Origin: Gemmataceae bacterium
Lineage (GTDB): Bacteria > Planctomycetota > Planctomycetia > Gemmatales > Gemmataceae
DNA: 64,000 bases
Direction of reading: 5' to 3'
Assembly: GCA_901538445.1 (NCBI GenBank)
Contig: LR594584.1
Location: forward strand, 2,885,586 to 2,949,585
Shown: in pieces, positions 1 to 64,000 of the stretch
How the letters are laid out: each line of letters starts with the position of its first letter
Position numbering within the stretch: the stretch's first letter is position 1
The notes under the pieces: generated by a model
Told to the model about the DNA's origin: nothing
What the model saw: only the letters and a program-made list of their open reading frames with translations
Database searches by the model: none
Position numbers and translations under genes: made by a program

Positions 1-135
1 CCCGCGGGTTGCTCCGCATACCAAACGAGATACCCTGTTCTCCTCGCCCAGTCGATACGCCCGTTACAACCCGCCGCGCCGCCCGCGGTTCCGCGAAGCG
101 GTCGCACCGGCACGGACCACGAGTACCTTACCCCC

Positions 136-915
136 ATGCTCTTCGCCTGGCTCCGGACCCGCCGCCGCCGGCTCCTCGCCGATCCGTTCCCGCACTGGTG
201 GACCGGCCACCTCACCAGGAACGTCGCGCACTTCGCGCTGCTCCCGGAGGCGTCGCGGGCCCGGGTCCGGGACGCCGCCCGCGTTATCATTGCCGAAAAG
301 CGGTGGCACGGCCGCGAGGGGGTGTTTGTCACCGAGGAGATGAAGGTCACGATCGCGGCGCAAGCGGCGCTGCTCCTGCTGGGCGGCGACCACGGGTACT
401 TCCGACCCGTGAAGGACGTTGTCGTGTTCCCGACCGAGTTCCGCACCCCGGTCCGGGACGACGGGTGGGAGGACGACCGGCTGTCCGAGGTGCCGCTCGC
501 GGGGCGGGCCGTGGACCGCGGGCCGGTCCTGCTCGCGTGGGACGAGGTGCTCCGCGAGGGCCGCGACCCCGCGGGCGGCCAGAACGTCGTGATCCACGAG
601 TTCGCCCACCAGCTCGACTTCGACGAGGGGCTCTCGGCGGACGGCCCCGACCTCGGCGACGCGGCGCTCGAGGCGCGCTGGCGGCCCGCGTTCGCATCGC
701 ACTTCGAGAGACACGAGCGGGACGTGGCGGCGGGGCTGGGAAACCCGCTCTTCACCCCGCACGCGGCCGACGACGAGTACGAGTTCTTCGCCAACGCGAG
801 CGAATCGTTCTACTGCCGCCCCGCCCTGTTCCGCCGCCGCTACCCGGAGCTGTACCAGCTCCTCGCCGCGTACTACCGGGTCGATCCCGCGGAGTGGTTC
901 GGCGGAGGCCGCTGA
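136..915 (+). CDS. mtfA: MtfA-like zinc metallopeptidase (M90 family)
   Basis: A 259-residue protein of the MtfA/M90 peptidase family. The zinc-binding helix HEFAH lies at residues 154-158, followed by QLDFDEG, which is the usual family context. The segment NASESFY near the C-terminus is where the family carries its third zinc-ligand glutamate. No signal peptide is seen, so it should be cytosolic. In enterobacteria MtfA also binds the glucose repressor Mlc, but no Mlc partner is visible here, so only the peptidase role is supported. The ATG start has no strong Shine-Dalgarno. The next gene follows after 88 bases on the same strand. Confidence 0.88.
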   Translation: MLFAWLRTRRRRLLADPFPHWWTGHLTRNVAHFALLPEASRARVRDAARVIIAEKRWHGREGVFVTEEMKVTIAAQAALLLLGGDHGYFRPVKDVVVFPTEFRTPVRDDGWEDDRLSEVPLAGRAVDRGPVLLAWDEVLREGRDPAGGQNVVIHEFAHQLDFDEGLSADGPDLGDAALEARWRPAFASHFERHERDVAAGLGNPLFTPHAADDEYEFFANASESFYCRPALFRRRYPELYQLLAAYYRVDPAEWFGGGR

Positions 916-1003
916 GCGATCGGGGGCACCGAAAGTGCGGTTGTGCGGGCGGGCGGCGGCGGGTCACAATGCCGCCCGCCCACGCCTGCCCACGGGAGCC
1001 CCC

Positions 1004-1843
1004 ATGATCTCGCGCCGTAAGTTCCTGGTCCGCTCCGCGCTCGCCGCGGGCACCGGCATTCTCGCCACCGCCGGCTACGGCTTCTGGGAAGCGGCCCACA
1101 TCCGCGTGACGCGGCAGACGGTCCCGGTGCCGAACCTCCCGCCGGCGTTCGAGGGGAAGACCGTTGCCGTTCTTGCCGACCTGCACCACGGGCCGTTCGT
1201 CGGCATCGACTTCATCCGCGAGGCGGTCGCGCTCACGAACTCGCTGACCCCCGACCTCGTCGCGCTCGTCGGCGACTACGCGCACCGCGGAGAGCAGGCT
1301 CACGTCCAGTTGCCGCCGTGCCTCGAAGCGCTCTCGGCACTGTCGGCCCCGCTCGGCGTGTTCGCGGTCCCCGGCAACCACGACATGCAGCGCAGCGGAG
1401 CGGTCTACCGCGATATGATCGCCGCCACGCCGCTCCGTGACCTGACCAACGCCCACGCGGAAGTCACCCTCGACGGGCAGCGCCTGTGGCTCGCGGGGGT
1501 CGATGACCTGTGGTGGGGCAAGCCCAGCCTGCCGACCGCACTCGCGAACATCCCCACAGGTTCCGCCGTCGTGCTGCTGTCGCACAACCCGGACTTTGCC
1601 GAACAGAAACCCGACCCCCGCGTCGGGCTCATTCTGAGCGGCCACACGCACGGCGGTCAGGTCTACCTCGGGAAGGCACCGTGGGTGCCGTCGCAGTACG
1701 GCGAGAAGTACCGTCACGGGCTCGTGCAAGGCCCGAAGTCGCACGTATTCGTGTCGCGGGGCCTGGGAGAGGCCGGCGTTCCCGTGCGGATCAACGTGCC
1801 GCCCGAAGTGTGCTTGCTTACTCTCACGGGCTCTGGTCGGTAG
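1004..1843 (+). CDS. Tat-exported calcineurin-like metallophosphoesterase
   Basis: A 279-residue phosphoesterase. The N-terminus SRRKFLVRSALAAG is a twin-arginine signal followed by a hydrophobic stretch. Metal-site motifs appear in order: DLHHG, GDYAHR, GNHDMQ, and SGHTHGGQ near the C-terminus. The layout resembles the YaeI/YkuE group, some members of which cleave lipids such as UDP-2,3-diacylglucosamine, but the substrate here cannot be read from sequence. The ATG at 1004 is chosen because it begins the Tat signal and has GGGA about ten bases upstream; an in-frame extension upstream would bury the signal. A palindromic repeat begins directly at its stop codon. Confidence 0.88.
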   Translation: MISRRKFLVRSALAAGTGILATAGYGFWEAAHIRVTRQTVPVPNLPPAFEGKTVAVLADLHHGPFVGIDFIREAVALTNSLTPDLVALVGDYAHRGEQAHVQLPPCLEALSALSAPLGVFAVPGNHDMQRSGAVYRDMIAATPLRDLTNAHAEVTLDGQRLWLAGVDDLWWGKPSLPTALANIPTGSAVVLLSHNPDFAEQKPDPRVGLILSGHTHGGQVYLGKAPWVPSQYGEKYRHGLVQGPKSHVFVSRGLGEAGVPVRINVPPEVCLLTLTGSGR

Positions 1844-1935
1844 GTCACTCGCTCCGCGAGTGACACCGGTTGCCGTTCGCAGCTAACCCGCCTCCTCCTG
1901 AACACCTCGGTGCGACTCGCGGAGCGAGTCGCCTA
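1841..1935. repeat. pair of short palindromes in inverted arrangement
   Basis: Two related hairpins flank about 47 bases. The first pairs 1844-1852 with 1856-1864 around TCC; the second pairs 1912-1920 with 1924-1932 around GGA. Each unit reads TAGG-(YSACTCGC)-TCC-(GCGAGTSR) in one orientation, and the second copy is the reverse complement of the first with two changed positions per arm. The first begins at the TAG stop codon of the phosphoesterase gene. Neither is followed by a T-run, so they look like a dispersed palindromic repeat that may also act as a transcript end. Confidence 0.7.
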
Positions 1936-2103
1936 CTTTGTCCGACCATACCGGCCCGCACGCCCTTAGATTCTGACGGATGGCCGGTAAACCTGCTGGT
2001 GCGCCAGGGGAGTTTGCTATGCTAGCGGGGTAGGTCCGCGGTACGATGCTCGAACCGGGCTGCCAGTCTCGATCCGGTCGGGTTCTTCGACGGGAACTCC
2101 CAA

Positions 2104-5100
2104 ATGCGCCACCTCGCCCTCGCCGCGGTCGCGGCCGGAACACTTCTCGCACCCGCCCCCGGAAACGCCTCCGAGCCCACCAAAGATCCCACGAAGGAAC
2201 AGGTCGAGTTCTTCGAGAAGAAGGTGCGCCCGGTCCTCGCCGAGAAGTGCTTCGGTTGCCACAGCGAGGCACAGAAGAAGACCAAGGGCGGGCTCGTCGT
2301 CGATTCGCTCGCCGGGTTGCTTCAAGGTGGCGACTCCGGGCCGTCCGTGGTGCCCGGCGACCCCGTAAAGAGCAAGCTCATCGAGGCTGTAGCCTACAAG
2401 AACGATGACCTCAAGATGCCCCCGAAAGAGAAGCTCGCCGACGCCGACATCGCGGCGCTGACCGAGTGGGTCAAGATGGGCGCACCGTGGCCGAACGCGG
2501 GCAAGACCACCAACCGCCGCCCGCCCGGGAAGATCACCGACGAGGACCGGAAGTGGTGGGCGTTCCAACCCGTTCGCCGCCCGGCCCCGCCCGAGGTAAG
2601 CGCCGCGAACGCGGTGGTTCACAACCCCATCGACCGGTTCGTCCTCGCCAAGCTCGAACAGAACAAGCTCACCCCGGCACCCGAAGCCGAGCGCCGCGTG
2701 CTGATCCGCCGGGTCGCGCTCGACCTCACCGGCCTGCCGCCGTCGCCCGAGGAGGTGGAGGCGTTCGCGAACGACAAGTCGCCCGACGCCTACGAGCGGT
2801 TCGTCGATCGGCTCCTCGCGTCGCCGCGGTACGGCGAGCGCGCCGCGCGGCTGTGGCTCGACCTCGTTCGATACGCCGACAGCGATGGGTACCGCATCGA
2901 CGACTACCGCCCGAACGCGTGGCGGTACCGCGACTACGTGGTCCGAGCGTTCAACACGGACAAGCCCTACGACCGCTTCGTGCAGGAGCAGCTCGCGGGC
3001 GACGAACTGTTCCCCGGCGACCCCGAGGCGCTGGTCGCCACCGGCTACCTGCGGCACTGGATCTACGAGTACAACCAGCGCGACGTCCGCACCCAGTGGA
3101 ACCTGATCCTCGACGACGTCACCGACACCACCGGCGACGTGTTCCTCGGCATGGGGATGCAGTGCGCCCGGTGCCACGACCACAAGTTCGACCCGATCCT
3201 GCAGAAGGACTACTTCCGGCTCCGCGCGTTCTTCGCCGGGTTGCTCCCGCGGCAGGACCTGATCGCCGCGACCGCCGCGGAGCGTGCGGCACACGCCGAG
3301 AAGCTTGCCGCGTGGGAAGCGAAGACCGCCGAACTGCGGGCCGAGCTGGCGAAGATCGAGACCCCGTACCGCAAGAAGGTCGCCGAGGCAGCGATCGACA
3401 AGTTCCCGCCGGACATCCAGGCGATGATCCGCAAGCCGGCCGCCGAGCGCGCGCCGCTCGAACACCAACTGGCCGAACTCGCGTACCGGCAGGTCCACTA
3501 CGAGTTCGACCGGCTCGACCGCAACCTCAAGGGGGCCGACAAGGAGCGGGTGCTCGCGATCCGCCGGGAACTGGGCGCGTTCGACGCGCTCAAACCCGCC
3601 CCGCTGCCGGTCGCGTTCGCCGCGACCGACGCCGGGCCGAAGGCCGCGCCCGTCACCATCCCCAAGAAGGGCGACACCGAGATCGAACCGGGGTTCCTCA
3701 CGCTCCTCGACGAGAAGCCGGCGGCGGTCACCGCCCTGCCCGACTCCAGCGGCCGGCGGTCGGCGCTCGCGAAGTGGCTCACCGACCCCGCGAACCCCCT
3801 GCCCGCCCGGGTCATCGTGAACCGGCTCTGGCAGCAGCACTTCGGCCGCGGGCTCGCGGCCAATGCCAGCGACTTCGGCAAGCTCGGCGACGCCCCGACG
3901 CACTCCGAACTGCTCGACTGGCTCGCGGCGGAACTGGTGTCGCCCACGCCCGTCGGCACGTCGGAGCCGGCGAAGCCGTGGTCGCTGAAGCACGTTCACC
4001 GGCTCATGGTCACGAGTGCCGCGTACCGGCGCAGCGCGACGCACCCCGACCCGAAGGCCGGCCGGCTCACCGACCCGGAGAACAAGCTCCTGTGGCGCGG
4101 CGGCGTGCGGCGGCTCGACGCCGAGCAGATCCGCGACTCGCTCCTCGCGGTCACCGGTGAACTCGACCTGAAGGCCGGCGGCCCCGGCACGCCGGCGAAC
4201 GACCCGCGGCGCTCCGTGTACAGCCGCATCATGCGGAACACCCGCGACCCCCTGCTCGACGTGTTCGACGCCCCGTACTGGTTCAACAGCGCGTCGTCCC
4301 GCGACACCACCACGACCCCGGTGCAGTCGCTCCTCCTGTTCAACAGCCAGACGATCCTCGCCCGGTCGCGGGCGTTCGCCGACCGGCTCGCCCGCGAAGA
4401 ACCCGACGACGAGGCGAAGCGCGTCGAGCGCGCGTACCGCCTCGCGTTCGGCCGGCCGCCGACCGCGGAGGAGGCATCGGCCGCTCGTGCGTTCCTCGCC
4501 GAGCAGGCCAAGCGGATCGACCCGCAGCGCAGCAGTTCGGCGGCCGCCGAGTTCGCCGGCGGGAAGATCCCGTACCGCGACGGGCAGGCGGCCGAGATCA
4601 AGCTCGGCGCGCACCCGGGCTACGAGGTCCCGCACTCGGACACGTTCCCGAAGGCCGACTTCACGATCGAGGCGTTCATCTACCCGCAGACCGTCGCCGA
4701 CACGGCCGCGGTCCGCACCGTCGCCGCGAAGTGGGACGGCGACCCGAAGCACCCCGGGTGGGTGTTCGGCGTCACCGGCAAGAAGTCGCGCCGCAAGCCG
4801 CAGACGGTCGTGATGCAACTGGTGGGCAAGAAGGCCGACGGCACCGTCGGCGAGGACGCGGTGTTCTCGGACCAGCACGTCGCGCTGAACAAGCCGTACT
4901 ACCTCGCGGCCGCGGTCACGCTCGCGACCGAGAAAGAACCCGGGCAGGTCGCGTTCTACCTCAAGGACTTGTCGAACGACGACGAGCCGCTGCTGGCGGC
5001 GAAGGTGAAGCACTCGATCGTCGCCGGCCTCGACAACAAGGTGCCGATGACGATCGGGAGCCGCGGGGGCAAGGGCCAGGCCGGGTTCGACGGACTCGTC

Positions 5101-5355
5101 GACGACGTCCGCGTTTCGACCGCGGCGCTGGGAGTCGAGCAACTGCTGTTCACCCGCGAGGGGACGAACAAGCAGACCTACGGGTACTGGCAGTTCGAGG
5201 CGAAGCCGAACGTGTTCAAGGACGCCTCGGGCCACGGGTACGACATCAAGCCGGCCGCCGCCGCCGCGAAGTCGCCCCGCGACGTGTCAAAGGCCGCGTG
5301 GGTGGACCTGTGCCACGTCCTGCTCAACGCGAGCGAGTTCCTGTACACGGAGTGA
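2104..5355 (+). CDS. planctomycete cytochrome-type DUF1549/DUF1553 protein with inserted LamG domain
   Basis: A 1083-residue exported protein with a Sec signal over residues 1-22. A haem-type motif CFGCH lies at residues 49-53 in a planctomycete cytochrome C domain, and a second motif CARCH lies at 354-358 in the DUF1549 region. DUF1553 follows from roughly residue 550. Residues 820-1045 form a LamG/concanavalin-like domain (EAFIYPQ, GSRGGKG, GLVDDVRV) placed just before the usual DUF1553 ending CHVLLNASEFLY. The family is paired with DUF1501 proteins in planctomycetes, and a DUF1501 gene follows here after 140 bases. Electron transfer and polysaccharide binding have been proposed for the family; no activity can be assigned from sequence. 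Confidence 0.9.
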   Translation: MRHLALAAVAAGTLLAPAPGNASEPTKDPTKEQVEFFEKKVRPVLAEKCFGCHSEAQKKTKGGLVVDSLAGLLQGGDSGPSVVPGDPVKSKLIEAVAYKNDDLKMPPKEKLADADIAALTEWVKMGAPWPNAGKTTNRRPPGKITDEDRKWWAFQPVRRPAPPEVSAANAVVHNPIDRFVLAKLEQNKLTPAPEAERRVLIRRVALDLTGLPPSPEEVEAFANDKSPDAYERFVDRLLASPRYGERAARLWLDLVRYADSDGYRIDDYRPNAWRYRDYVVRAFNTDKPYDRFVQEQLAGDELFPGDPEALVATGYLRHWIYEYNQRDVRTQWNLILDDVTDTTGDVFLGMGMQCARCHDHKFDPILQKDYFRLRAFFAGLLPRQDLIAATAAERAAHAEKLAAWEAKTAELRAELAKIETPYRKKVAEAAIDKFPPDIQAMIRKPAAERAPLEHQLAELAYRQVHYEFDRLDRNLKGADKERVLAIRRELGAFDALKPAPLPVAFAATDAGPKAAPVTIPKKGDTEIEPGFLTLLDEKPAAVTALPDSSGRRSALAKWLTDPANPLPARVIVNRLWQQHFGRGLAANASDFGKLGDAPTHSELLDWLAAELVSPTPVGTSEPAKPWSLKHVHRLMVTSAAYRRSATHPDPKAGRLTDPENKLLWRGGVRRLDAEQIRDSLLAVTGELDLKAGGPGTPANDPRRSVYSRIMRNTRDPLLDVFDAPYWFNSASSRDTTTTPVQSLLLFNSQTILARSRAFADRLAREEPDDEAKRVERAYRLAFGRPPTAEEASAARAFLAEQAKRIDPQRSSSAAAEFAGGKIPYRDGQAAEIKLGAHPGYEVPHSDTFPKADFTIEAFIYPQTVADTAAVRTVAAKWDGDPKHPGWVFGVTGKKSRRKPQTVVMQLVGKKADGTVGEDAVFSDQHVALNKPYYLAAAVTLATEKEPGQVAFYLKDLSNDDEPLLAAKVKHSIVAGLDNKVPMTIGSRGGKGQAGFDGLVDDVRVSTAALGVEQLLFTREGTNKQTYGYWQFEAKPNVFKDASGHGYDIKPAAAAAKSPRDVSKAAWVDLCHVLLNASEFLYTE

Positions 5356-5371
5356 CGCGAGTCGAAGTCCT

Positions 5372-5439
5372 GCGAGCGGCGCGGCGTCAGCCCGCCGGTA
5401 GAGCTTCAACCACCGGCGGGCTGACGCCGCGCCGCTCGC
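5372..5439. repeat. perfect 28-bp inverted repeat between the DUF1553 and DUF1501 genes
   Basis: Positions 5372-5399 are the exact reverse complement of 5412-5439, with a 12-base loop. The arms are very GC-rich and no T-run follows, so this is not a standard intrinsic terminator. It begins 17 bases after the stop codon of the upstream gene and ends 56 bases before the next start. It could be a dispersed palindromic element, an mRNA stabiliser or a processing site between two co-transcribed genes. Confidence 0.85.
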
Positions 5440-5495
5440 GAGAGACCAGGATATTCACCGCGCAACACGAACATACTCTCCCCAGGAGTCGCACG

Positions 5496-6911
5496 ATGAC
5501 CGATCGGACTGCACTCGCGTCCCGCCGCGAGTGGCTCGCGTCGGCCGGCACCGGGTTCGGCGCACTGGCGCTCAACGCGCTGCTCGCGGGCGAGTCACCG
5601 GCCGCCCCGGCCCCGAACCCGCTCGCCCCCCGGAAGCCGCACTTCAAGCCAGCGGCGAAGGCGTGCATCTTCCTGTTCATGGAGGGCGGGCCGAGCCACA
5701 TCGACACGTTCGACCCGAAGCCGGCGCTCAACAAGCTCGCCGGGAAGCCGCTGCCCGACAGCTTCGGCTCGGTCATCACGTCGATGGGCGAGGCCCGCGC
5801 GCCGCTGCTGGCGAGCCCGCGGAAGTGGAAGCAGCACGGGACGGGCGGGCTGTGGGTCAGCGAACTGCTCCCGCACACCGCCGAGATGGCGGACGACCTC
5901 GCGGTGATCCGGTCGTGCGTCGCCGACGGCATCAACCACTCGGCCGGCGTGTGCCAGATGAACACCGGCTCGATCCTCGGCGGCCGGCCGTCGCTCGGGA
6001 GCTGGGTCACCTACGGGCTGGGCTCGGAGAACGCGAACCTGCCGGCGTTCGTCGTGATGCAGGACAGCCAGTCGCAAGTGGTCAACGGCCCGCGGAACTG
6101 GAGCGCCGGGTTCATGCCGGCCGTGTACCAGGGCACCCGCATCCAGGGCGGCAACGAGCCGATCCCGAACCTGAACACCCCCGAGGGGGTCACCGACCCG
6201 CAGCAGCGCGGCAAGCTGGACCTGCTCAAGCAGATCAACTCGCGGTTCGCCGAGAAGAACCCGGACCAGACCGAACTCGACGCCCGCATGACGAGCTACG
6301 AGCTGGCCTTCCGCATGCAGGCCGAAGCCCCCGAGGCGGTGGACCTCTCGAAGGAGACCGAGGAGACGAAGAAGCTGTACGGCCTCGACGCGAAGGAGAC
6401 GGCCACGATGGGCCGGCTGTGCTTGCTCGCCCGGCGGATGGTCGAGCGCGGCGTGCGGTTCGTGCAGATCTACCACGGGGCCGGGAGCAAGTGGGACGCG
6501 CACAGTAAGCTCGAAGAGAACCACGGCGGGCTGTGCCGGTCGATGGACCAGCCGGTCGCGGCGCTCCTCAAAGACCTCAAGCGGGTCGGGCTGCTCGACA
6601 CCACGCTCGTGTACTGGGGCGGCGAGTTCGGCCGCACCCCGATGAGTGAGAAGGGCGACGGCCGCGACCACAACCCGACCGGGTTCACGCAGTGGATGGC
6701 CGGCGGCGGGGTGAAGGGCGGCCGCACCATCGGCGCGACCGACGAGGTCGGGCTGCGGGCGGTCGAGGAGAAGCTCCACGTCCACGACCTGCACGCCACG
6801 GTGCTCCACCTGATGGGGCTCGGCCACATGGACCTGGTGTACAAGTACAAGGGCCGGCCCGAGCGACCGACCCTCAACGAGGGCGACCCGTACAAGAAGA
6901 TCACGGGCTGA
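5496..6911 (+). CDS. DUF1501 family protein, Tat-exported
   Basis: A 471-residue protein starting with a twin-arginine signal (ASRREWLASAGTGFG, then a hydrophobic run). DUF1501 belongs to the alkaline phosphatase/sulfatase fold group; visible family blocks include FLFMEGGPSHIDTFDPK, INHSAGVCQMNTG, VYWGGEFGRTP and GRDHNPTGFTQWMAGG. It is the usual partner of the DUF1549/1553 gene upstream, and the two are probably co-expressed. The ATG at 5496 is chosen because AGGAG sits seven bases upstream and the Tat signal begins there, although the frame stays open for some 760 bases further back, inside the upstream gene. The substrate is unknown. Confidence 0.9.
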   Translation: MTDRTALASRREWLASAGTGFGALALNALLAGESPAAPAPNPLAPRKPHFKPAAKACIFLFMEGGPSHIDTFDPKPALNKLAGKPLPDSFGSVITSMGEARAPLLASPRKWKQHGTGGLWVSELLPHTAEMADDLAVIRSCVADGINHSAGVCQMNTGSILGGRPSLGSWVTYGLGSENANLPAFVVMQDSQSQVVNGPRNWSAGFMPAVYQGTRIQGGNEPIPNLNTPEGVTDPQQRGKLDLLKQINSRFAEKNPDQTELDARMTSYELAFRMQAEAPEAVDLSKETEETKKLYGLDAKETATMGRLCLLARRMVERGVRFVQIYHGAGSKWDAHSKLEENHGGLCRSMDQPVAALLKDLKRVGLLDTTLVYWGGEFGRTPMSEKGDGRDHNPTGFTQWMAGGGVKGGRTIGATDEVGLRAVEEKLHVHDLHATVLHLMGLGHMDLVYKYKGRPERPTLNEGDPYKKITG

Positions 6912-6937
6912 CCGAGCCGGTCGCGGGGTGCCAAACG

Positions 6938-6967
6938 AAAAACCCCTGGGAACTCCCAGGGGTTTTT
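6938..6967. terminator. bidirectional intrinsic terminator
   Basis: A perfect 13-bp stem pairs 6938-6950 with 6955-6967 around the loop AACT. It has an A-run on the left side and a T-run on the right, so it can terminate both the DUF1501 transcript from the left and the tRNA-Leu transcript from the right. Confidence 0.9.
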
Positions 6968-6976
6968 GACTTGCAG

Positions 6977-7060
6977 TGCCGAGGAGAGGACTTGAACCTC
7001 CACGCCCTTGCGAGCGCTAGAACCTGAATCTAGTGCGTCTGCCAATTCCGCCACCTCGGC
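6977..7060 (-). tRNA. tRNA-Leu (anticodon CAG)
   Basis: On the minus strand the sequence folds as a class II tRNA of 84 bases. The acceptor GCCGAGG pairs with CCTCGGC, the D arm is typical of tRNA-Leu, and the anticodon stem CTAGA/TCTAG encloses the loop TTCAGGT, giving anticodon CAG. The long variable arm and the T loop TTCAAGT are present. The discriminator base is A, as expected for leucine. CCA is not encoded. Confidence 0.96.
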
Positions 7061-7079
7061 TCAGTGGGGTAGCGAAGGT

Positions 7080-7107
7080 ATCTTAATGCCCCCGACGTGA
7101 TCGTCAA
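7080..7107 (-). promoter_or_regulatory. sigma-70-type promoter for tRNA-Leu
   Basis: On the minus strand a -35 box TTGACG (7107-7102) and a -10 box TAAGAT (7085-7080) are separated by 16 bases. The -10 box ends 19 bases before the tRNA 5' end, a normal distance for a stable-RNA promoter. Confidence 0.65.
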
Positions 7108-7140
7108 GCGGTCCCGCCGGGGGCGCGGCGAAGTTTGCTC

Positions 7141-9384
7141 TCAGTCGTCCACCGGGCGGACGTTCCCCTTCGGCGGGAACCCCTTCGGTGGAACCCCGGT
7201 CGGCGGCGTCCCCGTCGGGTTCATCGGGGTCGCCGACGGCTTGACCTCGACGAGCGGGATGTCGATCCCGACCGGGGGCACCGTCTTGATGTACTCGAAC
7301 CACGCGTCGGTGAACTTCGCGAGCCCCTCGGGGGTGTTGGCGACCCCGAGCGAGCGGCAGAACAGGTTCACCACCGTGTCGGCGTCGAGCGGGAGGTCGC
7401 GGGGCTGCGCGGCGAGTTCGCCCAGGAACCGCTGCAGCTCGTCGCGGCGGTCCTTGGCGAGGTAGTAGTACAGCGCCCACGCGGTCGCCTGCCCCTTCTC
7501 CGTGAGCGCCTCCCGCTTCTTGCGGAGCAACGCAACCGTGTCGTCCCGGGGGGCGTTCGGGTCGATCACCCCCGGGACGCCCGGCCCAGCGGGGCTCCCG
7601 ACGGGCGGTTGCCCCAGGCCGAAGGGCGGCCGCACCCCGGGGCCGGGGCCGACCCCCGGTCCGGTCGGTTGCCCACCGGGCGTGCCCGTCCCGCCGCCCG
7701 TGTTCAGGCCGACCCCCGACTTGTCTTGCTTCACCGGGTCCGGGTCGGAGACCTCCTTCGGGTCGCGGAGGCCGAGGAAGTAGGCGTCCGACAGGACGTT
7801 CTTCAGGACCGCGACGCGCTCGGCCTGCTGCTCCTTGCGGTCCCTCCGGTCGTCAATGAGCGGGGCGTAGTGGTGCCGCAGTTGCCGCTGGAGGACGTAG
7901 TTCGGCACCCCGTACCCCGGTGACGGGGACACGTTCATCCACCACTTGCCGTCCTTGTCGGCGAAGAAGAACGGGTCGCGGGGCCGGGCGAAGAAGTTCA
8001 CCGCCCCGGCGGTGACCCACTGCGGGAGCGCCACGAACTGGGGGAGTTGGTTCGTCGCGTACAGGAGCTGGAGCGTCCCCTCGCGGCTGATCGCGGCGAC
8101 GGCGGCCTGTTCGTCCGCGACCCGCTCGACGAGTGCGACGGTCTGCATGCGGGCGACGTCGTCGGGCTTCATCCCCTTCTGGCCGGTTACGTCAACGTCC
8201 GGGCCGCGGCCGGCGAGGAGCCCCTTCTGGTTCACCCCCTCGCGGTACGTGGACCGGGCCTGGGCCGCGAACGTCTGCCCGACCGCGTCGAGCCGCTCGG
8301 GCGACAGCACGAGGATCCCGTGCTCGGCGGAGTAGAACCCGTCGGCGAGGAGCCGTGGCGGGGCGTCGAGGGCGCGGGCCAGGGCGTTGACGTCGCGGCC
8401 CTGCTTGGGCAGCGCGACGAGCAGCGGCGCGTCGGGCACCTTGAGTTCGATGCCCCGGGTGGCGTGCCACAGGAAGAACGCCTTGAAGTTGTCCTCCAGC
8501 AGCGCGCGGCGGCGGAAGACCTCCTCCTCAGTAGCGTCCCACGAGAGGATCGCGAAGTGCGGCGACGGGGTAACGGTCCCGGCCTCGAGCTTGCTCTGCC
8601 AGAACTCGGACGCGGCCCGCTTGGTCGCCCCGGCCTTGAGCCCGGGCTGCACGGCGGCGTAGGCCCGCGCGAAGGCCGCGACCTCGGGCGGGACGCCGTC
8701 CTTCTTCCCCTCAACGGCCGTGAGCAGGTCGTCCGCGTAGGTCTGGGCGTCGCCGGCCGCGCCGAAGCTCAGCGCCTCGACCACGAGCGCGAGCCCGACC
8801 TTGTAGTCGGTCTTCCCCGCCTTGGCCCACCGCGCGTGCCGCTCGCGGAGGTCGGTGGCGTGCGTCTTCCGCAGGCCCGGCGTCTCCTTGAACGTCGTGT
8901 ACCACTGGATCATCGTGCTGTCGGTGAACAGATTCGTGACGATCTTCTCGCCGTGCAGCGTCGTGTGCAGCTTCGGCTGCCACAGCGGGTTGTAGAAGGT
9001 GTTTGCGTTCCTGGGGTAGAACGGGGCGGCCTTGGTCAGGTCCTCCTCGACGGGCAAGACCACGACGACCGAGCGGCTCCCCTCGATCTGGGCTGCGTTG
9101 GCAGACGGAACCCCACCGGGGACCACGCCCCCGGGGCCGATCGGGGGCTGACCGGTCCCGCCGGGTTGGCGGAACCCGGGGCCGCCCTCGCCGCCGGGGA
9201 ACGCGGGCCGCACGCCGGGACCGGGGGTCGGGTTCGGGCCGGGGCCGACGGGGGTTCCGCCGGGTTGCTCGACCGAGCCGCTCCCTTCGAGGACGATGCG
9301 GATGATGAGGTATCCGGCGTGGACCGGGGTGGCGACGGCCAGCACCAACAGGGCGGGCACGGCCGCGAACAGAAACCGCCGCAT
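7141..9384 (-). CDS. exported hypothetical protein, DUF1570-like with degenerate metal site
   Basis: A 747-residue protein with a Sec signal (MRRFLFAAVPALLVLAVATPVHA). Two Pro/Gly-rich linkers, rich in GPGPNPTPGPG-type runs, lie near residues 50-95 and 595-645. The segment EGTLQLLYATNQ followed by LPQWVTAGAVNFFARP has the layout of planctomycete DUF1570/MA-type peptidases, in which a HExxH-type helix precedes an LPxWLxEGLAxYF motif; here the histidines are absent, so it would not bind zinc in the usual way. This relationship is a judgement by eye. The start at 9384 has GGAGG upstream and begins the signal peptide. It follows the gene at 9506-10945 by 121 bases on the same strand. Confidence 0.7.
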   Translation of the reverse strand: MRRFLFAAVPALLVLAVATPVHAGYLIIRIVLEGSGSVEQPGGTPVGPGPNPTPGPGVRPAFPGGEGGPGFRQPGGTGQPPIGPGGVVPGGVPSANAAQIEGSRSVVVVLPVEEDLTKAAPFYPRNANTFYNPLWQPKLHTTLHGEKIVTNLFTDSTMIQWYTTFKETPGLRKTHATDLRERHARWAKAGKTDYKVGLALVVEALSFGAAGDAQTYADDLLTAVEGKKDGVPPEVAAFARAYAAVQPGLKAGATKRAASEFWQSKLEAGTVTPSPHFAILSWDATEEEVFRRRALLEDNFKAFFLWHATRGIELKVPDAPLLVALPKQGRDVNALARALDAPPRLLADGFYSAEHGILVLSPERLDAVGQTFAAQARSTYREGVNQKGLLAGRGPDVDVTGQKGMKPDDVARMQTVALVERVADEQAAVAAISREGTLQLLYATNQLPQFVALPQWVTAGAVNFFARPRDPFFFADKDGKWWMNVSPSPGYGVPNYVLQRQLRHHYAPLIDDRRDRKEQQAERVAVLKNVLSDAYFLGLRDPKEVSDPDPVKQDKSGVGLNTGGGTGTPGGQPTGPGVGPGPGVRPPFGLGQPPVGSPAGPGVPGVIDPNAPRDDTVALLRKKREALTEKGQATAWALYYYLAKDRRDELQRFLGELAAQPRDLPLDADTVVNLFCRSLGVANTPEGLAKFTDAWFEYIKTVPPVGIDIPLVEVKPSATPMNPTGTPPTGVPPKGFPPKGNVRPVDD

Positions 9385-9462
9385 GGCGATCCTCCGGGGG
9401 TGTGAGCTGATTTGATTTTCCGCGAGGCGGCGTCGCGGGACAACGGGAATCTGAACGCAATC

Positions 9463-9490
9463 CGGGCCGCCGGCAAGCGCCGGCGGCCCG
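9463..9490 (-). terminator. GC-rich hairpin between two co-directional genes
   Basis: A 12-bp stem pairs 9463-9474 with 9479-9490 around AAGC, starting 16 bases after the stop codon of the upstream minus-strand gene. No clear T-run follows, so it may pause or partly terminate transcription, or stabilise the 3' end. Confidence 0.45.
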
Positions 9491-9505
9491 CGTTGCGGCC
9501 GGCGA

Positions 9506-10945
9506 TTACTTCGCCTCGACCCGGGGCAGCGCCGTCGCGGGGACGCCAATGATGAGTTCGTTGCTCCGCTTCGGGTTCGACTGGAGCTGCTTCAGGAACG
9601 CCTTCATCCCCTCGATGTCCACCCGGGCCGCGAGGTCCGGCTTGCCGCTGGCGTCCACCTTGTCCATCGGGGCCAGGATCGACGTCTGCACCCGGGCGAC
9701 GATGTCGGCGACCGGCTTCGGGGTGAGTTGCGCCTCGAACTTGGTCGCGAACGACGGGTCGTACAGCGGGTCGAACAGCGGCCGCCAGTTCCGGAACGCG
9801 TCGTTCATCCGCATCGCGTAACCCCGCCACGGGAGGGACCGGTCGAGCGGGTTCGAGGCCCGCGGCCCGGCGAAGGTGATGATCCCTGCGGCGACCGCCT
9901 CGGCGACGGCGTCGCCGTTGTACCCCTTCACCGGGGTCCCGTTGACCACCGGGGCCATGTTGCACAGCCCGATGACCGCCTCGCCGCAGTCGGCCGGTCC
10001 CGGGGCCGGGACCAGCGCCGGGTCGGACACGCACACGCGGGCCAGCGTGTGCGCCGGGTAGATCGGGGCACCGGTGGGGCCGGGGAGCGTCACGAACCGG
10101 CACCGCCCGAGGGTCTTGATCGCCTGGCGGCGGACGAACCCGACGACCTGGAGCTGGTCCGTGGTCGCGTTCTCGACCTTGCCGTCGGTCAGGGGGACGA
10201 GCGCGTTCGGGTTGGTGACGCACGCCTGGACCGCCGCGACCAGCTCGCCGATCTGCTTGTTCGCGGCCGAGCGGGGCTCGACGGTGAAGGCGTGGCGGCG
10301 GCTCCGGTAGTCGAACACGTCGTAGGCGTCGAGCAGGTTCGCGGCGGCCTGGAGGGCGTAGTACTTGATCTCGGTCGGCGTGTTCGGGTTGGCGACCCAC
10401 GCGGTGACCGTCGGCCAGTGGGCGTTCGCCCCGGTGGTGCAGACGGCGGCGTACAGCCGGGCCGCGTTGACCCGAACCACGCGCTCGGGGTGCGTCTCGA
10501 CGAGCGGCTTGAGGGCCGAGTCGAAGGCCGCACCGAGTTCGCGGATGTAGTCGGCGTTCCAGTCCCGGACCTTGGGCCGCGGGTCGTCGGAGCTGGTGCG
10601 GACGGCCGGGTTCGGGTCCAGCAGGAACCGCCCGAGGTCCTTGATCATGGAGTCCACATTGGGGATCTCGCGGCCGTTGGCGTCCTGTTTGAGTCCCGGG
10701 TCCTGAGCGGCCTTGTGGATCAGCGGGTGGGAGACCAGGTCGGCGTAGTACTTGGCGAAGTTCGCGAAGTCCGTCTGCGCGGCCTTGAGTTGGGTCTTGT
10801 CGATGCCGCGGCCGTCGCGGAACTCGGTGATGGCGTTGGTCCGGGGCGTTTGCGGGAGCTTGGTCGGTTCCTGGGCGGCCGCACGCCCCGCGGGGAGCGC
10901 GGCGACAGCCAGGGCGGACCAGGCGAGCAGACGAAGGAGAGTCAT
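9506..10945 (-). CDS. exported hypothetical protein, probably alpha-helical repeat fold
   Basis: A 479-residue protein with a clear Sec signal (MTLLRLLAWSALAVAALPAG, cleavage near AAAQEP). The rest alternates helical segments such as NPAVRTSSDD, HPERVVRVNAARLYAAVC and IKYYALQAAANLLDAYD, which suggests HEAT-like repeats. No catalytic motif is recognisable. It is the first gene of a probable two-gene unit with the DUF1570-like gene downstream, so both products are likely to act in the cell envelope. The Shine-Dalgarno is weak (GGGAA). Function unknown. Confidence 0.75.
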   Translation of the reverse strand: MTLLRLLAWSALAVAALPAGRAAAQEPTKLPQTPRTNAITEFRDGRGIDKTQLKAAQTDFANFAKYYADLVSHPLIHKAAQDPGLKQDANGREIPNVDSMIKDLGRFLLDPNPAVRTSSDDPRPKVRDWNADYIRELGAAFDSALKPLVETHPERVVRVNAARLYAAVCTTGANAHWPTVTAWVANPNTPTEIKYYALQAAANLLDAYDVFDYRSRRHAFTVEPRSAANKQIGELVAAVQACVTNPNALVPLTDGKVENATTDQLQVVGFVRRQAIKTLGRCRFVTLPGPTGAPIYPAHTLARVCVSDPALVPAPGPADCGEAVIGLCNMAPVVNGTPVKGYNGDAVAEAVAAGIITFAGPRASNPLDRSLPWRGYAMRMNDAFRNWRPLFDPLYDPSFATKFEAQLTPKPVADIVARVQTSILAPMDKVDASGKPDLAARVDIEGMKAFLKQLQSNPKRSNELIIGVPATALPRVEAK

Positions 10946-11186
10946 CGGGGTTCCCGGTGGGTGGCGATGTGGCGTCTACCGGTTCAACACCGTGGCACCG
11001 GCGGGCGTTTGCCGGGTGCGGGTGGAACGTGCGTTCGGCCGATGACTTGAGCCTACCGGGGGCGGGCCGCGACCGCAAGGGAATCGCGGGCCGCCGGGCG
11101 GCCCGGCGGGAGCGGCGGGGCGGGTTGGGCGGGTGCGGGCGAGTTCCGGGCGGACCGCCGGGGCGTGCCGGCGGCCCCGGCGAGCG

Positions 11187-12164
11187 TCAGAACCGGATGC
11201 CGGCGGTCATGAGGAGGTTGAAGTTGTGTAGGTTCCCGTTGATCGGGGGAACGAGGTTGGTCCAGTCGTAGCCCCACTCGGTGCGGAGCCCGCCGAACAG
11301 GATCCACGCCCCCATCGGCACCTCGACGGTCGCGTGCGACTCGATGAACACGCCGTGGGTGACGGCCTGCCGCCGCGCGTAGCTCCCGAGCGCCGCCTCG
11401 TCCTGGGGCACGAGGTCCACGTGGGCCGTGCCCCACCGGCCGCCCGCGGTGGTGCCGAACCGGTAGTTCCACCCGTTCTCCAGGCCCGTCAGGCCCGGCC
11501 CCCAGTACCACCAGTCGCGGCCGACGCCGAAGTTGAAGTTGGTCCGGCTCAGGCCGCGGATCGCCAGCGGGGCCACGATGTCCGACCGCGGGATCGTGGT
11601 GTTGCCGAACACCGTGGGGGCGCGGCGGAGTTCCAGTTCCGTGTAGTGCCCGACCGACCCGCGGTTGAACTGGTAGCTCAGGCCGAGGTCGAGCGCCCAG
11701 GCCGCGTCGTGCGCCGGGTTGAAGAACAGGCTCCGGCCGCCGCCGCCGGTCATCCACCCGGTCTGGAGCTGGCGGGCGAACCGCCCCTCGCCGAACGCGA
11801 ACGTCGGGCCGGTGTACGCGTACAGGTCGTACCCGATGCGGCCGTTGCGGCCCATCGGCCCCAGCGCGCCGGGGCCGTCGGTGTAGTACGGGCTCGCGTA
11901 CGCCCCGGGCGGCAGGTTGGGCGGTGCCGGCGGCTGGGCCGACTGGCCCGTCAGCGTACCGAGCGGGTCCGGGGACTGCTCGGACGCCAGCCGGACCGGC
12001 GCGGCGACCCGCTGCACGGCGCTGGCCCCGCCGGTCGGGGCCGGGTCGCCCGTGCCGCCCGGCGGCGGCGGGTACAGGGTCGCCCCGGGCTGGGCGGCGA
12101 CCGGGCCGCCGGTGGCCGCCGCCAGTAGCAACACGCCGCAGAGTCGTCGGGTGTGAATCGTCAT
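11187..12164 (-). CDS. putative outer-membrane beta-barrel protein
   Basis: A 325-residue protein with a Sec signal (MTIHTRRLCGVLLLAAATGG, cleavage near VAAQPG) and a Pro-rich linker over about residues 25-85. The rest contains alternating amphipathic strands rich in Tyr, Trp and Gly, and ends in LLMTAGIRF. A C-terminal phenylalanine on a terminal strand is the classical outer-membrane protein signature. No further family is recognised. The ATG at 12164 has GAGGGG upstream and begins the signal peptide. It is divergent from the 12366 gene, and its promoter must lie in the shared 201-base gap. Confidence 0.7.
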   Translation of the reverse strand: MTIHTRRLCGVLLLAAATGGPVAAQPGATLYPPPPGGTGDPAPTGGASAVQRVAAPVRLASEQSPDPLGTLTGQSAQPPAPPNLPPGAYASPYYTDGPGALGPMGRNGRIGYDLYAYTGPTFAFGEGRFARQLQTGWMTGGGGRSLFFNPAHDAAWALDLGLSYQFNRGSVGHYTELELRRAPTVFGNTTIPRSDIVAPLAIRGLSRTNFNFGVGRDWWYWGPGLTGLENGWNYRFGTTAGGRWGTAHVDLVPQDEAALGSYARRQAVTHGVFIESHATVEVPMGAWILFGGLRTEWGYDWTNLVPPINGNLHNFNLLMTAGIRF

Positions 12165-12300
12165 GCGCCCCTCGCCCGGCCCCGCGCGTTTCCGCCGGCG
12201 GCCGTGAACCGAACGAAACCCCGTCTCGTCCCCTTCTATCGACACCCGACTGTGCCGACTTTACCGCGTGGTCCGGTTGTAGCGTCGGGATTTACCCACT

Positions 12301-12329
12301 TTGGTTCCGGGCCGGGTGGCGGGTATAAA
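12301..12329 (+). promoter_or_regulatory. sigma-70-type promoter for the 12366-15563 unit
   Basis: TTGGTT (12301-12306) and TATAAA (12324-12329) are separated by exactly 17 bases, which is the consensus spacing. The -10 box ends 36 bases before the ATG at 12366. This is one of the clearest promoter-like matches in the window. Confidence 0.6.
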
Positions 12330-12333
12330 CACC

Positions 12334-12351
12334 CTGGGGAACCTGGGGAAC
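12334..12351 (+). promoter_or_regulatory. 9-bp direct repeat at the expected transcription start
   Basis: CTGGGGAAC occurs twice in direct tandem at 12334-12342 and 12343-12351, immediately after the -10 box. Its placement over the expected transcription start makes it a candidate operator for the downstream genes. No regulator gene is adjacent, so this remains inference. Confidence 0.35.
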
Positions 12352-12365
12352 GCAAAGGCGGCACG

Positions 12366-13805
12366 ATGGAAGCGCACGAACTCCGCGACCTCGACACGGC
12401 GAAGCGGTACGTCCTCGAAGGGCTCTGGCTCCAGCGGGCCGTGAAGCCGACGAGCGCCACCGTTCGCCCGACGCTGGAGTGGGCGATGGAGATCGCCTCC
12501 AGCGGCCACCCGCTGCCCCCGGTCGGGTTCGTCGCCGACGTCGGGCACATCGCGTTCGGGGCCGACGCCGAGTACCGGATGAAGGACCCGCTCCACGTCC
12601 CCGGCTGGCCGCCCGCCCTGGCCCGCACCTACGAGGACCACGTCCTCGGCAAGCTGTACGCCGACTGGGTGTTCGAGCGGGCCGGCGACGCGCTCCGCAA
12701 GTTCCAGGGCAAGGACCGGGTGAAGGGCGTCGGGTACGTCATCAACCAGATCCGCGAGCGGGCCAACATGCCCGGCGTCCTCCTGCCCCCGGCCGTGATC
12801 CGCGGGCTCCTCACGTCGAACCCCGACGACGTGCTGTCGTCCGGGTGGGACGCGCTCATGCGCGACGGCCCGTCCGAGTTGCAGGTCAAGCTTTACGAGG
12901 AGCTGGTGAGCGCCGCGCGCCGCACCACCGACGTACTCGCCCGCGAAGACGTGGACGCGCTCGACGACAAGTCGGCGCTCGGCGACATGGGGCAGTACGT
13001 CGCGCTGCGGCAGATCCGCCAGACCACGGCGCGCATCGAGGCGCGGCTCCCGGGCCGGCCGGTGAAGCCGCTCGTCGGCCGCAAGGAGGTGCCCACCCGG
13101 GTGCTCGACGAGGACCAGTACCCCGTCGGCGGATACACGTCGATCTCCAACCGCGGGTCGATCGAGAGCCTGCTCCACTCGCAGCTCGCGTACATAGAGC
13201 CCGAGAGCCCGGACCTGTTCGACGTGAAGTTCGTCCGCGACGAACTGTTCTACTACTCCCGCGACGAGAACCAGTTCCTCCGCCGCCGCCGGGCGTTCGT
13301 CGTCGTGCTGTTCCCGGACCTCGTCACCGCCCGGTTCAAGGACCCCGAGCTGCCGCACCAGCGGATCGTGATGCTGATGTCGTCGGTCCTGGCGCTGTTC
13401 CGGCGGCTGTCGGACTGGCTGAGCACCGACGCGATCCGGTTCGAGGTGCTGTTCGTTCAAGACCCGAGCGGCAAGCGGCCCCTCGCGGAAGAAGCGACCC
13501 TCATGGAGTTGCTGCTCCGCGAGCCGATCGAGCGGGGCGACGGCCTGGTCGCGTGGCTCCCCGACAAGGACGCCGCGGTCGCGCACCTGAACCGGCTGTC
13601 GCGACTGTCGCAGGTCCACTGCCTGGCGGCCGCGACCGAGCCGTTCGAGATGGACCTCGACAACGTGGTCGTCACCGAGGTCGTGGTGGACGGCCCGCGG
13701 CCCGAGGTCGGCACCGGCGACGGCGTTGTCGCCGCGCTGGAGGGCGAGGACGCCCTCGACGTCTGGCAGGAGACCGTCCTGCGCGTCCTGCAACTCTGGG
13801 TGTGA
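12366..13805 (+). CDS. uncharacterised 479-residue protein upstream of an ADP-ribosylglycohydrolase
   Basis: I do not recognise this protein with confidence. It has no signal peptide or membrane segment and looks cytosolic. The N-terminal half is mainly helical. The block GGYTSISNRGSIESLLHSQ at about residues 258-276 leads into RDELFYYSRDENQFLRRRR and then a predicted beta-alpha region (AFVVVLFPDL, followed by IVMLMSSVLALFRRL and FEVLFVQD) like a Rossmann or von Willebrand A fold. I recall similar blocks in accessory proteins of MoxR/vWA or FtsH 'ternary' NTPase systems, but cannot verify that, and no such ATPase is adjacent. It is first in a unit with the ADP-ribosylglycohydrolase, whose start lies 12 bases after its stop. 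Start chosen at the ATG with AAAGGCGG upstream. Confidence 0.6.
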   Translation: MEAHELRDLDTAKRYVLEGLWLQRAVKPTSATVRPTLEWAMEIASSGHPLPPVGFVADVGHIAFGADAEYRMKDPLHVPGWPPALARTYEDHVLGKLYADWVFERAGDALRKFQGKDRVKGVGYVINQIRERANMPGVLLPPAVIRGLLTSNPDDVLSSGWDALMRDGPSELQVKLYEELVSAARRTTDVLAREDVDALDDKSALGDMGQYVALRQIRQTTARIEARLPGRPVKPLVGRKEVPTRVLDEDQYPVGGYTSISNRGSIESLLHSQLAYIEPESPDLFDVKFVRDELFYYSRDENQFLRRRRAFVVVLFPDLVTARFKDPELPHQRIVMLMSSVLALFRRLSDWLSTDAIRFEVLFVQDPSGKRPLAEEATLMELLLREPIERGDGLVAWLPDKDAAVAHLNRLSRLSQVHCLAAATEPFEMDLDNVVVTEVVVDGPRPEVGTGDGVVAALEGEDALDVWQETVLRVLQLWV

Positions 13806-13817
13806 GGCGGTGCCGCG

Positions 13818-14927
13818 ATGAGCCAGTCCGATGCCGTCGCCGGGTGCCTGCTCGGGCTCGCGGTGGGCGACGCCCTCGGCGTCCCGCAAGAGGGTATGTC
13901 GCCGCGGCGGATCGCGCGGCTCTTTCCGGACCTCGACCGGCACCACTTCCTGTTCGGCCGCGGGGTGTTCTCGGACGACACCGAGCACGCCTGCATGACC
14001 GCCCAGGCGCTGCTCGTTTCCGGCGGCGATGTGGCGCGGTTCACGCGGTCGCTCGGCTGGCGGCTCCGATGGTGGTTCGCCGGGGTGCCGGCCGGGATCG
14101 GTCGCGCCACGGTGCGGGCGTGCGTGAAGCTGTGCTGCGGGTTCCCGCCGACCCGCAGCGGCGTGTGGTCGGCCGGGAACGGGCCGGCGATGCGGAGCCC
14201 GGTCCTCGGCGTGCTCTTCGGCGACGACCTCCCGCGGCTCCGCGAGTTCGTGCGGGCGTCCAGTCGCATCACCCACACCGACCCAAAGGCCGAGTGCGGG
14301 GCGCTCGTTGTCGCTTGGGCGGTCCACCGTGCGGCCGCGACGCGAGGCACGGCACCGCCCTCCCCCGCGGCGATCGTCGCTGAGTGTCGCGAGCTGCTCA
14401 GCGGCGAACCCGCGGCCGCCGACCTGCTCGCATCGCTCGACGCGCTCGTCGCGTCGCTCGCAGCGGGTCACTCGGTCGCCGAGTACGCGGCCGCTCTCGG
14501 GTTATCGAAGGGCGTGAGCGGATACATCTACCACACCGTGCCGGTCGCGGTGTACGCCTGGCTGCGGCACCCGGACGACTACCGTGCGGCCGTGCAATCG
14601 GTGATCCGCTGCGGCGGCGACACCGACACGGTCGCGGCCATCGCAGGGGCGGTGGTCGGCGCACGCGTCGGCAAGTCCGGCATTCCCCGCGAGCTACTTG
14701 ACGGCGTTGCCGACTGGCCGCGGTCGGTGCGGTGGGTGCAGCGGCTCGCCGAACGCCTCAACGACACCGACTGGCGCACGACCCCGCAGCGCGCACTGCC
14801 GCTCGCGGTGTGGGCGATCCCGTTCCGCAACCTGGCGTTCTTCGCGTGCGTGCTGGGCCACGTCGCCCGCCGCATGCTCCCGCCGTACTTAGGCAACCAG
14901 CGCCCGCGCCGCATAGACAAGGAGTGA
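13818..14927 (+). CDS. ADP-ribosylglycohydrolase family protein (DraG/ARH type)
   Basis: A 369-residue protein of the ADP-ribosylglycohydrolase family, which uses two magnesium ions to remove ADP-ribose from arginine or other acceptors. The metal-binding motifs look complete: GDALG at 17-21, DDT at 53-55 and GGDTDT with D268 and D270. The last 70 or so residues include a hydrophobic stretch (FRNLAFFACVLGHVARR) that may be a membrane-associated helix not typical of the family. It is coupled to the preceding unknown gene and is followed after three bases by the 14931 gene. No ADP-ribosyltransferase is seen in the window, so the modified target is unknown. Confidence 0.88.
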   Translation: MSQSDAVAGCLLGLAVGDALGVPQEGMSPRRIARLFPDLDRHHFLFGRGVFSDDTEHACMTAQALLVSGGDVARFTRSLGWRLRWWFAGVPAGIGRATVRACVKLCCGFPPTRSGVWSAGNGPAMRSPVLGVLFGDDLPRLREFVRASSRITHTDPKAECGALVVAWAVHRAAATRGTAPPSPAAIVAECRELLSGEPAAADLLASLDALVASLAAGHSVAEYAAALGLSKGVSGYIYHTVPVAVYAWLRHPDDYRAAVQSVIRCGGDTDTVAAIAGAVVGARVGKSGIPRELLDGVADWPRSVRWVQRLAERLNDTDWRTTPQRALPLAVWAIPFRNLAFFACVLGHVARRMLPPYLGNQRPRRIDKE

Positions 14928-14930
14928 GCC

Positions 14931-15563
14931 ATGACCGAACAGGAGTGGATCACGTGCGCCGATCCAGCGCAAATAATCGATTTCCTGAGAGAGAATGGGA
15001 ACGGTCGCAAATTGAGACTGTTCGCTTGTGGTTGCGTCCGTCAAATTTGGCACTTGGTTGAAGTTGGCTCAAGCCGGCATGCAGTTGAAGTGGCAGAGAA
15101 GTTCGCGGACAACGAGGCTTCCGATGCCGACCTCAAGAAGGCATATCTGCGAGCGGCCGCTGAGGTTAAAGACGTGCCTGAGTATGATGTCACACACGCG
15201 GATCCAGCGTGCGCGGTGAGCCGCGAACACTCCTGGGACGCGGCCTATTGTGTCGAGCATATTGTTACAAGTCGCCTGCGGCCTGATTGGAAAGAGAGCC
15301 GCCAGATTCACAGCTCAATGCTGAGAGATATTTTCGGCAACCCGTTTCGCCCGGTCGTGTTCACCCCGGAGTGGCGCACCTGCACCGCAGTTGCCCTCGC
15401 CCAACTGATGTACGAGTCGCGCGACTTCTCCCCGATGCCGATTCTGGCCGACGCACTTCAGGACGCGGGGTGCGCCAACGACGACATCCTGAACCATTGC
15501 CGCGGGCCGGGGCCGCACGTCCGCGGGTGCTGGGTCGTCGATCTCGTTCTCGGGAAGGTGTGA
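14931..15563 (+). CDS. small hypothetical protein of a Gemmata-type family
   Basis: A 210-residue cytosolic protein that begins MTEQEWITCADPAQIIDFL and contains GRKLRLFACGCVRQIWHLV and, near the C-terminus, RDIFGNPFRPVVFTP and GPHVRGCWVVDLVLGK. These blocks recall a paralogous family that I associate with Gemmata genomes; no function is known to me. The first 400 bases are near 50-60% G+C with different codon use, while the last third is as GC-rich as its neighbours. It starts three bases after the ADP-ribosylglycohydrolase stop, so it is translated from the same message. A large palindrome follows its stop. Confidence 0.7.
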   Translation: MTEQEWITCADPAQIIDFLRENGNGRKLRLFACGCVRQIWHLVEVGSSRHAVEVAEKFADNEASDADLKKAYLRAAAEVKDVPEYDVTHADPACAVSREHSWDAAYCVEHIVTSRLRPDWKESRQIHSSMLRDIFGNPFRPVVFTPEWRTCTAVALAQLMYESRDFSPMPILADALQDAGCANDDILNHCRGPGPHVRGCWVVDLVLGKV

Positions 15564-15565
15564 TG

Positions 15566-15642
15566 CTTTCGAGCCACGGGGCTTGTCCCCGTGGTGCCTG
15601 GAACCGCGGAAGACCACGGGGACAAGCCCCGTGGCTCGAAAG
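15566..15642. repeat. perfect 30-bp inverted repeat
   Basis: Positions 15566-15595 are the exact reverse complement of 15613-15642, with a 17-base loop. The left arm begins three bases after the stop codon of the 14931 gene. The core CCACGGGGC/TTGTCCCCGTGG is itself partly palindromic. There is no T-run. It most likely belongs to a dispersed palindromic repeat family and would form a strong hairpin at the transcript end. Confidence 0.85.
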
Positions 15643-15765
15643 ACACGAGGCACACGGCCGGCCCATCCCCGCGGGCCGTGTGAAATCTTCGCGGGCGGTG
15701 GACGAACACCCTCGGAGCGGTTAGTTTCTGGGTTTGGCGACCGCATCCTCCACGTAGGGCGAACC

Positions 15766-16905
15766 ATGGGACTCGGCAGTTGGATCGGCGGACAGTTCAT
15801 CGACATCATCGAGTGGACCGAGCCCAGCCAGAACGAGATCCTGGCCCACCGGTTCACCCGCCACAAGAACGAGATAAAGAACGGGGCCAAGCTCATCGTC
15901 CGCGAGGGGCAGGCGGCCGGGTTCGTCAAGGAGGGCCAACTCGCCGACGTCAAGCTGCCGGGCATGTACACGCTCGACACCAAGAACATGCCGATCCTGT
16001 CCACCATCCTCGGGTGGAAGTACGGGTTCGAGTCGCCGTTCAAGTGCGAAGTCTACTTCATCGCCACCCGCCAGTGGACCGACCAGAAGTGGGGCACGCA
16101 GAACCCGGTCATGTACCGCGACCCGGAGTTCGGGCCGGTGCGGTTGCGGGCGTTCGGCAACTACGCCTTCAAGATCACCGACCCGGCGACGTTCCTGAAG
16201 GAACTCGTCGCCACCGACCCGTCGTTCGAGCTGTACGAGATCTCCGCCCAGTTCCGCAACGTCATCGTGTCGCGGTTCATCGACGCCCTCGGCGGCGCGA
16301 AGATCCCGATGCTCGACCTCGCCGGGAACTACGAGAAGGTCAGCAACCTCGCCAAGGAGCGGATCACCCCCGAACTCGCGAAGATGGGCGTGTCGCTCAC
16401 GCAGTTCTTCGTCGAGAACATCTCGCTCCCGCCCGAGGTCGAGGCGGCGCTCGACAAGCGGTCGCAGATGTCGGTGCTCGGCAACCTCGACCAGTACGCG
16501 AAGCTCCAGACGGCCGACGCGATCCGCGACGCGGCACAGAACCCCGGCGGGCTCGCGGGCCTTGGCGCGAACCTCGGAGCGGGTGTCGCGATCGGCAACG
16601 CGATGGGCGGCGCGTTCGCGGGTGCGGGCTCTGCCCCCGGCGTCGTCACTCCTGCAAACACCACCTCCCCGGCAGCAGCGGCCGGCCCGCCCCCGCTGCC
16701 CACGGCGGTCGCGTTCCACGCCTCGATCGACGGCGTCGCGTCCGGCCCGTTCGACATGGCCGCGCTGCACCAGCACGTCCGCAACGGCAAGGTCACGCGC
16801 GCCACGCTCGTCTGGAAGAGCGGCATGGCCGGGTGGGCGGCCGCGCAGACGGTGCCGGAACTCAACGCGCTGTTCGCCGACGTGCCGCCCCCTCTGCCGA
16901 TGTAG
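15766..16905 (+). CDS. SPFH-domain protein with C-terminal GYF-type domain (YdjI-like)
   Basis: A 379-residue protein. Residues 1-270 match the SPFH group often annotated as virion core protein-like or YdjI-like: IEWTEPSQNEILAHRF, GQAAGFVKEGQLADVKLPG, LGWKYGFESPF and MGVSLTQFFVENISLPPEV. A linker rich in Ala, Gly and Pro follows, and residues 315-370 form a GYF-like domain (HASIDGVASGPFDMAALHQHV, TLVWKSGMAGWAAA). SPFH proteins scaffold membranes; in Bacillus the related YdjI acts in a membrane stress system. The next gene is a zinc-ribbon membrane protein of the YdjH kind, the expected partner. The ATG at 15766 matches the family N-terminus. Confidence 0.85.
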   Translation: MGLGSWIGGQFIDIIEWTEPSQNEILAHRFTRHKNEIKNGAKLIVREGQAAGFVKEGQLADVKLPGMYTLDTKNMPILSTILGWKYGFESPFKCEVYFIATRQWTDQKWGTQNPVMYRDPEFGPVRLRAFGNYAFKITDPATFLKELVATDPSFELYEISAQFRNVIVSRFIDALGGAKIPMLDLAGNYEKVSNLAKERITPELAKMGVSLTQFFVENISLPPEVEAALDKRSQMSVLGNLDQYAKLQTADAIRDAAQNPGGLAGLGANLGAGVAIGNAMGGAFAGAGSAPGVVTPANTTSPAAAAGPPPLPTAVAFHASIDGVASGPFDMAALHQHVRNGKVTRATLVWKSGMAGWAAAQTVPELNALFADVPPPLPM

Positions 16906-17005
16906 TGGGCAGTGGACAGTGGGGAGTGGGCAGTTGAAGACCTTCTGCTCGCTCCCCACTCCGTGTTCTGCTTTCCTACCCACTGTCCACTATCCACTGC
17001 CCACT
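16904..17005. repeat. 19-bp inverted repeat filling the gap between the SPFH and zinc-ribbon genes
   Basis: Positions 16904-16922 and 16987-17005 are reverse complements with one mismatch. Both consist of short GTGG/CAGTGG words that also recur just inside the arms. The left arm starts within the TAG stop of the SPFH gene and the right arm ends five bases before the next ATG, so that gene has no Shine-Dalgarno at all. The unit looks like an inserted repeat rather than evolved regulatory DNA. Confidence 0.7.
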
Positions 17006-17009
17006 CACC

Positions 17010-18389
17010 ATGGACGCCCCGCCCCCCCTGCCCACCCCGAACGCGCCCGCGGAGACGCGCGAGCCGTCGCTCTCGAAGGCCCCGCCCGCAGGGAAGCTGT
17101 TCCCGTGCCTGAAGTGCGGGGCGAAGGTCGAGTTCGACCCGCGGACCCGCTCGCTGAAGTGCCCGTACTGCGGCCACGAGAGCACCCTCGCGGCGGCCGG
17201 CGAGGCCGACGCGGTCGTCGAGCGTGACTTCGACGAGTACGCGGCCAGGCTCGCCAGCGGCCCGCCCATCGAGGGCCGGTCGTCGCAGGTCCGCTGCACC
17301 GGGTGCGGCGCGACGGTGTTGCTCGAAGACAAGGTCGTCACCGAGAAGTGCCCGTTCTGCAGCACCCACCTGGAGAACCAGCCCGAGGCCGCCGCGGGGA
17401 TGATCCCGCCGGAATCCCTGGTGCCGTTCGGGGTGGACCTCCGCGCCGCCCGCGAGGCGTTCGACGGCTGGCTCAAGGGGCTGTGGTTCGCGCCCAACGA
17501 GCTGAAGAAGGTCGCCAACCTCGGCCAACTCGCCGGCGTGTACGTCCCGTACTGGACCTACGACGCGATGACGTACACCGGGTACTCCGGCATGCGGGGC
17601 GACGACTACACCGAGACCGAGACGTACACCGAGAAGGACGCGCAGGGGAACAACGTCACCAAGACCCGTACCGTGACGAGGACGCTGTGGTATCCGGTTT
17701 CGGGCGAGGTGCAGCACTTCTTCGACGACGTGCTGGTGTGCGGGTCGAAGAGCGTGCCGGGCCACCTGGTCCGCGGCATGGAGCCGTGGGAACTGAGCGA
17801 GCTGGAGCCGTTCCGGGCGGAGTTCCTCGCCGGGCTCAAGACCGAGCGGTACGCAGTGGACTTGACGGAGGGGCTCGGCGTCGCCAAGCACATGATGGAG
17901 CCGACCATCGACCAGCTCATCCGCCGCGACATCGGTGGCGACCACCAGCGGATCATCGACAAGTCGACGCAGTACCTCGGCATCACCTTCAAGCACTGCC
18001 TGCTGCCGGTGTGGGTCGCGAACTACCGCTACCACGAGAAGCTGTTCCAGATCCTCGTGAACGGCCGCTCGGGCAAGGTGTCCGGGGAGCGGCCCTACAG
18101 TTGGTCGAAGATCCTGGCGCTGGTCGCACTCATCGCGCTCGTCGTCGGCGGGATCATCGCGACGGTCATGGCCCTCAAGAAGCCGCCGGGTGTCGCGCAC
18201 CAGCCGCAGCGGCAGTCACGGCGACAGGCGGTCCCGCACCCAGGCCGCCGGCGGCGCGAGGGTGAACCGAACGCGGTCGTGCAGGCGGCTCGGGCGGCCC
18301 TGCCAGAACTCGAACACCCGCGGCACCACGCGGTACCCGCCCCAGTTGGGCGGCCGCGGCACCGCACCGTCCGGGTACTGCGCGACTAG
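17010..18389 (+). CDS. zinc-ribbon membrane protein (YdjH-like), 3' end running into pdxH antisense
   Basis: A 459-residue protein. Four-cysteine zinc ribbons lie at residues 33-53 (CLKCG, CPYCG) and 94-118 (CTGCG, CPFC). The middle holds the family blocks [18 protein letters not shown] and [15 protein letters not shown] single transmembrane helix ([22 protein letters not shown]) lies at about residues 370-391. Homologues normally end soon after this helix; here about 65 further Arg/Pro-rich residues are read because no stop occurs until 18389, so the gene overlaps the 3' end of pdxH by 174 bases. The tail is probably not conserved. It is the likely partner of the SPFH protein upstream and lacks a Shine-Dalgarno. 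Confidence 0.8.
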
Positions 18390-18863
18390 CTCCTCGTGGC
18401 GTCGCTGCAAGTAGGCGCGGTCGGGAATGACCGCGCTCTGCGCCGAGGCCCACGCCCCTAACCTGCTCCCGAGCGGCCGGTTCGAGAAGTAGTCGTCGGA
18501 CTCGGCCGCGGTCACCTTCTCGACGGTCCCTTCCACCCGCACCTGCCGCTCGAGCGCGTGCCACGGGAACACGATCGCCGCCCGCGGGTTCGCGTCGAGT
18601 TCGTGCCCCTTGCGGCTGTCGTAGTTCGTGAAGAACGTGAACCCGCGGTCTTCGAGCGCCTTCAGCAGCACGAGCCGCGCCGACGGGAACCCGTCGGGCG
18701 TCGTGGTCGCCAGGACGAAGGCGTTGGGCTCGTGTAGGTTTGCGGCGACCGCTTGCCCGAACCACTTGTGGAACAGCGCGAACGGGTCGGTGCCGGCGTC
18801 CTCTTCCGACAGCCCCCCGGCGGCGTACTCCTTGCGCATGTCGGCAATCGATGGCGTACTCAC
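18216..18863 (-). CDS. pdxH: pyridoxamine 5'-phosphate oxidase
   Basis: A 215-residue protein of normal length. It oxidises pyridoxine or pyridoxamine 5'-phosphate to pyridoxal phosphate using FMN in the cytosol. Typical blocks are present: [75 protein letters not shown] and, at the C-terminus, [24 protein letters not shown]. The start codon is GTG. The gene is intact; its last 174 bases lie opposite the extended end of the zinc-ribbon gene. Confidence 0.96.
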
Positions 18864-18881
18864 AGCGTCTCCAGGAACATC

Positions 18882-18944
18882 GGCGAGCCGCGTCGGTGAC
18901 GACGCGGGTAAGAATGCCCCGCGTCGTCACCGACGCGGCTCGCC
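18882..18944. repeat. perfect 27-bp inverted repeat overlapping the end of the methyltransferase gene
   Basis: Positions 18882-18908 are the exact reverse complement of 18918-18944 with a nine-base loop. The stop codon and last residues of the minus-strand methyltransferase gene lie inside the right arm, so the repeat supplies that protein's C-terminus. The left arm ends 19 bases from the pdxH start, where it may fold in the pdxH leader. Confidence 0.85.
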
Positions 18945-19799
18945 AGGCAATGCCTCCCCGAACCGCTCATCATAGGCGGCCAGGCCGAACGGCGGGCGGT
19001 AGGCGTGCAACTCGTTCCGCCCCGCGAACGGCGAACACGTCAGGAACATGCGGCGGTTGTCGGTTCGGAGCCGCGGCGTCTGCAGCGCGCGAATCCCCTC
19101 GCGCGAGCCCCGCAGCGCCTCGCGGCACAGCCTCAGCCGCCACCGCCACCCGAGGCGGCCGGGCGGGTCCGGCGGGTCGAGGAACGCGCTCGCGGTCTCG
19201 GTGAAGTACGCGCCCCGGACGAGTTGCCGGAAGGCGTCCGGCTCGGGGAGGAACTCGCAGTTGTGGTCGGCGAAGTTGTAGAGCGCCTCCTGCCGGCCGA
19301 GTTCGGTCGCGACCGACCCTTCCATCAGCACGACGGTGTTCGCGTGGCAGCAGTGGCGGATTTGCGCGAGCGCGTAGAACGGGTCGAACAGGTGGTACCA
19401 GACCCCGAGGAACAGGATCACGTCGAACCGCTCGTTCAGTGACGCGAGGTCGTACACCGAGACGTTCTGCCGCACCTCGATCGCGGAGCGGAGCAGTTCC
19501 TTCGCGACGTGAATCCCCTTCCCCGCGGCCCAGTTCTGCGACACGTCGTCGGTCGCGAGGACACGCGTCGCCCCGCGGCGCTCGGCGAGGAAGCTCCAGT
19601 ACCCGTCCCAACAGCCGATGTCGAGGACGCTCTTGCCGCGGAATTCGATGCGGCTCAATTGCTCCTCAATAAACGCCCAGATGCGGCGGTGCCCAGCATC
19701 CGGGGGCGTCCTCGGAACCGCCCGCAGCCCGTTGCCGAAGTCGAACTCGTGGTACCACTCGACCGAGTCGATGCGCTCCTGAGCGGTCTTCTCGTCCAT
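18927..19799 (-). CDS. class I SAM-dependent methyltransferase (CmoB/DUF1698-like)
   Basis: A 290-residue methyltransferase. The N-terminal segment VEWYHEFDFGNGLRAVPRTP resembles CmoB-like tRNA-modifying and related proteins. The AdoMet-binding motif I is DIGCWDGYWSF from residue 60, and FDVILFLGVWYHLFDPFYAL is the post-motif region. There are no membrane segments. The true substrate is uncertain: CmoB carboxymethylates tRNA using carboxy-SAM, but CmoA is absent here and similar proteins act on sugars or small molecules. The final residues are encoded by a palindromic repeat. It may share a transcript with pdxH. Confidence 0.8.
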   Translation of the reverse strand: MDEKTAQERIDSVEWYHEFDFGNGLRAVPRTPPDAGHRRIWAFIEEQLSRIEFRGKSVLDIGCWDGYWSFLAERRGATRVLATDDVSQNWAAGKGIHVAKELLRSAIEVRQNVSVYDLASLNERFDVILFLGVWYHLFDPFYALAQIRHCCHANTVVLMEGSVATELGRQEALYNFADHNCEFLPEPDAFRQLVRGAYFTETASAFLDPPDPPGRLGWRWRLRLCREALRGSREGIRALQTPRLRTDNRRMFLTCSPFAGRNELHAYRPPFGLAAYDERFGEALPGEPRR

Positions 19800-19862
19800 G
19801 TCACCTGTTCCCCCGGCCGGCGCGGCGGGGCCGCCGCCGAGGGAACAGTGTAGTGCCCGCGG

Positions 19863-22800
19863 TCACTTCTTGCGGCGCTCCTCGTAGACGTAACCCGGGT
19901 CCTTCGGGTCGTCGGAGACGAACCACGGGAGCCCGTTGCGGAGGTACATCTTCCGCTGCTCCTCGCCGTTGAGCGGGCGGGCACCGAGGCGGCCGAACAC
20001 GCCGATCTGGTTCCCACTCTCGTCCACGGCGCGGTCGCGGTCGAGGCCGCGGGCGATGGACAGGATCTCCCCGCCGTGCGGCGGCCGGTACGTCGCGATC
20101 AGCCGCGGGGTGGGCCGGGGGCTGAACCCCTCGAACCCGGGGGTCTCGGGCGAGATGAGCTGCACCAGCCGCATCCCGTTCTTGCCGTCGGCCAAGTAGG
20201 CGATCAGCGAGTTGTAGGTGATGCCGAGCTTCACGTCGCGGACGTCGTTGAGGTGCCCACCGGCGTTGAACACCTGGTCGAGCTTCGGCTCCTCGGGCTT
20301 CGCGATGTCCAGCACCACCAGCCCCTTCGACCCGCCGGCGACGTAGGCGTGCGTGCGGGCCATGTAAACGGAGTGCGCCTCGGGCATGCGGAGCATGGAC
20401 TTCGGCACCGGCTTGGCGAGGTCGGTGATGTCGAGCACCTTCACCCCCTCCTCGTCGCACACGTAGGCGTACCGGAACTGCGTGGCGACCATCTTCGCGC
20501 CCTTGATCGCCTTCTCGCCGATCACCGAGGTGATCTTCGGCTTGAGCGGCTCGTCGATGTCGATGACGACCAGCCCGGCGTCGCACGAGACGTAGATGTA
20601 GTGCCCGACGACCAAGGCGTGCTTGGCCCCGCAGAGAATGCCGTCCGGGTTGAACGTCAGCTCGCGGCGGAGGAAGTTGTTCACCGGGTTCCCGTCGAGG
20701 AGCGTGCCGGCCCCGGTGAGGATCAGCCCCTCGTACTTGTCGCACACGTAGAGGTACGCGAACAGCGGGTGGATCGGCTGCTCCTTGTTCGCCGGGTTCT
20801 GCTTGCGGGTCGGTTCCACCGCGACTGTGGTCGGGGCCGCGATGTACGTGGCGTACCGGGAGGGCATGTAGAACTTCTGGCCGACCGGGGACACCGGGGC
20901 GGTGGTGATCCGCTCGGCGAACCCCTTGTGGTCGATGAACGCGATGTCGAACACCCGGACCCCGGCGTCGCCGCACGCGGCGTACAGGTACTCGCCGCGG
21001 TTCTGCACCATGAGCACCTCGGACCTCTTGAACGGCTTGGTGACGCCGGTGAGGACGTCCCGACCGGGGTGCTCGTGGGCGTCCTTGAGGAGCCCGCCCC
21101 GCTCGACGTGCTTCTTGAACTCGTCCGGGTACGCCCACCGGTGCAGGTCGCTGCCGAACACGGCCTGCGGCTCGGTGGTCTCGGTCACGATGACCGCGAA
21201 CAGCCCCTCCTCGCCGGCCGCGGTCCACGCGAACTTGCCCATGAAGTTCACGAACCCGGTCCCGTGCATGAGCAACTGGCTCATCCACGCGTTGTTGTTG
21301 TTCTCCTTGGAGACGTGGCAGTCGGAGCACTGCTTGGTCTCCCGGACCCCGCGGCCGCGGACCGTGTGCGGCACGTTCGTGCTGAACGCGATCCCGCCGT
21401 ACCCCTCGGCCGAGACGGTCTGCTGCTGCGGGTAGATGGTCTCGCGGTTCCCGTTGTTGCTGGTCACGTGGATCGCGCAGCTCGACCGGGCGGGGTTCAC
21501 CTTGTTCTTGGTCACGTCGCCGTCGCGGGCGAGCATGAACACGTCGTCCCGGAGCGTCTGGAAGTTGTACGCGGTGTAGTTCCGCTGCACGTCGCCGTCG
21601 CCGTGGAGCATGGGCATCTTGAGGTTCGCCCGCTGCGGCAGGTGGCACCCGAAGCAACTCGGGTTCCAGGCCGAGTGGCAGGCGATGCACGTCATGTTGT
21701 CGTTGCGGTGGGCCGTACACTTTTCCCCGCCCTCGGGCAGGTCGCCCCAGACCATCTTGTCGCCCTCGAACCGGACGGTCTTCGCCAGGGCCGACTTCTC
21801 GTTGTACCGGGCGTGCCCCTTGGTGATGGTGTCGCGGGTCTGCACGACCTCCCACCGGAGGCCCTTCTCGACCGACGAGTTCTGGAAGTACCGCTTGCGG
21901 CCGTCGGGCAGGTCCTGGACCTCGAACCGCGGGGTGCCGAACGGGGTCTTCATGGCCAGCAGGTTCCGCCCCTGGCCGTCGGGTGCCGACGTGTACGACG
22001 CCGGGCCGGACGTGCGGAGCGTGGCCGTCTTCTCGACCGTGCCGTGGCAGTCGATGCACCCGATCTCGGTCGCCGCCCGGACCTCCATGTGGAGCCGGTT
22101 GTTGCCGTGCATGTCCTGCGAGAAGTGGCAGTCGATGCAGTGCATCCCCTTTTCCATGTGGATGTCGAGGAGGTGGACCGGCGCGCCGGACCGGCACGCG
22201 TCGAGCTTGGTCTCGGCCTCGCGGGCCGCCTTCGGGCCGGTCTTCGGGTCCTCGAACTCCCGGGTCTTCTCGTGGAACGTGCGGGCCACGTTCGGCCACT
22301 CCATGCCGGCGGCCAGTTTGACCGGGTCGGGCGGCCCCACGAGCCCGCCCGTGTGGTCGATGAAGTTCCCCTTGAGGTCCTTCTTGAACACGGCCCGGAA
22401 CGCCCACCCGTGGCTGTGGAAGTCGCCGAACTGGACCTTGGAGAGCTTCGGGTTGAGCAGCGACAGGTCGTTCAGGAACGCCTGGTCCGACAGGTTGCTG
22501 CGGGCCGACGACTCGTTCGGGTTGAGCATCAGCGCCCGGACCAGTTCCTCGGCCGTCGGGTTCTTCTGCTTGGCCGGGTAGATGTGCCGGGCCTCGGTCT
22601 CCTCGTCGTACCACATGTACCCGATGTAGCTGTTCATGACCGTGGTGCCGGGGTGGACGTGGCACACCATGCACTGGCTCGTCGGGATCGCGTTGGTGAA
22701 CTTGTGCTCGATCGGGTGCCCGCTCTCGTTGGTCGGGATGGTCGGGTCCTTGGTGAAGCTGGTGCCCCGGTTCCCGTACTGCGCGTACGGCCCTGAGTGG

Positions 22801-23897
22801 ATCCGGGACCGGTCGTTGGCGTAGATCACGTGGCACGCGGAGCACCCGCTCTGGCGGTAGTCGCCGGGGTGGTCGTTGGTGCCCATCATGTTCAGGGTCG
22901 GGTCGAACAGGCGGGTCTTGTTGGCGCTGACGAGGACCGGGTCGGTCCGGTTACTGGTGCCGAGGCCGCGGACGCTGAGGCGGGTCCGCGGGCGACCGGG
23001 CTCCTCGGTCCGCTCGGGGATGCCGATCTCGGGCAGGAACCGGCCGCCCGGCTCGAAGATGCGGAGCACGTTCGACGGCTGGCTCATCTCGAACCGGTGG
23101 AGCGGCACCAACTCGGCGAGCACGCCCCGGGTGTCCATCTCCTCCTGCGTCGGCGGCGGGAACGTCTTGAGCTTCAGGGCCGCGCCCTTCATGCCGTACG
23201 CCTCGCCGAACAGCGCCCGCTTTATTGGCACGGTGCCGTTGTTGTACGCCGCCGCGCCCCAGAGCATGCACCCGGTGGACATGATCTGCTTGCGGTTCGT
23301 TTGCACCTCCTTGGGGTGGCACCCGGCGGTCCCGCAACTGATGTGCGCGACGCGGAAGTCGCCGGGGTTGACGAACCGGATGAACGCCGGGGACTCGTTG
23401 TTCAGCAGCGTGTAGCTGCGGACCGGGTTGGCGGACGCGGGCCACAGGTGCGGGTTCCGGGACGCGACGTGCGCCTTTTCCTTGGTGGCGGCGCTGGCGT
23501 CGCCGCCGTGGCAGTCGGTGCAGCCGATGCGGAGGGTCGGCTTGCAGTGCGGGTCGCCCGTGTTCTGGTGGCACGTCACGCACAGCCCGGACTTGGCCTG
23601 GGCCTGCTCGGCGGTCTGCTTCATCAGCTCGACGCCGGCCAGCTCGGGCGGCATCGGGAACGGGTCGTTCGGGTCGGTGGACCAATCGGGGTTCAGCGGG
23701 TCGCGGGTGCCGTCGCCCAGCGGGAGCAGCGGCGACGCCTTCGACAAACTGGCCGCGGGGATCACCGCCCCCTTCGGCGCGGGCTGCGCGGCGTACGCCA
23801 CAAGGCCCATGAATAACGGGACGGCGGCGACAGCGGATCGGACGACGAAGCCGCGGCGGGCGTGGCGACCGGATGGAACCGAAACGGGCGCGTCCAT
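19863..23897 (-). CDS. multihaem cytochrome c (about ten haems) fused to an LVIVD-type beta-propeller
   Basis: A 1344-residue exported protein; the signal anchor lies at about residues 15-38 (GFVVRSAVAAVPLFMGLVAYA). Nine CxxCH motifs are visible, the first at 106-110 and 126-130, plus one CGTAGCH at 188-194 with four intervening residues. They occupy the first two-thirds. The C-terminal third carries LVIVD repeats (VRVFDIAF, LVVIDIDEPLKPKI, VKVLDITDLAKPVPK, LVVLDIAKPEEPKL), a propeller often found on secreted planctomycete proteins. A role in periplasmic electron transfer is likely; the partner is unknown. The ATG at 23897 has GGAGG upstream and is preferred over an in-frame start 33 bases earlier. 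Confidence 0.87.
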   Translation of the reverse strand: MDAPVSVPSGRHARRGFVVRSAVAAVPLFMGLVAYAAQPAPKGAVIPAASLSKASPLLPLGDGTRDPLNPDWSTDPNDPFPMPPELAGVELMKQTAEQAQAKSGLCVTCHQNTGDPHCKPTLRIGCTDCHGGDASAATKEKAHVASRNPHLWPASANPVRSYTLLNNESPAFIRFVNPGDFRVAHISCGTAGCHPKEVQTNRKQIMSTGCMLWGAAAYNNGTVPIKRALFGEAYGMKGAALKLKTFPPPTQEEMDTRGVLAELVPLHRFEMSQPSNVLRIFEPGGRFLPEIGIPERTEEPGRPRTRLSVRGLGTSNRTDPVLVSANKTRLFDPTLNMMGTNDHPGDYRQSGCSACHVIYANDRSRIHSGPYAQYGNRGTSFTKDPTIPTNESGHPIEHKFTNAIPTSQCMVCHVHPGTTVMNSYIGYMWYDEETEARHIYPAKQKNPTAEELVRALMLNPNESSARSNLSDQAFLNDLSLLNPKLSKVQFGDFHSHGWAFRAVFKKDLKGNFIDHTGGLVGPPDPVKLAAGMEWPNVARTFHEKTREFEDPKTGPKAAREAETKLDACRSGAPVHLLDIHMEKGMHCIDCHFSQDMHGNNRLHMEVRAATEIGCIDCHGTVEKTATLRTSGPASYTSAPDGQGRNLLAMKTPFGTPRFEVQDLPDGRKRYFQNSSVEKGLRWEVVQTRDTITKGHARYNEKSALAKTVRFEGDKMVWGDLPEGGEKCTAHRNDNMTCIACHSAWNPSCFGCHLPQRANLKMPMLHGDGDVQRNYTAYNFQTLRDDVFMLARDGDVTKNKVNPARSSCAIHVTSNNGNRETIYPQQQTVSAEGYGGIAFSTNVPHTVRGRGVRETKQCSDCHVSKENNNNAWMSQLLMHGTGFVNFMGKFAWTAAGEEGLFAVIVTETTEPQAVFGSDLHRWAYPDEFKKHVERGGLLKDAHEHPGRDVLTGVTKPFKRSEVLMVQNRGEYLYAACGDAGVRVFDIAFIDHKGFAERITTAPVSPVGQKFYMPSRYATYIAAPTTVAVEPTRKQNPANKEQPIHPLFAYLYVCDKYEGLILTGAGTLLDGNPVNNFLRRELTFNPDGILCGAKHALVVGHYIYVSCDAGLVVIDIDEPLKPKITSVIGEKAIKGAKMVATQFRYAYVCDEEGVKVLDITDLAKPVPKSMLRMPEAHSVYMARTHAYVAGGSKGLVVLDIAKPEEPKLDQVFNAGGHLNDVRDVKLGITYNSLIAYLADGKNGMRLVQLISPETPGFEGFSPRPTPRLIATYRPPHGGEILSIARGLDRDRAVDESGNQIGVFGRLGARPLNGEEQRKMYLRNGLPWFVSDDPKDPGYVYEERRKK

Positions 23898-23939
23898 GCG
23901 TCCCCCCTCCCGAGCGTGCGGCTGGTACAAGAACCGGGG

Positions 23940-23967
23940 TGTATACCAAGACCCATGCGGGCGTCAA
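23940..23967 (-). promoter_or_regulatory. sigma-70-type promoter for the multihaem cytochrome gene
   Basis: On the minus strand TTGACG (23967-23962) and TATACA (23945-23940) are separated by 16 bases. The -10 box lies 42 bases before the ATG at 23897. The rest of this 246-base divergent gap holds a 9-bp stem (23983-23991 with 24009-24017) and the hairpin described next. Confidence 0.55.
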
Positions 23968-24095
23968 GGTCGCGCCGGAGCGGGCGGGTGCCGCGCTCTC
24001 GACGGCCCGCACCCGCCGTGAGATGATGACCGCTACCCCCGGGCTCCAACGTGGCCCGCACTTGCGGCCCCGTGCGACCACCAGTTGACCCACCG

Positions 24096-24133
24096 TGTTC
24101 GGGTGCCGGGCGAGTGCGCCCGGCACCCGAACA
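24096..24133 (+). promoter_or_regulatory. 15-bp hairpin adjoining the Shine-Dalgarno of the hybrid kinase gene
   Basis: Positions 24096-24110 pair perfectly with 24119-24133 around an eight-base loop. The stem ends exactly where the GAGGAG Shine-Dalgarno (24134-24139) begins, five bases before the ATG. Such a stem could influence ribosome access; alternatively it is another palindromic repeat that happens to sit here. Confidence 0.5.
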
Positions 24134-24143
24134 GAGGAGCACC

Positions 24144-25991
24144 ATGTCGGAGGACAGCCGCCCGCCGAACCGACTCGGTCGCCTCCTCGACCGGTTGTCG
24201 TTCGCGTCGCCCGTCGGCGAGTCCCGCGCCGAGACGTGGCGGGAGAACGTCCTCGAACTGGGGCTCAGGGTCTGCGTCGTGCTGGGGGCGGTCGTCTACG
24301 TCCCGAGTGTCGCCGTCGCGGTCCAGTCCGAAAAGTGGGTGGTCACGGTCGTCGACACGGTCGCGCTGGCGGCGGCGGTCGCACTCCACCGGGCCCGGTC
24401 GGCCGGGTACCGGTTCCGGGCGGTCACCTTCTCCCTCGTGCTGTACGCGCTGGGCGTTGCGCTGCTGGTCGAGGTCGGCCCGGTCAGCCAGATCTACCTG
24501 TTCGGGTTCTCGGTCATCGCGACACTGCTCCTGGGGGCCCGCGTCGGGGTGCTCGCGGTCGCCCTGAACGCGGCGTCACTCCTGATCGTCGGCCTCGCGG
24601 GGCACGGGGCCACCGAAATGGCCGTGAGCTGGCACCCCACGGGGCCGACGGCGTGGGTCGTGATCACGATGAACTTCGTGCTGGTGAATTTCCTGCTGGT
24701 GGTGGCGGTCGGGGTCGTGCTCGCGACCCTCGAGCGGATCGCCCGGCACGAGCGCGAGGCCCGCGACCAGCTCGAGCGCGAACGGGCCGAGTTGGTCGCG
24801 GCCAACGCCGCACTCGATCACCAGATGCGCGAGCGACAGAGCCTCGAGGACCAGCTCGTTCAGGCCCGGAAGATGGAGGCCGTCGGGCAGCTCGCGGGCG
24901 GGGTGGCCCACGACTTCAACAACCTGCTCACCGTCATCAACGGGTACAGCGAGCTGCTCCTGCACGCGCTCCCGGAAGCGGACGACTCCCGCGCGATGGT
25001 GGCGCAGGTCCGGGACGCGGGGGAGCGGGCCGCGAAACTCACGCGGCAACTGCTCGCCTTCGGCCGGCGGCAGGTACTCGCCCCACAGGTGCTCGACCCG
25101 AACGCCGCGGTGGCGAGCATCGGGGCGCTACTGGCCCGCCTCATCGGGGAGGACGTCCGGATCGCGACGGTCCTGCGGCCGGGGGTGGACCGGATCCGGG
25201 TCGATCCGGGCCAGTTCGAGCAGGTCGTCCTGAACCTCGCCGTGAACGCACGCGACGCGATGCCCACGGGCGGGTGCCTGACCATCGAGACCGTGAACCT
25301 CGACCTCACCCCCGGCGAGGCACCGGCCAACTGGGAGGCTCCCCCCGGGGCCTACGTCGGCCTGCTGGTGTCGGACACGGGGTGCGGCATGACCGCCGAG
25401 GTGCGGTCGCGCATCTTCGAGCCGTTCTTCACCACGAAGGAGCCCGGCAAGGGGACCGGCCTGGGCCTGTCCACTGTGTTCGGCATCGTCAAGCAGAGCG
25501 ACGGGTGCATCGACGTGTACAGCGAGGTGGGCGTCGGCACCTGCTTCAAGATTCTGTTCCCGGCTGTTGCGGACCCGGCGCGCCCCCCGGCCCCGGACGC
25601 GCCGCCCGTGCGGCGGGGGGCGGAAACGGTCCTCCTCGTCGAGGACGAGCCCGGCGTCCGCGGCCTCGCCCGGCGCGCCCTGGAGTCCCACGGCTACCGG
25701 GTGCTCGCCGCCGCCAACGGGGCGGACGCGCTGCGGCTCTTCGCCGCGGGCGGCGGGATAGAACTGGTCGTCACGGACGTGGTGATGCCGGGGGTGAGCG
25801 GCCGCGAACTGGTCGAGCAGATCCGCCGCACCGGGGCCGCGGTCAAGGTGCTGTACATGAGCGGCTACACGGACGACGCCGTCGTGCGGCACGGCATCAT
25901 CGACGGGGTCGATGCGTTCCTGCAGAAGCCGTTCTCTCCGATGGCGCTGGTGCGGAAGGTGCGTGAGGTTCTGGACGCCCGGCCGGGGTGA
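24144..25991 (+). CDS. membrane hybrid histidine kinase with receiver domain
   Basis: A 615-residue two-component protein. Residues 30-200 contain about six transmembrane helices with little periplasmic sequence, so the signal is probably sensed within or near the membrane. A coiled coil follows, rich in Arg and Glu (ERIARHEREARDQLERERAE). The HisKA phospho-acceptor is H256 in GGVAHDFNNLLTVINGYS. The ATP-binding domain shows NLAVNARDAM, DTGCGM and GKGTGLGLSTVFGIV. A C-terminal receiver follows with acceptor D545 in VVTDVVMPGVSG. No separate output regulator is adjacent, so phosphate must pass to a protein encoded elsewhere. The ATG has a strong Shine-Dalgarno. Confidence 0.92.
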   Translation: MSEDSRPPNRLGRLLDRLSFASPVGESRAETWRENVLELGLRVCVVLGAVVYVPSVAVAVQSEKWVVTVVDTVALAAAVALHRARSAGYRFRAVTFSLVLYALGVALLVEVGPVSQIYLFGFSVIATLLLGARVGVLAVALNAASLLIVGLAGHGATEMAVSWHPTGPTAWVVITMNFVLVNFLLVVAVGVVLATLERIARHEREARDQLERERAELVAANAALDHQMRERQSLEDQLVQARKMEAVGQLAGGVAHDFNNLLTVINGYSELLLHALPEADDSRAMVAQVRDAGERAAKLTRQLLAFGRRQVLAPQVLDPNAAVASIGALLARLIGEDVRIATVLRPGVDRIRVDPGQFEQVVLNLAVNARDAMPTGGCLTIETVNLDLTPGEAPANWEAPPGAYVGLLVSDTGCGMTAEVRSRIFEPFFTTKEPGKGTGLGLSTVFGIVKQSDGCIDVYSEVGVGTCFKILFPAVADPARPPAPDAPPVRRGAETVLLVEDEPGVRGLARRALESHGYRVLAAANGADALRLFAAGGGIELVVTDVVMPGVSGRELVEQIRRTGAAVKVLYMSGYTDDAVVRHGIIDGVDAFLQKPFSPMALVRKVREVLDARPG

Positions 25992-26033
25992 GGTGGGCGG
26001 GTGGGGGCGATCCGATCGCAGTGGCTCGCCGGT

Positions 26034-26957
26034 CTATTCCTTCCCCGCAGCGAGTCGGTCCGCGATCGCCCGTGCGAACCGGTCCGCAGCCGGCGGGTAG
26101 TACCGCAGCCAGAGTTCCGGCTCGATGAGTTCGAGTTCCATCGCGGCCAACCGACCCCGGTTGTCGCGGACGAGATCGACGCGGGCGTAAGCAGGGGCCG
26201 GGCGGCACGCGGCGACCGCTCGTTCCGCGAGTTCGATCTGCTCGGCCGACGGAACGTGCGCCCGCACGGTGCCGCCGTGGTCGTCCTGGACCCGGAAGTC
26301 GCCGGCCTTGGGCGTCTTGCGAACCGCGTGGGTGAACGAGCCGTTGAACACCATCAGCGAGTCCTCTCCATTCACGGAGATGTCGCCCTGGAACGGTTGG
26401 AGCATCAGCGACTCGTTCACCAACAGCCCCTCGATAACCGGGTCCAGAGCCGCGACGTTCGCCTGCGACACGCGGTACGTGTGCCGGGCCGCACCGGACA
26501 CGCACGGCTTCACGACCGCATCGGTCCACCCCGTTTCGGTGAGCACCTCCGAGAGCTTCACCGTGTCGCCGCGCTCGATGAACCTGGACTCCACGACGGG
26601 AACGCCGCGCGCCGCGAGGTCCGCGAGGTAGTGCTTGTCCACGTTCCACCGCACGAGACCGGCGGGGTTGCACAGCGCGGTCTGCCCGGCGACCCGATCG
26701 AGCCAGGACGAGAACTCGGCGAACCGGTCGAAGTAGTCCCAGGTGGTGCGGAACACCGCGCACCGGTACCCCGACCACTCGACCCCGGGCCGCGACCAGT
26801 CGATGCGCTCCGACGAGAGCCCCAGCCGGCTCAGCGCGTCGCGGAGGAGCCGGTCGTCCTGCAAGATGTTGTCCAGGTACCAGTCGCCGGGCGCGGCGCT
26901 CTCGGCGAGGTAGCGAGGGTCCGTGAGGAGTGCCACGTCGGCAGCGGGCGAAGGCAT
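26034..26957 (-). CDS. ATP-grasp domain protein
   Basis: A 307-residue cytosolic protein with an ATP-grasp fold like glutathione synthetase or RimK. Visible elements are CNPAGLVRWNVDKHYLADLAARGVPVV, the lysine strand TDAVVKPCVSGAARHTY, the LMLQPFQGDI segment, and the acidic metal-binding end YARVDLVRDNRGRLAAMELELIEPELW. Family members join a carboxylate to an amine or thiol at the cost of ATP. The substrate cannot be told from sequence. The C-terminal end converges on the hybrid kinase gene. The gene is followed on the opposite side by the acetyltransferase gene in the same direction, 42 bases upstream. Confidence 0.85.
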   Translation of the reverse strand: MPSPAADVALLTDPRYLAESAAPGDWYLDNILQDDRLLRDALSRLGLSSERIDWSRPGVEWSGYRCAVFRTTWDYFDRFAEFSSWLDRVAGQTALCNPAGLVRWNVDKHYLADLAARGVPVVESRFIERGDTVKLSEVLTETGWTDAVVKPCVSGAARHTYRVSQANVAALDPVIEGLLVNESLMLQPFQGDISVNGEDSLMVFNGSFTHAVRKTPKAGDFRVQDDHGGTVRAHVPSAEQIELAERAVAACRPAPAYARVDLVRDNRGRLAAMELELIEPELWLRYYPPAADRFARAIADRLAAGKE

Positions 26958-26999
26958 CGTGTGTGCCCCGGGCTTCTTGGGACCGCGATCCGGAACCGG

Positions 27000-27512
27000 T
27001 CACCCGGCCGCAGGCGGGATGCGCAGCGCGGCAATCACCAGGCCGCGCTTCTGCCCCTGCACCACGGCGATCTCGCGCAGGTGCCCGGCCACCTCGAACC
27101 CGAACCCCTCGTTGATGCGGCGGGTCGCGTCGTTGTGGTCGAAGTACATGCTCAGGAGCGTCGTGACGCCGAGCCGCGGGCACTGGTCGATGACGAACTG
27201 CTTGAGCGTGCGGCCGAGCCCGCGGCGGTGGAACGCGGTGGCGATGTACACGCTGATTTCGGCCGTCGCGTCGTAGGCGGGGCGGCCGCCGTAGAACGAC
27301 GACAGGTACGCGGTCGCGGCGACGGTCCCGTCGATCTCGGCGACCCAGATCGGCCGCCGGGCCGGGTCGAACTTGCGGAACCACTCGACCCGGTCGGCGA
27401 CCGTGATCGGCCGCGTGTCGGCGGTGGACCACCCGCCGGGGATCGACTGGTTGTAAATGTCCACGATGGCCGGCAGATCGGCCTCGGTCGCGATCCGAAT
27501 CGTTACGTCCAC
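27000..27512 (-). CDS. GNAT-family N-acetyltransferase (Pat-like)
   Basis: A 170-residue acetyltransferase. The acetyl-CoA-binding motif is RRGLGRTLKQFV at about residues 93-104. The opening IRIATEADLPAIVDIYNQSI and the run GFGFEVAGHL are typical of the phosphinothricin/methionine-sulfone acetyltransferase subgroup (PF00583-like). A true resistance role is not implied; many members detoxify amino-acid analogues or have unknown substrates. The start codon is GTG. The ATP-grasp gene follows 42 bases downstream, so the two are probably one operon. Confidence 0.85.
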   Translation of the reverse strand: MDVTIRIATEADLPAIVDIYNQSIPGGWSTADTRPITVADRVEWFRKFDPARRPIWVAEIDGTVAATAYLSSFYGGRPAYDATAEISVYIATAFHRRGLGRTLKQFVIDQCPRLGVTTLLSMYFDHNDATRRINEGFGFEVAGHLREIAVVQGQKRGLVIAALRIPPAAG

Positions 27513-27551
27513 CCGCCGCTCCCGCTGAGTAACCCCGGGTATGCCCCGGCG

Positions 27552-28508
27552 TTACTCTACGATCGGCTCGCCGCCAGAGCGAGTGGCGAGTGGCTGCCAC
27601 GCCGGGAGCGAAACGGCGTCGCCAACGAACCGCACGCCGCCGTCGCACGCGAGCACGTTCACGCCGCCGGAGTGGGCGCTGCGTGCCGCGAGGCGGCCCT
27701 TCTGCTGCGTCGCGTTCAGGCAGTCGGGCCCCGCCGGATTCGGAAGGTCGGCGTGGTTGTACAGGGTGTTGCCGTAGTTCCCGAGAATCCACTTCGCGCC
27801 GCGATCGGTGTTCCAGGTGCCGCCCGCGGGCACGCACGTCGCGGCCGTCGTGTCGCCGCTGCCGGGCAGCTCCAGCATGGCGCGCCGCGGGTCGCCCGGC
27901 CCCGGACCGCCCTCGCCGACGAGCCGCTCAGAGAAAGCCGCGGTGTTCGTCGTGCCATCTGTGATGTCTTCAAGGCGGAGCCCCGAGCCCAGAAAAAACA
28001 CGCCGTCGGCCGTCGCGAGCAGACCGGAGTTGGCCCCGCTGCCGGCGCATGCGGCGTAGCTCGTGCCGGCGTAGGACGAGCCGGGAACGCGGCCGCCCGT
28101 TGCGTCGGCGGGGCACGCGAAGATCCGCACGGCGGTCGTCGCCGCGGCGAGGTTGCGGGTGCCGTCGTGGACCGTCGCGGGCGGCACGGTGTACGTCACC
28201 GGGGCTTGCGAGAAGTCGATCAGGCCGCGTACCGCGTCCTGCTCCAGGTGCGGGAGCAGGTGCGCGTGCGGCGAGAAGATGGCCGGGGCCGGCGCACCGC
28301 GGCCAGGCGGGAACCGGCCGACGGCCGCGTGGTGGTTGTGGAGAGCCAGCCCGATCTGCTTCAGGTTGTTCTGGCACGACAGCCGGGCCGCGGCGGCCCG
28401 GACCTTCTGGACGGCAGGGAGCAGCAACCCGATCAGCACCGCGATGATCGCGATGACCACCAGCAACTCGATCAGCGTGAACGCCGCTCCCGGCACGCGC
28501 CGCGTCAC
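27552..28508 (-). CDS. DUF1559 prepilin-like protein
   Basis: A 318-residue planctomycete prepilin-like protein. The N-terminus [18 protein letters not shown] is a type IV pilin-type cleavage and helix segment, followed by the family box [17 protein letters not shown]. The C-terminal half includes [17 protein letters not shown], the usual DUF1559 end. Such proteins are numerous in planctomycetes and may form surface or pseudopilus structures. The GTG start overlaps the stop codon of the sorbosone-dehydrogenase-like gene by four bases, so the two are translationally coupled. Confidence 0.93.
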
Positions 28509-29776
28509 TTCTTCACCGGCGCGACGCGCCAGATGCGGTTCGAGGCGTCATCGCTCACGAGCAACGCCCCGTCGGGTGCCACGCACACGCACACCGGGCG
28601 GCCGTACACCTCGTCGTTGTTCGCGATGAACCCGGTCAGGAAGTCCTCGGGGCCGGCAGTCGGCTTCCCGTTTGAGAACGGGACGAACGCGACACGGTAC
28701 CCGGCGAACTTCGACCGGTTCCACGACCCCCGCTGGCCGACGAACGCGCCGCCTCGGTACTTCTCCGGGAACGCCTCGCCGGTGTAGAAGCAGAGGCCGA
28801 GCGAGGCAGTGTGCGCGCCCACGGGCACGTCCGGCGCGGTCGCCTTGGCGACGAGGTCGGGCCGCTCGCCCTTGCGCCGCGGGTCTTCGATCTTCCCGGC
28901 GTAGGAGTACGGCCAGCCGTAAAACGCACCGTCCTTGACCGACGTGATGTAGTCGGGCACCAGTTCGTCGCCGAGTTCGTCGCGCTCGTTGACCGCGGTC
29001 CAGAGCGCCTTCGAGGTCGGCTCCCACGCCATGCCGACCGGGTTCCGCAGGCCCGCCGCGAACACCCGCAGGCCGGTGCCGTCGGGGTTGATTTCGAGGA
29101 TGTTTGCCCGCAGCGCCTCCTCCTTCATCCCCTTCTCGCCGACGTTGCTCGCCGACCCGACGCTGACGTACAGCTTCGTGCCGTCGGCGTTCGCGAGCAG
29201 GTTGCGGGTCCAGTGGTTGTTGTACCCGCCGAGCGGCAGGTGCAGGACCGGGACGCCCTTCACCGTGATTTTGGTGTCGTCGGGCTTGTACGGGAACCGG
29301 ACCACGCCGTCGGTGTTCGCGACGTACAGCGCATCGCCGATCAGCGCCATCCCGAGCGGCTGGTTGAGATCGGTGAGGAACAGCTCGCGGACCTCGGGCT
29401 TGCCGTCCTTGTCGGCGTCGCGGAGGAGCGTGACGCGGTTGGCGGATCCGCCGGTGACGGTCTTCGACTTCTCCATCCCCTCCTTTTCCTTCGGCTTCGC
29501 GTCGGGCTTCGGCAGCGTCCGGGCCTCGGCCACGAGCAGGTCGCCGTTCGGCAGGAAGTACAGCCACCGCGGGCTGTCGAACCCGTCGGCGTAGAGGGTG
29601 ACTGTGAAGCCCGGCGGGGCGGCCGGCGTCTTCCCCTCGGGCCAGCCGATCACCTTCGGGTGCTTCACGACCGACTTCGTCTCGAACGGCGGCGGCAGCT
29701 TCGGCTGCGGGGGTTCGGCTGCAATCGCGGCCCCGATCAGGAGGGCGGCAAAAAAGGAAGCAGAGAGCGCTCGCAT
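28505..29776 (-). CDS. exported PQQ-type sugar dehydrogenase-like protein (L-sorbosone dehydrogenase family)
   Basis: A 423-residue exported protein with a Sec signal ([20 protein letters not shown]). It belongs to the six-bladed propeller family of soluble PQQ dehydrogenases and sorbosone dehydrogenases: [24 protein letters not shown]-type loop ([10 protein letters not shown]), [29 protein letters not shown] and [15 protein letters not shown] are visible. Many planctomycete members probably act on sugars in the periplasm, but the electron acceptor and cofactor are unproven here. The ATG at 29776 begins the signal peptide; a longer in-frame reading upstream lacks a signal. Confidence 0.85.
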
Positions 29777-30018
29777 GGTGCGGTCCGTAAAGGGGGCTGC
29801 GAACCGAGCGCCGTGCGGCCGCGCAGTTCGGTGCGCGACGCCACCCGGCACGCGGGATCCATTCGCAGCAGCCGCAAGGGTTGCAACCGCTGTGCCGCTT
29901 GTCGCCCCGCGAAACGGCTGCGACCGACCGGCGTCCTTTCCACGACGGGCTCGGACCGGATTCACGTCTTCAGGTTCTTGTCGCACCCGGCCCCGGCCCG
30001 CTCTCCGGAGGTTCGTCC

Positions 30019-31428
30019 ATGTCCCTCACCGACCCAGACCCCGTTGCGCCCCCGCCCCGCCGGCCGCTCGTCCGTTGGCTGTGGACCAGCAACCCGCTCT
30101 ACGTCATCAGTGCCGGCCTGTTCCTGTACGGGCTCCGCGAGTCGTTCGGGGCGCAGACCCGCGAGGTCGATACGTGGGCCCTGATGGGCGGCTTGGCGGG
30201 GTACACGCTGCTGCTCGCGGCCGCCGCGTTCGTACTCGTGAAGGTCGCCGGCGCGTGGGACGACGTCCGAACTGTGCTCCTGTTGGTGGTGCTGATGTTC
30301 CTGGCCACGTCCGTCACGTTCGACGAACTGCTCGTGTTCGAGCCGCGCCGCGGGATGCTTTTCAACCTCGGCGGCCTCGCGTTCGCAGTCCTACTTTCCG
30401 AAGGCGTCCTGCACGGGCTCGGGTTGCGCCTACCTGTGTTGTACCGCGTGCCGTACCACCTCGCGCTCGCGCTGTTCTTCCTCTACCCGATCGCGCTGGC
30501 CGAACTGCGGACCGGCGACGCCGAAACGGTGCTGTGGGCGCTGTGGGGCTTCGGCCCGGCCGCGGCGGTCGTGACGCTCACCCTGCTCCCCGCCGCGCGA
30601 CGCGGGTCCGCCTACCTCCGCGGGACCGGGAGCCCGTGGCCCTGGCCGTTCTACCCGTGGTCGCTGTTCGTGTTCCTCGCGGCCGCGGTGTGCGGGCGGT
30701 CGTTCCTTTTGTGCTGGTCGCTCCACACCCCGCAGGCCGCGAGCGACCTCGCGTTCGGACCGCACTTCCTCGTGCCCTTCGGGTTCGCGGTCGCTGCGGT
30801 CGTGCTGGAAATCGGCATCGCCGCCTGGAGCCGGCGCACGCAACTCCTCGCGCTCGCGGTGCCGGTGGGGACGGTCGCGCTCGCCGGACTCGGTCACCAG
30901 CCCGACGAGGTCTACCGGGAGTTCCTCGGGCACTTCGCCGCCCGGCTCGGCGGCACGCCGCTGTTCGTCTCGCTCGTCGCGGCGACCGGGTTCTACCTGA
31001 TTGCGGCCGTCCGACGCGTCCCGCTCGCCTTCGACGGCTTCGTTCTCGCCGTGGCCGCGACGGCGATCGTCGGGCCGCACTCGCTTTGGTTGAACGACGC
31101 AACCGGAGTGCGCGTCGCCCCCCTCGCTGCTGCGGTCTCGGTCGCGGTGACCGTCGCACTCGTCCGCCGCGACGGGTGGCGACTGCTGCTCGCCGGGTCG
31201 GTCGCCGCGGCGTGGCTTGGTCACCTCGGGTGGTGGGGCTACCGCGTCCTTCGCGAGCAGGTCGCGGGGCTCGACTACCTGACCGCCGGGCTCGTGCTCC
31301 TGCCGGCCGCGGTCCTTGTGAGTTTGGGCAAATCCGGCGCGCTCGCCCGGTGGGCGCGGGTCTGGCTGCGCCGCGTGTTCCCCGGCCGGATCGACCCGGT
31401 GTTACACGTCGCGCGTGGGAACGAGTGA
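30019..31428 (+). CDS. polytopic membrane protein of unknown function
   Basis: A 469-residue protein with many hydrophobic helices, roughly twelve, from residue 25 (NPLYVISAGLFLYGL) to near the C-terminus (TAGLVLLPAAVLVSLG). Short polar loops, several with Arg-rich ends, separate the helices. No transporter or enzyme motif is recognisable. The ATG has GGAGG eight bases upstream. It is divergent from the dehydrogenase gene and lies 117 bases before the sigma factor gene. I cannot assign a function. Confidence 0.8.
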   Translation: MSLTDPDPVAPPPRRPLVRWLWTSNPLYVISAGLFLYGLRESFGAQTREVDTWALMGGLAGYTLLLAAAAFVLVKVAGAWDDVRTVLLLVVLMFLATSVTFDELLVFEPRRGMLFNLGGLAFAVLLSEGVLHGLGLRLPVLYRVPYHLALALFFLYPIALAELRTGDAETVLWALWGFGPAAAVVTLTLLPAARRGSAYLRGTGSPWPWPFYPWSLFVFLAAAVCGRSFLLCWSLHTPQAASDLAFGPHFLVPFGFAVAAVVLEIGIAAWSRRTQLLALAVPVGTVALAGLGHQPDEVYREFLGHFAARLGGTPLFVSLVAATGFYLIAAVRRVPLAFDGFVLAVAATAIVGPHSLWLNDATGVRVAPLAAAVSVAVTVALVRRDGWRLLLAGSVAAAWLGHLGWWGYRVLREQVAGLDYLTAGLVLLPAAVLVSLGKSGALARWARVWLRRVFPGRIDPVLHVARGNE

Positions 31429-31545
31429 GGCGGCGACATTACCCCGTGGCGGACCGGCCCCGATGTCCCGTCCACCCGCGGTCGTGGGACCGGGCGGCGG
31501 CGTGCTATATTCCCCTCAGCCACTTTCCGTGCTGGGGGGCTCCCT

Positions 31546-32103
31546 GTGGGTGCGGACACTGACGCGGTCGGCGCTCCGACCGCCCGGCCCGACTCGGCGG
31601 CGTTCGTTCGCGAGGTGACCGCGAACCAGCGGCGGCTGTACGCGTTCATCCTCTCATTGGTGCGGACCCCAGCCGACGCCGACGACGTGCTGCAGGAGAC
31701 GAACCTCGTCCTGTGGCAGAAGTCGACCGAGTTCACGATGGGCACGAACTTTGTCGCGTGGGCGTTCCGCATCGCCCGGTTCCAGGTCATGGCGTTCCGC
31801 AAGCGGCAGCGGCGGTCGAAGGAAGCGTTCGACGACGATCTGATCGATCTCCTCGCGACGGAAGCCGAGGACCGCCTGGACGAGGACGACGCCCGCCGCA
31901 CCGCCCTCCGCGGGTGCCTGAAGAAGTTGCGGCCGGACCAGGCGGCCCTGGTCGCCGAGCGGTACGAGCCCGGCGGGTGCGTGAACGACATGGCCCGCCG
32001 CGCCGGAAAGTCGCCCAAGGCGCTGTCGGAGCAACTCGCCCGGGTGCGGGCGGCGCTCCTGAAGTGCGTGACCCGATCCCTCGAAGCGGAGGCCCGGCCG
32101 TGA
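31546..32103 (+). CDS. RNA polymerase sigma factor, ECF-like (planctomycete type)
   Basis: A 185-residue sigma-70 family factor. Region 2 is seen in RRLYAFILSLVRTPADADDVLQETNLVLW and FVAWAFRIARFQVMAFRKRQRR; region 4 is seen in LRGCLKKLRPDQAALVAERYEPGGCVNDMARRAGKSPKALSEQLARVRAAL. This is the Rhodopirellula/Verrucomicrobium subfamily layout. The GTG start has GGGGGG upstream. The stop codon overlaps the GTG start of the FecR-type gene by four bases, so sigma factor and regulator are coupled. A TATATT sequence 40 bases upstream may be a -10 box, but no -35 is evident. Confidence 0.92.
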   Translation: MGADTDAVGAPTARPDSAAFVREVTANQRRLYAFILSLVRTPADADDVLQETNLVLWQKSTEFTMGTNFVAWAFRIARFQVMAFRKRQRRSKEAFDDDLIDLLATEAEDRLDEDDARRTALRGCLKKLRPDQAALVAERYEPGGCVNDMARRAGKSPKALSEQLARVRAALLKCVTRSLEAEARP

Positions 32104-34057
32104 GCCCGAACCCGACGCCCTCGCCCGAATTGATCGAACTCGTTGCGGCGGTCGCCGACGGCCTCGCAACGCCGGAAGACGAGGCCCGTCTGGCCGCGCT
32201 CCTGAAGGCCCATCCGGCCGCCCGCACCTTCTACCTCGACCACACCAGTCTCGCCGCAGAACTCCAGTGGGAGTACGCCGGGGTCGCGGCCGACCTGCCG
32301 GCCCCCGCCCCGCCCACCGCTCCCGCACGGCGTGTTCGGGCCGCCCGGAAGTTCCTGGTGTACGCGGCGAGCCTGTGCGCCGCCGCTCTGGTGGGCGTGT
32401 TCGCGTCGTCCGCGTGGGGCCGGGCCGCGTCACGGCGGCGTCCGAGCCGCCGCACGCCGTCCTGGTCCGCGGCGAGGGGGCGAAGTGGGGCGGCCCCGGG
32501 CCGCAGCCCGGCGCGGCGGTTCCGTCCGGTCCCGTGCGGCTCGTTGCGGGGGTGATCGACCTGAAGTTCGCGTCCGGCGCGGCCGTCCGGGTCGCCGGCC
32601 CGGCCGAGTTCGAGGTGCTCTCGGGGCGGGCGATCGACATCAAATCCGGCCGCGCGTCGGTCCGGTGCGACGAGGGCGCGACGGGGTTCCGCCTCCGCAC
32701 GACCGAGGCCGAGTTCGTGGACCTGGGGACCGAGTTCGCGGTGGTCGTCGCCGACGACGGCTCCGCCGAGGTTCGGGTCGCCGAGGGGGTCGTCGTCGCC
32801 CGGTCGCTGGCGAGCGAGGTGGTCGTGCCCCTTCACGCCGGCGAGGCCGCACGGGTCGAGGCCCGGACCGGGGAGGTCCACTCGACCGACGCCGACCCGG
32901 TCCGGTTCCGCGTCGGCCCGGTGCCCGCGCCGGTGCTGCAGCCGGTCCCGCAGCCGGCCGCCGCGTTCCGGCAACTCCCGCCCGGCGCGCGGGTCGTGTT
33001 CCTCGGCGACCAGATGACGGACCGCGAGACGCACATCCTCCTCGCGAACCAGGCGCTGGGCACCCTGCCCGGGCGGCCGCTGCTCCTCAACGGCGGCGAG
33101 TGCCTCCCGCTGTTCTTCACCGACGCGCACGTCGAGGCCGCGCTGCTGCCCCTCCGGCCGACGCACGCGATTGTCGAGTTTGGCTCGGAGGCCGCGTCTT
33201 ACGAACTGCCCTCGACCCCCGACGCGTTCCGGGCCGGTGTGGGGCGGCTGCTCGACCGGCTCGCGGCGGAGAAGATCACCGCGATCGTCGAACTCGGCCA
33301 CCCGCTCGGCCGGAACCGCCCCCCGGCCGACCACGAGCGGCTCGACGAGTACAACCGGCACCTCCGCTCGCTGGCCGCGGCGCGGAACCTCCGGGTGATC
33401 GACCCGGCCCCGCGGTTCCGCGCCGCCGAGGAGACCGGGGCCACCCTTCTCACGCCGAACGGCCGCTCGCCGACGTTCGTCGGGTGCCAGTTGCTCGCGG
33501 CCACCGTCCTCGAAGGCCTCGGGTACCCGAACCTCGCGGTCCCGTCGCATGTCAAAGGGGAGATGCTCCCCGGGGCGGTCCGCGACTGGCAGGTCCGGAT
33601 CGTCCCGGGGGGCGAGCGGCTCACCACCGAGACCGCGGCCGCCTTGCGACCGGGCGACGGCTGGCGCGCCGTCTCGATCCCGATGCCCCCGGACCCGCTC
33701 CAACTGCGGATGGCCGACCAGAGCCACTTCGCACCGAGCCGGGAGCGGTTGCGGGGCTTCGCGACCGGGCTCCCCGTCCCGGCCGGCGGCAGCGTGTACG
33801 CGGTCGGGTCGGTGGACTCGCCGCGAGAGCGGCCCGCGTGCGTGAACGTCGGCGGGTCGCTGCGGGCGGTGTGGCTGAACGGCGAGAAGGTGTTCGAGCA
33901 CCCCGAATTGTGGAACGGGTGGCACGCCGGGAAGGACCGCGTCCCGGTCAAGCTCGTCGCCGGCCGCAACCACCTCGTCGTCGAGGCGGGCAACCACTTC
34001 TTCCTGAGTGTCACCGACGCCGCCGACTGGGCGCTGCCGTTCCCGTCGCCCGAGTGA
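32100..34057 (+). CDS. anti-sigma/FecR-type protein with degenerate SGNH domain, apparent -1 frameshift
   Basis: Read from GTG at 32100, the first 106 or so residues hold an anti-sigma N-terminus and a membrane helix (FLVYAASLCAAALVGVF). At T-GGGG-C (32415-32420) the frame must move back one base to reach the FecR domain (VIDLKFASGAAVRVAGPAEF, VDLGTEFAVVVADDGSAEVRV), which is complete and well conserved. One missing G in the run would explain it, whether an error, a mutation or programmed slippage. After the FecR domain, an SGNH-hydrolase-like domain begins FLGDQMTDRE with the catalytic serine replaced. A lectin-like C-terminus follows to 34057. The gene is coupled to the sigma factor and may transmit an envelope signal to it. 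Confidence 0.72.
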
Positions 34058-34392
34058 GCAGCCCCGCCGGTTTCTTCTGGTGATCTCGGGAATGGTTCTG
34101 AGGAGTTGGCGTTGGTTCTGGAGAGTTTCCGTTGATTCTGAGGAGTTTCGGCTGTTTCTGAAGAGTTTTCGTTGATTCTGAAGACCCCTCCCCCCGTTTC
34201 CGCCAGAACCATTTCTCGCCCGCCCACGCGGCCTGCGGCGGGACCATCGCTCGGGAAAATATGCCGCCCGTCGGACCCATTGCCCGCCTTGAGTGTTGAT
34301 GCTCGGGCGGTGGTGAGGTAGACTCTTCTCACCCGCCCCGGTGCGTCCGCTCCCGACCACGCTGTGTCCCCTGCCAGGGACCGGAACTCCCG
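34058..34392 (+). other. intergenic region of 335 bases
   Basis: It contains the tandem-repeat element at 34071-34213. The remaining 180 bases hold no recognisable gene, RNA or convincing promoter. Confidence 0.6.
34071..34213 (+). repeat. 143-bp dispersed element with 20-bp tandem repeats, copy 1
   Basis: TTCTG recurs with exact 20-base spacing at 34096, 34116, 34136, 34156 and 34176. The core 34091-34213 is 123 bases long and bounded by 10-bp inverted ends AATGGTTCTG and CAGAACCATT. The same element, inverted and about 83% identical over 123 positions without gaps, lies at 44312-44434; similarity extends to TTTCTTCTGG at 34071. No coding capacity is evident. Confidence 0.85.
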
Positions 34393-36810
34393 ATGCCCCA
34401 CACCCGGCTCCCGTTCGCCGCTCTCGCCGCACTCCTCACGCCCGCCTCCCCCGCACTCGCCGCCCCGCCAGCGGACACCGAGTTCGACAGGGCCGTGCTG
34501 CCGTTCTTCGCGGCCTACTGCGACAAGTGCCACGACGCGAAGGTGCAGAAGGGCGAGTTCCGCCTCGACACGCTTTCCCGCGACTTCGCCGCCGGCGCGT
34601 CCACGATGAAGTGGATGGAGGTCATCGAGCGGATGAACACCGGCGAGATGCCGCCGAAGAACGCCAGGCAACCGAAGGCCGACGAGGCCGCCCGCGTCGT
34701 CGAGGCGATCACCGCCAAGCTCCGTGAGGGCGAAGCGGCCCGGCTCGCGAAGCGGGAGAAGGTGTCGTTCCACCGGCTCACCCGTGAGGAGTACGCCAAC
34801 ACGGTCCGCGACCTGCTCGGCGTCACGTTCGACGCCACCGACCCGAACGGCCTCCCGGACGACCCCGAGTGGCACGGGTTCGAGCGGATCGGCAGCGTGC
34901 TGTCGCTGTCCCCGTCGCACGTCGAGAAGTACATGGCCGCGGCTGAGGCGGTGCTCGCCGAAGCGATGCCGGACAAGGCCCCGGTGCCGATCAGCAAGAA
35001 GAAGGACGCCATCGACCTCCGCGGCGGCCCGGACCGGGCGGCGCTGACGGCGCAGGGACTCGCCGACAAGGTCCGCGTCGATCTGTGGCCGGGGCATGAC
35101 CTGCAAGGCGGCCGCGTCGGTCCGGGGGTCGCGTTGCCCGCGGCGGGGTACTACAAGGTACGCATCAAGTTGAGCGGCCTGAAGCCGGCCGGCGGTCGCG
35201 CCCCGCACCTCGCGTTCTACGCCGTCAACCTCGACCGCATGCTCCACGAACAGGACGTGGTCGCGCCCGAGGACAGGCCGACCACCGTGGAGTTCACCAC
35301 GCACCTGCCCGCGGGGAACCACAACTTCCGCATGTCGAACGACGTGCCGGGGCCGTCGAACCTCCCGCGGTCGGGCCGCTCCGACCCGAAGCGGCCGTTC
35401 TTCAGCATCAAGGACGGCCGCCGCCCGTGGCAGATCAAGCTGACCGACGAGGCCGGCGAGCCGATCATGCCGTTCCTCATCGTGGACTCGGTTGAGTGGG
35501 AGGGGCCGCTCGTCGAACCGGGGCCGACGTTCGCCCAGCGCGAGTACCTCCCCAAGGACACCGGGAGCCCCGCACAACTCCGCGAGTCACTCGCGAAGTT
35601 CGCCGAGCGCGCGTTCCGCCGCCCAGTCGCCCCGGCCGAGGTCGAGCGGTTTGCGAAGCTGGTCGAGGGCGAGGTCAAGAGCGGGGAGAAGTTCGAGGCG
35701 GCGTTCAAGACCGGCCTGGTCGCGGTGCTGTGCTCGAAGGACTTCCTCTACCTCGTCGAAGGTGCCCCGGAGCGAACAAAACTCACCCCGTTCGAACTCG
35801 CGGCGCGGCTGTCGTACTTCCTCTGGAGCACGACGCCCGACGCGGAGTTACACCGCGCCGCGAAGGACGGCTCCCTCACCAGGCCCGACGTCCTCAAGGC
35901 GCAGGTCGGTCGGATGCTCCGCGACCCGAAGGCCGCCCGGTTCGCCGAGGCGTTCCCGCGGCAGTGGCTGCAATTGCGCATGGTCGGCATGTTCCCGCCC
36001 GACAAGAAGCTGTACCCGGACTACGACGACTACCTCCAGAAGAGCATGATCGGCGAGACGACCGGGTACTTCCGCGAGGTGCTGGACAAGAACCTGAGCC
36101 TCCGCGAGTTCCTCGACTCCGACTGGACGGTGCTGAACGTCCGGCTCGCGGAGCACTACGGCCTCGCCGGCGTAACCGAGGACCGGTTCCAGCGCGTGAC
36201 CCTCAAGCCCGGCGACCACCGCGGCGGGTTGCTCACGCAGGCGGCGGTGCTGTCGCTCACGTCCGACGGCACCCGGCACCGCCCGGTCCACCGCGGGAAG
36301 TGGGTGATGGAGTCGATCCTCGGGAAGTCGCCGCCGCCCCCGCCCGCGAACGTGAAGCCGATCGAGCCGACGCCCGCGACGCAGCCGAAGGCAACGATCC
36401 GCATGAAGCTCGACGCGCACCGCAACGACCCGAACTGCTCGGCGTGCCACCAGAAGATCGACCCGCTCGGGCTGGCGTTCGACAACTACGACGCAATCGG
36501 CCGGTGGCGCACGGAGGAGGTCGCGAGCGACGGGGCCGGCGACAACCCGAAGGTGGACGCGAGCGGCGAGCTGGCCGACGGCCGCAAGTTCGCCGACGCG
36601 GCCGCGTTCAAGAAACTCCTCGTCGCGGACGTGGACAAGTTCAACGCGGCGTTCGTCGAGAAGCTCGCCACCTTCGCCATCCGCCGCACCACCAGCCTCG
36701 CCGACCACGCCGAACTCGCCAAGGTCGCCGCGAAGGGCAAGGCCGCCGACTACCGGCTCGCCGACACGATCGAAGCGCTGGTGTTATCCGATCTGTTCCA
36801 GCACCGATAG
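34393..36810 (+). CDS. planctomycete cytochrome-type DUF1587/1592/1588/1585 protein
   Basis: An 805-residue exported protein with a Sec signal ending at about residue 24 (PALAAPP). The N-terminal haem-type motif is CDKCH at 43-47. The order is then DUF1587 (FHRLTREEYANTVRDLLGV), DUF1595, DUF1592 (LTPFELAARLSYFLWSTTPD), DUF1588 (RGGLLTQAAVLSLTSDGTRHRPV) with a second CxxCH (CSACHQKIDPLG), and DUF1585 at the C-terminus (ANFAIRR-type block). Such proteins are typically paired with a DUF1552 protein, as here. Electron transfer in the envelope is likely; the substrate is unknown. The next gene starts 32 bases downstream. Confidence 0.92.
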   Translation: MPHTRLPFAALAALLTPASPALAAPPADTEFDRAVLPFFAAYCDKCHDAKVQKGEFRLDTLSRDFAAGASTMKWMEVIERMNTGEMPPKNARQPKADEAARVVEAITAKLREGEAARLAKREKVSFHRLTREEYANTVRDLLGVTFDATDPNGLPDDPEWHGFERIGSVLSLSPSHVEKYMAAAEAVLAEAMPDKAPVPISKKKDAIDLRGGPDRAALTAQGLADKVRVDLWPGHDLQGGRVGPGVALPAAGYYKVRIKLSGLKPAGGRAPHLAFYAVNLDRMLHEQDVVAPEDRPTTVEFTTHLPAGNHNFRMSNDVPGPSNLPRSGRSDPKRPFFSIKDGRRPWQIKLTDEAGEPIMPFLIVDSVEWEGPLVEPGPTFAQREYLPKDTGSPAQLRESLAKFAERAFRRPVAPAEVERFAKLVEGEVKSGEKFEAAFKTGLVAVLCSKDFLYLVEGAPERTKLTPFELAARLSYFLWSTTPDAELHRAAKDGSLTRPDVLKAQVGRMLRDPKAARFAEAFPRQWLQLRMVGMFPPDKKLYPDYDDYLQKSMIGETTGYFREVLDKNLSLREFLDSDWTVLNVRLAEHYGLAGVTEDRFQRVTLKPGDHRGGLLTQAAVLSLTSDGTRHRPVHRGKWVMESILGKSPPPPPANVKPIEPTPATQPKATIRMKLDAHRNDPNCSACHQKIDPLGLAFDNYDAIGRWRTEEVASDGAGDNPKVDASGELADGRKFADAAAFKKLLVADVDKFNAAFVEKLATFAIRRTTSLADHAELAKVAAKGKAADYRLADTIEALVLSDLFQHR

Positions 36811-36842
36811 ACCTGCCCCGCACTCCCCACGGACCCCGACCG

Positions 36843-38213
36843 ATGAACACTCTCGGCTTGAAGCGGCTCGACCGCCGGCACTTCCTCCGCGGGGCGGGGG
36901 CGGCGGTCGCTCTGCCGTTCCTGAACTGCATGGCCCCGGTGCGGGCCGCCGACGCGGTCACCAAGCCGCGGCGGGCCGCCTTCGTGTACATCCCCAACGG
37001 GGTGAACGTCCTCACGTGGCAGATCACGAAGCCGGGGGCCGACTACGAGTTCAGCGAACCGCTCAAGGCGCTGGAGAAGCACCGGGCGGTCGTCACGCCG
37101 ATCAGTGGGCTCCACCACCCGCACGGCATCGGCCAGGCCCACGAGTGCGCGAAAATCTGGCTCACCGGCGCGAAGGTCAATCAGGAGGGTGGCGCGTTCC
37201 GCAACACCGTGTCGTGCGACCAGCTCATGGCCGAAGTCACGGCCCCGCACACCCGGTTCGGCTCACTCGAACTCTCAATTTCCCGCGGCGACACGACCCT
37301 CGGGTGGTCCCGCGACGGCGTGCCGCTCCCGGCCGAAGACAACCCCCGAACCGTGTTCAACTGCCTGTTCGGGACCGAGCCGGGCGGCATCGACGTGCAA
37401 CGCCGCCGTCTCAACCGCCGGCACAGCGTGCTCGACGCGGTACTGTCGGACGCGAAGACGTTCCGCTCGAACCTCGGCGGCGAGGACCGCAACAAGCTCG
37501 ACGAGTACCTCCACGCGGTCCGCGACGTCGAGGTCCGCACCGAGCGGCTCGACGCCTGGCTGAACGTGCCCAAGCCGACAGTGGACAAGGCGACCGGCGA
37601 GAAGCTGACGCGGAACGTGTCGAAGGCCGAGGCCGGCGAGTACTACCGCACCATGTACGACCTGATCGTGCTGACGCTCCGCACCGACATGACCCGCGTC
37701 GTGACGTACATGAGCGGCAGCGAGAGCAACGGGCTGGCGATCCCCGAGATCGGCATCCCCCAGACGCGGCACGAGCTGTCGCACCACAACGGCGACCCCG
37801 AGCAGATGGCCCGGCTCTCGCGGAGCGACGCCTTCATCGCCGAGCAGTTCGCCTACTTCCTCGACCAGCTCGCCGCGGTGAAGGAGGGCGACGGCACGCT
37901 CCTCGACCAGACGGTGGTGCTGTTCGGCAGCGGCATGAGCTACGGCCACAGCCACGGGAACGCCAACCTGCCACTGGTGCTCGCCGGCGGCAAGGGCATG
38001 GGCTTCAAGCACGGCAAGCACCTGGACTACAACCTGCCGAAGCTCAAGAAGTACGACCTCACCACCCCCGGCTCGCACTACGGCGTCTGCTCGCGGCCGG
38101 TGGACGAGAAGGCCCGACTGTCGAACCTGCTCGTCACGATGGCCCAGAAGATGGGCGTCGAAACCGAGAAGTTCGCCGACAGCACCGCCCCGCTCACCGA
38201 CGTGCTGGCCTGA
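36843..38213 (+). CDS. DUF1552 family protein, Tat-exported
   Basis: A 456-residue protein. A twin-arginine signal is present (LDRRHFLRGAGAAVALPFL). Family blocks include PRRAAFVYIPNGVNVLTW, ISGLHHPHG, SCDQLMAE, RHELSHHNGDPEQMARL, and LDQTVVLFGSGMSYGHSHGNANLPLV. DUF1552 proteins share the fold of DUF1501 proteins and are almost always next to DUF1592-type cytochromes, so the two presumably act together at the envelope. No enzymatic activity can be assigned. The gene sits between its cytochrome partner and a small exported protein, all in one operon. Confidence 0.92.
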   Translation: MNTLGLKRLDRRHFLRGAGAAVALPFLNCMAPVRAADAVTKPRRAAFVYIPNGVNVLTWQITKPGADYEFSEPLKALEKHRAVVTPISGLHHPHGIGQAHECAKIWLTGAKVNQEGGAFRNTVSCDQLMAEVTAPHTRFGSLELSISRGDTTLGWSRDGVPLPAEDNPRTVFNCLFGTEPGGIDVQRRRLNRRHSVLDAVLSDAKTFRSNLGGEDRNKLDEYLHAVRDVEVRTERLDAWLNVPKPTVDKATGEKLTRNVSKAEAGEYYRTMYDLIVLTLRTDMTRVVTYMSGSESNGLAIPEIGIPQTRHELSHHNGDPEQMARLSRSDAFIAEQFAYFLDQLAAVKEGDGTLLDQTVVLFGSGMSYGHSHGNANLPLVLAGGKGMGFKHGKHLDYNLPKLKKYDLTTPGSHYGVCSRPVDEKARLSNLLVTMAQKMGVETEKFADSTAPLTDVLA

Positions 38214-38222
38214 GGAAACACA

Positions 38223-39335
38223 ATGACCCGCCCGATCGCGCTGTCTCTTCTCCTCGTCGCGGCACCGGCGATGGCGGCCGAGCCGCCGTTTCGGACCGAC
38301 GGCGGCGACGAGAAGCTCCCGTGGTTCCAACTCAAGCCCGGGGAGTTTCCGCCCGAAGGGTCGTGGCACGCGGTCTCGGGCGAACTCATTGCCATCGACC
38401 ACGTCAACCGCACCGGGATGATCCGGCCCGACCGCGATGACACGCAGCGCCGCGGCGACTGGGACATCGCGCGGCCGTTCGTGCTCCTCCCGTTCGGCTC
38501 GCTCAGGTACCACGGCGCGCCGGCCGAACTACGCGACATCCCGATCGGCACCCATCTGCACGGCCAGTTCTATGCCGACCCCGTGCCGCCCCCCGCGAAG
38601 AAGGGACAGCAACCGCCGCCCACGACGTTCACCCGCGTACTGAAGTTCGAGGACGACTTCAGCCACAACACGCGGCTCGGGCGGGCGTGGCGGGTGGACG
38701 CGGTCCAGGCCGACGCTGGCACGCTCACCGTCACCGGCATCGATAAGCAGGGGAAGGCCGACGCGAAGCCCACAGTGTTCAAGGTCGGTCCGGCCACGCG
38801 GGTCTGGAAGGGCAAGGGCTTCGGCACTCTCGCCGACGTCGAGGCGGGGCAGACGGTACAACTGAACCTCACCGTTTGCACGCTTAAAGGGCCGGGCCGC
38901 GTCACCGACGTCTGGATCGACGCCGACAGCCGCGCCGCCGCGACCGCCCAGCAGGTCGAGGTTCACCGCCTGTACCAGCGGGAGCACGGGCTCGCCGGGT
39001 GGGTCACCGCGGTGGACAACAAGAAGGGCACGGTCGAGGTGATCCTGTTCGGCGGTTTCGACCCGAAGCTCGGGGAGGCGTTCGCGGTCAACGTGCCGGT
39101 TGCCGCCGCGACCGCCGAGGACTCGCTCCGCACCTGGGACCAGATCAACGACGTGAAGCGCGGCCCGATCCTGGCGGTGACCCGCGGCGTCGCCGCTCCT
39201 GGCAGCAGCGGCGTGCGAGTGCAGTTCAGGCCGTCAAACCTGCTCGAAGGCTACCGGCCCGGCCGCGTCGTCCGGCTGTTCCCCGGCGACTGGAAGGTGG
39301 ACGACCTGCCCCGCGAGGAGCGGCTCTACCCGTGA
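38223..39335 (+). CDS. exported hypothetical protein in the DUF1552 operon
   Basis: A 370-residue protein with a short Sec signal (MTRPIALSLLLVAAPAMAAEP). The body is beta-rich, with repeated strand patterns such as WHAVSGELIAIDHVNRTGMIRP and GLAGWVTAVDNKKGTVEVILFGG, which read like OB- or barrel-type domains. It starts nine bases after the DUF1552 stop, so it is translated from the same message and probably belongs to the same envelope function. I recognise no named family. Confidence 0.78.
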   Translation: MTRPIALSLLLVAAPAMAAEPPFRTDGGDEKLPWFQLKPGEFPPEGSWHAVSGELIAIDHVNRTGMIRPDRDDTQRRGDWDIARPFVLLPFGSLRYHGAPAELRDIPIGTHLHGQFYADPVPPPAKKGQQPPPTTFTRVLKFEDDFSHNTRLGRAWRVDAVQADAGTLTVTGIDKQGKADAKPTVFKVGPATRVWKGKGFGTLADVEAGQTVQLNLTVCTLKGPGRVTDVWIDADSRAAATAQQVEVHRLYQREHGLAGWVTAVDNKKGTVEVILFGGFDPKLGEAFAVNVPVAAATAEDSLRTWDQINDVKRGPILAVTRGVAAPGSSGVRVQFRPSNLLEGYRPGRVVRLFPGDWKVDDLPREERLYP

Positions 39336-39386
39336 CGCCGTGCCGGGGGCGTCGGTGGTTCTCGGAACCGACCACCGACCGCGGGT

Positions 39387-40391
39387 TCACTTCCCTTGGG
39401 TGATGGACTTTTCCAACGGGTACTTCCACTCCCACTCGATCTGTTCGGCCTTCGCGTCCTTCTTGCCGTGGAAGGCCAGCCGCAACCGCTTCTCCGTGAC
39501 CTCGACCACGAAGAACCCCTTCTCGGTCTGCCCGGTGTTCACGCAGTCCAGCACCTTGTCCTCGCCCTCGGGCTTGTACTTCCGCAGGCCCGTGCCGGTG
39601 TGCCCGTAGAAGTAGGCGACCACGTTGTACGGCTTCACGGCCTTGTAGAACTCGGCCCAGTCGTCGGGGTGCCACCAGTCCGTGTCCACGCCGCAGTGCG
39701 ACGCGATCACCACCGGCCGGCCGCTGTCGCCGACGTTGGCCTTGAGGTCTTCGATCACGAACGCAAGTGCCCCCTGCGGGTCGTGCCACGGAAGCGAGTA
39801 TCGGATCTTGGCGTGCTGCTTGTCGGCGGGGTACAGGTTGGCCTGCACGAAGTGGACCTTGTCCCAGTCCCAGGAGTAGTGGAGCCCGTTCTCCGAAACG
39901 TTGCTGATCCGCCCGGACTTCTTCCGGAGGGCCGTCCGCTCCTTGAGCTTGGCCTGCACGCTGAACCCGAACTTCTCCTTCCCGATCGGCGGCCCGTCGT
40001 GGTTGCCCCAGCCCTCGAACACCGGGTACTTGAGGAGCCCGTCGGTGCCGTCGAGGCCGAACTGCTTCTCGAAGTGCCGCCACTGCACCGGCGTCTCGTC
40101 GCGGCGGTCCCCGTCGTCGATCAGGTCGCCCAGCGCCAGCACGCCCCGGGGGGTGCCGACCTTGCCGCCGCCGAGCTTGTCGGGCCACGGCGTCCCCGGG
40201 ATGGCGTTCATGCGCTCAATAGTGATCTTGTTGCGGTCGATTCGCTCCAGGTTCCTTGAGGAGACGTAGTGCGAGTCCGAGGTCACGATGAACGTGACGC
40301 TCGCCTCCTCCGGCGGGGTCTGCGCCCCCGCCGCGCCGAGGAGCGTGACGCCGGACAGGGCCGCGAACAGTGCCAGTTTGAGCCACTTCAT
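39387..40391 (-). CDS. exported calcineurin-like phosphoesterase
   Basis: A 334-residue phosphoesterase with a Sec signal (LKLALFAALSGVTLLGAAGA). Metal-site motifs: TSDSHY, LGDLIDDGD, GWGNHDG, VIASHCGVD and YGHTGTG. The block ENGLHYSWDWDKVHFVQANLYP is shared in form with the next gene upstream, so the two are paralogues. The ATG at 40391 begins the signal and is preferred over a longer frame. It lies in a row of three minus-strand phosphoesterase genes, 17 bases after the end of the middle one. The natural substrate is unknown. Confidence 0.88.
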   Translation of the reverse strand: MKWLKLALFAALSGVTLLGAAGAQTPPEEASVTFIVTSDSHYVSSRNLERIDRNKITIERMNAIPGTPWPDKLGGGKVGTPRGVLALGDLIDDGDRRDETPVQWRHFEKQFGLDGTDGLLKYPVFEGWGNHDGPPIGKEKFGFSVQAKLKERTALRKKSGRISNVSENGLHYSWDWDKVHFVQANLYPADKQHAKIRYSLPWHDPQGALAFVIEDLKANVGDSGRPVVIASHCGVDTDWWHPDDWAEFYKAVKPYNVVAYFYGHTGTGLRKYKPEGEDKVLDCVNTGQTEKGFFVVEVTEKRLRLAFHGKKDAKAEQIEWEWKYPLEKSITQGK

Positions 40392-40408
40392 GTCTGTCTC
40401 CGGGTGGG

Positions 40409-41482
40409 TTACTTCTTTGATGCAGGGGCGGGCGCGGTCCACGTTTGCGGGGTCCACTCGCCCGTCTCCCAGGCGTCGTCGGTGCGGTACTCGCGGGCCA
40501 CCAGGCCGTCGGTCCGCAGTTCGAAGTAGAAGAACGCTTGCTGCTTGCCCGAGAAGTGGCTGCTGTTGTCCACGTTGAACGTAGGAATGCCGTCCTTCGC
40601 GGCCTTGTTCGAGCCGTCCCAGCGGAACACGTTGCGCGCGTGCGTGTGGCCGTACAGGATCGCCGCGACGTTGTACCCCTTCAGGGCGTCGTGGAAGCAC
40701 CGCACGTCGGCCGGGTCCCACTCCATCGTCTCGGCCTTCTTGTCCTCGACGGGGAGCGGTTGGGCGTACCGGAGCATGTCCACGTGGTGCGTGATGACGA
40801 CCGACTTGCCGGACGTGCCGACCTTCTCCTTCAGGTCAGACACGAGGAATTCGAGGCTGCCGAGCGGGGCGTAGCGGCGCTTGCGGGCCGGGTCCGCGGC
40901 CTGCCCGACGACGATCCCGAGGTTCACGAAGTGGAACCCGCCCCAGTCCCATGAGTAGTGAACGCCGTTCTTCGACACGTTCTCAACACCGGGGCGGGAC
41001 TTGTTTCGCTCGCCGATTTTCTTCACCGCGAGGCCGTCGCCGCGGGGGCTGTCGTGGTTCCCGTGGACCTCGCACACCGGCATCTTGAGCTTGCCGTCCC
41101 TCCCGTTGAGGCCGTAAGCGTCGGCGAATGCGGCCCACTCCGTCTCCTGCATCTTCAGGTTCGCCTTGTCGCCGGTGTCGATGCAGTCGCCCGCGTGAAT
41201 GACGCCGCGGGGGGCCAGCACGATACCGCCGCCCGCGGTTTTAGGGATGGGCGTGCCCGGGAGTTTGTTCAGCACGTCGATGAGCCGCGAGGTGACCGCC
41301 GCGGACCGCTCGTCGAGCTTCGCCGCGTCCTCCTTGTTCGCGAGGAAGTGCGTGTCGCCCACGAGGAAGAACGCGACGGCGTCGCCGGACGCCATTGGCG
41401 CGTCGGCCCGGAGTACGCCCGGGAGCGAGACGGCGGCCGCGGCCGATGCCGCGAACTGGCGACGGGTGAGATTGCCGGACAT
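40409..41482 (-). CDS. Tat-exported calcineurin-like phosphoesterase
   Basis: A 357-residue phosphoesterase with a twin-arginine signal (LTRRQFAASAAAAVSLPG). The motifs are VGDTHFL, HAGDCIDTGD, VHGNHDSP, VITHHVDML and YGHTHAR. The block NGVHYSWDWGGFHFVNLG and its overall length make it a paralogue of the 39387 gene, but the export route differs (Tat rather than Sec). It is the middle of three phosphoesterase genes; the first of the row (41514-43031) ends 31 bases upstream of its start. Confidence 0.88.
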   Translation of the reverse strand: MSGNLTRRQFAASAAAAVSLPGVLRADAPMASGDAVAFFLVGDTHFLANKEDAAKLDERSAAVTSRLIDVLNKLPGTPIPKTAGGGIVLAPRGVIHAGDCIDTGDKANLKMQETEWAAFADAYGLNGRDGKLKMPVCEVHGNHDSPRGDGLAVKKIGERNKSRPGVENVSKNGVHYSWDWGGFHFVNLGIVVGQAADPARKRRYAPLGSLEFLVSDLKEKVGTSGKSVVITHHVDMLRYAQPLPVEDKKAETMEWDPADVRCFHDALKGYNVAAILYGHTHARNVFRWDGSNKAAKDGIPTFNVDNSSHFSGKQQAFFYFELRTDGLVAREYRTDDAWETGEWTPQTWTAPAPASKK

Positions 41483-41513
41483 CGGGGATTCCTTCGGTGG
41501 GGCGTTGGCGGGA

Positions 41514-43031
41514 TTACTTCTGCGGCTTCGTGAGGGTGATCTGGTCGAACACCTTCCCGGCGACGTCGATGGCGCGGAGCTTCAGCGTGTCCGGGGAGGC
41601 ATCGAGGACGACGAACGAGTGGCGGTCGGCGACCATCTTCGTGGTGTAGTCGGCGTAGTTGTCGCCGTGCTCCTTGCGGAGCAGCGGGGCGGTCTTATCA
41701 AGCCCGGGGCCGTAGAGCGTGGCCCCGCCGCCGCCGGCGACGACGTGGACGATGCCGCGGGGGAGGGTGTTCTTCTCGCCGTCGAACTCGCGGTCGAGGG
41801 TGAACGTGCCGTCGGCCCGACCTCGCTTGTCCCGCTTCGGCGACGCCGGGGCAAACGTCAGCGGCACCGTCCGCTGGTAGTTGTGGACGTGGCCCGCGAA
41901 CACCATGTCCACGCCGCCGGCCTCGAGGATCGGGTGCCACAGCCGCACCGACTGTTCGGTGTAGTGCTGCGGCGAGCTGGAAAACGCCGGGTTGTGGTAG
42001 CACACCAGCTTCCAGCGCGCCGTTGCCCCCTTCAGATCCTGTTCGACCCACTGGCGGAGCTTGGGCTGATCGACGTTCCCGGACTGGTTGCTGTTGAGCA
42101 CCACGATGTGGGCCGGCCCGTAGTCGAACGAGTAGGCGTCGAGCGAGGGGTAGCTGTCGCCGACGTCGGCGCGAAACCTGGCGGCCGCGGCCTTGTCAGA
42201 GCCGAGGGGAGTGGCCCACGGGCCGACCCCGGGGCCGTTCCGCGGGGCGTGGAAGAAGTAGTACGCCCCCAGTGCGTCGGGGACGGTCGGGAACTTCGCC
42301 GCAACGTCGTGGTTACCCAGCACCGGGTAGAACGGGACCGACGCCATGAGCGGCGCACCTGACTTCGGGTCGGCCGCGTCCACGTCGTTGTACGTCTTCC
42401 AGAAGAAGCTCATGTACTGGCTCACGCGGCCCGCGGGGTACACGATGTCGCCCAGTGCGACGAGGAACTCGGGCTTCTCTTCCGCGAGACGGTAGGCGAT
42501 CGCCTTCTGGTGGTCCTTGCCGTTGGCGAGGTCGCCGACGAGGGCGAAGCGAACGGCTTTGTCCGGCGTGGCGCGTGTACGGAAGCTCGCCTCGCGGACG
42601 ACGGTGTCGCCGAGCTTCACGCGGTACCGCACCTCGGCATTGAACGGCAGGTCGGAGAGGCGGGCGAAGTACTTGAAGTAGTGCTGCTCCCGCTCCGGCG
42701 GCAGCGCACCGGTCTTCTCGGGCGGGTCGTCGGGGTCTGCCGGCTTCGCCGCGTCGGCCTTTTTGGGCTCCGGCCCCTTCGCGAAGTCGAGGGCGACCCG
42801 CTCGGGCTTCAGCGACACCGGGCGGCCACCGGGCACCTGGTACTCGACGACGAACTCGCCGGGCTTCTGGTCCGTGAACCAGCACAGCACCTTCTCGTCG
42901 GTCATGCCGAGAGCGGCCCCGTCGCCGGGTTGGACGTAGGGCTTCACGAGGACGGTTTGGGCTGACGCGGGCGCTGCGAGCGCGGCGAGGCAGAGGACCG
43001 CGGCGGTGGCGCGGGAGGCGGGAGTGGGCAT
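41514..43031 (-). CDS. exported purple acid phosphatase-like metallophosphoesterase
   Basis: A 505-residue protein with a Sec signal ([24 protein letters not shown]). An N-terminal fibronectin-like domain (residues 30-170) precedes the catalytic domain, as in purple acid phosphatases. Catalytic blocks are [38 protein letters not shown] and [11 protein letters not shown]. It probably releases phosphate from organic esters in the periplasm. It is the first gene of a three-gene minus-strand row. The ATG at 43031 has GGAGG upstream. The gap to the divergent DUF1559 gene is 193 bases. Confidence 0.9.
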
Positions 43032-43224
43032 TGGACCTCCGGGGAGCAGGCTCCCATCATTCCGCCGCCGGGCACCAGAATTCACCCGAAATCTTTGCGG
43101 ACGTCGCTCATCGCCCCCACGCACAAGCTTCGCGTGTCATTCACGTGACTGTCCGCTCGCGTGGGCGGATTGGGTGAGGCCGCCGCGCCCGGCGTGCCGC
43201 CCAGCACCCGTGAGGACCGACCAC

Positions 43225-44202
43225 ATGCCCCGCCGCGCCGGGTTCACGCTGATCGAACTTCTGGTCGTCGTCGCCATCATCGCGGTCCTGATTGGCCTGC
43301 TGCTGCCGGCGGTCCAGCGGGTCCGCGAGGCCGCCAGCCGGACGAAGTGTCTGAACAACCTCAAGCAGATCGGCCTCGCGATCCACAACTACCAGGACGA
43401 GCGCGGGCGGCTGCCGTGGGGCGGCAAGAACGCGAGCCAGGACCCGCTCCAGTGGCCCGCGAGCAACCCGGTCGTCGCCCCGACCAACCCCCGGCCCGCG
43501 GACGGACTGCCGCCGAACTGGCCGGGCACCAACAACGAGTGGTTCAACCGCGGGGCCAGCTACGGGGTGTGGCCGGACGAGTACAGTTGGGCGTTCCAAC
43601 TGATCCCGGTGATCCGGCCGGACATGCGCGGGCTGGACCCCGCCACCCAGATGCGCGAGATCGCCAACCAACCGGTCAGCTTCTACTACTGCCCGAGCCT
43701 CCGCACCGGCCGGGCGGCGACCGCGACCAATCGCCTGGACTATGCGATGTCCGCCGGGGCCACCTGGACCGGCACGACCCCGGCCGCGGTGCCCGCCTTC
43801 TCGCTCTTCGACGGGGTCGCGGTCCGGTCCTTCGCCGGCACCGTCCGGTTCGCCGACGTCACCGACGGGTTGTCCAACACGTTGCTCGTGGGCGAGAAGA
43901 ACGTGGCCCTCCAGGCCGCGACGGCGTTCTCCAGCGCCTACGGCGGGGACAACGAGTCGTGGGCCAACCCGGGGTGGGACGAGGACGTGCTGCGTACGGC
44001 CGCCAACCCGCCGCTCCAGAGCCGGGTCGAGAGCGTGAACCGGACCGGCCCCGACGCCCGGTTCGGGGCCACCCACACGAACGGGTTCAACGTGCTGTTG
44101 TGCGACGGGTCGGTGAGGCAGGTGTCGTACGCGGTCGCGGCCGACGTGTTCCGCAACCTCGCCCGAAGGGCCGACGGGAATGTGCTCGGGGACTACGACT
44201 GA
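43225..44202 (+). CDS. DUF1559 prepilin-like protein
   Basis: A 325-residue protein with the prepilin-type N-terminus [21 protein letters not shown] and the box [16 protein letters not shown]. The C-terminus [22 protein letters not shown] is typical of the family. The ATG at 43225 begins the prepilin leader and has GAGG about nine bases upstream; an earlier in-frame start gives an unrelated leader. It is not linked to other pilus genes in this window. The gene is divergent from the phosphoesterase row. Confidence 0.93.
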
Positions 44203-44710
44203 TGCCGGATCGCGCGGAGCCGGTTGTGGGGGGCAGCGCCCGCACACCGGACGGCGAGAGTGGCGACTCCCACCGCTTCGAGTGTGCGCTTGGCGGAAGG
44301 GGGCAGTGGGAAATGGTTCTGGGGGAAGTGGGGGGTGGGGTGTCCAGAACCAACGCAAACTCTCCAGAAACAGCCCGAACTCTCCAGAACCAACGAAAAC
44401 TCTCCAGAACCAAGCCCAACTCTCCAGAACCAAACCGCCGCGCGCCAGAAGAAAGGCACTCTCAATCCTCAAACCAGCGTACCGCCCGATGAGGCGCGGC
44501 ACCATGTCAGATTCTGTCCGGGACCGACGGGATTTGGACGGGTTGTGGGACGCGACACCGGATCCCGTGGGTCACCCCGGTTGGCAGGAATTGCGTGCTG
44601 TGGCTCACGACGATGAGGTCGAGTGTGGGTGCGACCTCAAGGGATCCGCCACACACGGCCGGCCTCAGTCCGCAACCGATCGGTGCGCTTCGGGAAGAGC
44701 CCGGGGCCGG
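44203..44710 (+). other. intergenic region of 508 bases
   Basis: Apart from the tandem-repeat element at 44312-44454, no gene, RNA or convincing promoter was recognised. The two flanking genes converge on this region, so it may hold their transcript ends, but no intrinsic terminator is seen. Confidence 0.55.
44312..44454 (-). repeat. 143-bp dispersed element with 20-bp tandem repeats, copy 2 (inverted)
   Basis: CCAGAA recurs at exactly 20-base steps at 44344, 44364, 44384, 44404 and 44424. The core 44312-44434 is the same length as copy 1 and about 83% identical to it when reversed, with no gaps. AATGGTTCT at its left end matches the copy 1 terminal sequence; the other end is less conserved. 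The outer TTTCTTCTGG block is also kept (as CCAGAAGAAA at 44445-44454). Confidence 0.85.
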
Positions 44711-45793
44711 TCACCGCCCGGCCGGTACCCACACGGTCGCGGTGAATGTCGAGAACCGCACCGCCTTGCGGTCCGTGCCCCGCGGGTCGCACGCAAACAC
44801 CCCCACCACGACGTCGGCACGGCCGTCGAGGAACTCGGCGTGGCGGGTGCCAAGGGTGCTGGTGGTGCCCGCCGTGCGGTTCTCCACGGCCACCGTGAAC
44901 TTGCCGCCCACGCGCGCGAGCCGCACGCGGAGGTCGTCGCCCGTTGCCCCGAGGCCGATGAAGTACGCGTCCTTGTCCCGGCCGTCGCGGGTGTTCACCA
45001 CGAACTGCCGGAACGAGTCCGCCGCCCGCTGACTCACGAGGCCGCCGCGGGTCGCCCACTCGGCCGACGTCCCGGCGTAGACGCCGAACTGCCCGACGAA
45101 CGCCATCGCCGGGGCGTCGGCCACGGCCGCCGCGACCTCGAAGTCCTCGGCCCCGGTGAACCCCAGGTCGGCCAGCCGGACGCCCGGGAACTCCGCCTGT
45201 TCGAGGCGGTAGCGGGTGTTGAGGTCGCTGCTCGTCGCCGCGACGTCGAGGCCGCCGCCGGGAACGAGGGTCAGGCTCGGGTCACGCGCCGGCAGACCGG
45301 AGCCCGTGCCCGGGAGGCGGTGGGTGAACCCCGTTCCCGCCCCGGAGGCGTCGGCGACCGTTCCCGCTCGCGGCTCACGGAAGTCGAGGGTGAGCGTGCG
45401 GGCCACGGGCCCGGGCCGCTCCCGCGGGCCGGTCTGGGCGGCGATCAGGCCGACCACGCCGCCCCCGACGGACAGGCCGAGGACGAGCGACGCGGCAACG
45501 AGCAGCCGAACCGACCGGGCCGCCCAGGTGCGACCGGGCCCAGGGCTCCGAGGGGTGCCCGGCACCGAGACGGGGCCGGGCAGCGCCGCGAGTGCGCGGT
45601 CCGCGGCGGCACTCGCGGCGAGGTCCAGCGCGAGGTCGGTGTGCGTCTGAGCGTAACGGGCGAAGTGCGTACGCGCCCCCTCGTCGGCCCGCAGGAGCGC
45701 CTCCAGCTCGGCGACGTCGCCCGCGGAGACGGTCCCGTCGAGGTACGCGTCTATCAGATCCCGGAGGCGTGCGGAGGGTGTCCAGTCGTTCAT
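44711..45793 (-). CDS. membrane anti-sigma factor with lectin-like C-terminal domain
   Basis: A 360-residue protein. The first 90 residues are an anti-sigma-type helical segment (LRDLIDAYLDGTVSAGDVAELEALLRADEGARTHFARYAQT) and a transmembrane helix follows at about 99-123 (LLVAASLVLGLSVGGGVVGLIAA). The outer part, about 230 residues, is beta-rich (FTGAEDFEVAAAVADAPAMAF, YFIGLGATGDDLRVRL) like concanavalin/DUF1349-type domains and may bind a glycan signal. The ATG overlaps the stop of the sigma factor gene by four bases (ATGA), so the two are coupled. This partner differs from the FecR-type one at 32100. Confidence 0.8.
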   Translation of the reverse strand: MNDWTPSARLRDLIDAYLDGTVSAGDVAELEALLRADEGARTHFARYAQTHTDLALDLAASAAADRALAALPGPVSVPGTPRSPGPGRTWAARSVRLLVAASLVLGLSVGGGVVGLIAAQTGPRERPGPVARTLTLDFREPRAGTVADASGAGTGFTHRLPGTGSGLPARDPSLTLVPGGGLDVAATSSDLNTRYRLEQAEFPGVRLADLGFTGAEDFEVAAAVADAPAMAFVGQFGVYAGTSAEWATRGGLVSQRAADSFRQFVVNTRDGRDKDAYFIGLGATGDDLRVRLARVGGKFTVAVENRTAGTTSTLGTRHAEFLDGRADVVVGVFACDPRGTDRKAVRFSTFTATVWVPAGR

Positions 45794-46338
45794 GTCGTTC
45801 CCCTCGCCCCGCGGGCGACCGTGCGTTCGATGCACTCGAAGAGCACGCGGCGGATCCGCCGCAGCGAGTTGTGGACGCTCGACGGCGACCGGCCGAGCCG
45901 CGCCGCCACCGCCGCCACGTCGGTCCCGGTCTGGTAGCACTCGTGCAGCAGCTCCCGGTCCCCCCCGGGCAGTTTTGCGACGCACCGCGGTAGCGCGTCG
46001 CGGCGGTCACTCGCCTCGCGGTCGGTGGGGGCCGCGAACGCTTCGATGAGCAACTCGGTGAGGTCGTCCGAAAACCGGAGCCGGTCCCGGGCGCGGGTCC
46101 GGAGCCAGGTCGCGGCCTCCAGCCGGGCGACGCCCAGCGCCCAGTTCAGGAAGCTGCGGGTCGGGTCGTAGGTGTCGAACCGCCGCCACAGCGCGAGGGC
46201 CGTGAGCTGGAACACGTCGTCGGCGTCGGCGAGGTTCCGCACCAGCGCGTGGACGTACGCGAACAACCGGCCCCGGTGCGCGTGGAGGCACTCGGCGAAG
46301 AGTGCGCGGCGGTCGGCGGGCAGCGGGTCGGGGTCCAT
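45790..46338 (-). CDS. RNA polymerase ECF-type sigma factor
   Basis: A 182-residue sigma-70 family factor. Region 2: GRLFAYVHALVRNLADADDVFQLTALALWRRF and FLNWALGVARLEAATWLR. Region 4: LPRCVAKLPGGDRELLHECYQTGTDVAAVAARLGRSPSSVHNSLRRIRRVL. It is followed by its membrane anti-sigma through a four-base overlap. A 15-bp sequence with one difference from a site upstream of the 43031 gene lies at 46397-46411, 59-73 bases before the ATG. Confidence 0.92.
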   Translation of the reverse strand: MDPDPLPADRRALFAECLHAHRGRLFAYVHALVRNLADADDVFQLTALALWRRFDTYDPTRSFLNWALGVARLEAATWLRTRARDRLRFSDDLTELLIEAFAAPTDREASDRRDALPRCVAKLPGGDRELLHECYQTGTDVAAVAARLGRSPSSVHNSLRRIRRVLFECIERTVARGARGTT

Positions 46339-46528
46339 GGGCGTTTCCGGCGCGGGCGCAGCGGCCCGCCGAGCAGTCCGCTCGGAGACGCGGGAGATTC
46401 ATCCGAAATCTCGAACGCGGCCCCGGTCCGGTCGGCGGAGCGGCGGCCCCAAGGGATACAATCGCCCGATCGGCGGGCGCGCACAAGAGCGCCGCCGGTT
46501 ACAGTCCCCGGCCCGAACGCACACAACC

Positions 46529-47785
46529 ATGCACACACCAGACGCCTCCCGGCGCGCGTTCCTCAAGTCGTCCGCCGCCCTCGCGGCCGCGGCACCTTCC
46601 CTCGGCGCCGCGCCCGCCGACGCGAAGGCCGGTGGGCCGCTGATAGCCTACGTCGGCACGTTCAGTTCGCCGCTCCGCGACGTGCTGCCGACCCAGGTCG
46701 ATCTGCCGCCCGGCAACGGCCGCGGCATTCACCGGTTCACGGTCAACCGCGACACCGGGGCGCTGACTCAGGTCGGGGTCCACGAGCTGGGCACGAGCCC
46801 GAGTTGCCTGGCGGTGAACGCGGCCGGCACCCGGCTGTACTCCGCCAACGAGACGGACCGCGTCGCCCCGAACAAGGAGGGGACCGTCAGCGCGTTCGCC
46901 GTGGATCGCACCGACGGCTCACTGAAACTGCTCAACACGGTGAGTTCGGGCGGGGCCGGTCCCACCTACGTCAGCGTCCACCCGTCCGGGAAGTTCGTGC
47001 TCGTGGCGAACTACTTCGGCGGCTCGGTCGCGGTGCTCCCGATCACCGACGACGGTAAGCTCGGGGATCCGACGGACGTGAAGGCCGACAACGGCAAGAT
47101 CGGGCCGACGAAAGCGACGAACGCACCGAAGGGGAGCTTCGCGTTCAGCGGCCACGACCGCACCCACGCCCACATGATCCAGGCCGACCCGACCGGCCGG
47201 TTCGTGCTCCACGTTGACCTCGGACTCGACGCGATCTTCGCCTGGAAGTTCGACGAGGCGAAGGGCACCCTCAGCGCCAACGACCCCGCCTCGGTCGCGC
47301 TCCCGCCCGGCGACGGACCGCGGCACTTCCACTTCCACCCGAACGGCCGCTGGCTCTACTCCGTGCAGGAAGAGGGCTCGACCGTGGTGCTCTTCGACTA
47401 CGACGTCGAGAGTGGCACGCTGAAGGCCCGGCAGACGGTTTCCACCCTGCCGACCGGGTTCGCGGGCAGCAACTTCTGCTCCGAAATTCTCGTCTCGTCG
47501 GACGGGAAGTTCGTGTACGTCGGGAACCGGCTCCACGACAGCATCGGCATCCTGTCCGTCGGCCCGAAGGGCGAACTGACGCTTGTGGGCGAAGAGTGGA
47601 CCCGGGGGAACTACCCGCGGAGCTTCACGTTCGACCCCACCGGCACGTTCCTGTACTGCTGCAACCAGCGGGCGGACCACGTCACCGTGTTCCGGGCGGA
47701 CCGCAAGACGGGCGGCCTCGCGTTCACGGGCCACTACGCCCCCGTCGGCAACCCGTCGCACGTCGTGTTTCTCGAGCTGAAGTAG
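46529..47785 (+). CDS. lactonase-family beta-propeller (6-phosphogluconolactonase-like), Tat-exported
   Basis: A 418-residue protein of the seven-bladed propeller lactonase family that includes YbhE/Pgl. A twin-arginine signal leads (ASRRAFLKSSAALAAAAPSLG). Propeller repeats show PLIAYVGTFSS, GIHRFTVNRDTGAL, PTYVSVHPSGKFVLVANYFGGSVAVLPI, GPRHFHFHPNGRWLYSVQEEGSTV and GNYPRSFTFDPTGTFLYCCNQ. Cytosolic YbhE hydrolyses 6-phosphogluconolactone; the Tat signal places this protein outside the cytosol, so a different lactone or sugar is likely its substrate. It is divergent from the sigma factor gene. Confidence 0.88.
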   Translation: MHTPDASRRAFLKSSAALAAAAPSLGAAPADAKAGGPLIAYVGTFSSPLRDVLPTQVDLPPGNGRGIHRFTVNRDTGALTQVGVHELGTSPSCLAVNAAGTRLYSANETDRVAPNKEGTVSAFAVDRTDGSLKLLNTVSSGGAGPTYVSVHPSGKFVLVANYFGGSVAVLPITDDGKLGDPTDVKADNGKIGPTKATNAPKGSFAFSGHDRTHAHMIQADPTGRFVLHVDLGLDAIFAWKFDEAKGTLSANDPASVALPPGDGPRHFHFHPNGRWLYSVQEEGSTVVLFDYDVESGTLKARQTVSTLPTGFAGSNFCSEILVSSDGKFVYVGNRLHDSIGILSVGPKGELTLVGEEWTRGNYPRSFTFDPTGTFLYCCNQRADHVTVFRADRKTGGLAFTGHYAPVGNPSHVVFLELK

Positions 47786-47797
47786 TCGGCCGGGTGT

Positions 47798-49801
47798 TCA
47801 GCGGGCCGGGGGGGACCGGAGGATGCGGCAGAGTTCGTCCACGTCCACGGGCTTGACCAGGTGGTGGTCGAAGCCGGCCTCGCGGGTCTTGCGGCGGTCC
47901 TCGTCCTGCCCGTAGCCCGTCATGGCGATGAGCGTCGTGGAGTGCAGTTCGGGGTTCTGCCGGATCCGCCGCGCCACCTCGTACCCGTCGAGACCCGGCA
48001 GGCCGATGTCGAGGAGGATGACCTCGGGCCGCAGGTCGCGGGCGGCGGTGAGAGCGGCCCGCCCGTCGTGGGCCGTCCGCACGTTGTGGCCGAACAGTGC
48101 GAGGAGCTCGGCCATGCTCTCGGCCGAGTCGATGTTGTCGTCCACGATGAGGAGCCGGCGGTTCGCGGTCGGGGCCGGCTCCGGGCGCGCCCCGCGGTCG
48201 GCCCGGTCCGCGCCCGGCGGGAGGGCGGGCAACCGGACCGTGAACTCGCTCCCGCGGCCCGGCCCCTCGCTCGCCGCCCGGACGGTCCCGCCGTGCATTT
48301 CAACGAGCCGCCGGGCCAGTGTCAGCCCGATCCCGAGCCCGCCCTGCGACCGGTCGATGGTCCGGCTCTCCTGGGTGAACAGGTCGAACACCCGGGTCAG
48401 CATCTCGGGGGAGAGCCCGATGCCGGTGTCGCGGACGCTCACCGTGGCCTCGGCCCCGTCCCGCCCGGCGGCGACCCAGATGTGGCCCCCGTCCTCGGTG
48501 TACTTCGCGGCGTTCGTGAGGATGTTGCCCAGGGACTGGGTGATCCGGGTCGGGTCGGCCTCGACCAGCACCGGCTCCGCCGGGAGCGAGACGCGGAGCT
48601 GGTGCCGGCGGGCCTCGATGAGTGGGCGGGCGGTCTCGACCGCGGCGGCGACCAGGTCCGCGAGGTCGACCCGCACCTTTCGCAGATCGACCTTCCCCCG
48701 GGTGATCCGCGAGACGTCGAGGAGGTCGTCAACGAGGTGGGCCATGTGCCCGATCTGCCGGGTCAGTAGGTCGGCGTGGCGGACGACGGCCGGGTCGTCG
48801 GCCCGCGTGGCCCGGAGCACCTGGACCGCGTTGCGGACGGGCGCGAGGGGGTTGCGGAGCTCGTGGGCCAGCATCGCGAGGAACTCGTCCTTCCGGCGGT
48901 CGGCCTCGGCGAGCGCCTCGGCCCGCACCCGCAGCTCCCCTTCCAGCAACTTCCGCTCGGCCGCGGTGCCGACGATGTCCGCCAGCGCGCGGGCGAACTG
49001 CACCTCGTCCGGGGTGAACCGGCGGGCCGCGCGGGAGTACACCGCGAGCAGCCCGAACGGCTTCGCCCCCCGGCCGGGGATGCGGACGACCAGCCCGGAG
49101 GTCACGCCGCGTGCGGCGAGCTCGGCGTCGGCGCGCGCCCCGGACCCCAGGGCCACGACCTCGGCGTCGTGGTCCAGGATGCCCCGCGCTCCCGGCTCGG
49201 GGGCGTCCGGCCCCCACCCCGTTCCGGCCAGCGCGGCCCAGGTCCCGTCGGTTTGAAGCTCCAGTGCCTCGGCGAAGTCGGCCCCGACCGTCTCGGCGAT
49301 GTGGCCGACCGCGTCGCGGCACACGGCGGCGATGTCGTGGCCCGCCAGGGCGGAGCGGGCCGAGAGCGCGAGGGCCGCCTGCTGGCGGCTCCGGTTCTGG
49401 AGGTCGGCCTCGCGGGCCACCCGCTCGGTCGCGTCCTCGACGATCGTGAGCGTCCCCTCGACGACGCTCCCGGCCACCAGGGGGACGACGCGGACCGACT
49501 GCTGCATCCGGCCCGAGTCGGCCGCGGGCGACGGGAGCGGCAGGACGTACTTGTGGAGCCGCTGGGACAGGATCGCGGTCTGCCCGCCGAGCGCCTGCCG
49601 GTAGTACCGGTCGAGCCCGCGTGCCTCGAGATCGGGGAACAGGTCGTACAGGCGGCGGCCGACGGCGGCCTCGGCGGGAACGCCGCTGCGGACGGCGAGC
49701 CAGCGGTTCCAACCGGTGACGGTCAGGTCCGCGTCGGTCGCAAGGAGCCCCCAGTCGCCGATGGCGTCGAGCTGGCCGAACAGAACTCGCGAAAGGCCCA
49801 T
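47798..49801 (-). CDS. hybrid sensor histidine kinase/response regulator at the end of the chemotaxis operon
   Basis: A 667-residue soluble kinase with no membrane helix. An N-terminal PAS-like domain (residues 10-110) and a GAF-like domain (about 150-280) precede HisKA (FLAMLAHELRNPLAPVRNAV) and the ATP-binding domain (NILTNAAKYTEDGG, DTGIGLSPEML, GLGIGLTLARRLVEMHGG). A receiver is at the C-terminus (LLIVDDNIDSAESM, ILLDIGLPGLDGYEVARRI). It follows cheC after 37 bases and probably feeds or reads the same signalling output. The ATG at 49801 is chosen; GGGGGAG lies at the right distance, though a GTG at 49804 is possible. Confidence 0.9.
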   Translation of the reverse strand: MGLSRVLFGQLDAIGDWGLLATDADLTVTGWNRWLAVRSGVPAEAAVGRRLYDLFPDLEARGLDRYYRQALGGQTAILSQRLHKYVLPLPSPAADSGRMQQSVRVVPLVAGSVVEGTLTIVEDATERVAREADLQNRSRQQAALALSARSALAGHDIAAVCRDAVGHIAETVGADFAEALELQTDGTWAALAGTGWGPDAPEPGARGILDHDAEVVALGSGARADAELAARGVTSGLVVRIPGRGAKPFGLLAVYSRAARRFTPDEVQFARALADIVGTAAERKLLEGELRVRAEALAEADRRKDEFLAMLAHELRNPLAPVRNAVQVLRATRADDPAVVRHADLLTRQIGHMAHLVDDLLDVSRITRGKVDLRKVRVDLADLVAAAVETARPLIEARRHQLRVSLPAEPVLVEADPTRITQSLGNILTNAAKYTEDGGHIWVAAGRDGAEATVSVRDTGIGLSPEMLTRVFDLFTQESRTIDRSQGGLGIGLTLARRLVEMHGGTVRAASEGPGRGSEFTVRLPALPPGADRADRGARPEPAPTANRRLLIVDDNIDSAESMAELLALFGHNVRTAHDGRAALTAARDLRPEVILLDIGLPGLDGYEVARRIRQNPELHSTTLIAMTGYGQDEDRRKTREAGFDHHLVKPVDVDELCRILRSPPAR

Positions 49802-49838
49802 CACTCCCCCCAGCCGGGCGGCCGCGCCGCCCGCCCCC

Positions 49839-50459
49839 TCAGGCCCGGGTCGCCCGCTCGGCCCACCCCTCGATCGCCGCCACGAACAGGTCCAGGGAGG
49901 TGACGCCCAGGACGAGCACCATGCACCCGGTCACCTCGCTCCCGCGGACCCGGAACCGCGCGCCGATGAGGAGCGAGTGGCGGATCTCGTCGGCCCCGAT
50001 CATCAGCGAGTCGATCATGGAGCCGAGGGAGTCCAGGTGCAGCCGGGGCACGGCGAACGTGAACCGGACCTCGAGCAGGTCGCCGAACACGCCCAGGCAC
50101 GCGTTGAGGAGGATGTTGCCGACCTCCGCCAGGACCTCGCGGGCCGACTCGCCCATCTGGGTGGTCGGCGCGCCCGCCTCGGCCAGCAGGGACACGAGCC
50201 GGGTCGCGCCGTCGATGTCCAGGAGCAGGAACGCGTCGCCGGACACCGGCCCGCCGAAGATCTGGTGGACGGTCGCGACCTCCCCGTGGACGAACCGCCC
50301 GAGGGCCGGGATCAGTTCGGCGATCGGGTGGGCGGACACCTCGGGCACGTTGAGTTCGACCCGGTTCCCGGTCAACTCGGACAGCGCCGCGGCGGTCCGC
50401 GAGAACGCGATGTTCACGAGCTCGGTGACCGCGTCCTTCTGGCTCTCGGAGAGGGTCAC
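49839..50459 (-). CDS. cheC: CheC-family CheY-P phosphatase-like protein
   Basis: A 206-residue protein with the two active-site-like helices of CheC/CheX: one at SQKDAVTELVNIAFSRTAAALSELTG and a second at ESAREVLAEVGNILLNACLGVFGDLL. Such E-x-x-N motifs remove phosphate from CheY-P. The GTG start overlaps cheY by four bases. CheC often works with the deamidase CheD; no cheD is seen in the operon. Confidence 0.88.
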   Translation of the reverse strand: MTLSESQKDAVTELVNIAFSRTAAALSELTGNRVELNVPEVSAHPIAELIPALGRFVHGEVATVHQIFGGPVSGDAFLLLDIDGATRLVSLLAEAGAPTTQMGESAREVLAEVGNILLNACLGVFGDLLEVRFTFAVPRLHLDSLGSMIDSLMIGADEIRHSLLIGARFRVRGSEVTGCMVLVLGVTSLDLFVAAIEGWAERATRA

Positions 50460-50830
50460 TTCGCGCCCCCCTGCCCGGCCAGCGCCGCGTCCACCGCCCG
50501 GAGGGTCGCGGCCGCCTCGAACGGCTTGGGGACGAACCCCGACGCGCCGCCCTCGTCGGCGAGCACCCGGGTGGAGGACTGGACGTCGGCGGTCGCCATC
50601 ACGACCACGGCCGCGGGGTCCAGGGCCCGCAACTGGCGGAGCACCTCGAGCCCGTCGAGGTCGGCCATGGTCACGTCGAGCAGGACGAGGTCCGGGCGGG
50701 CGATCGAGTACCGCTCGAGGGCCGCCAGCCCGTCGGCCGCCTCGGTGACCGCGTGCCCGGCCCCCTCGAGGATGCGGCGGGACACACGCCGGGAGAGGGC
50801 GGAATCGTCCACGACCAGAATGTTGGCCAT
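50456..50830 (-). CDS. cheY: CheY-like single-domain response regulator
   Basis: A 124-residue receiver. The conserved acid pair is DD at residues 8-9 (VVDDSALSRRV), the phospho-acceptor D52 lies in LVLLDVTMADLDG, and the lysine motif is VPKPFEA. It carries no output domain, so it acts by binding a partner. The ATG at 50830 starts one base inside the cheB stop (TGATG); an alternative GTG three bases upstream is possible. It is followed by cheC with a four-base overlap. Confidence 0.92.
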   Translation of the reverse strand: MANILVVDDSALSRRVSRRILEGAGHAVTEAADGLAALERYSIARPDLVLLDVTMADLDGLEVLRQLRALDPAAVVVMATADVQSSTRVLADEGGASGFVPKPFEAAATLRAVDAALAGQGGAK

Positions 50831-51861
50831 CACAGCGCTCCGAGAATCGATTCGGCCATCTTATCGAGCGGCACGACCCGGTCGCTCAGCCCGGCCTCGA
50901 CCACGGACCGGGGCATCCCGTACACGACGCACGTGTCTTCCGACTGGGTGAACACGCGGCCGCCCTGGGCCTTGACCCAGGCCGCCCCCTGGGTGCCGTC
51001 GGACCCCATCCCCGTGAGGACCACGGCGAGGGTCCGCTCGCCAAACACGTCGGCCGCCGACCGGAACAAGACGTCCGCGGCCGGCCGGTGCGGGGTGTCC
51101 ATCGGTCGCAGGCCGAGGCGCGCGACGGCCCGACCGTCCGCCCCGCTGACGCACGACAGATGATACCCCGCCGGGGCGAGGAGGGCCAAGCCGGGGCGGA
51201 AAACGTCGCCGTCCCGGGCCTCGGCGACCGCGACCCGCGACACCTCGCCGAGGCTCCGGGCGAACAACTCAGTGTACCCGACCGGCATGTGAAGGACCAT
51301 CGCGATTGGCACCGGGAAGTCCGCCGGCAGTTGCGGGATCACCCGCTTCAGCGCGTGCGGCCCGCCGGTCGAAACGCCGATCACGAGGACATCGGTCCGC
51401 ACCGGCCGGGGGGCCGGTGCCGGAACCCGTGGGGCCGGTGCCGGTTCACCGGGGCGGACGCGCGCGGCGGCCACCGCCTTGACCGTCGCGACCAGGTCGT
51501 CGGCGATCCCGTACACCTTCTCCGTCGCCAGCGCGGTCGGCTTCTGCACCACCGCGACGGCCCCCGCTTCCAGCGCCCGCACCACGAGCTCCCCGCTCTC
51601 GCTCGCGGAACTCAGGACGACGACCGGGACCGGGCGGCGGGCGAGCTGCTTGCGGAGGAAGTCGAGCCCGTCGGACCGGGGCATGTTCAGGTCGAGGGTG
51701 ACGACGTCCGGGCGCAGCACCTCGACCAGTTCCAGCGCCTCCTCCCCGTCCCGGGCCGCCCCGACGACCTCGATGAACGGGCTGCGGGCCAGCATCTGGC
51801 GGACGGCCTGGCGGACGTAGGCCGAGTCGTCGACGACGAGCACCCGAACGATCCCGTTCAC
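50830..51861 (-). CDS. cheB: protein-glutamate methylesterase/glutamine deamidase
   Basis: A 343-residue CheB. The receiver acceptor is D57 (VVTLDLNMPRSDG), and the C-terminal methylesterase domain has the triad S164 (IGVSTGGPHAL), H191 (MVLHMPVGY) and D288 (TGMGSDGT). It removes receptor methyl groups added by CheR. A Pro/Arg-rich linker joins the domains. GTG start. It lies between cheR (22 bases upstream) and cheY (one-base overlap). Confidence 0.94.
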   Translation of the reverse strand: MNGIVRVLVVDDSAYVRQAVRQMLARSPFIEVVGAARDGEEALELVEVLRPDVVTLDLNMPRSDGLDFLRKQLARRPVPVVVLSSASESGELVVRALEAGAVAVVQKPTALATEKVYGIADDLVATVKAVAAARVRPGEPAPAPRVPAPAPRPVRTDVLVIGVSTGGPHALKRVIPQLPADFPVPIAMVLHMPVGYTELFARSLGEVSRVAVAEARDGDVFRPGLALLAPAGYHLSCVSGADGRAVARLGLRPMDTPHRPAADVLFRSAADVFGERTLAVVLTGMGSDGTQGAAWVKAQGGRVFTQSEDTCVVYGMPRSVVEAGLSDRVVPLDKMAESILGAL

Positions 51862-51883
51862 GATCCCTCCGCCCGCGGTGCGG

Positions 51884-52720
51884 TCAGCGGTTCACGTACA
51901 CAAAGGCGCTCCCGACCTCTTCGAGCTGAAACGCGGTCGTCGCCCGGAGGAGCGACTCCGAGACCCCGGGGAACAGGTAACCCGGCCGGGGCATCCGCTC
52001 CGCGAAGTGCTGCACCACCCGGGCGACGGTCGCGGTCGAGAAGTAGATGAACACGTTCCGGCAGAAGACGAACGGGGAGCACGCGAGCGGAGCGGTGTCC
52101 GCGGGCTCGAGCAGGTTCGCCGCCACGAACCGGACCCGCGCGTGCAGGTCCGGGTCCACCCGCCAGCCGCCGGAAACGGGCTCAAAATACTTCTCCCGGA
52201 GGGCCGGGGGCAGCGCGCGAAACGACCGCTCGCGGTACACCCCGCTGCGGGCCTTTTCGAGCGCCGCCGGGCTCACGTCGCTGGCCACCACCTCGATCTC
52301 GGCGCGGCGGAACCAACCCGCCTCGGCCAGTGCCATGGCAATGCTGAGCGGCTCCTCGCCGGTCGCGCACGCGGCCGACCACACGCGGACCGGCCCGCGC
52401 CCGGCGGCGACGTGCTGGGGGACGAGGACCTCGACGAGCGCGCGGACCTGATCGAACTCGCGCCAGAAGTACGTTTCCTGCACCGAGAGGGCGTCGGTCA
52501 GCCGCGGCCACTCGGCCTCGGCCCCGGTGCCGTACCGGAGCAGGTAGAAGTAGTCGAGGAACGACTTCAGGCCCAGGTCACCCAGCCGGTCGGCGAGCTT
52601 GGAGGCGAGGAGGTCGCGCTTGTCGTCGTCGAACGAGACGCCGATCCGGTCCCGGATCAGGTCCCGGAGGAGGACGAACACCCCGACGGGCAACTCAACG
52701 GCTCCCGCTGTGTACCTCAT
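51884..52720 (-). CDS. cheR: chemotaxis protein methyltransferase
   Basis: A 278-residue CheR that methylates receptor glutamates with S-adenosylmethionine. Visible blocks are YFWREFDQVRALVEVLVP, RVWSAACATGEEPLSIAMAL, VVASDVSPAALEKARSGVY, FVAANLLEP and FVFCRNVFIYFSTATVARVV. No TPR extension is present. The receptor gene upstream is separated by 51 bases and cheB follows after 22. Confidence 0.94.
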   Translation of the reverse strand: MRYTAGAVELPVGVFVLLRDLIRDRIGVSFDDDKRDLLASKLADRLGDLGLKSFLDYFYLLRYGTGAEAEWPRLTDALSVQETYFWREFDQVRALVEVLVPQHVAAGRGPVRVWSAACATGEEPLSIAMALAEAGWFRRAEIEVVASDVSPAALEKARSGVYRERSFRALPPALREKYFEPVSGGWRVDPDLHARVRFVAANLLEPADTAPLACSPFVFCRNVFIYFSTATVARVVQHFAERMPRPGYLFPGVSESLLRATTAFQLEEVGSAFVYVNR

Positions 52721-52771
52721 GAGTGCCCGGCCCTTCCACTGTTCCGCCGGTGAGCGCCCGGGGCGCTCATC

Positions 52772-54847
52772 TTATTGCTTCCGGCCGCGGCGGGGCCGCG
52801 GCGGCGGGCCCCCCCGCCCGAGCCGGCCCGCGACGGCGGCGAGTGCCCCGGCGCGCTCCCTCAGTCCGTCGGTCGCCCGCCACGAGTCCTGGACCCCGCT
52901 GGCGTTCCGGTCGGTCACGACCCGGATCTCGGTGAGGGCCTTCAGGATCGACTCGGCCGCAAGTGTGTGCTCGCGGTTGGCGCGCGTGATCAGGGCCATC
53001 TGCTTCGAGACGAACTCGGCCGCGACCGTCATCTCCTTCGTCGCCCGGCCCTGTTCGGCGACGGCCTGGGACACCTGGGCCGACTGCCGCCGCATGTCTT
53101 CGACGGCCCGTGCGACGTGGTTCGCGGCCACCGCCTGTTCGCCCATCGCCTTCGTGACGTCCGCGACCAACCGGACCATGCGGTCGGCCTCCTGGGCGAC
53201 GGCGTCGGCGGCCCGTGCCTGTTCCCCCACGGCGCGGGCCGTGCTCGCCGCGGTCCGCCGCATCGAGGTGAGCGCCTGGGTGATCTGTCCGGCCCCGGCC
53301 GCCTGTTCGCCGGTCGCGGTGCGAACGTGCTGCGCGAGGGTCCGGGTCGCGTGGCCGGCCTTGATGATGTCCCGCGAGGCCCGGCCCTGCTCGCCCATCG
53401 CCTGCGCGACCTGGCGGGCGATCTTCCGCATCTGCCCGGTCGCCTGGACGATCCCCTGGGCCGCCCGGGTCTGCTCGGCCGAGGCCGCGGCGACCTGGCG
53501 GGCCTGCGCGGCCGTGGTGCCGATGGCCTCGACCACGTGCTGCCCCGCCCGGAGCTGTTCGTCGGACGCGCGCGCAATGTGGGACACGACCTGTGACGTC
53601 TCCTGGAGGCCGTTGAGGATCTTCTTGAGACCCGCCATTCCGCTCTCGGCGAGCTGGCTACTTTCCTGGGCAACCTTCGCGCCGTCGCTGGACGCGGCGA
53701 CCACTTCGTGAACGGCCTCCTGGAGCGCGCGAACGATCGCGGACACGTCGGCGGTGGCCTGGGCGGCCCGGTTGGCGAGGTTCCGGATCTCCTCGGCGAC
53801 GACCGCGAACCCGCGCCCGGCCTCGCCGGCCCGCGCGGCCTCGATCGAGGCGTTGAGCGAGAGCAGGTTGGTGCGCTCGGCGATCATGTTGATGGTCGAG
53901 ACGATGCCGCCGATCTCCCCGGCCCGCTTCCCCATCTCCTTGATGACGGTCGCGGACTGGGACATGGAGTCGCGGACCCGGCCGAGCCCCTGGATCGACT
54001 GTTGGACCGCCGCCCCGCCGTCCTCGGCGTCGCGGGCGACCCGGCGGGTGGTCTCGTCGGCCTGGCGGGCGAGCCCGGCCACGGCGTGAATGGACCGGTC
54101 GAGCTGGGTGGCGCTGCCCGCGGCCCCGGTCGCGGCCTCGGTGATCCGCTCGGCGCTCAGGGCGACCGCGGCCGCGGACCGGGCGACCTGCTCGATGCCG
54201 GTGGCGACGCCCTCGACCTCGGTGGTCAGCCCCTCGGCCGTGGCCGCCATCTCCTCGGTGGACGAGGCCATCTCGTTGATCGCCGAGGCGGCCACCTCGG
54301 CCGCGGCCGTGAGTTCGTCCGCGCTCCTGGCCACCCCCTGAATCGAGCGGGCCATTTCCTCCACGGCCGTGGCGCTCTCCTCGACCGCGGTGGCGAGGGA
54401 CGACGTGTCGTCGCTGACGCCCTTGACCGACGCGGCGACCTCGACCACGGCCCCGCGGACCTCGGCGGCCGCGGCCGCCATCTCCTGGGCGTTGGCCGTC
54501 ACCGCCCGCACGGCCGCGGCCGTCTCCTCGACCGACGCGGCGGTCTGGGTCAGCCCGGTGTTGAACGCGAGCGTGTTCGAGTTGACCTGCTCGGTGGAGG
54601 CGGCCAGCTCGTTGATCGACGAGGAAAGTTCCTCCATCGACCCGGCGACCGCGGCCGCCTGCCCGGCGGTCTCCTTGAGCGCGGCCGCGGCCTCGTTCGC
54701 CGAGGCGGTCGCGTCCTCCAGGGCCAGGGACTGGGCCTTGGTGCCGGTCAGCACCAGGGCGGCGATGCGGGCGATCTCGTCGGCCGCGGCGGCGACCCCC
54801 TCGGTCTCCTCGCGGAGCCGGCCGATGTCGGCGGACTCGGTGGCCAT
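52772..54847 (-). CDS. soluble methyl-accepting chemotaxis-type receptor
   Basis: A 691-residue protein that is almost entirely coiled coil and has no transmembrane helix or sensor domain. The signalling tip [19 protein letters not shown] followed by [15 protein letters not shown] lies at about residues 324-358. After it, residues 400-660 repeat a pattern of about 30-40 residues containing EQxRA or EQ ([59 protein letters not shown]). The cluster-signalling role with CheA and CheW is clear from the tip and the operon; the input is unknown. Start chosen at ATG 54847. Confidence 0.9.
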
Positions 54848-54890
54848 CGTTCTCTCCGGTGCGGGGCAGTTGGGTGTTCGGCTCTGTCGG

Positions 54891-55349
54891 CTACGCGCGC
54901 TGGGGCTCGGGCGCGGCCGCGCCCCCGTCGCCCTTGAGGACCTCGGCCACGTCGAGGATGAGGACCACGCGGTCCGCGACGGTGGCGACCCCCGCCAGGT
55001 AGTTCCCGCTGGTGGCCAGCCCCTCGGGCGGGGGCTGGACCGCGCCGGCCGCGATGGTGACGAACGACCGGGCGGAGTCCACGATGAGCCCGACGAGCCG
55101 GTCGCCTTGGGACACCACAATGAGCCGGGTCTGCGGGCCGTACTCGGTCGGCGCGAACCCGAACCGGCGGCGGAGGCTGACGGCCGGGACGACCCGCCCG
55201 CGCGAGAACACGACGCCGTCCACGTAGCCCGGGGCGTTGGGCACCGGGGTGACGTGCTCGACCATCTCCATCCGCTCCACGGCGGCGCTCGGGACGGCGT
55301 AGGCCGTGCCGGCGAGTTCGAACAGGATGTACGGTTCGGCGGCTGCCAC
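54891..55349 (-). CDS. cheW: CheW coupling protein
   Basis: A 152-residue CheW with the SH3-like fold: [63 protein letters not shown] and [10 protein letters not shown]. It couples the receptor to CheA. GTG start. The cheA gene ends 15 bases upstream, and the receptor starts 43 bases downstream. Confidence 0.92.
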
Positions 55350-55364
55350 GGGCGGGCTCCGGGG

Positions 55365-57320
55365 TCACGGGGTGCGGCGGCGGGTCCGGGCGTACCGGGC
55401 GAGGCCGACCGCGTCCAGGATCAGCACGGCCCGCCCGTCGCCCAGTTCGGTCGCGCCGGCCAGACCGGGGACCTGAACGAGCGGGTCGGACAGCCGCCGG
55501 ACGACGACCTCGCGGAGCCCCAGGACGCGGTCCACCGCGACCGCCACCGCGTGGCGGCCCTCGCCGACGAGGAGCGCGAAGGACGCCCCCGCCGGCCGCG
55601 GGGTGCCGAACAGGTCGCACAGCCGGAGCAGCGGGAGCACGCCCGAGTGGTGCCGCAGGAGCTCGTGGTTCTCCAGGGTGGTGACCGCCCCGGGCTCGAC
55701 GAGGACCACCTCGCGGACCGCGGTCTGGGGCGCGGCGTAGGTCTGCGTGCCGACGGCGACGATCAGCGCGTCCGCGATCGCCAGGGTGAGTGGGAGCCGG
55801 ACCGTGAACCGGGTGCCGCGGCCCGGCCGGGACGCCAGGTCGAGCGTTCCCCCCAGCTCCTCGACCGCCCGCCGGACCACGTCCATCCCGACCCCGCGGC
55901 CGCTGACGCGGTCGGTCGCGTCCCGGGTCGAGAACCCGGGGGCGCAGATCAGGTCCAGGGCGGCCGACGGGTCGGCCCACCCGCCGGGGGGGACGAGGCC
56001 CGCGGCACGGGCCCGGGCCAGCACCCGTTCCGGGTCGATCCCGCGGCCGTCGTCCTCGACCTCGATCACGGCCGCCCCACCCGCCGCGGCGGCCCGCAGG
56101 TCCAGCCGGCCGCGGAGCGGCTTCCCGGCGGCGACCCGCTCGGCCGCCGGTTCGAGCCCGTGGCTGATCGCGTTGCGGACCAGGTGCAGGAGCGGGTCGG
56201 CCAGCCGCTCCACCACGTACTTGTCGATCTCCGTGTCCTCGCCGGAGAGGTGGAGGTCGACCCCCTGCCCCGTTTCACGGGCCAGGTCGCGGACCACGAA
56301 GCGCATCCGGGCGAACACGTCCCGGACCGGGACGAGGCGGACCCGCATGACCCCCTCGCGGAGGTGCCGGAGCTGGCGCTCGACGGTCAGGCTCGTTTCC
56401 GCCAGTTCCCGCCGCTCGGCCGCCGGGAGGGACGCCGCGACCCGCTCCAGCGCCCCGTCGAGCCGCGCCCGGGTGACGACCAGCTCGCCCACGATGGTCA
56501 TCAGTTCGTCGAGCCGGAACAGGTCCACCCGGACGACGCTCCGGGGCGTGAGCGTACCGAGCGCGGCCCCGGGCGGGGCGGGCGGTGGTGCGGCGGGGAC
56601 CGGCGGGTCGTAGGGCGCGACCGCGACCCCCTCCCCCGCGACCCGCTCCGCGAAGCCCGGGTCCGCGCTCGTGACCAGGAACGTGAACGAGATTCCGCCC
56701 CCGGGGAGCGTGACCGGTTCGGCCGAAACGATCTCGCCGGCCGCCCGGAGCCGCTCGCGGGTCGCGCCCACGGTCACCCCGCGCTCGGCCAACGCGGCCG
56801 ACGGCACGAACGTCACCCGCCACGCTCTGGCCCCGCCCAGAACCGCGGCCCGAATCTGTTCCTGCTTGTCGGGCGCGACGCTGGCAGGGGGCGCCGACGG
56901 CCCCGTCGCGGCCCGGCCCGCTCCCGCGACCAGCGCTTCCACGCGCGTGATGAGCGGACCGGTCTCGGGGGGCGAGAGCCCGTCGCGGTGGGCGGCGATT
57001 GCCGCTTCCAGCGCCTTGACGCCATCGACCAGTGCGTCCGCACCGTCGGGCGTCAGCGCGACGGTCCCGCGGCGGACCTCGGCCAGGTAGCTTTCCAGGT
57101 GGTGCGCGATCCGCTCGGCCTCGCGGACCCCGGCGATCCCCGAGAGCCCCTTCAGCGTGTGAAAGTGGCGGAACAGTGTGTCCGACACGCTCGGCCCGGC
57201 CCCGCCGGGGTTGCCCTCAAGCGCGAGGAGCACGCCCCGGGCTCCGGTGAGGTGCTCGTCGCACTCGACCAGGTAGTCGGCGAACAGTTCGGACAGTTCG
57301 TCGTGGTCGTTCGTGGACAC
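55365..57320 (-). CDS. cheA: chemotaxis histidine kinase
   Basis: A 651-residue CheA. P1 carries the phospho-acceptor H54 ([16 protein letters not shown]). A middle segment (about 150-270) may be a P2-like domain. P3 dimerisation ([20 protein letters not shown]), P4 ATPase ([47 protein letters not shown]) and a CheW-like P5 domain complete it. It is the first gene of the operon. The GTG at 57320 starts the conserved [16 protein letters not shown] region; an upstream GTG at 57359 is possible. No strong promoter is seen in the 234-base gap upstream. Confidence 0.93.
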
Positions 57321-57554
57321 GGAACCCCGGGTCGGGCGGAAATCGCGTGACCACCGCACCGGTCGGAGCGGTCCGCTCTTGGAAAGTTACTCCGGAGTCG
57401 CCAGTTTACCCAGTCGTCACAGTTCAACTGCTCCTTCGCGGTGAAATGAGCCGGCTCACAGGCGGTACAACTCGTTCAACCGGCCCGCTCGAGACAGCCC
57501 GAGCCGACGGTCGAGTTGTTCGCCCGCATTCCGCGTTCCAGGGACCCTGAGCCG

Positions 57555-58208
57555 ATGCCCGAGTTGACCGTTGATCGGAAGAACCCCGCCCCGTTCCCGA
57601 TGGTCTGCATGTACTGCGGGGCGGTCGCCGTCACGAAGCGCGAGTGGCAGGTGGTGAACCGCAGCCCGAGCGCCGCCACCGGGGGCGGCTCGGACCTTGG
57701 TGTGGTCCCGGTGGGCGACGACCCCGTGTCGGCGGCGGTCGGGTTGCTCCTTCTGCCGGTCGCGCTGTGGGAACTCGTGAAGGGAATCAGCGCCGCGCTG
57801 GGCTGGATCACGCGGCCGCGTGCCCCTGCCCGACCAGAACCCCGGACGCCGCCTCGCGACCCGCACACCACGCTCGTCGCGGTCACGACGTGCGAGCGCC
57901 ACGGCCGGTTCACGGACCGCTTCGTTCTGGCGGGTGCCGGCATGCTGGTCGCGCTCGTCGCACTATGGGTGTGGGCGGTTCTGGTCACCCGCCGGGTGAT
58001 GGGCACCGACGATACGGAGTTCGCTGTGGCCCTCATCCTGACCGCGCTCGCGTTAACCGCACTGTTGCCGTTGGTGCTGTCGTTCTGGTACGCCTTCGGC
58101 GGCCCGGTCATCGTCGAACGCGTGACCGAAGAGACGGTGGTACTCGACCGCGTTCGGCAACGGTACTTCGACGCAACCGGGACCGCCCCGTCGGGGCCCG
58201 ACCGCTGA
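57555..58208 (+). CDS. membrane protein with N-terminal zinc-knuckle-like CxxC
   Basis: A 217-residue protein. CMYCGAVAV near residue 17 leaves a single CxxC, with a distant cysteine in TTCERHG at about 119. Hydrophobic segments occur at about residues 55-70, 130-150 (MLVALVALWVWAVLV) and 165-190 (ALILTALALTALLPLVLSFWYAF). No family is recognised; it may be a small metal-binding membrane protein. It is divergent from cheA and its Shine-Dalgarno is weak. The start at 57555 is preferred over an in-frame one 39 bases upstream. Confidence 0.7.
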   Translation: MPELTVDRKNPAPFPMVCMYCGAVAVTKREWQVVNRSPSAATGGGSDLGVVPVGDDPVSAAVGLLLLPVALWELVKGISAALGWITRPRAPARPEPRTPPRDPHTTLVAVTTCERHGRFTDRFVLAGAGMLVALVALWVWAVLVTRRVMGTDDTEFAVALILTALALTALLPLVLSFWYAFGGPVIVERVTEETVVLDRVRQRYFDATGTAPSGPDR

Positions 58209-58301
58209 GGTCGCGCAACGGTTCCGGATCGCCGGTCACCGAACCGGTGCCGTTGGAGGGCCGCGAGCGGCCCAGTTCGGCGAAGATTTTTCTGGTCGTT
58301 C

Positions 58302-58330
58302 TTGCCCGTTTGCGGGGGTGTGGTTATAGT
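58302..58330 (+). promoter_or_regulatory. sigma-70-type promoter for the TatA-type gene
   Basis: TTGCCC (58302-58307) and TATAGT (58325-58330) are separated by exactly 17 bases. The -10 box ends 95 bases before the ATG at 58426. Confidence 0.6.
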
Positions 58331-58425
58331 CAACAGGAGCTTGCAAGCTCACGCCTTCCCGGCTGGGGTTACCTTCAACCTCCTCCGCATCGAGCGAGAA
58401 TTTCGTACCATCCCAACGAGGAGGA

Positions 58426-58710
58426 ATGGCAATGTTTGGACTCGGCGGACAGGAAATCTTGTTGCTGGTCGTCCTGGGCGTCCTGCTGTTCGGGCGAAAG
58501 CTGCCCGAGGTCGGTCGATCACTGGGCAAGACGGCCGTTGAGTTTCGCAAGGGCTTGAAGGGCCTTGAGGACGAGGTGAGCGAGAGTTCGAGCCCGCGGG
58601 CGGCGATCGAGCCGGAACCCGTCAAGGCTCCGCAGCGCGTAACGCCCTCGACGCCGAAGCCGACGTTCGACGACGCCCCAACCTCACCGAGCGTCCCGCC
58701 AAAGGTGTGA
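58426..58710 (+). CDS. tatA: Sec-independent protein translocase TatA/TatE-type subunit
   Basis: A 94-residue protein with the TatA layout: a short periplasmic N-terminus and single membrane helix (LGGQEILLLVVLGVLLFG), the conserved FG hinge followed by KLPEVGRSLGKTAVEFRKGLKGL amphipathic helix, then a flexible acidic/Pro-rich tail. It forms the Tat channel for folded proteins and would serve the several Tat-signal proteins in this window. AGGAGG sits directly upstream. No tatB or tatC is nearby. Confidence 0.92.
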   Translation: MAMFGLGGQEILLLVVLGVLLFGRKLPEVGRSLGKTAVEFRKGLKGLEDEVSESSSPRAAIEPEPVKAPQRVTPSTPKPTFDDAPTSPSVPPKV

Positions 58711-58718
58711 CGCGAACC

Positions 58719-58746
58719 TTGACTACGGACGCTCCCTCTGTATCGA
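58719..58746 (+). promoter_or_regulatory. possible promoter upstream of tRNA-Val
   Basis: TTGACT (58719-58724) and TATCGA (58741-58746) are 16 bases apart, ending 59 bases before the tRNA. A hairpin (58761-58767 with 58774-58780) lies between, which argues against a simple leader, so this is tentative. Confidence 0.3.
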
Positions 58747-58760
58747 TAAGTGTGACTGAG

Positions 58761-58780
58761 GGCCCGCACCCTCGCGGGCC
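58761..58780 (+). terminator. short GC hairpin after the TatA-type gene
   Basis: GGCCCGC pairs with GCGGGCC around ACCCTC, 51 bases after the stop codon. It lacks a T-run, so it is a weak terminator candidate. Confidence 0.35.
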
Positions 58781-58805
58781 GTTGATCACGAAACGAAGAC
58801 GATCC

Positions 58806-58877
58806 GGGCGATTAACTCAGTGGTAGAGTGCGTTCTTCACACGGACGAAGTCACAGGTTCAAATCCTGTATCGCCCA
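58806..58877 (+). tRNA. tRNA-Val (anticodon CAC)
   Basis: A 72-base class I tRNA. The acceptor GGGCGAT pairs with ATCGCCC, the D arm is ACTC/GAGT, and the anticodon stem CGTTC/GGACG encloses TTCACAC, giving anticodon CAC. The T arm is ACAGG/CCTGT with TTCAAAT. The discriminator is A and CCA is not encoded. It lies 121 bases before the integrase start, the usual position for an integration site. Confidence 0.95.
58852..58877 (+). other. probable left attachment site at the tRNA-Val 3' end
   Basis: Tyrosine integrases of this kind usually recombine within a tRNA 3' end. The T arm and acceptor strand of tRNA-Val are the likely core. No second copy occurs in the remaining window, so its limits cannot be set. 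Confidence 0.4.
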
Positions 58878-58950
58878 CTCAGCCTAAAGCCTTTCAGCCG
58901 AAGCGTTTAACGCTTACCCCGGCGTGTGCCGGGTGCGGCTTCCGAACGAC

Positions 58951-58979
58951 GGATTCCGTGGAATCGTTCCACGGAATCC
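58951..58979 (+). promoter_or_regulatory. perfect 13-bp hairpin in front of the integrase gene
   Basis: Positions 58951-58963 pair with 58967-58979 around TCG. The stem ends four bases before the CGGAGG Shine-Dalgarno (58983-58988) of the integrase. It may be an operator for autoregulation or a translational hairpin; it has no T-run. Confidence 0.5.
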
Positions 58980-58998
58980 ACTCGGAGGTTCCGCATCC

Positions 58999-60321
58999 GT
59001 GGCACGCCATCGTAATTCTGCCCCCTCCTACGTCCTCCACCAGCAGTCCGGCCGCGGCCGGCTGGGCTGGACCGATTCTCTCGGGATCCGTCACCAGAAA
59101 CTCCTCCCTGGCCCGTTCGGGTCGACCGAGTCTCTGGCCGCCAAAGCGCGCCTCGAACTGGAACTCGCCACCTCACCGGTCCCAGCGCAGGTCGATCCCA
59201 AAACTCTGACCGTGGCCGAAGTCCTGATCGCCTATCTCGATTTCGCCGAGCAGCACTATCGCGATCCGCAGGGGCAGCCGACCGACGAAGTGCGGCACCT
59301 GAAGGCCACCATTCGTTACGTCCGCGAACTGTACGGCGATGCGCTGGCGACCGAGTTCGGCCCGCTGGCGCTCAAGGCCGTTCGGCAGAAGTTCGTGGAA
59401 CAGGAGTGGTGCCGCAAGACGGTCAACGCCCGCGTCGAACGCATCCGCCGCATCTTCAAGTGGGCCGTCGCCGAGGAACTGATCCCGCCGTCGGTGTATC
59501 AGGCTCTTGCAGCCGTAAGCGGCCTTCAACGCGGTCGCACCCCGGCCCGCGAGTCCGAACCCGTCGGTCCGGTGGACGACGCGGTAGTGGATGCCACGAT
59601 CGCTCACCTCAACCGCCACGTTCGGGGTCTGGTCGAGTTCCAGAGGCTCACCGGGTGCCGGCCGGGTGAAGCGTGCCGGCTCCGCCGCTGCGACATCGAT
59701 ATGAGCGGGTCGGTGTGGCTCTACAAGCCGGCGAGCCACAAGACCGCGTGGAAGGGGAAGTCCCGTACCGTTGCGATCGGTCCGAAGGCACAGGAACTAC
59801 TCAGGGAGTTCTTCACTCCCGAGATCGAGGACTTCCTCTTCTCGCCGCGGCGCGCCGTGGAGGAGCAGATCGCCGCTCGGACGGCGAACCGCAATACACC
59901 GCGATATCCGTCGCATATGAAGCGGAACGAGATGAAGCGCGTCGGGGCGAAGCGGAAGCGAGCCCCCGCCGAACGGTACAACCGACTCGGATACCTGCGC
60001 GCCATCACCCGCGCGTGTGATCAGGCCTTCGAGTTGCCGCCGGTTCTGGCGCCGCGTCGGAACGATGACGGCAAGACAGAGTCGCGCCGCGAGTGGTGGG
60101 CCCGGCTCGATGAGGAGCAGAAGGGTAAAGTAAAGCAGTGGCGGGCCGAACACCACTGGCACCCGAACCAACTTCGCCACAGCTACGCGACGAAGGTGCG
60201 CAAGGCCCACGGCTTGGAAGCTGCACAAGTGCTGCTCGGGCACTCTCGTGCCGATGTGACGCAGGTGTACGCCGAGCGGAACGAGGAGCTCGCGGTGAGT
60301 GTCGCTGCGAAGATCGGATAG
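58999..60321 (+). CDS. tyrosine-type site-specific integrase
   Basis: A 440-residue phage-type integrase. An N-terminal arm-binding segment (SAPSYVLHQQSGRGRLGW) precedes a core-binding domain (about 60-160). The catalytic domain shows R221 (TGCRPGEACRLR), the box II block HPNQLRHSYATK with R393 and H394, H415 (LLGHSRADVT) and the nucleophile Y424 (QVYAERN). The residue three before R393 is Asn where many relatives have His. The GTG start at 58999 is preferred because it follows CGGAGG at ten bases and matches the family N-terminus; an upstream in-frame start would overlap the hairpin. Confidence 0.9.
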   Translation: MARHRNSAPSYVLHQQSGRGRLGWTDSLGIRHQKLLPGPFGSTESLAAKARLELELATSPVPAQVDPKTLTVAEVLIAYLDFAEQHYRDPQGQPTDEVRHLKATIRYVRELYGDALATEFGPLALKAVRQKFVEQEWCRKTVNARVERIRRIFKWAVAEELIPPSVYQALAAVSGLQRGRTPARESEPVGPVDDAVVDATIAHLNRHVRGLVEFQRLTGCRPGEACRLRRCDIDMSGSVWLYKPASHKTAWKGKSRTVAIGPKAQELLREFFTPEIEDFLFSPRRAVEEQIAARTANRNTPRYPSHMKRNEMKRVGAKRKRAPAERYNRLGYLRAITRACDQAFELPPVLAPRRNDDGKTESRREWWARLDEEQKGKVKQWRAEHHWHPNQLRHSYATKVRKAHGLEAAQVLLGHSRADVTQVYAERNEELAVSVAAKIG

Positions 60322-60336
60322 ACTATCAATGACCGG

Positions 60337-60407
60337 CCGCGGGAGTAGCTACCCGCGGACCAGTGGAGTGCGGTGCGTTTCCTCAAGGCACGCCGCACTC
60401 CACTGGT
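60337..60407 (+). terminator. two consecutive hairpins after the integrase gene
   Basis: A 7-bp stem (60337-60343 with 60352-60358) is directly followed by a perfect 15-bp stem (60359-60373 with 60393-60407). They fill the gap between the integrase and the next gene. Without a T-run they are weaker terminator candidates and may be operators. Confidence 0.5.
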
Positions 60408-60434
60408 TACCGGCAATACCTTGAGGGCATTTCG

Positions 60435-61001
60435 ATGTCGTTGAAAGTCACAATTCCCGCTGCGTCCCTCGTCGTGCTATCTCCGACACCGCCCGGCCTC
60501 GAATCGGTCAACGTGCCCACGGACACGTTAGGTACGGCCGCAAATTGCTGGGCCAACTCGGTTACTTTTCCCCGAGGTGGGCCGTGGGAAGAGGTGTCGG
60601 CTGTTCGCACACCGACGGGAGGTTACACGGTTGAATACCGCCTTGTCGCGCCGTCCACACGGCTGACTCGCGAGGAACTCATCGCCGCGTACATCATGAA
60701 GCACCAAGACGACCCAGATAGCATCAGCGTACGAAAAATCGAGAAGGCTACCGGCATCCCGAAAAGCGAAGTCGGCCGCTCCCCCGCGTGGGAGGCGTTC
60801 GCCGCGTGGCGAGAAACCGGCAAGGTAGGCGAGGTACGGATGCGGCAACTCACAGACGCCATTCTGCTGAATCTGCCCGACCGCAGTCCAATCAATGACG
60901 TCGCGGACACGCTGGAGACGCTCATCGCTTCGCAGAAGATCGACAGCGCCGATGACTCCTACCCCCCGCAGTACGACGACGATGCCGACGATCGCGGATA
61001 A
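60435..61001 (+). CDS. small hypothetical protein of the integrated element
   Basis: A 188-residue protein. Residues 95-125 (EELIAAYIMKHQDDPDSISVRKIEKATGIPKSEVGRS) look like a helix-turn-helix, so it may bind DNA. The C-terminus is acidic (YDDDADDRG). No family is recognised. GAGGG lies upstream of the ATG. It is less GC-rich than the chromosomal genes. Confidence 0.65.
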   Translation: MSLKVTIPAASLVVLSPTPPGLESVNVPTDTLGTAANCWANSVTFPRGGPWEEVSAVRTPTGGYTVEYRLVAPSTRLTREELIAAYIMKHQDDPDSISVRKIEKATGIPKSEVGRSPAWEAFAAWRETGKVGEVRMRQLTDAILLNLPDRSPINDVADTLETLIASQKIDSADDSYPPQYDDDADDRG

Positions 61002-61087
61002 GTAGCCCACCGTCACTTGGGACAGTTTGGGACAGCCGCACGGTCGAGGGGCGCGAGTGGACGCCCCGTCCGTGTGGAGCTATCCCC

Positions 61088-61318
61088 GTGACCGCGACTC
61101 CATCGACCGCGCCGCCGGTCCCCCGTCTCCTGGCGGCCGTCAGCAACAGCCCGACCATCCTGATAGCCAGCATGTTCGCCGCCCGCAGGAGCGGTGACGA
61201 TGTGCTTGCGCGCTACTACCGGCAGCGCCTTGCTGCCATCGGGCTCCACATCACATTCGTCGCAGAAGCGCCCGCATCGGTTGATCGCGATGGAGATGCG
61301 AAGGCGGTGAGGTCGTGA
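61088..61318 (+). CDS. very small hypothetical protein
   Basis: A 76-residue protein (MTATPSTAPPVPRLLAAVSN). The start is GTG with a GGAG-type Shine-Dalgarno. Its stop overlaps the GTG start of the next gene by four bases, which supports it as real. It has no recognisable motif. Confidence 0.6.
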   Translation: MTATPSTAPPVPRLLAAVSNSPTILIASMFAARRSGDDVLARYYRQRLAAIGLHITFVAEAPASVDRDGDAKAVRS

Positions 61319-61692
61319 GCGACATGTCAACCAACATCACAACCGAGACGCTCGATAAGGCAGCCCTTGTCGCCGGACTGATGACGGTCTCGCAGGTGTG
61401 TCGCGCCATCCCCGGCGCGAGGGGCAACCCACGTGTTAATCCAACCACTGTAACGCGCTGGATTCTCGCCGGCTGTCCTGCACGAAGTGGCGAACGCATC
61501 AGGCTGAAAGCAGTGCGGTGCGGCTCGCGATGGCTCATTGCTCCGGTAGACCTGAATGCGTTTTTCGAGGCGCTCGCCGCGATCGAGTCGGTGCCACAGC
61601 AACCGGCCGTGGAGAACAAGCCTCGGAGCGAGGCACAGCGGCGGGTCGCCAGCGGGCGCGCCGCGGAAGAACTGAAGAGTCGGGGCGCGTAG
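61315..61692 (+). CDS. DUF1580 family protein (excisionase-like DNA binding)
   Basis: A 125-residue protein. TVSQVCRAIPGARGNPRVNPTTVTRWI resembles a winged-helix/excisionase-type DNA-binding fold, followed by IRLKAVRCGSRWLIAPVDLNAFFEAL, typical of DUF1580. The family is planctomycete-enriched and often near integrases. GTG start; four-base overlap with the gene upstream. It may direct excision or regulate the element. Confidence 0.75.
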   Translation: MSDMSTNITTETLDKAALVAGLMTVSQVCRAIPGARGNPRVNPTTVTRWILAGCPARSGERIRLKAVRCGSRWLIAPVDLNAFFEALAAIESVPQQPAVENKPRSEAQRRVASGRAAEELKSRGA

Positions 61693-61724
61693 CGCCACTC
61701 GTCACGTAACAACGGGAGTGAAAG

Positions 61725-62645
61725 ATGGACCACGGTATCATGACAGCCGACGAACAGCTTCCGGTGCCCAACGAACCGCACGCTCCGGGCGGTAACTTCG
61801 CAGCGGTCGACCTTCTCGTCGGTGACTGCCGCGTCGAGATGCGCAAGCTGCCGCCGGAGTCGGTCGATCTCGCGGTGCCCGACCCGCCCTACAACCTCGG
61901 GCTGCGTTACCACGACGGCTACGACGACAGTCAGCCACCCGCGACGTACCTCGAGATGCTCGAAGAGTCCCTCGCCGGCGTCGCCCGCCTGCTCAAGCCG
62001 ACGGGCAGCGTGTTCCTGTTCAGCGGGCAAGAGTATCTCGCCGAAACCCGCATCATGCTGAAGGAGATCGGGTTCCACGTGCGCAACACGATCGCCTGGT
62101 ACAACACCTTCGGCCAGGCACAGCAGCGCAAGTTCACTCCGAGCTGGACCGCGATCCATTACGCGACCAAGCACCCGACGGACTTCACGTTCAACGCGGA
62201 TGCCGTTCGGGTCCCGTCCGCCCGCCAGTTGATTTACCGCGACAAGCGCGCCAACCCGAAGGGCAAGCTCCCGGACGACGTTTGGGTGCTTCTGCCGGAG
62301 ACGCAGGCTCCCGAGTGCTTTGATCCGCGTTCGGATCTGTGGCTCCAGAGCCGCGTCTGCGGGACCTTCCGGGAGCGCGTCGAGCACGTCACCCAACTGC
62401 CCATCGCCCTGGTCGAGCGCATCATCCGCGTCGCGTCCAATCCGGGCGACACCGTGTTCGATCCCTTCGCCGGCACCGGCACGGCTCTCCTCGCCGCCCT
62501 GCGTCTGGGCCGCCGTGCGCTGGGCATCGAGCTTTCTGCCGAGACGGCAGCGCTCGCACGCGCTCGTCTGGCGAAGGAGTTCCCTCAGTACGTCGGCACC
62601 GCCTCGGTCCCTCATGAGGTCATGCCCGAAGGAGTGAAGTCATGA
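61725..62645 (+). CDS. solitary DNA methyltransferase (N4-cytosine or N6-adenine)
   Basis: A 306-residue DNA methyltransferase of the beta-type order: the catalytic DPPY is at residues 53-56 (VPDPPYNLGLRYHDG), and the S-adenosylmethionine motif FAGTG is at 248-252 (DTVFDPFAGTGTALLAALRLG). The target-recognition region lies between. No restriction enzyme is adjacent, so it is a solitary enzyme that probably protects or regulates the element. GGAG sits eight bases upstream. Its end overlaps the next gene by four bases. Confidence 0.88.
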   Translation: MDHGIMTADEQLPVPNEPHAPGGNFAAVDLLVGDCRVEMRKLPPESVDLAVPDPPYNLGLRYHDGYDDSQPPATYLEMLEESLAGVARLLKPTGSVFLFSGQEYLAETRIMLKEIGFHVRNTIAWYNTFGQAQQRKFTPSWTAIHYATKHPTDFTFNADAVRVPSARQLIYRDKRANPKGKLPDDVWVLLPETQAPECFDPRSDLWLQSRVCGTFRERVEHVTQLPIALVERIIRVASNPGDTVFDPFAGTGTALLAALRLGRRALGIELSAETAALARARLAKEFPQYVGTASVPHEVMPEGVKS

Positions 62646-63505
62646 AACGGTCTCAGCCTCCGTCGCTCGCCGACGTCCGCACGGCGAGTTCCGGCCAGCC
62701 GAATCGTGTCATCCTGCACGGCGTCGAAGGCGTCGGCAAAACCTCCTTCGCGAGCCGTGCACCGCGGCCGGTCTTCCTGATGACCAGCGGCGAAACGGGT
62801 CTGGACACGTTGATCAACGCGGGGCAGGTGCCGGAAACGGCACACTTCCCCGAACTGCGCACCTGGAAGGACCTGCGCGCCGCCCTGGCGGCACTGCAGG
62901 ACGAGCCGCACGACTTCCGCACGCTCGCGCTCGACACGCTCAACGGTGCCGAGCGCCTGTGCCACGAGTACGTCTGCCAGCGCGACTTCGACGGCAACTG
63001 GGGCCGTGACGGCTTCACCGCCTTCATGACCGGGTACGAGGTGGCACTGGCCGAGTGGCGCGCCTTCCTCGACGGCCTCGATCGTCTGCGGACCGTGCGC
63101 AAGATGTCCATCCTGGCGCTCGCCCACACCAAGATCACCACGTTCAAGAACCCGGAGGGGAGTGACTACGACCGCTTCACCCCGGACCTGCACCACAAGA
63201 CGTGGTCGCTCACGCACAAGTGGGCGGACATGGTCCTGTTCGCGAACTTCGTGGCTCACGTCGACGGCAAGACCGGCGACGCGAAGGGCAAGGCCAAGGG
63301 CGGTCATCGCCGCGTGCTGTACACGACCCGGACGGCGGCGTTCGACGCCAAGAACCGCCACGGCCTGCCCGAGCAGATCGACGCCGGTCGCAACGCCCCA
63401 GAGGCGTGGGAGAATTTTTTCCAGGCCTTGCGGGCCGCCAAACCGATCTCGCCCGCCGGGTCCGCTGATGGTCAGCGGGCCGACGAAACCCGTAACGACA
63501 GTTAG
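62642..63505 (+). CDS. phage-type AAA ATPase (AAA_24-like)
   Basis: A 287-residue ATPase with Walker A GVEGVGKT (residues 27-34) in HGVEGVGKTSFASRAP and a Walker B-type strand FRTLALDTLNGAE. ILALAHTKITTFKNPEG and the YTTRTAAFDAKNRHGLP stretch match phage nucleotide-binding (AAA_24) proteins that act in recombination or replication. The ATG overlaps the methyltransferase stop (ATGA). The next gene starts ten bases after it. Confidence 0.85.
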   Translation: MKRSQPPSLADVRTASSGQPNRVILHGVEGVGKTSFASRAPRPVFLMTSGETGLDTLINAGQVPETAHFPELRTWKDLRAALAALQDEPHDFRTLALDTLNGAERLCHEYVCQRDFDGNWGRDGFTAFMTGYEVALAEWRAFLDGLDRLRTVRKMSILALAHTKITTFKNPEGSDYDRFTPDLHHKTWSLTHKWADMVLFANFVAHVDGKTGDAKGKAKGGHRRVLYTTRTAAFDAKNRHGLPEQIDAGRNAPEAWENFFQALRAAKPISPAGSADGQRADETRNDS

Positions 63506-63514
63506 GAGTCGAAG

Positions 63515-64000
63515 ATGGCCACGACGTACACCGCCGGCAAGTACCAGGCGGAAGTCCTCGACCAGGGCTTCACGGAGTCCGCCTCGAAGGGCACTCCGGC
63601 GTTCTACCTCCAGCTGAAGATCCTCGGGCGCTACGACGCCGGGGGCGTGGTGCAGCCGTGCCAACAGTACGAACGCACGTACACGCAGTACCTCGCAAAC
63701 GAAATCGGCGTCAACATTCTCAAGGACGACCTGAAGGCCCTCGGCGTGCAGGTCACGGAACTCACGCAACTCAACCCCGAGGTGCCCGGCCACGAGAGCC
63801 TGGTGGGCCGCACGATCGACGTGGAGTGCAAGATCGAGAGCTACAACGGCAAGCAGATGGAGCGCTGGAGCGTCCCGCGGCGGAAGCAGGCCAAGCTGAG
63901 CCGGGATGCGATCCGCGACCTCGATGCCAAGTTCAGCCATCTGCTCCGCGACGGCACCGTGCCGCCCAAGCCGCCGGCCGCAAAGCCGAACTCGACCGAC
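63515..64000 (+). CDS. phage DUF669-like protein, cut by the window end
   Basis: At least 162 residues, with no stop before the window ends. It begins MATTYTAGKYQAEVLDQGF and contains FYLQLKILGRYDAGG and LVGRTIDVECKIESYNGKQ, a beta-rich pattern like DUF669 or single-strand-DNA-associated phage proteins that follow AAA_24 genes. AGGAG lies eight bases upstream. The assignment is by layout and neighbours rather than a strict motif. Confidence 0.65.
   Translation, partial: MATTYTAGKYQAEVLDQGFTESASKGTPAFYLQLKILGRYDAGGVVQPCQQYERTYTQYLANEIGVNILKDDLKALGVQVTELTQLNPEVPGHESLVGRTIDVECKIESYNGKQMERWSVPRRKQAKLSRDAIRDLDAKFSHLLRDGTVPPKPPAAKPNSTD

Follow-up and report, generated by a model that had tools for sequence, protein, structure and literature searches.

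The 479-residue protein encoded at positions 12366-13805 (forward strand) of the window, the 64,000-nucleotide stretch of Gemmataceae DNA analysed here, is, by its sequence profiles, ivWA, which supplies the vWA component in FtsH ternary systems of the simpler type (PMC7159879); the other parts of the system are encoded elsewhere in the genome. It is likely that these parts form a dispersed FtsH ternary system working in trans, that the ADP-ribosylglycohydrolase (ARG) encoded behind ivWA is not part of it, and that the small protein P0003 is a later insertion. A dispersed, co-inherited system of this kind is new; a limited open-access literature search found no report of a dispersed FtsH ternary system or of one in Gemmata. 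Genome context has led to the prediction that FtsH ternary systems serve in conflict (immunity) (Kaur 2020, eLife, PMC7159879). The window genome resembles the simpler type in having an ivWA with a helical N-terminal domain, a GxxxTAKS MoxR, FtsH, a radical SAM enzyme and the fvmX3-analog, fvmX5, fvmX6 and fvmX7 proteins, and differs from it in that the genes are dispersed and co-inherited across a bacterial family, taken to be Gemmataceae, and ivWA has its own promoter. Scattered yet co-inherited parts offer a natural test of which FtsH ternary components belong together, and argue for a core function of the system in this lineage.

The sequence-only reading had presented the 479-residue protein as unrecognised, which is wrong: a Pfam search matches it to the known families PF19996 (1.5e-29) and PF19997 (6.7e-47), both above cut-off, and the architecture is that of an all-helical N-terminal domain followed by a divergent vWA domain (Pfam ivWA-helical_N and ivWA). 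Where a MIDAS site would have its DxSxS metal motif, closing the first strand, the protein reads FVVVLFPDLV (residues 311-320); near relatives commonly have an aspartate at the position of the MIDAS Asp, several have it swapped (PEL, PSL, DYI), and the serines are absent. Comparison of the vWA part of the AlphaFold2 model (mean pLDDT 85.7) with known folds gave Rossmann-type matches with no clear winner, the best being malonyl-CoA reductase (Z 9.0); vWA entries, at Z ~8, stand level with unrelated entries and are thus unspecific, and the N-terminal helical part was barely covered. Foldseek with the model gave no match at E < 0.001, a profile search of PDB sequences from the 48-row ivWA alignment none at E 1, and PADLOC none for the ivWA, ARG and P0003 proteins. 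The alignment retains 48 of 59 rows, partial, duplicate, overlong or weak rows having been omitted; matches in G045 and G046 cover the linker only and were not taken as ivWA, and redundancy between contig-level and whole-genome loci was removed where noticed, not exhaustively. A divergent 325-residue neighbour on the reverse strand (11187-12164), with no Pfam family at E 0.01, also lies beside ivWA in most relatives (28 of 38 loci).

The linker of ivWA (residues 253-274; 13122-13187, forward strand), which includes GGYTSISNRGSIESLLHSQ, holds several of the residues that are invariant in the family and has low pLDDT in the model. The linker motif, GGYTSISNRG in the window protein, is shared with the vWA proteins of the beta-propeller ternary systems (bpX0/bpX1), and this joint occurrence in FtsH- and beta-propeller-type ternary systems is new. 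The likeness to the MoxR-vWA-beta-propeller system (PMC7159879) lies in both the TAKS-type MoxR and the GGYxDVTNRG-like linker; unlike that system, the window's ivWA has no bpX domain in Pfam.

The MoxR of the window genome, bpMoxR (G000:C3:333501-334532, equivalent to L173:8502-9533), is an AAA+ protein (PF20030, 1.6e-61) whose P-loop, GPPGTAKS, is of the GxxxTAKS form that goes with FtsH ternary systems. The accessory radical SAM and fvmX components are also present, in an operon of the order radical SAM-fvmX6-fvmX5-FtsH-fvmX3-fvmX7 at about 308.8-317.6 kb of C3, with Pfam matches to fvmX3-analog (8.4e-36), fvmX5 (3.5e-86), fvmX6 (4.7e-156) and fvmX7 (1.2e-124). FtsH components of such systems carry a dead AAA domain ahead of a live one; the FtsH here has AAA and M41, preceded by 290 residues that match no Pfam AAA family. 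bpMoxR is ~20 kb from this operon, and the distance from ivWA is 2.56 Mb to bpMoxR and 2.58 Mb to FtsH; the vWA and MoxR genes are not clustered with FtsH in the window genome, as they are in G049. Most assemblies are drafts in which separate contigs are no proof of dispersal, and dispersal is therefore based on G000, G002, G008, G016, G019 and G026. Among distant loci with an ivWA match, MoxR lies on the same strand and at most 262 nt ahead of ivWA in 8/13 as counted by tblastn; the earlier suggestion to survey homologues for MoxR, vWA and FtsH neighbours was right. Contiguous sets are FtsH-92 aa-fvmX7-bpMoxR-ivWA in G049, FtsH-916 aa-bpMoxR-ivWA in G161 and bpMoxR-ivWA in G031. An SPFH gene stands ahead of bpMoxR in one of 18 bpMoxR loci (G028, L180), a weak lead that was left uncounted.

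The dispersed parts are inherited together. ivWA and fvmX7 have identical distributions over 48 good genomes, both being present in 27 (fvmX7 in 27/27 ivWA genomes and 0/21 others), bpMoxR of the 196-218-bit class, a class set after the scores were seen, occurs in 26/27 and 0/21 of these, and FtsH with the ternary-type N-terminus is found in 19/19 ivWA genomes and 0/14 others of a 41-genome subset, nearly all positives in these counts belonging to one family and hence not being phylogenetically independent. G003 has a partial bpMoxR match only, and G007, G029 and G033 have ivWA without a match in the 196-218-bit class. Distances among ivWA and among bpMoxR proteins correlate with r 0.93 over 18 genomes, a value reached by none of 5000 permutations.

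From these data we infer a physical association of the parts, in which bpMoxR would assemble into a ring, use the conserved GGYTSISNRG linker of ivWA as its docking segment, and spend ATP to remodel whatever substrate is held by the ivWA domain. The remodelled product would then be acted on by the AAA-M41 protease FtsH, fvmX3/5/6/7 and the operon's radical SAM enzyme. A broader reading, offered tentatively and at somewhat less than even chance, is that the FtsH ternary system is a core cellular machine in these planctomycetes and that MoxR rings of the TAKS type dock by way of the GGYxSISNRG linker. Its core-machine part draws on a single, presumably vertically inherited ivWA per genome, on the position of ivWA and MoxR outside the operon and on a private genus-wide ivWA promoter, unlike a mobile defence island; its docking part draws on a linker that hardly varies in sequence, is disordered in the model and recurs in vWA proteins of both the FtsH and the beta-propeller type. 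Mutation of this short motif would be expected to disconnect ivWA from the MoxR that drives it. Alternatively, ivWA may have lost its MoxR partner after dispersal and taken on a private function in the family, with bpMoxR in the clade of the window working for the canonical vWA, kinase and phosphoesterase genes next to it. In favour of this, bpMoxR of the window genome and of the two relatives nearest to it (G000, G005, G009) sits by another vWA gene, whose motif looks canonical (DATGS), and by genes for a kinase and a phosphoesterase; ivWA has a conserved promoter whose motif bpMoxR lacks; and ivWA evolves faster (median end branch 0.33 vs 0.095 for bpMoxR). It is nevertheless unlikely: the vWA-kinase cluster turns up in 3 of 17 called bpMoxR loci, ivWA is inherited along with bpMoxR, and the linker motif is retained.

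The promoter-like element of ivWA, TTTGG-N19-TATAAA (12300-12329, forward strand), is the same site as the TTGGTT-17-TATAAA noted earlier from the sequence. It was not reported by a generic sigma-70 scan at a threshold of at least 9/12 matches, and is accepted despite this because it is conserved across loci: TTTGG-N17-21-TATAA occurs within 130 nt upstream of ivWA in 18/45 loci, where mononucleotide shuffles predict 0.007, and with the exact spacing (TTTGG-N19-TATAA) in 15/17 same-genus genomes, conservation that supports the claim of a promoter ahead of the packed genes. The upstream stretch is otherwise barely alignable among 13 loci compared, and TTTGG-N18-20-TATAAR has a single occurrence in the entire window genome. 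The tandem repeat that had also been noted, two copies of the 9-bp CCTGGGGAA (12333-12350, forward strand), exists; a role as operator is ruled out by its lack of conservation among relatives, and it is probably without meaning. Likewise ruled out is a common promoter for the dispersed parts: neither bpMoxR (17 loci) nor the genes called in four FtsH-operon loci have the ivWA motif in their 250 upstream nt.

ARG (369 residues; 13818-14927, forward strand) resembles the DraG/ARH3/Tri1 ADP-ribosylhydrolases in its family (PF03747, 1.8e-67; 228.5 bits against a cut-off of 26.2) and in the DDT and GGDxDT metal motifs, which are complete, as had been claimed: SDDTE (D53, D54) and GGDTDT (D268, D270). 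Unlike DraG and Tri1 it falls below both equivalog cut-offs, with 83.3/337.05 bits for TIGR02662 (DraG) and 48.2/490 bits (6.4e-13) for the immunity hydrolase Tri1 (NF041672), and its C-terminus is 11 codons longer than in relatives. The tight packing of the three genes is confirmed, with gaps of 12 bases (ivWA-ARG) and 3 bases (ARG-P0003). The supposed coupling of the 479-residue protein to ARG is seen only at 3/53 loci, those of the window, L034 and L035 (the closest relatives), after exclusion of five of 58 with less than 1.5 kb downstream, and a conserved ivWA-ARG operon is thereby ruled out. The commoner neighbours of ARG are an SPFH gene (9/16 loci) and a zinc-ribbon gene (7/16), the 16 loci being 13 chosen among the best matches plus the window, L034 and L035. 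In the window these are an SPFH/Band_7_1 + GYF_2 protein (15766-16905, forward strand; PF13421, 1.4e-91) and, as third gene of the module, a zinc-ribbon-like protein (17010-18389, forward strand) with CxxC...CxxC in its sequence and no Pfam family above cut-off. ARG goes with these downstream genes, outside the FtsH machine, and was placed behind ivWA recently, in an ancestor of the three close species; it is now probably transcribed from the ivWA promoter. The ARG-SPFH-zinc ribbon set, an association for which the limited open-access search found no report, is perhaps a membrane-stress module. B. subtilis YdjI is presumably a PF13421 protein, and YdjG presumably carries a zinc ribbon. The YdjI-YdjG/H-PspA membrane stress genes (PMC8581546) would share with the window an SPFH gene beside a zinc-ribbon gene, a likeness based on the SPFH Pfam match; unlike them, the window's set includes ARG.

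P0003 (210 residues; 14931-15563, forward strand), a small all-helical protein encoded between ARG and SPFH, had been counted as a member of the unit. Its family is high-copy and almost confined to the genus (30 neighbourhoods from 72 matches; 28/30 rows aligned, the window copy standing for L094), and P0003 is absent from the ARG-SPFH gap in the two nearest relatives, a distribution that marks it as an apparent later insertion; on gene family expansion the limited open-access search found nothing relevant. Because ARG is rarely behind ivWA and P0003 is an inserted high-copy family, the ivWA-ARG-P0003 unit is a composite that brings together three histories.

Two other explanations of this arrangement may be weighed against the composite. 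ivWA and ARG could be a functional operon in this clade, with ARG a recruited effector or antidote removing ADP-ribose from an ivWA-presented target. The 12-base gap and single promoter in the window, the presence of ARG close behind ivWA in L034 and L035, and the adjacent standalone effector genes of simple FtsH systems (PMC7159879) speak for such an operon, which is improbable given the few loci that have the pair, the ARG orthologues that elsewhere lie away from ivWA and often with SPFH and zinc ribbon, and the main text of PMC7159879, where "ADP-ribosylglycohydrolase" is absent and "glycohydrolase" appears once. Slightly less probable still is that ARG and P0003 are orphan immunity genes collected behind a promoted gene, ARG acting against ADP-ribosylating toxins like Tri1 and P0003 having an immunity-like helical fold. 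ARG does match the Tri1 family, though far under its cut-off; one of 28 P0003 family members matches Imm5_like (0.0026), a single weak match equalled in weakness by one of another member to DUF7386 (0.0043); and the corresponding gap of G002 holds a pair of P0003-like genes. The model of P0003 residues 1-135 resembles 7jtu_B (Z 10.6, 3.1 A, 132 aligned) and 3f7c, a DUF416 entry (Z 9.1; next 4.9), 7jtu being the entry of a T6S deaminase toxin whose chain B is presumably the immunity protein; mostly helical models may score such Z by chance, and Foldseek with this model gave no E < 0.001 (best 0.49). The ARG-SPFH-zinc ribbon linkage is conserved better, which speaks against the immunity reading. 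A 30-bp perfect inverted repeat with a 17-nt loop (15566-15642) begins three bases beyond the P0003 stop, and a 24-nt stretch of its arm has 16 occurrences in the window genome.

The three tightly packed genes, with a promoter and a 9-bp tandem repeat (12333-12350) ahead of them, were confirmed in a source assembly of 7.86 Mb in 4 contigs: ivWA (479 aa, 12366-13805), the ADP-ribosylglycohydrolase ARG (369 aa, 13818-14927) after a gap of 12 bases, and the small protein P0003 (210 aa, 14931-15563) three bases beyond ARG. The unit is a composite, and its 479-residue protein, which the sequence-only reading had taken as unrecognised, belongs to a known family; Pfam ivWA-helical_N (PF19996, residues 11-234, 1.5e-29) and ivWA (PF19997, residues 253-478, 6.7e-47), both far above cut-off, cover nearly its full length. 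The novelty lies in how the parts of the FtsH ternary system are arranged and inherited, and in a linker common to two system types.

PF19996 and PF19997 take their names from the FtsH ternary systems (Kaur et al. 2020, PMC7159879), described there as MoxR + vWA + FtsH sets with a predicted role in conflict. According to the same account, a large all-helical domain precedes the vWA domain in the simpler type, as it does in the window's ivWA, and the effectors, a radical SAM enzyme included, are encoded by adjacent genes. The MIDAS DxSxS motif is not retained in ivWA; aspartates are described as lost in some members of this vWA class (PMC7159879). The AlphaFold2 model (48 sequences, pLDDT 85.7) consists of a helical N-terminal domain followed by an alpha/beta domain, and structure comparison returns Rossmann-type folds, with malonyl-CoA reductase best at Z 9.0. 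vWA entries (BatB, CMG2 and a TFIIH subunit, presumably p34) stand at Z about 8, level with unrelated entries, so the vWA assignment depends on the profile match. The family is uncommon in the phylum, reaching the cut-off in 14/294 sampled genomes and E 0.001 in 16/294, the window's own included.

In the window genome the remaining parts lie elsewhere: bpMoxR with GPPGTAKS (L173:8502-9533; PF20030, 1.6e-61) and, about 20 kb from it, the operon radical SAM-fvmX6-fvmX5-FtsH(AAA+M41)-fvmX3-analog-fvmX7 (L237), with ivWA about 2.6 Mb from both. The neighbourhoods of ivWA homologues, which had been put forward as a check, do contain MoxR and FtsH genes. Of 13 distant loci that match ivWA, eight have MoxR on the same strand at most 262 nt before ivWA and a ninth has it 2 kb ahead; in the other four no MoxR was found on the stretch fetched. 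The parts are contiguous as FtsH-92 aa-fvmX7-bpMoxR-ivWA in G049, a genome of another family and alone in having the whole cluster among 22 compared, and as FtsH-916 aa-bpMoxR-ivWA in the distant G161, where a radical SAM gene lies nearby; ivWA adjoins bpMoxR in G031, and bpMoxR and fvmX7 are close neighbours in G034. Where parts share a contig, in G000 (the window genome), G002, G008, G016, G019 and G026, ivWA is 44 kb-2.6 Mb from bpMoxR and 35 kb-2.6 Mb from FtsH or fvmX7, so an operon has been split to varying extents. In the window genome bpMoxR also adjoins genes for a DATGS-bearing vWA protein, a protein kinase and a calcineurin-like phosphoesterase (L173:4573-9533; contig C3, about 329.6-334.5 kb), a grouping seen in two relatives as well. 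Elsewhere that genome encodes a second, divergent fvmX7 protein and another FtsH-like protein in which Pfam finds no M41 domain (L238:3103-6540 and L239:4215-5711).

The dispersed parts are inherited together. Of 59 relatives, 48 reach at least 90% completeness with no more than 5% contamination. In this set ivWA and fvmX7 are present together in 27 genomes and both missing from the remaining 21; bpMoxR of the 196-218-bit class, a border set after the scores were seen, is in 26/27 (with a partial match in G003) and 0/21 others. FtsH with the ternary-type N-terminus, twice in two pieces, gave 19/19 versus 0/14 in a 41-genome search. Over all 59, fvmX7 and bpMoxR are present and ivWA missing in G015 and G018 (68% and 65% complete); ivWA is present without a match in that bpMoxR class in G003, G007, G029 and G033, and G007 also lacks ternary-type FtsH. 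Since the positives are mostly of one family, Fisher values for co-occurrence overstate independence; the useful contrasts are genera of that family that have none of the parts (G021, G032 and G036, the FtsH search covering G021 of these) versus G049 with all. Over 18 genomes the ivWA and bpMoxR distance matrices correlate at r 0.93 (0/5000 permutations as high), with ivWA evolving about 3.5 times faster. The two trees are broadly congruent inside the genus, several forks being open; G049 clusters with G031 and G034, possibly through transfer between families.

The motif TTTGG-N19-TATAA precedes ivWA in 15/17 same-genus genomes, TTTGG 63-79 nt and TATAA 39-55 nt from the start codon, in upstream sequence that is otherwise hardly alignable. 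With spacers of 17-21 it lies within 130 nt upstream in 18/45 ivWA loci versus 0.007 expected (one of the 18 differing in spacing and place); as TTTGG-N18-20-TATAAR it occurs once in the whole window genome, and the motif was not found upstream of bpMoxR or the FtsH-operon genes. The gene of an unclassified 325-aa protein (11187-12164) is oriented divergently from ivWA in 28/38 loci, a more constant neighbour than the ABC transporter genes downstream (13/36).

Residues 253-274 of ivWA include the stretch singled out in the sequence-only reading. P253, G255, G256 and G264 (and L269 and L274) are invariant in the 48-row alignment, and pLDDT is below 50 over residues 239-276. Twelve weak matches span residues 214-316 of ivWA only; a tblastn search with the linker recovered it in 7/12 of these regions, in proteins of 907-1069 aa, and the motif pattern in 8/12, the remaining regions resting on the initial weak match. 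Five of the linker-bearing proteins were scanned, and all are similar to bpX0 or bpX1 from beta-propeller ternary systems (three above a cut-off). A TAKS-type MoxR P-loop is present in 11/12 regions, and the linker is a putative docking segment for this MoxR class.

ARG (PF03747, 228.5 bits) has the complete metal site reported earlier, its motifs being the same as in DraG and MJ1187, and two paralogues lie elsewhere in the genome. Its proposed coupling to ivWA is not supported as a conserved arrangement: ARG is behind ivWA in the window and its two nearest relatives (L034, L035) and in 0/50 other ivWA loci whose downstream sequence extends 1.5 kb or more; other genes follow in loci without ARG, including ABC transporter genes (ABC-2 type in 13/36). 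An SPFH gene (PF13421 + GYF_2 in the window) adjoins ARG in 9/16 ARG loci (window, L034, L035, L130-L133, L142 and, with a divergent SPFH, L135) and was not found in seven. In the window and L130 the two are separated by P0003-type genes. The next gene encodes a zinc-ribbon protein in 7/16, and a TatC gene is near the module in L142 (Pfam) and in L130-L132 and L135 (by eye). The ARG-SPFH-zinc ribbon module therefore probably took up its place after ivWA in the common ancestor of the window, L034 and L035. The combination of SPFH with small membrane proteins is reminiscent of B. subtilis YdjI-YdjG/H, described as tying PspA to the membrane (PMC8581546). In G028 (L180:6297-9000) a window-like SPFH gene stands directly before bpMoxR, a second SPFH-ternary system link.

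P0003 is an insertion in the window: the two nearest relatives have only about 120 bases between ARG and SPFH and no P0003 there, and the window's ARG reads 11 codons past the PPY at which ARG ends in 7/7 relatives examined. At E 1 neither Pfam nor PADLOC gives a match to P0003, and its one NCBIfam match (0.092) is meaningless; among 28 family members one matches Imm5_like (0.0026) and one DUF7386 (0.0043) in Pfam, and 0/28 match NCBIfam. The window genome holds 72 dispersed partial or full matches; at E 1e-20 the number per same-genus genome ranges between 0 and at least 75, with dozens in many of them. Two further genera of the family have 5 and 2, and of the 41 genomes searched the 16 that belong to other families have none. 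In G002 (L130) two P0003-like genes occupy the same gap, and its being filled there and in the window and empty in closer relatives suggests one site used repeatedly. In its N-terminal part the all-helical model (pLDDT 84.1) is similar to DUF416 and to one chain of a T6S toxin entry, and the family's C-terminus is conserved (GNPFRPV...HVRGCWVVDLVLGK). The start lies at most 50 nt from an upstream ORF end in 20/30 copies read (mechanical ORFs of at least 100 aa). Downstream of P0003 is a 30-bp perfect inverted repeat (15566-15642), a 24-nt stretch of whose arm occurs 16 times in the genome; the same or a near-same hairpin follows 4/30 P0003 copies examined, the window copy included, and in two copies begins at the third base past the stop codon.
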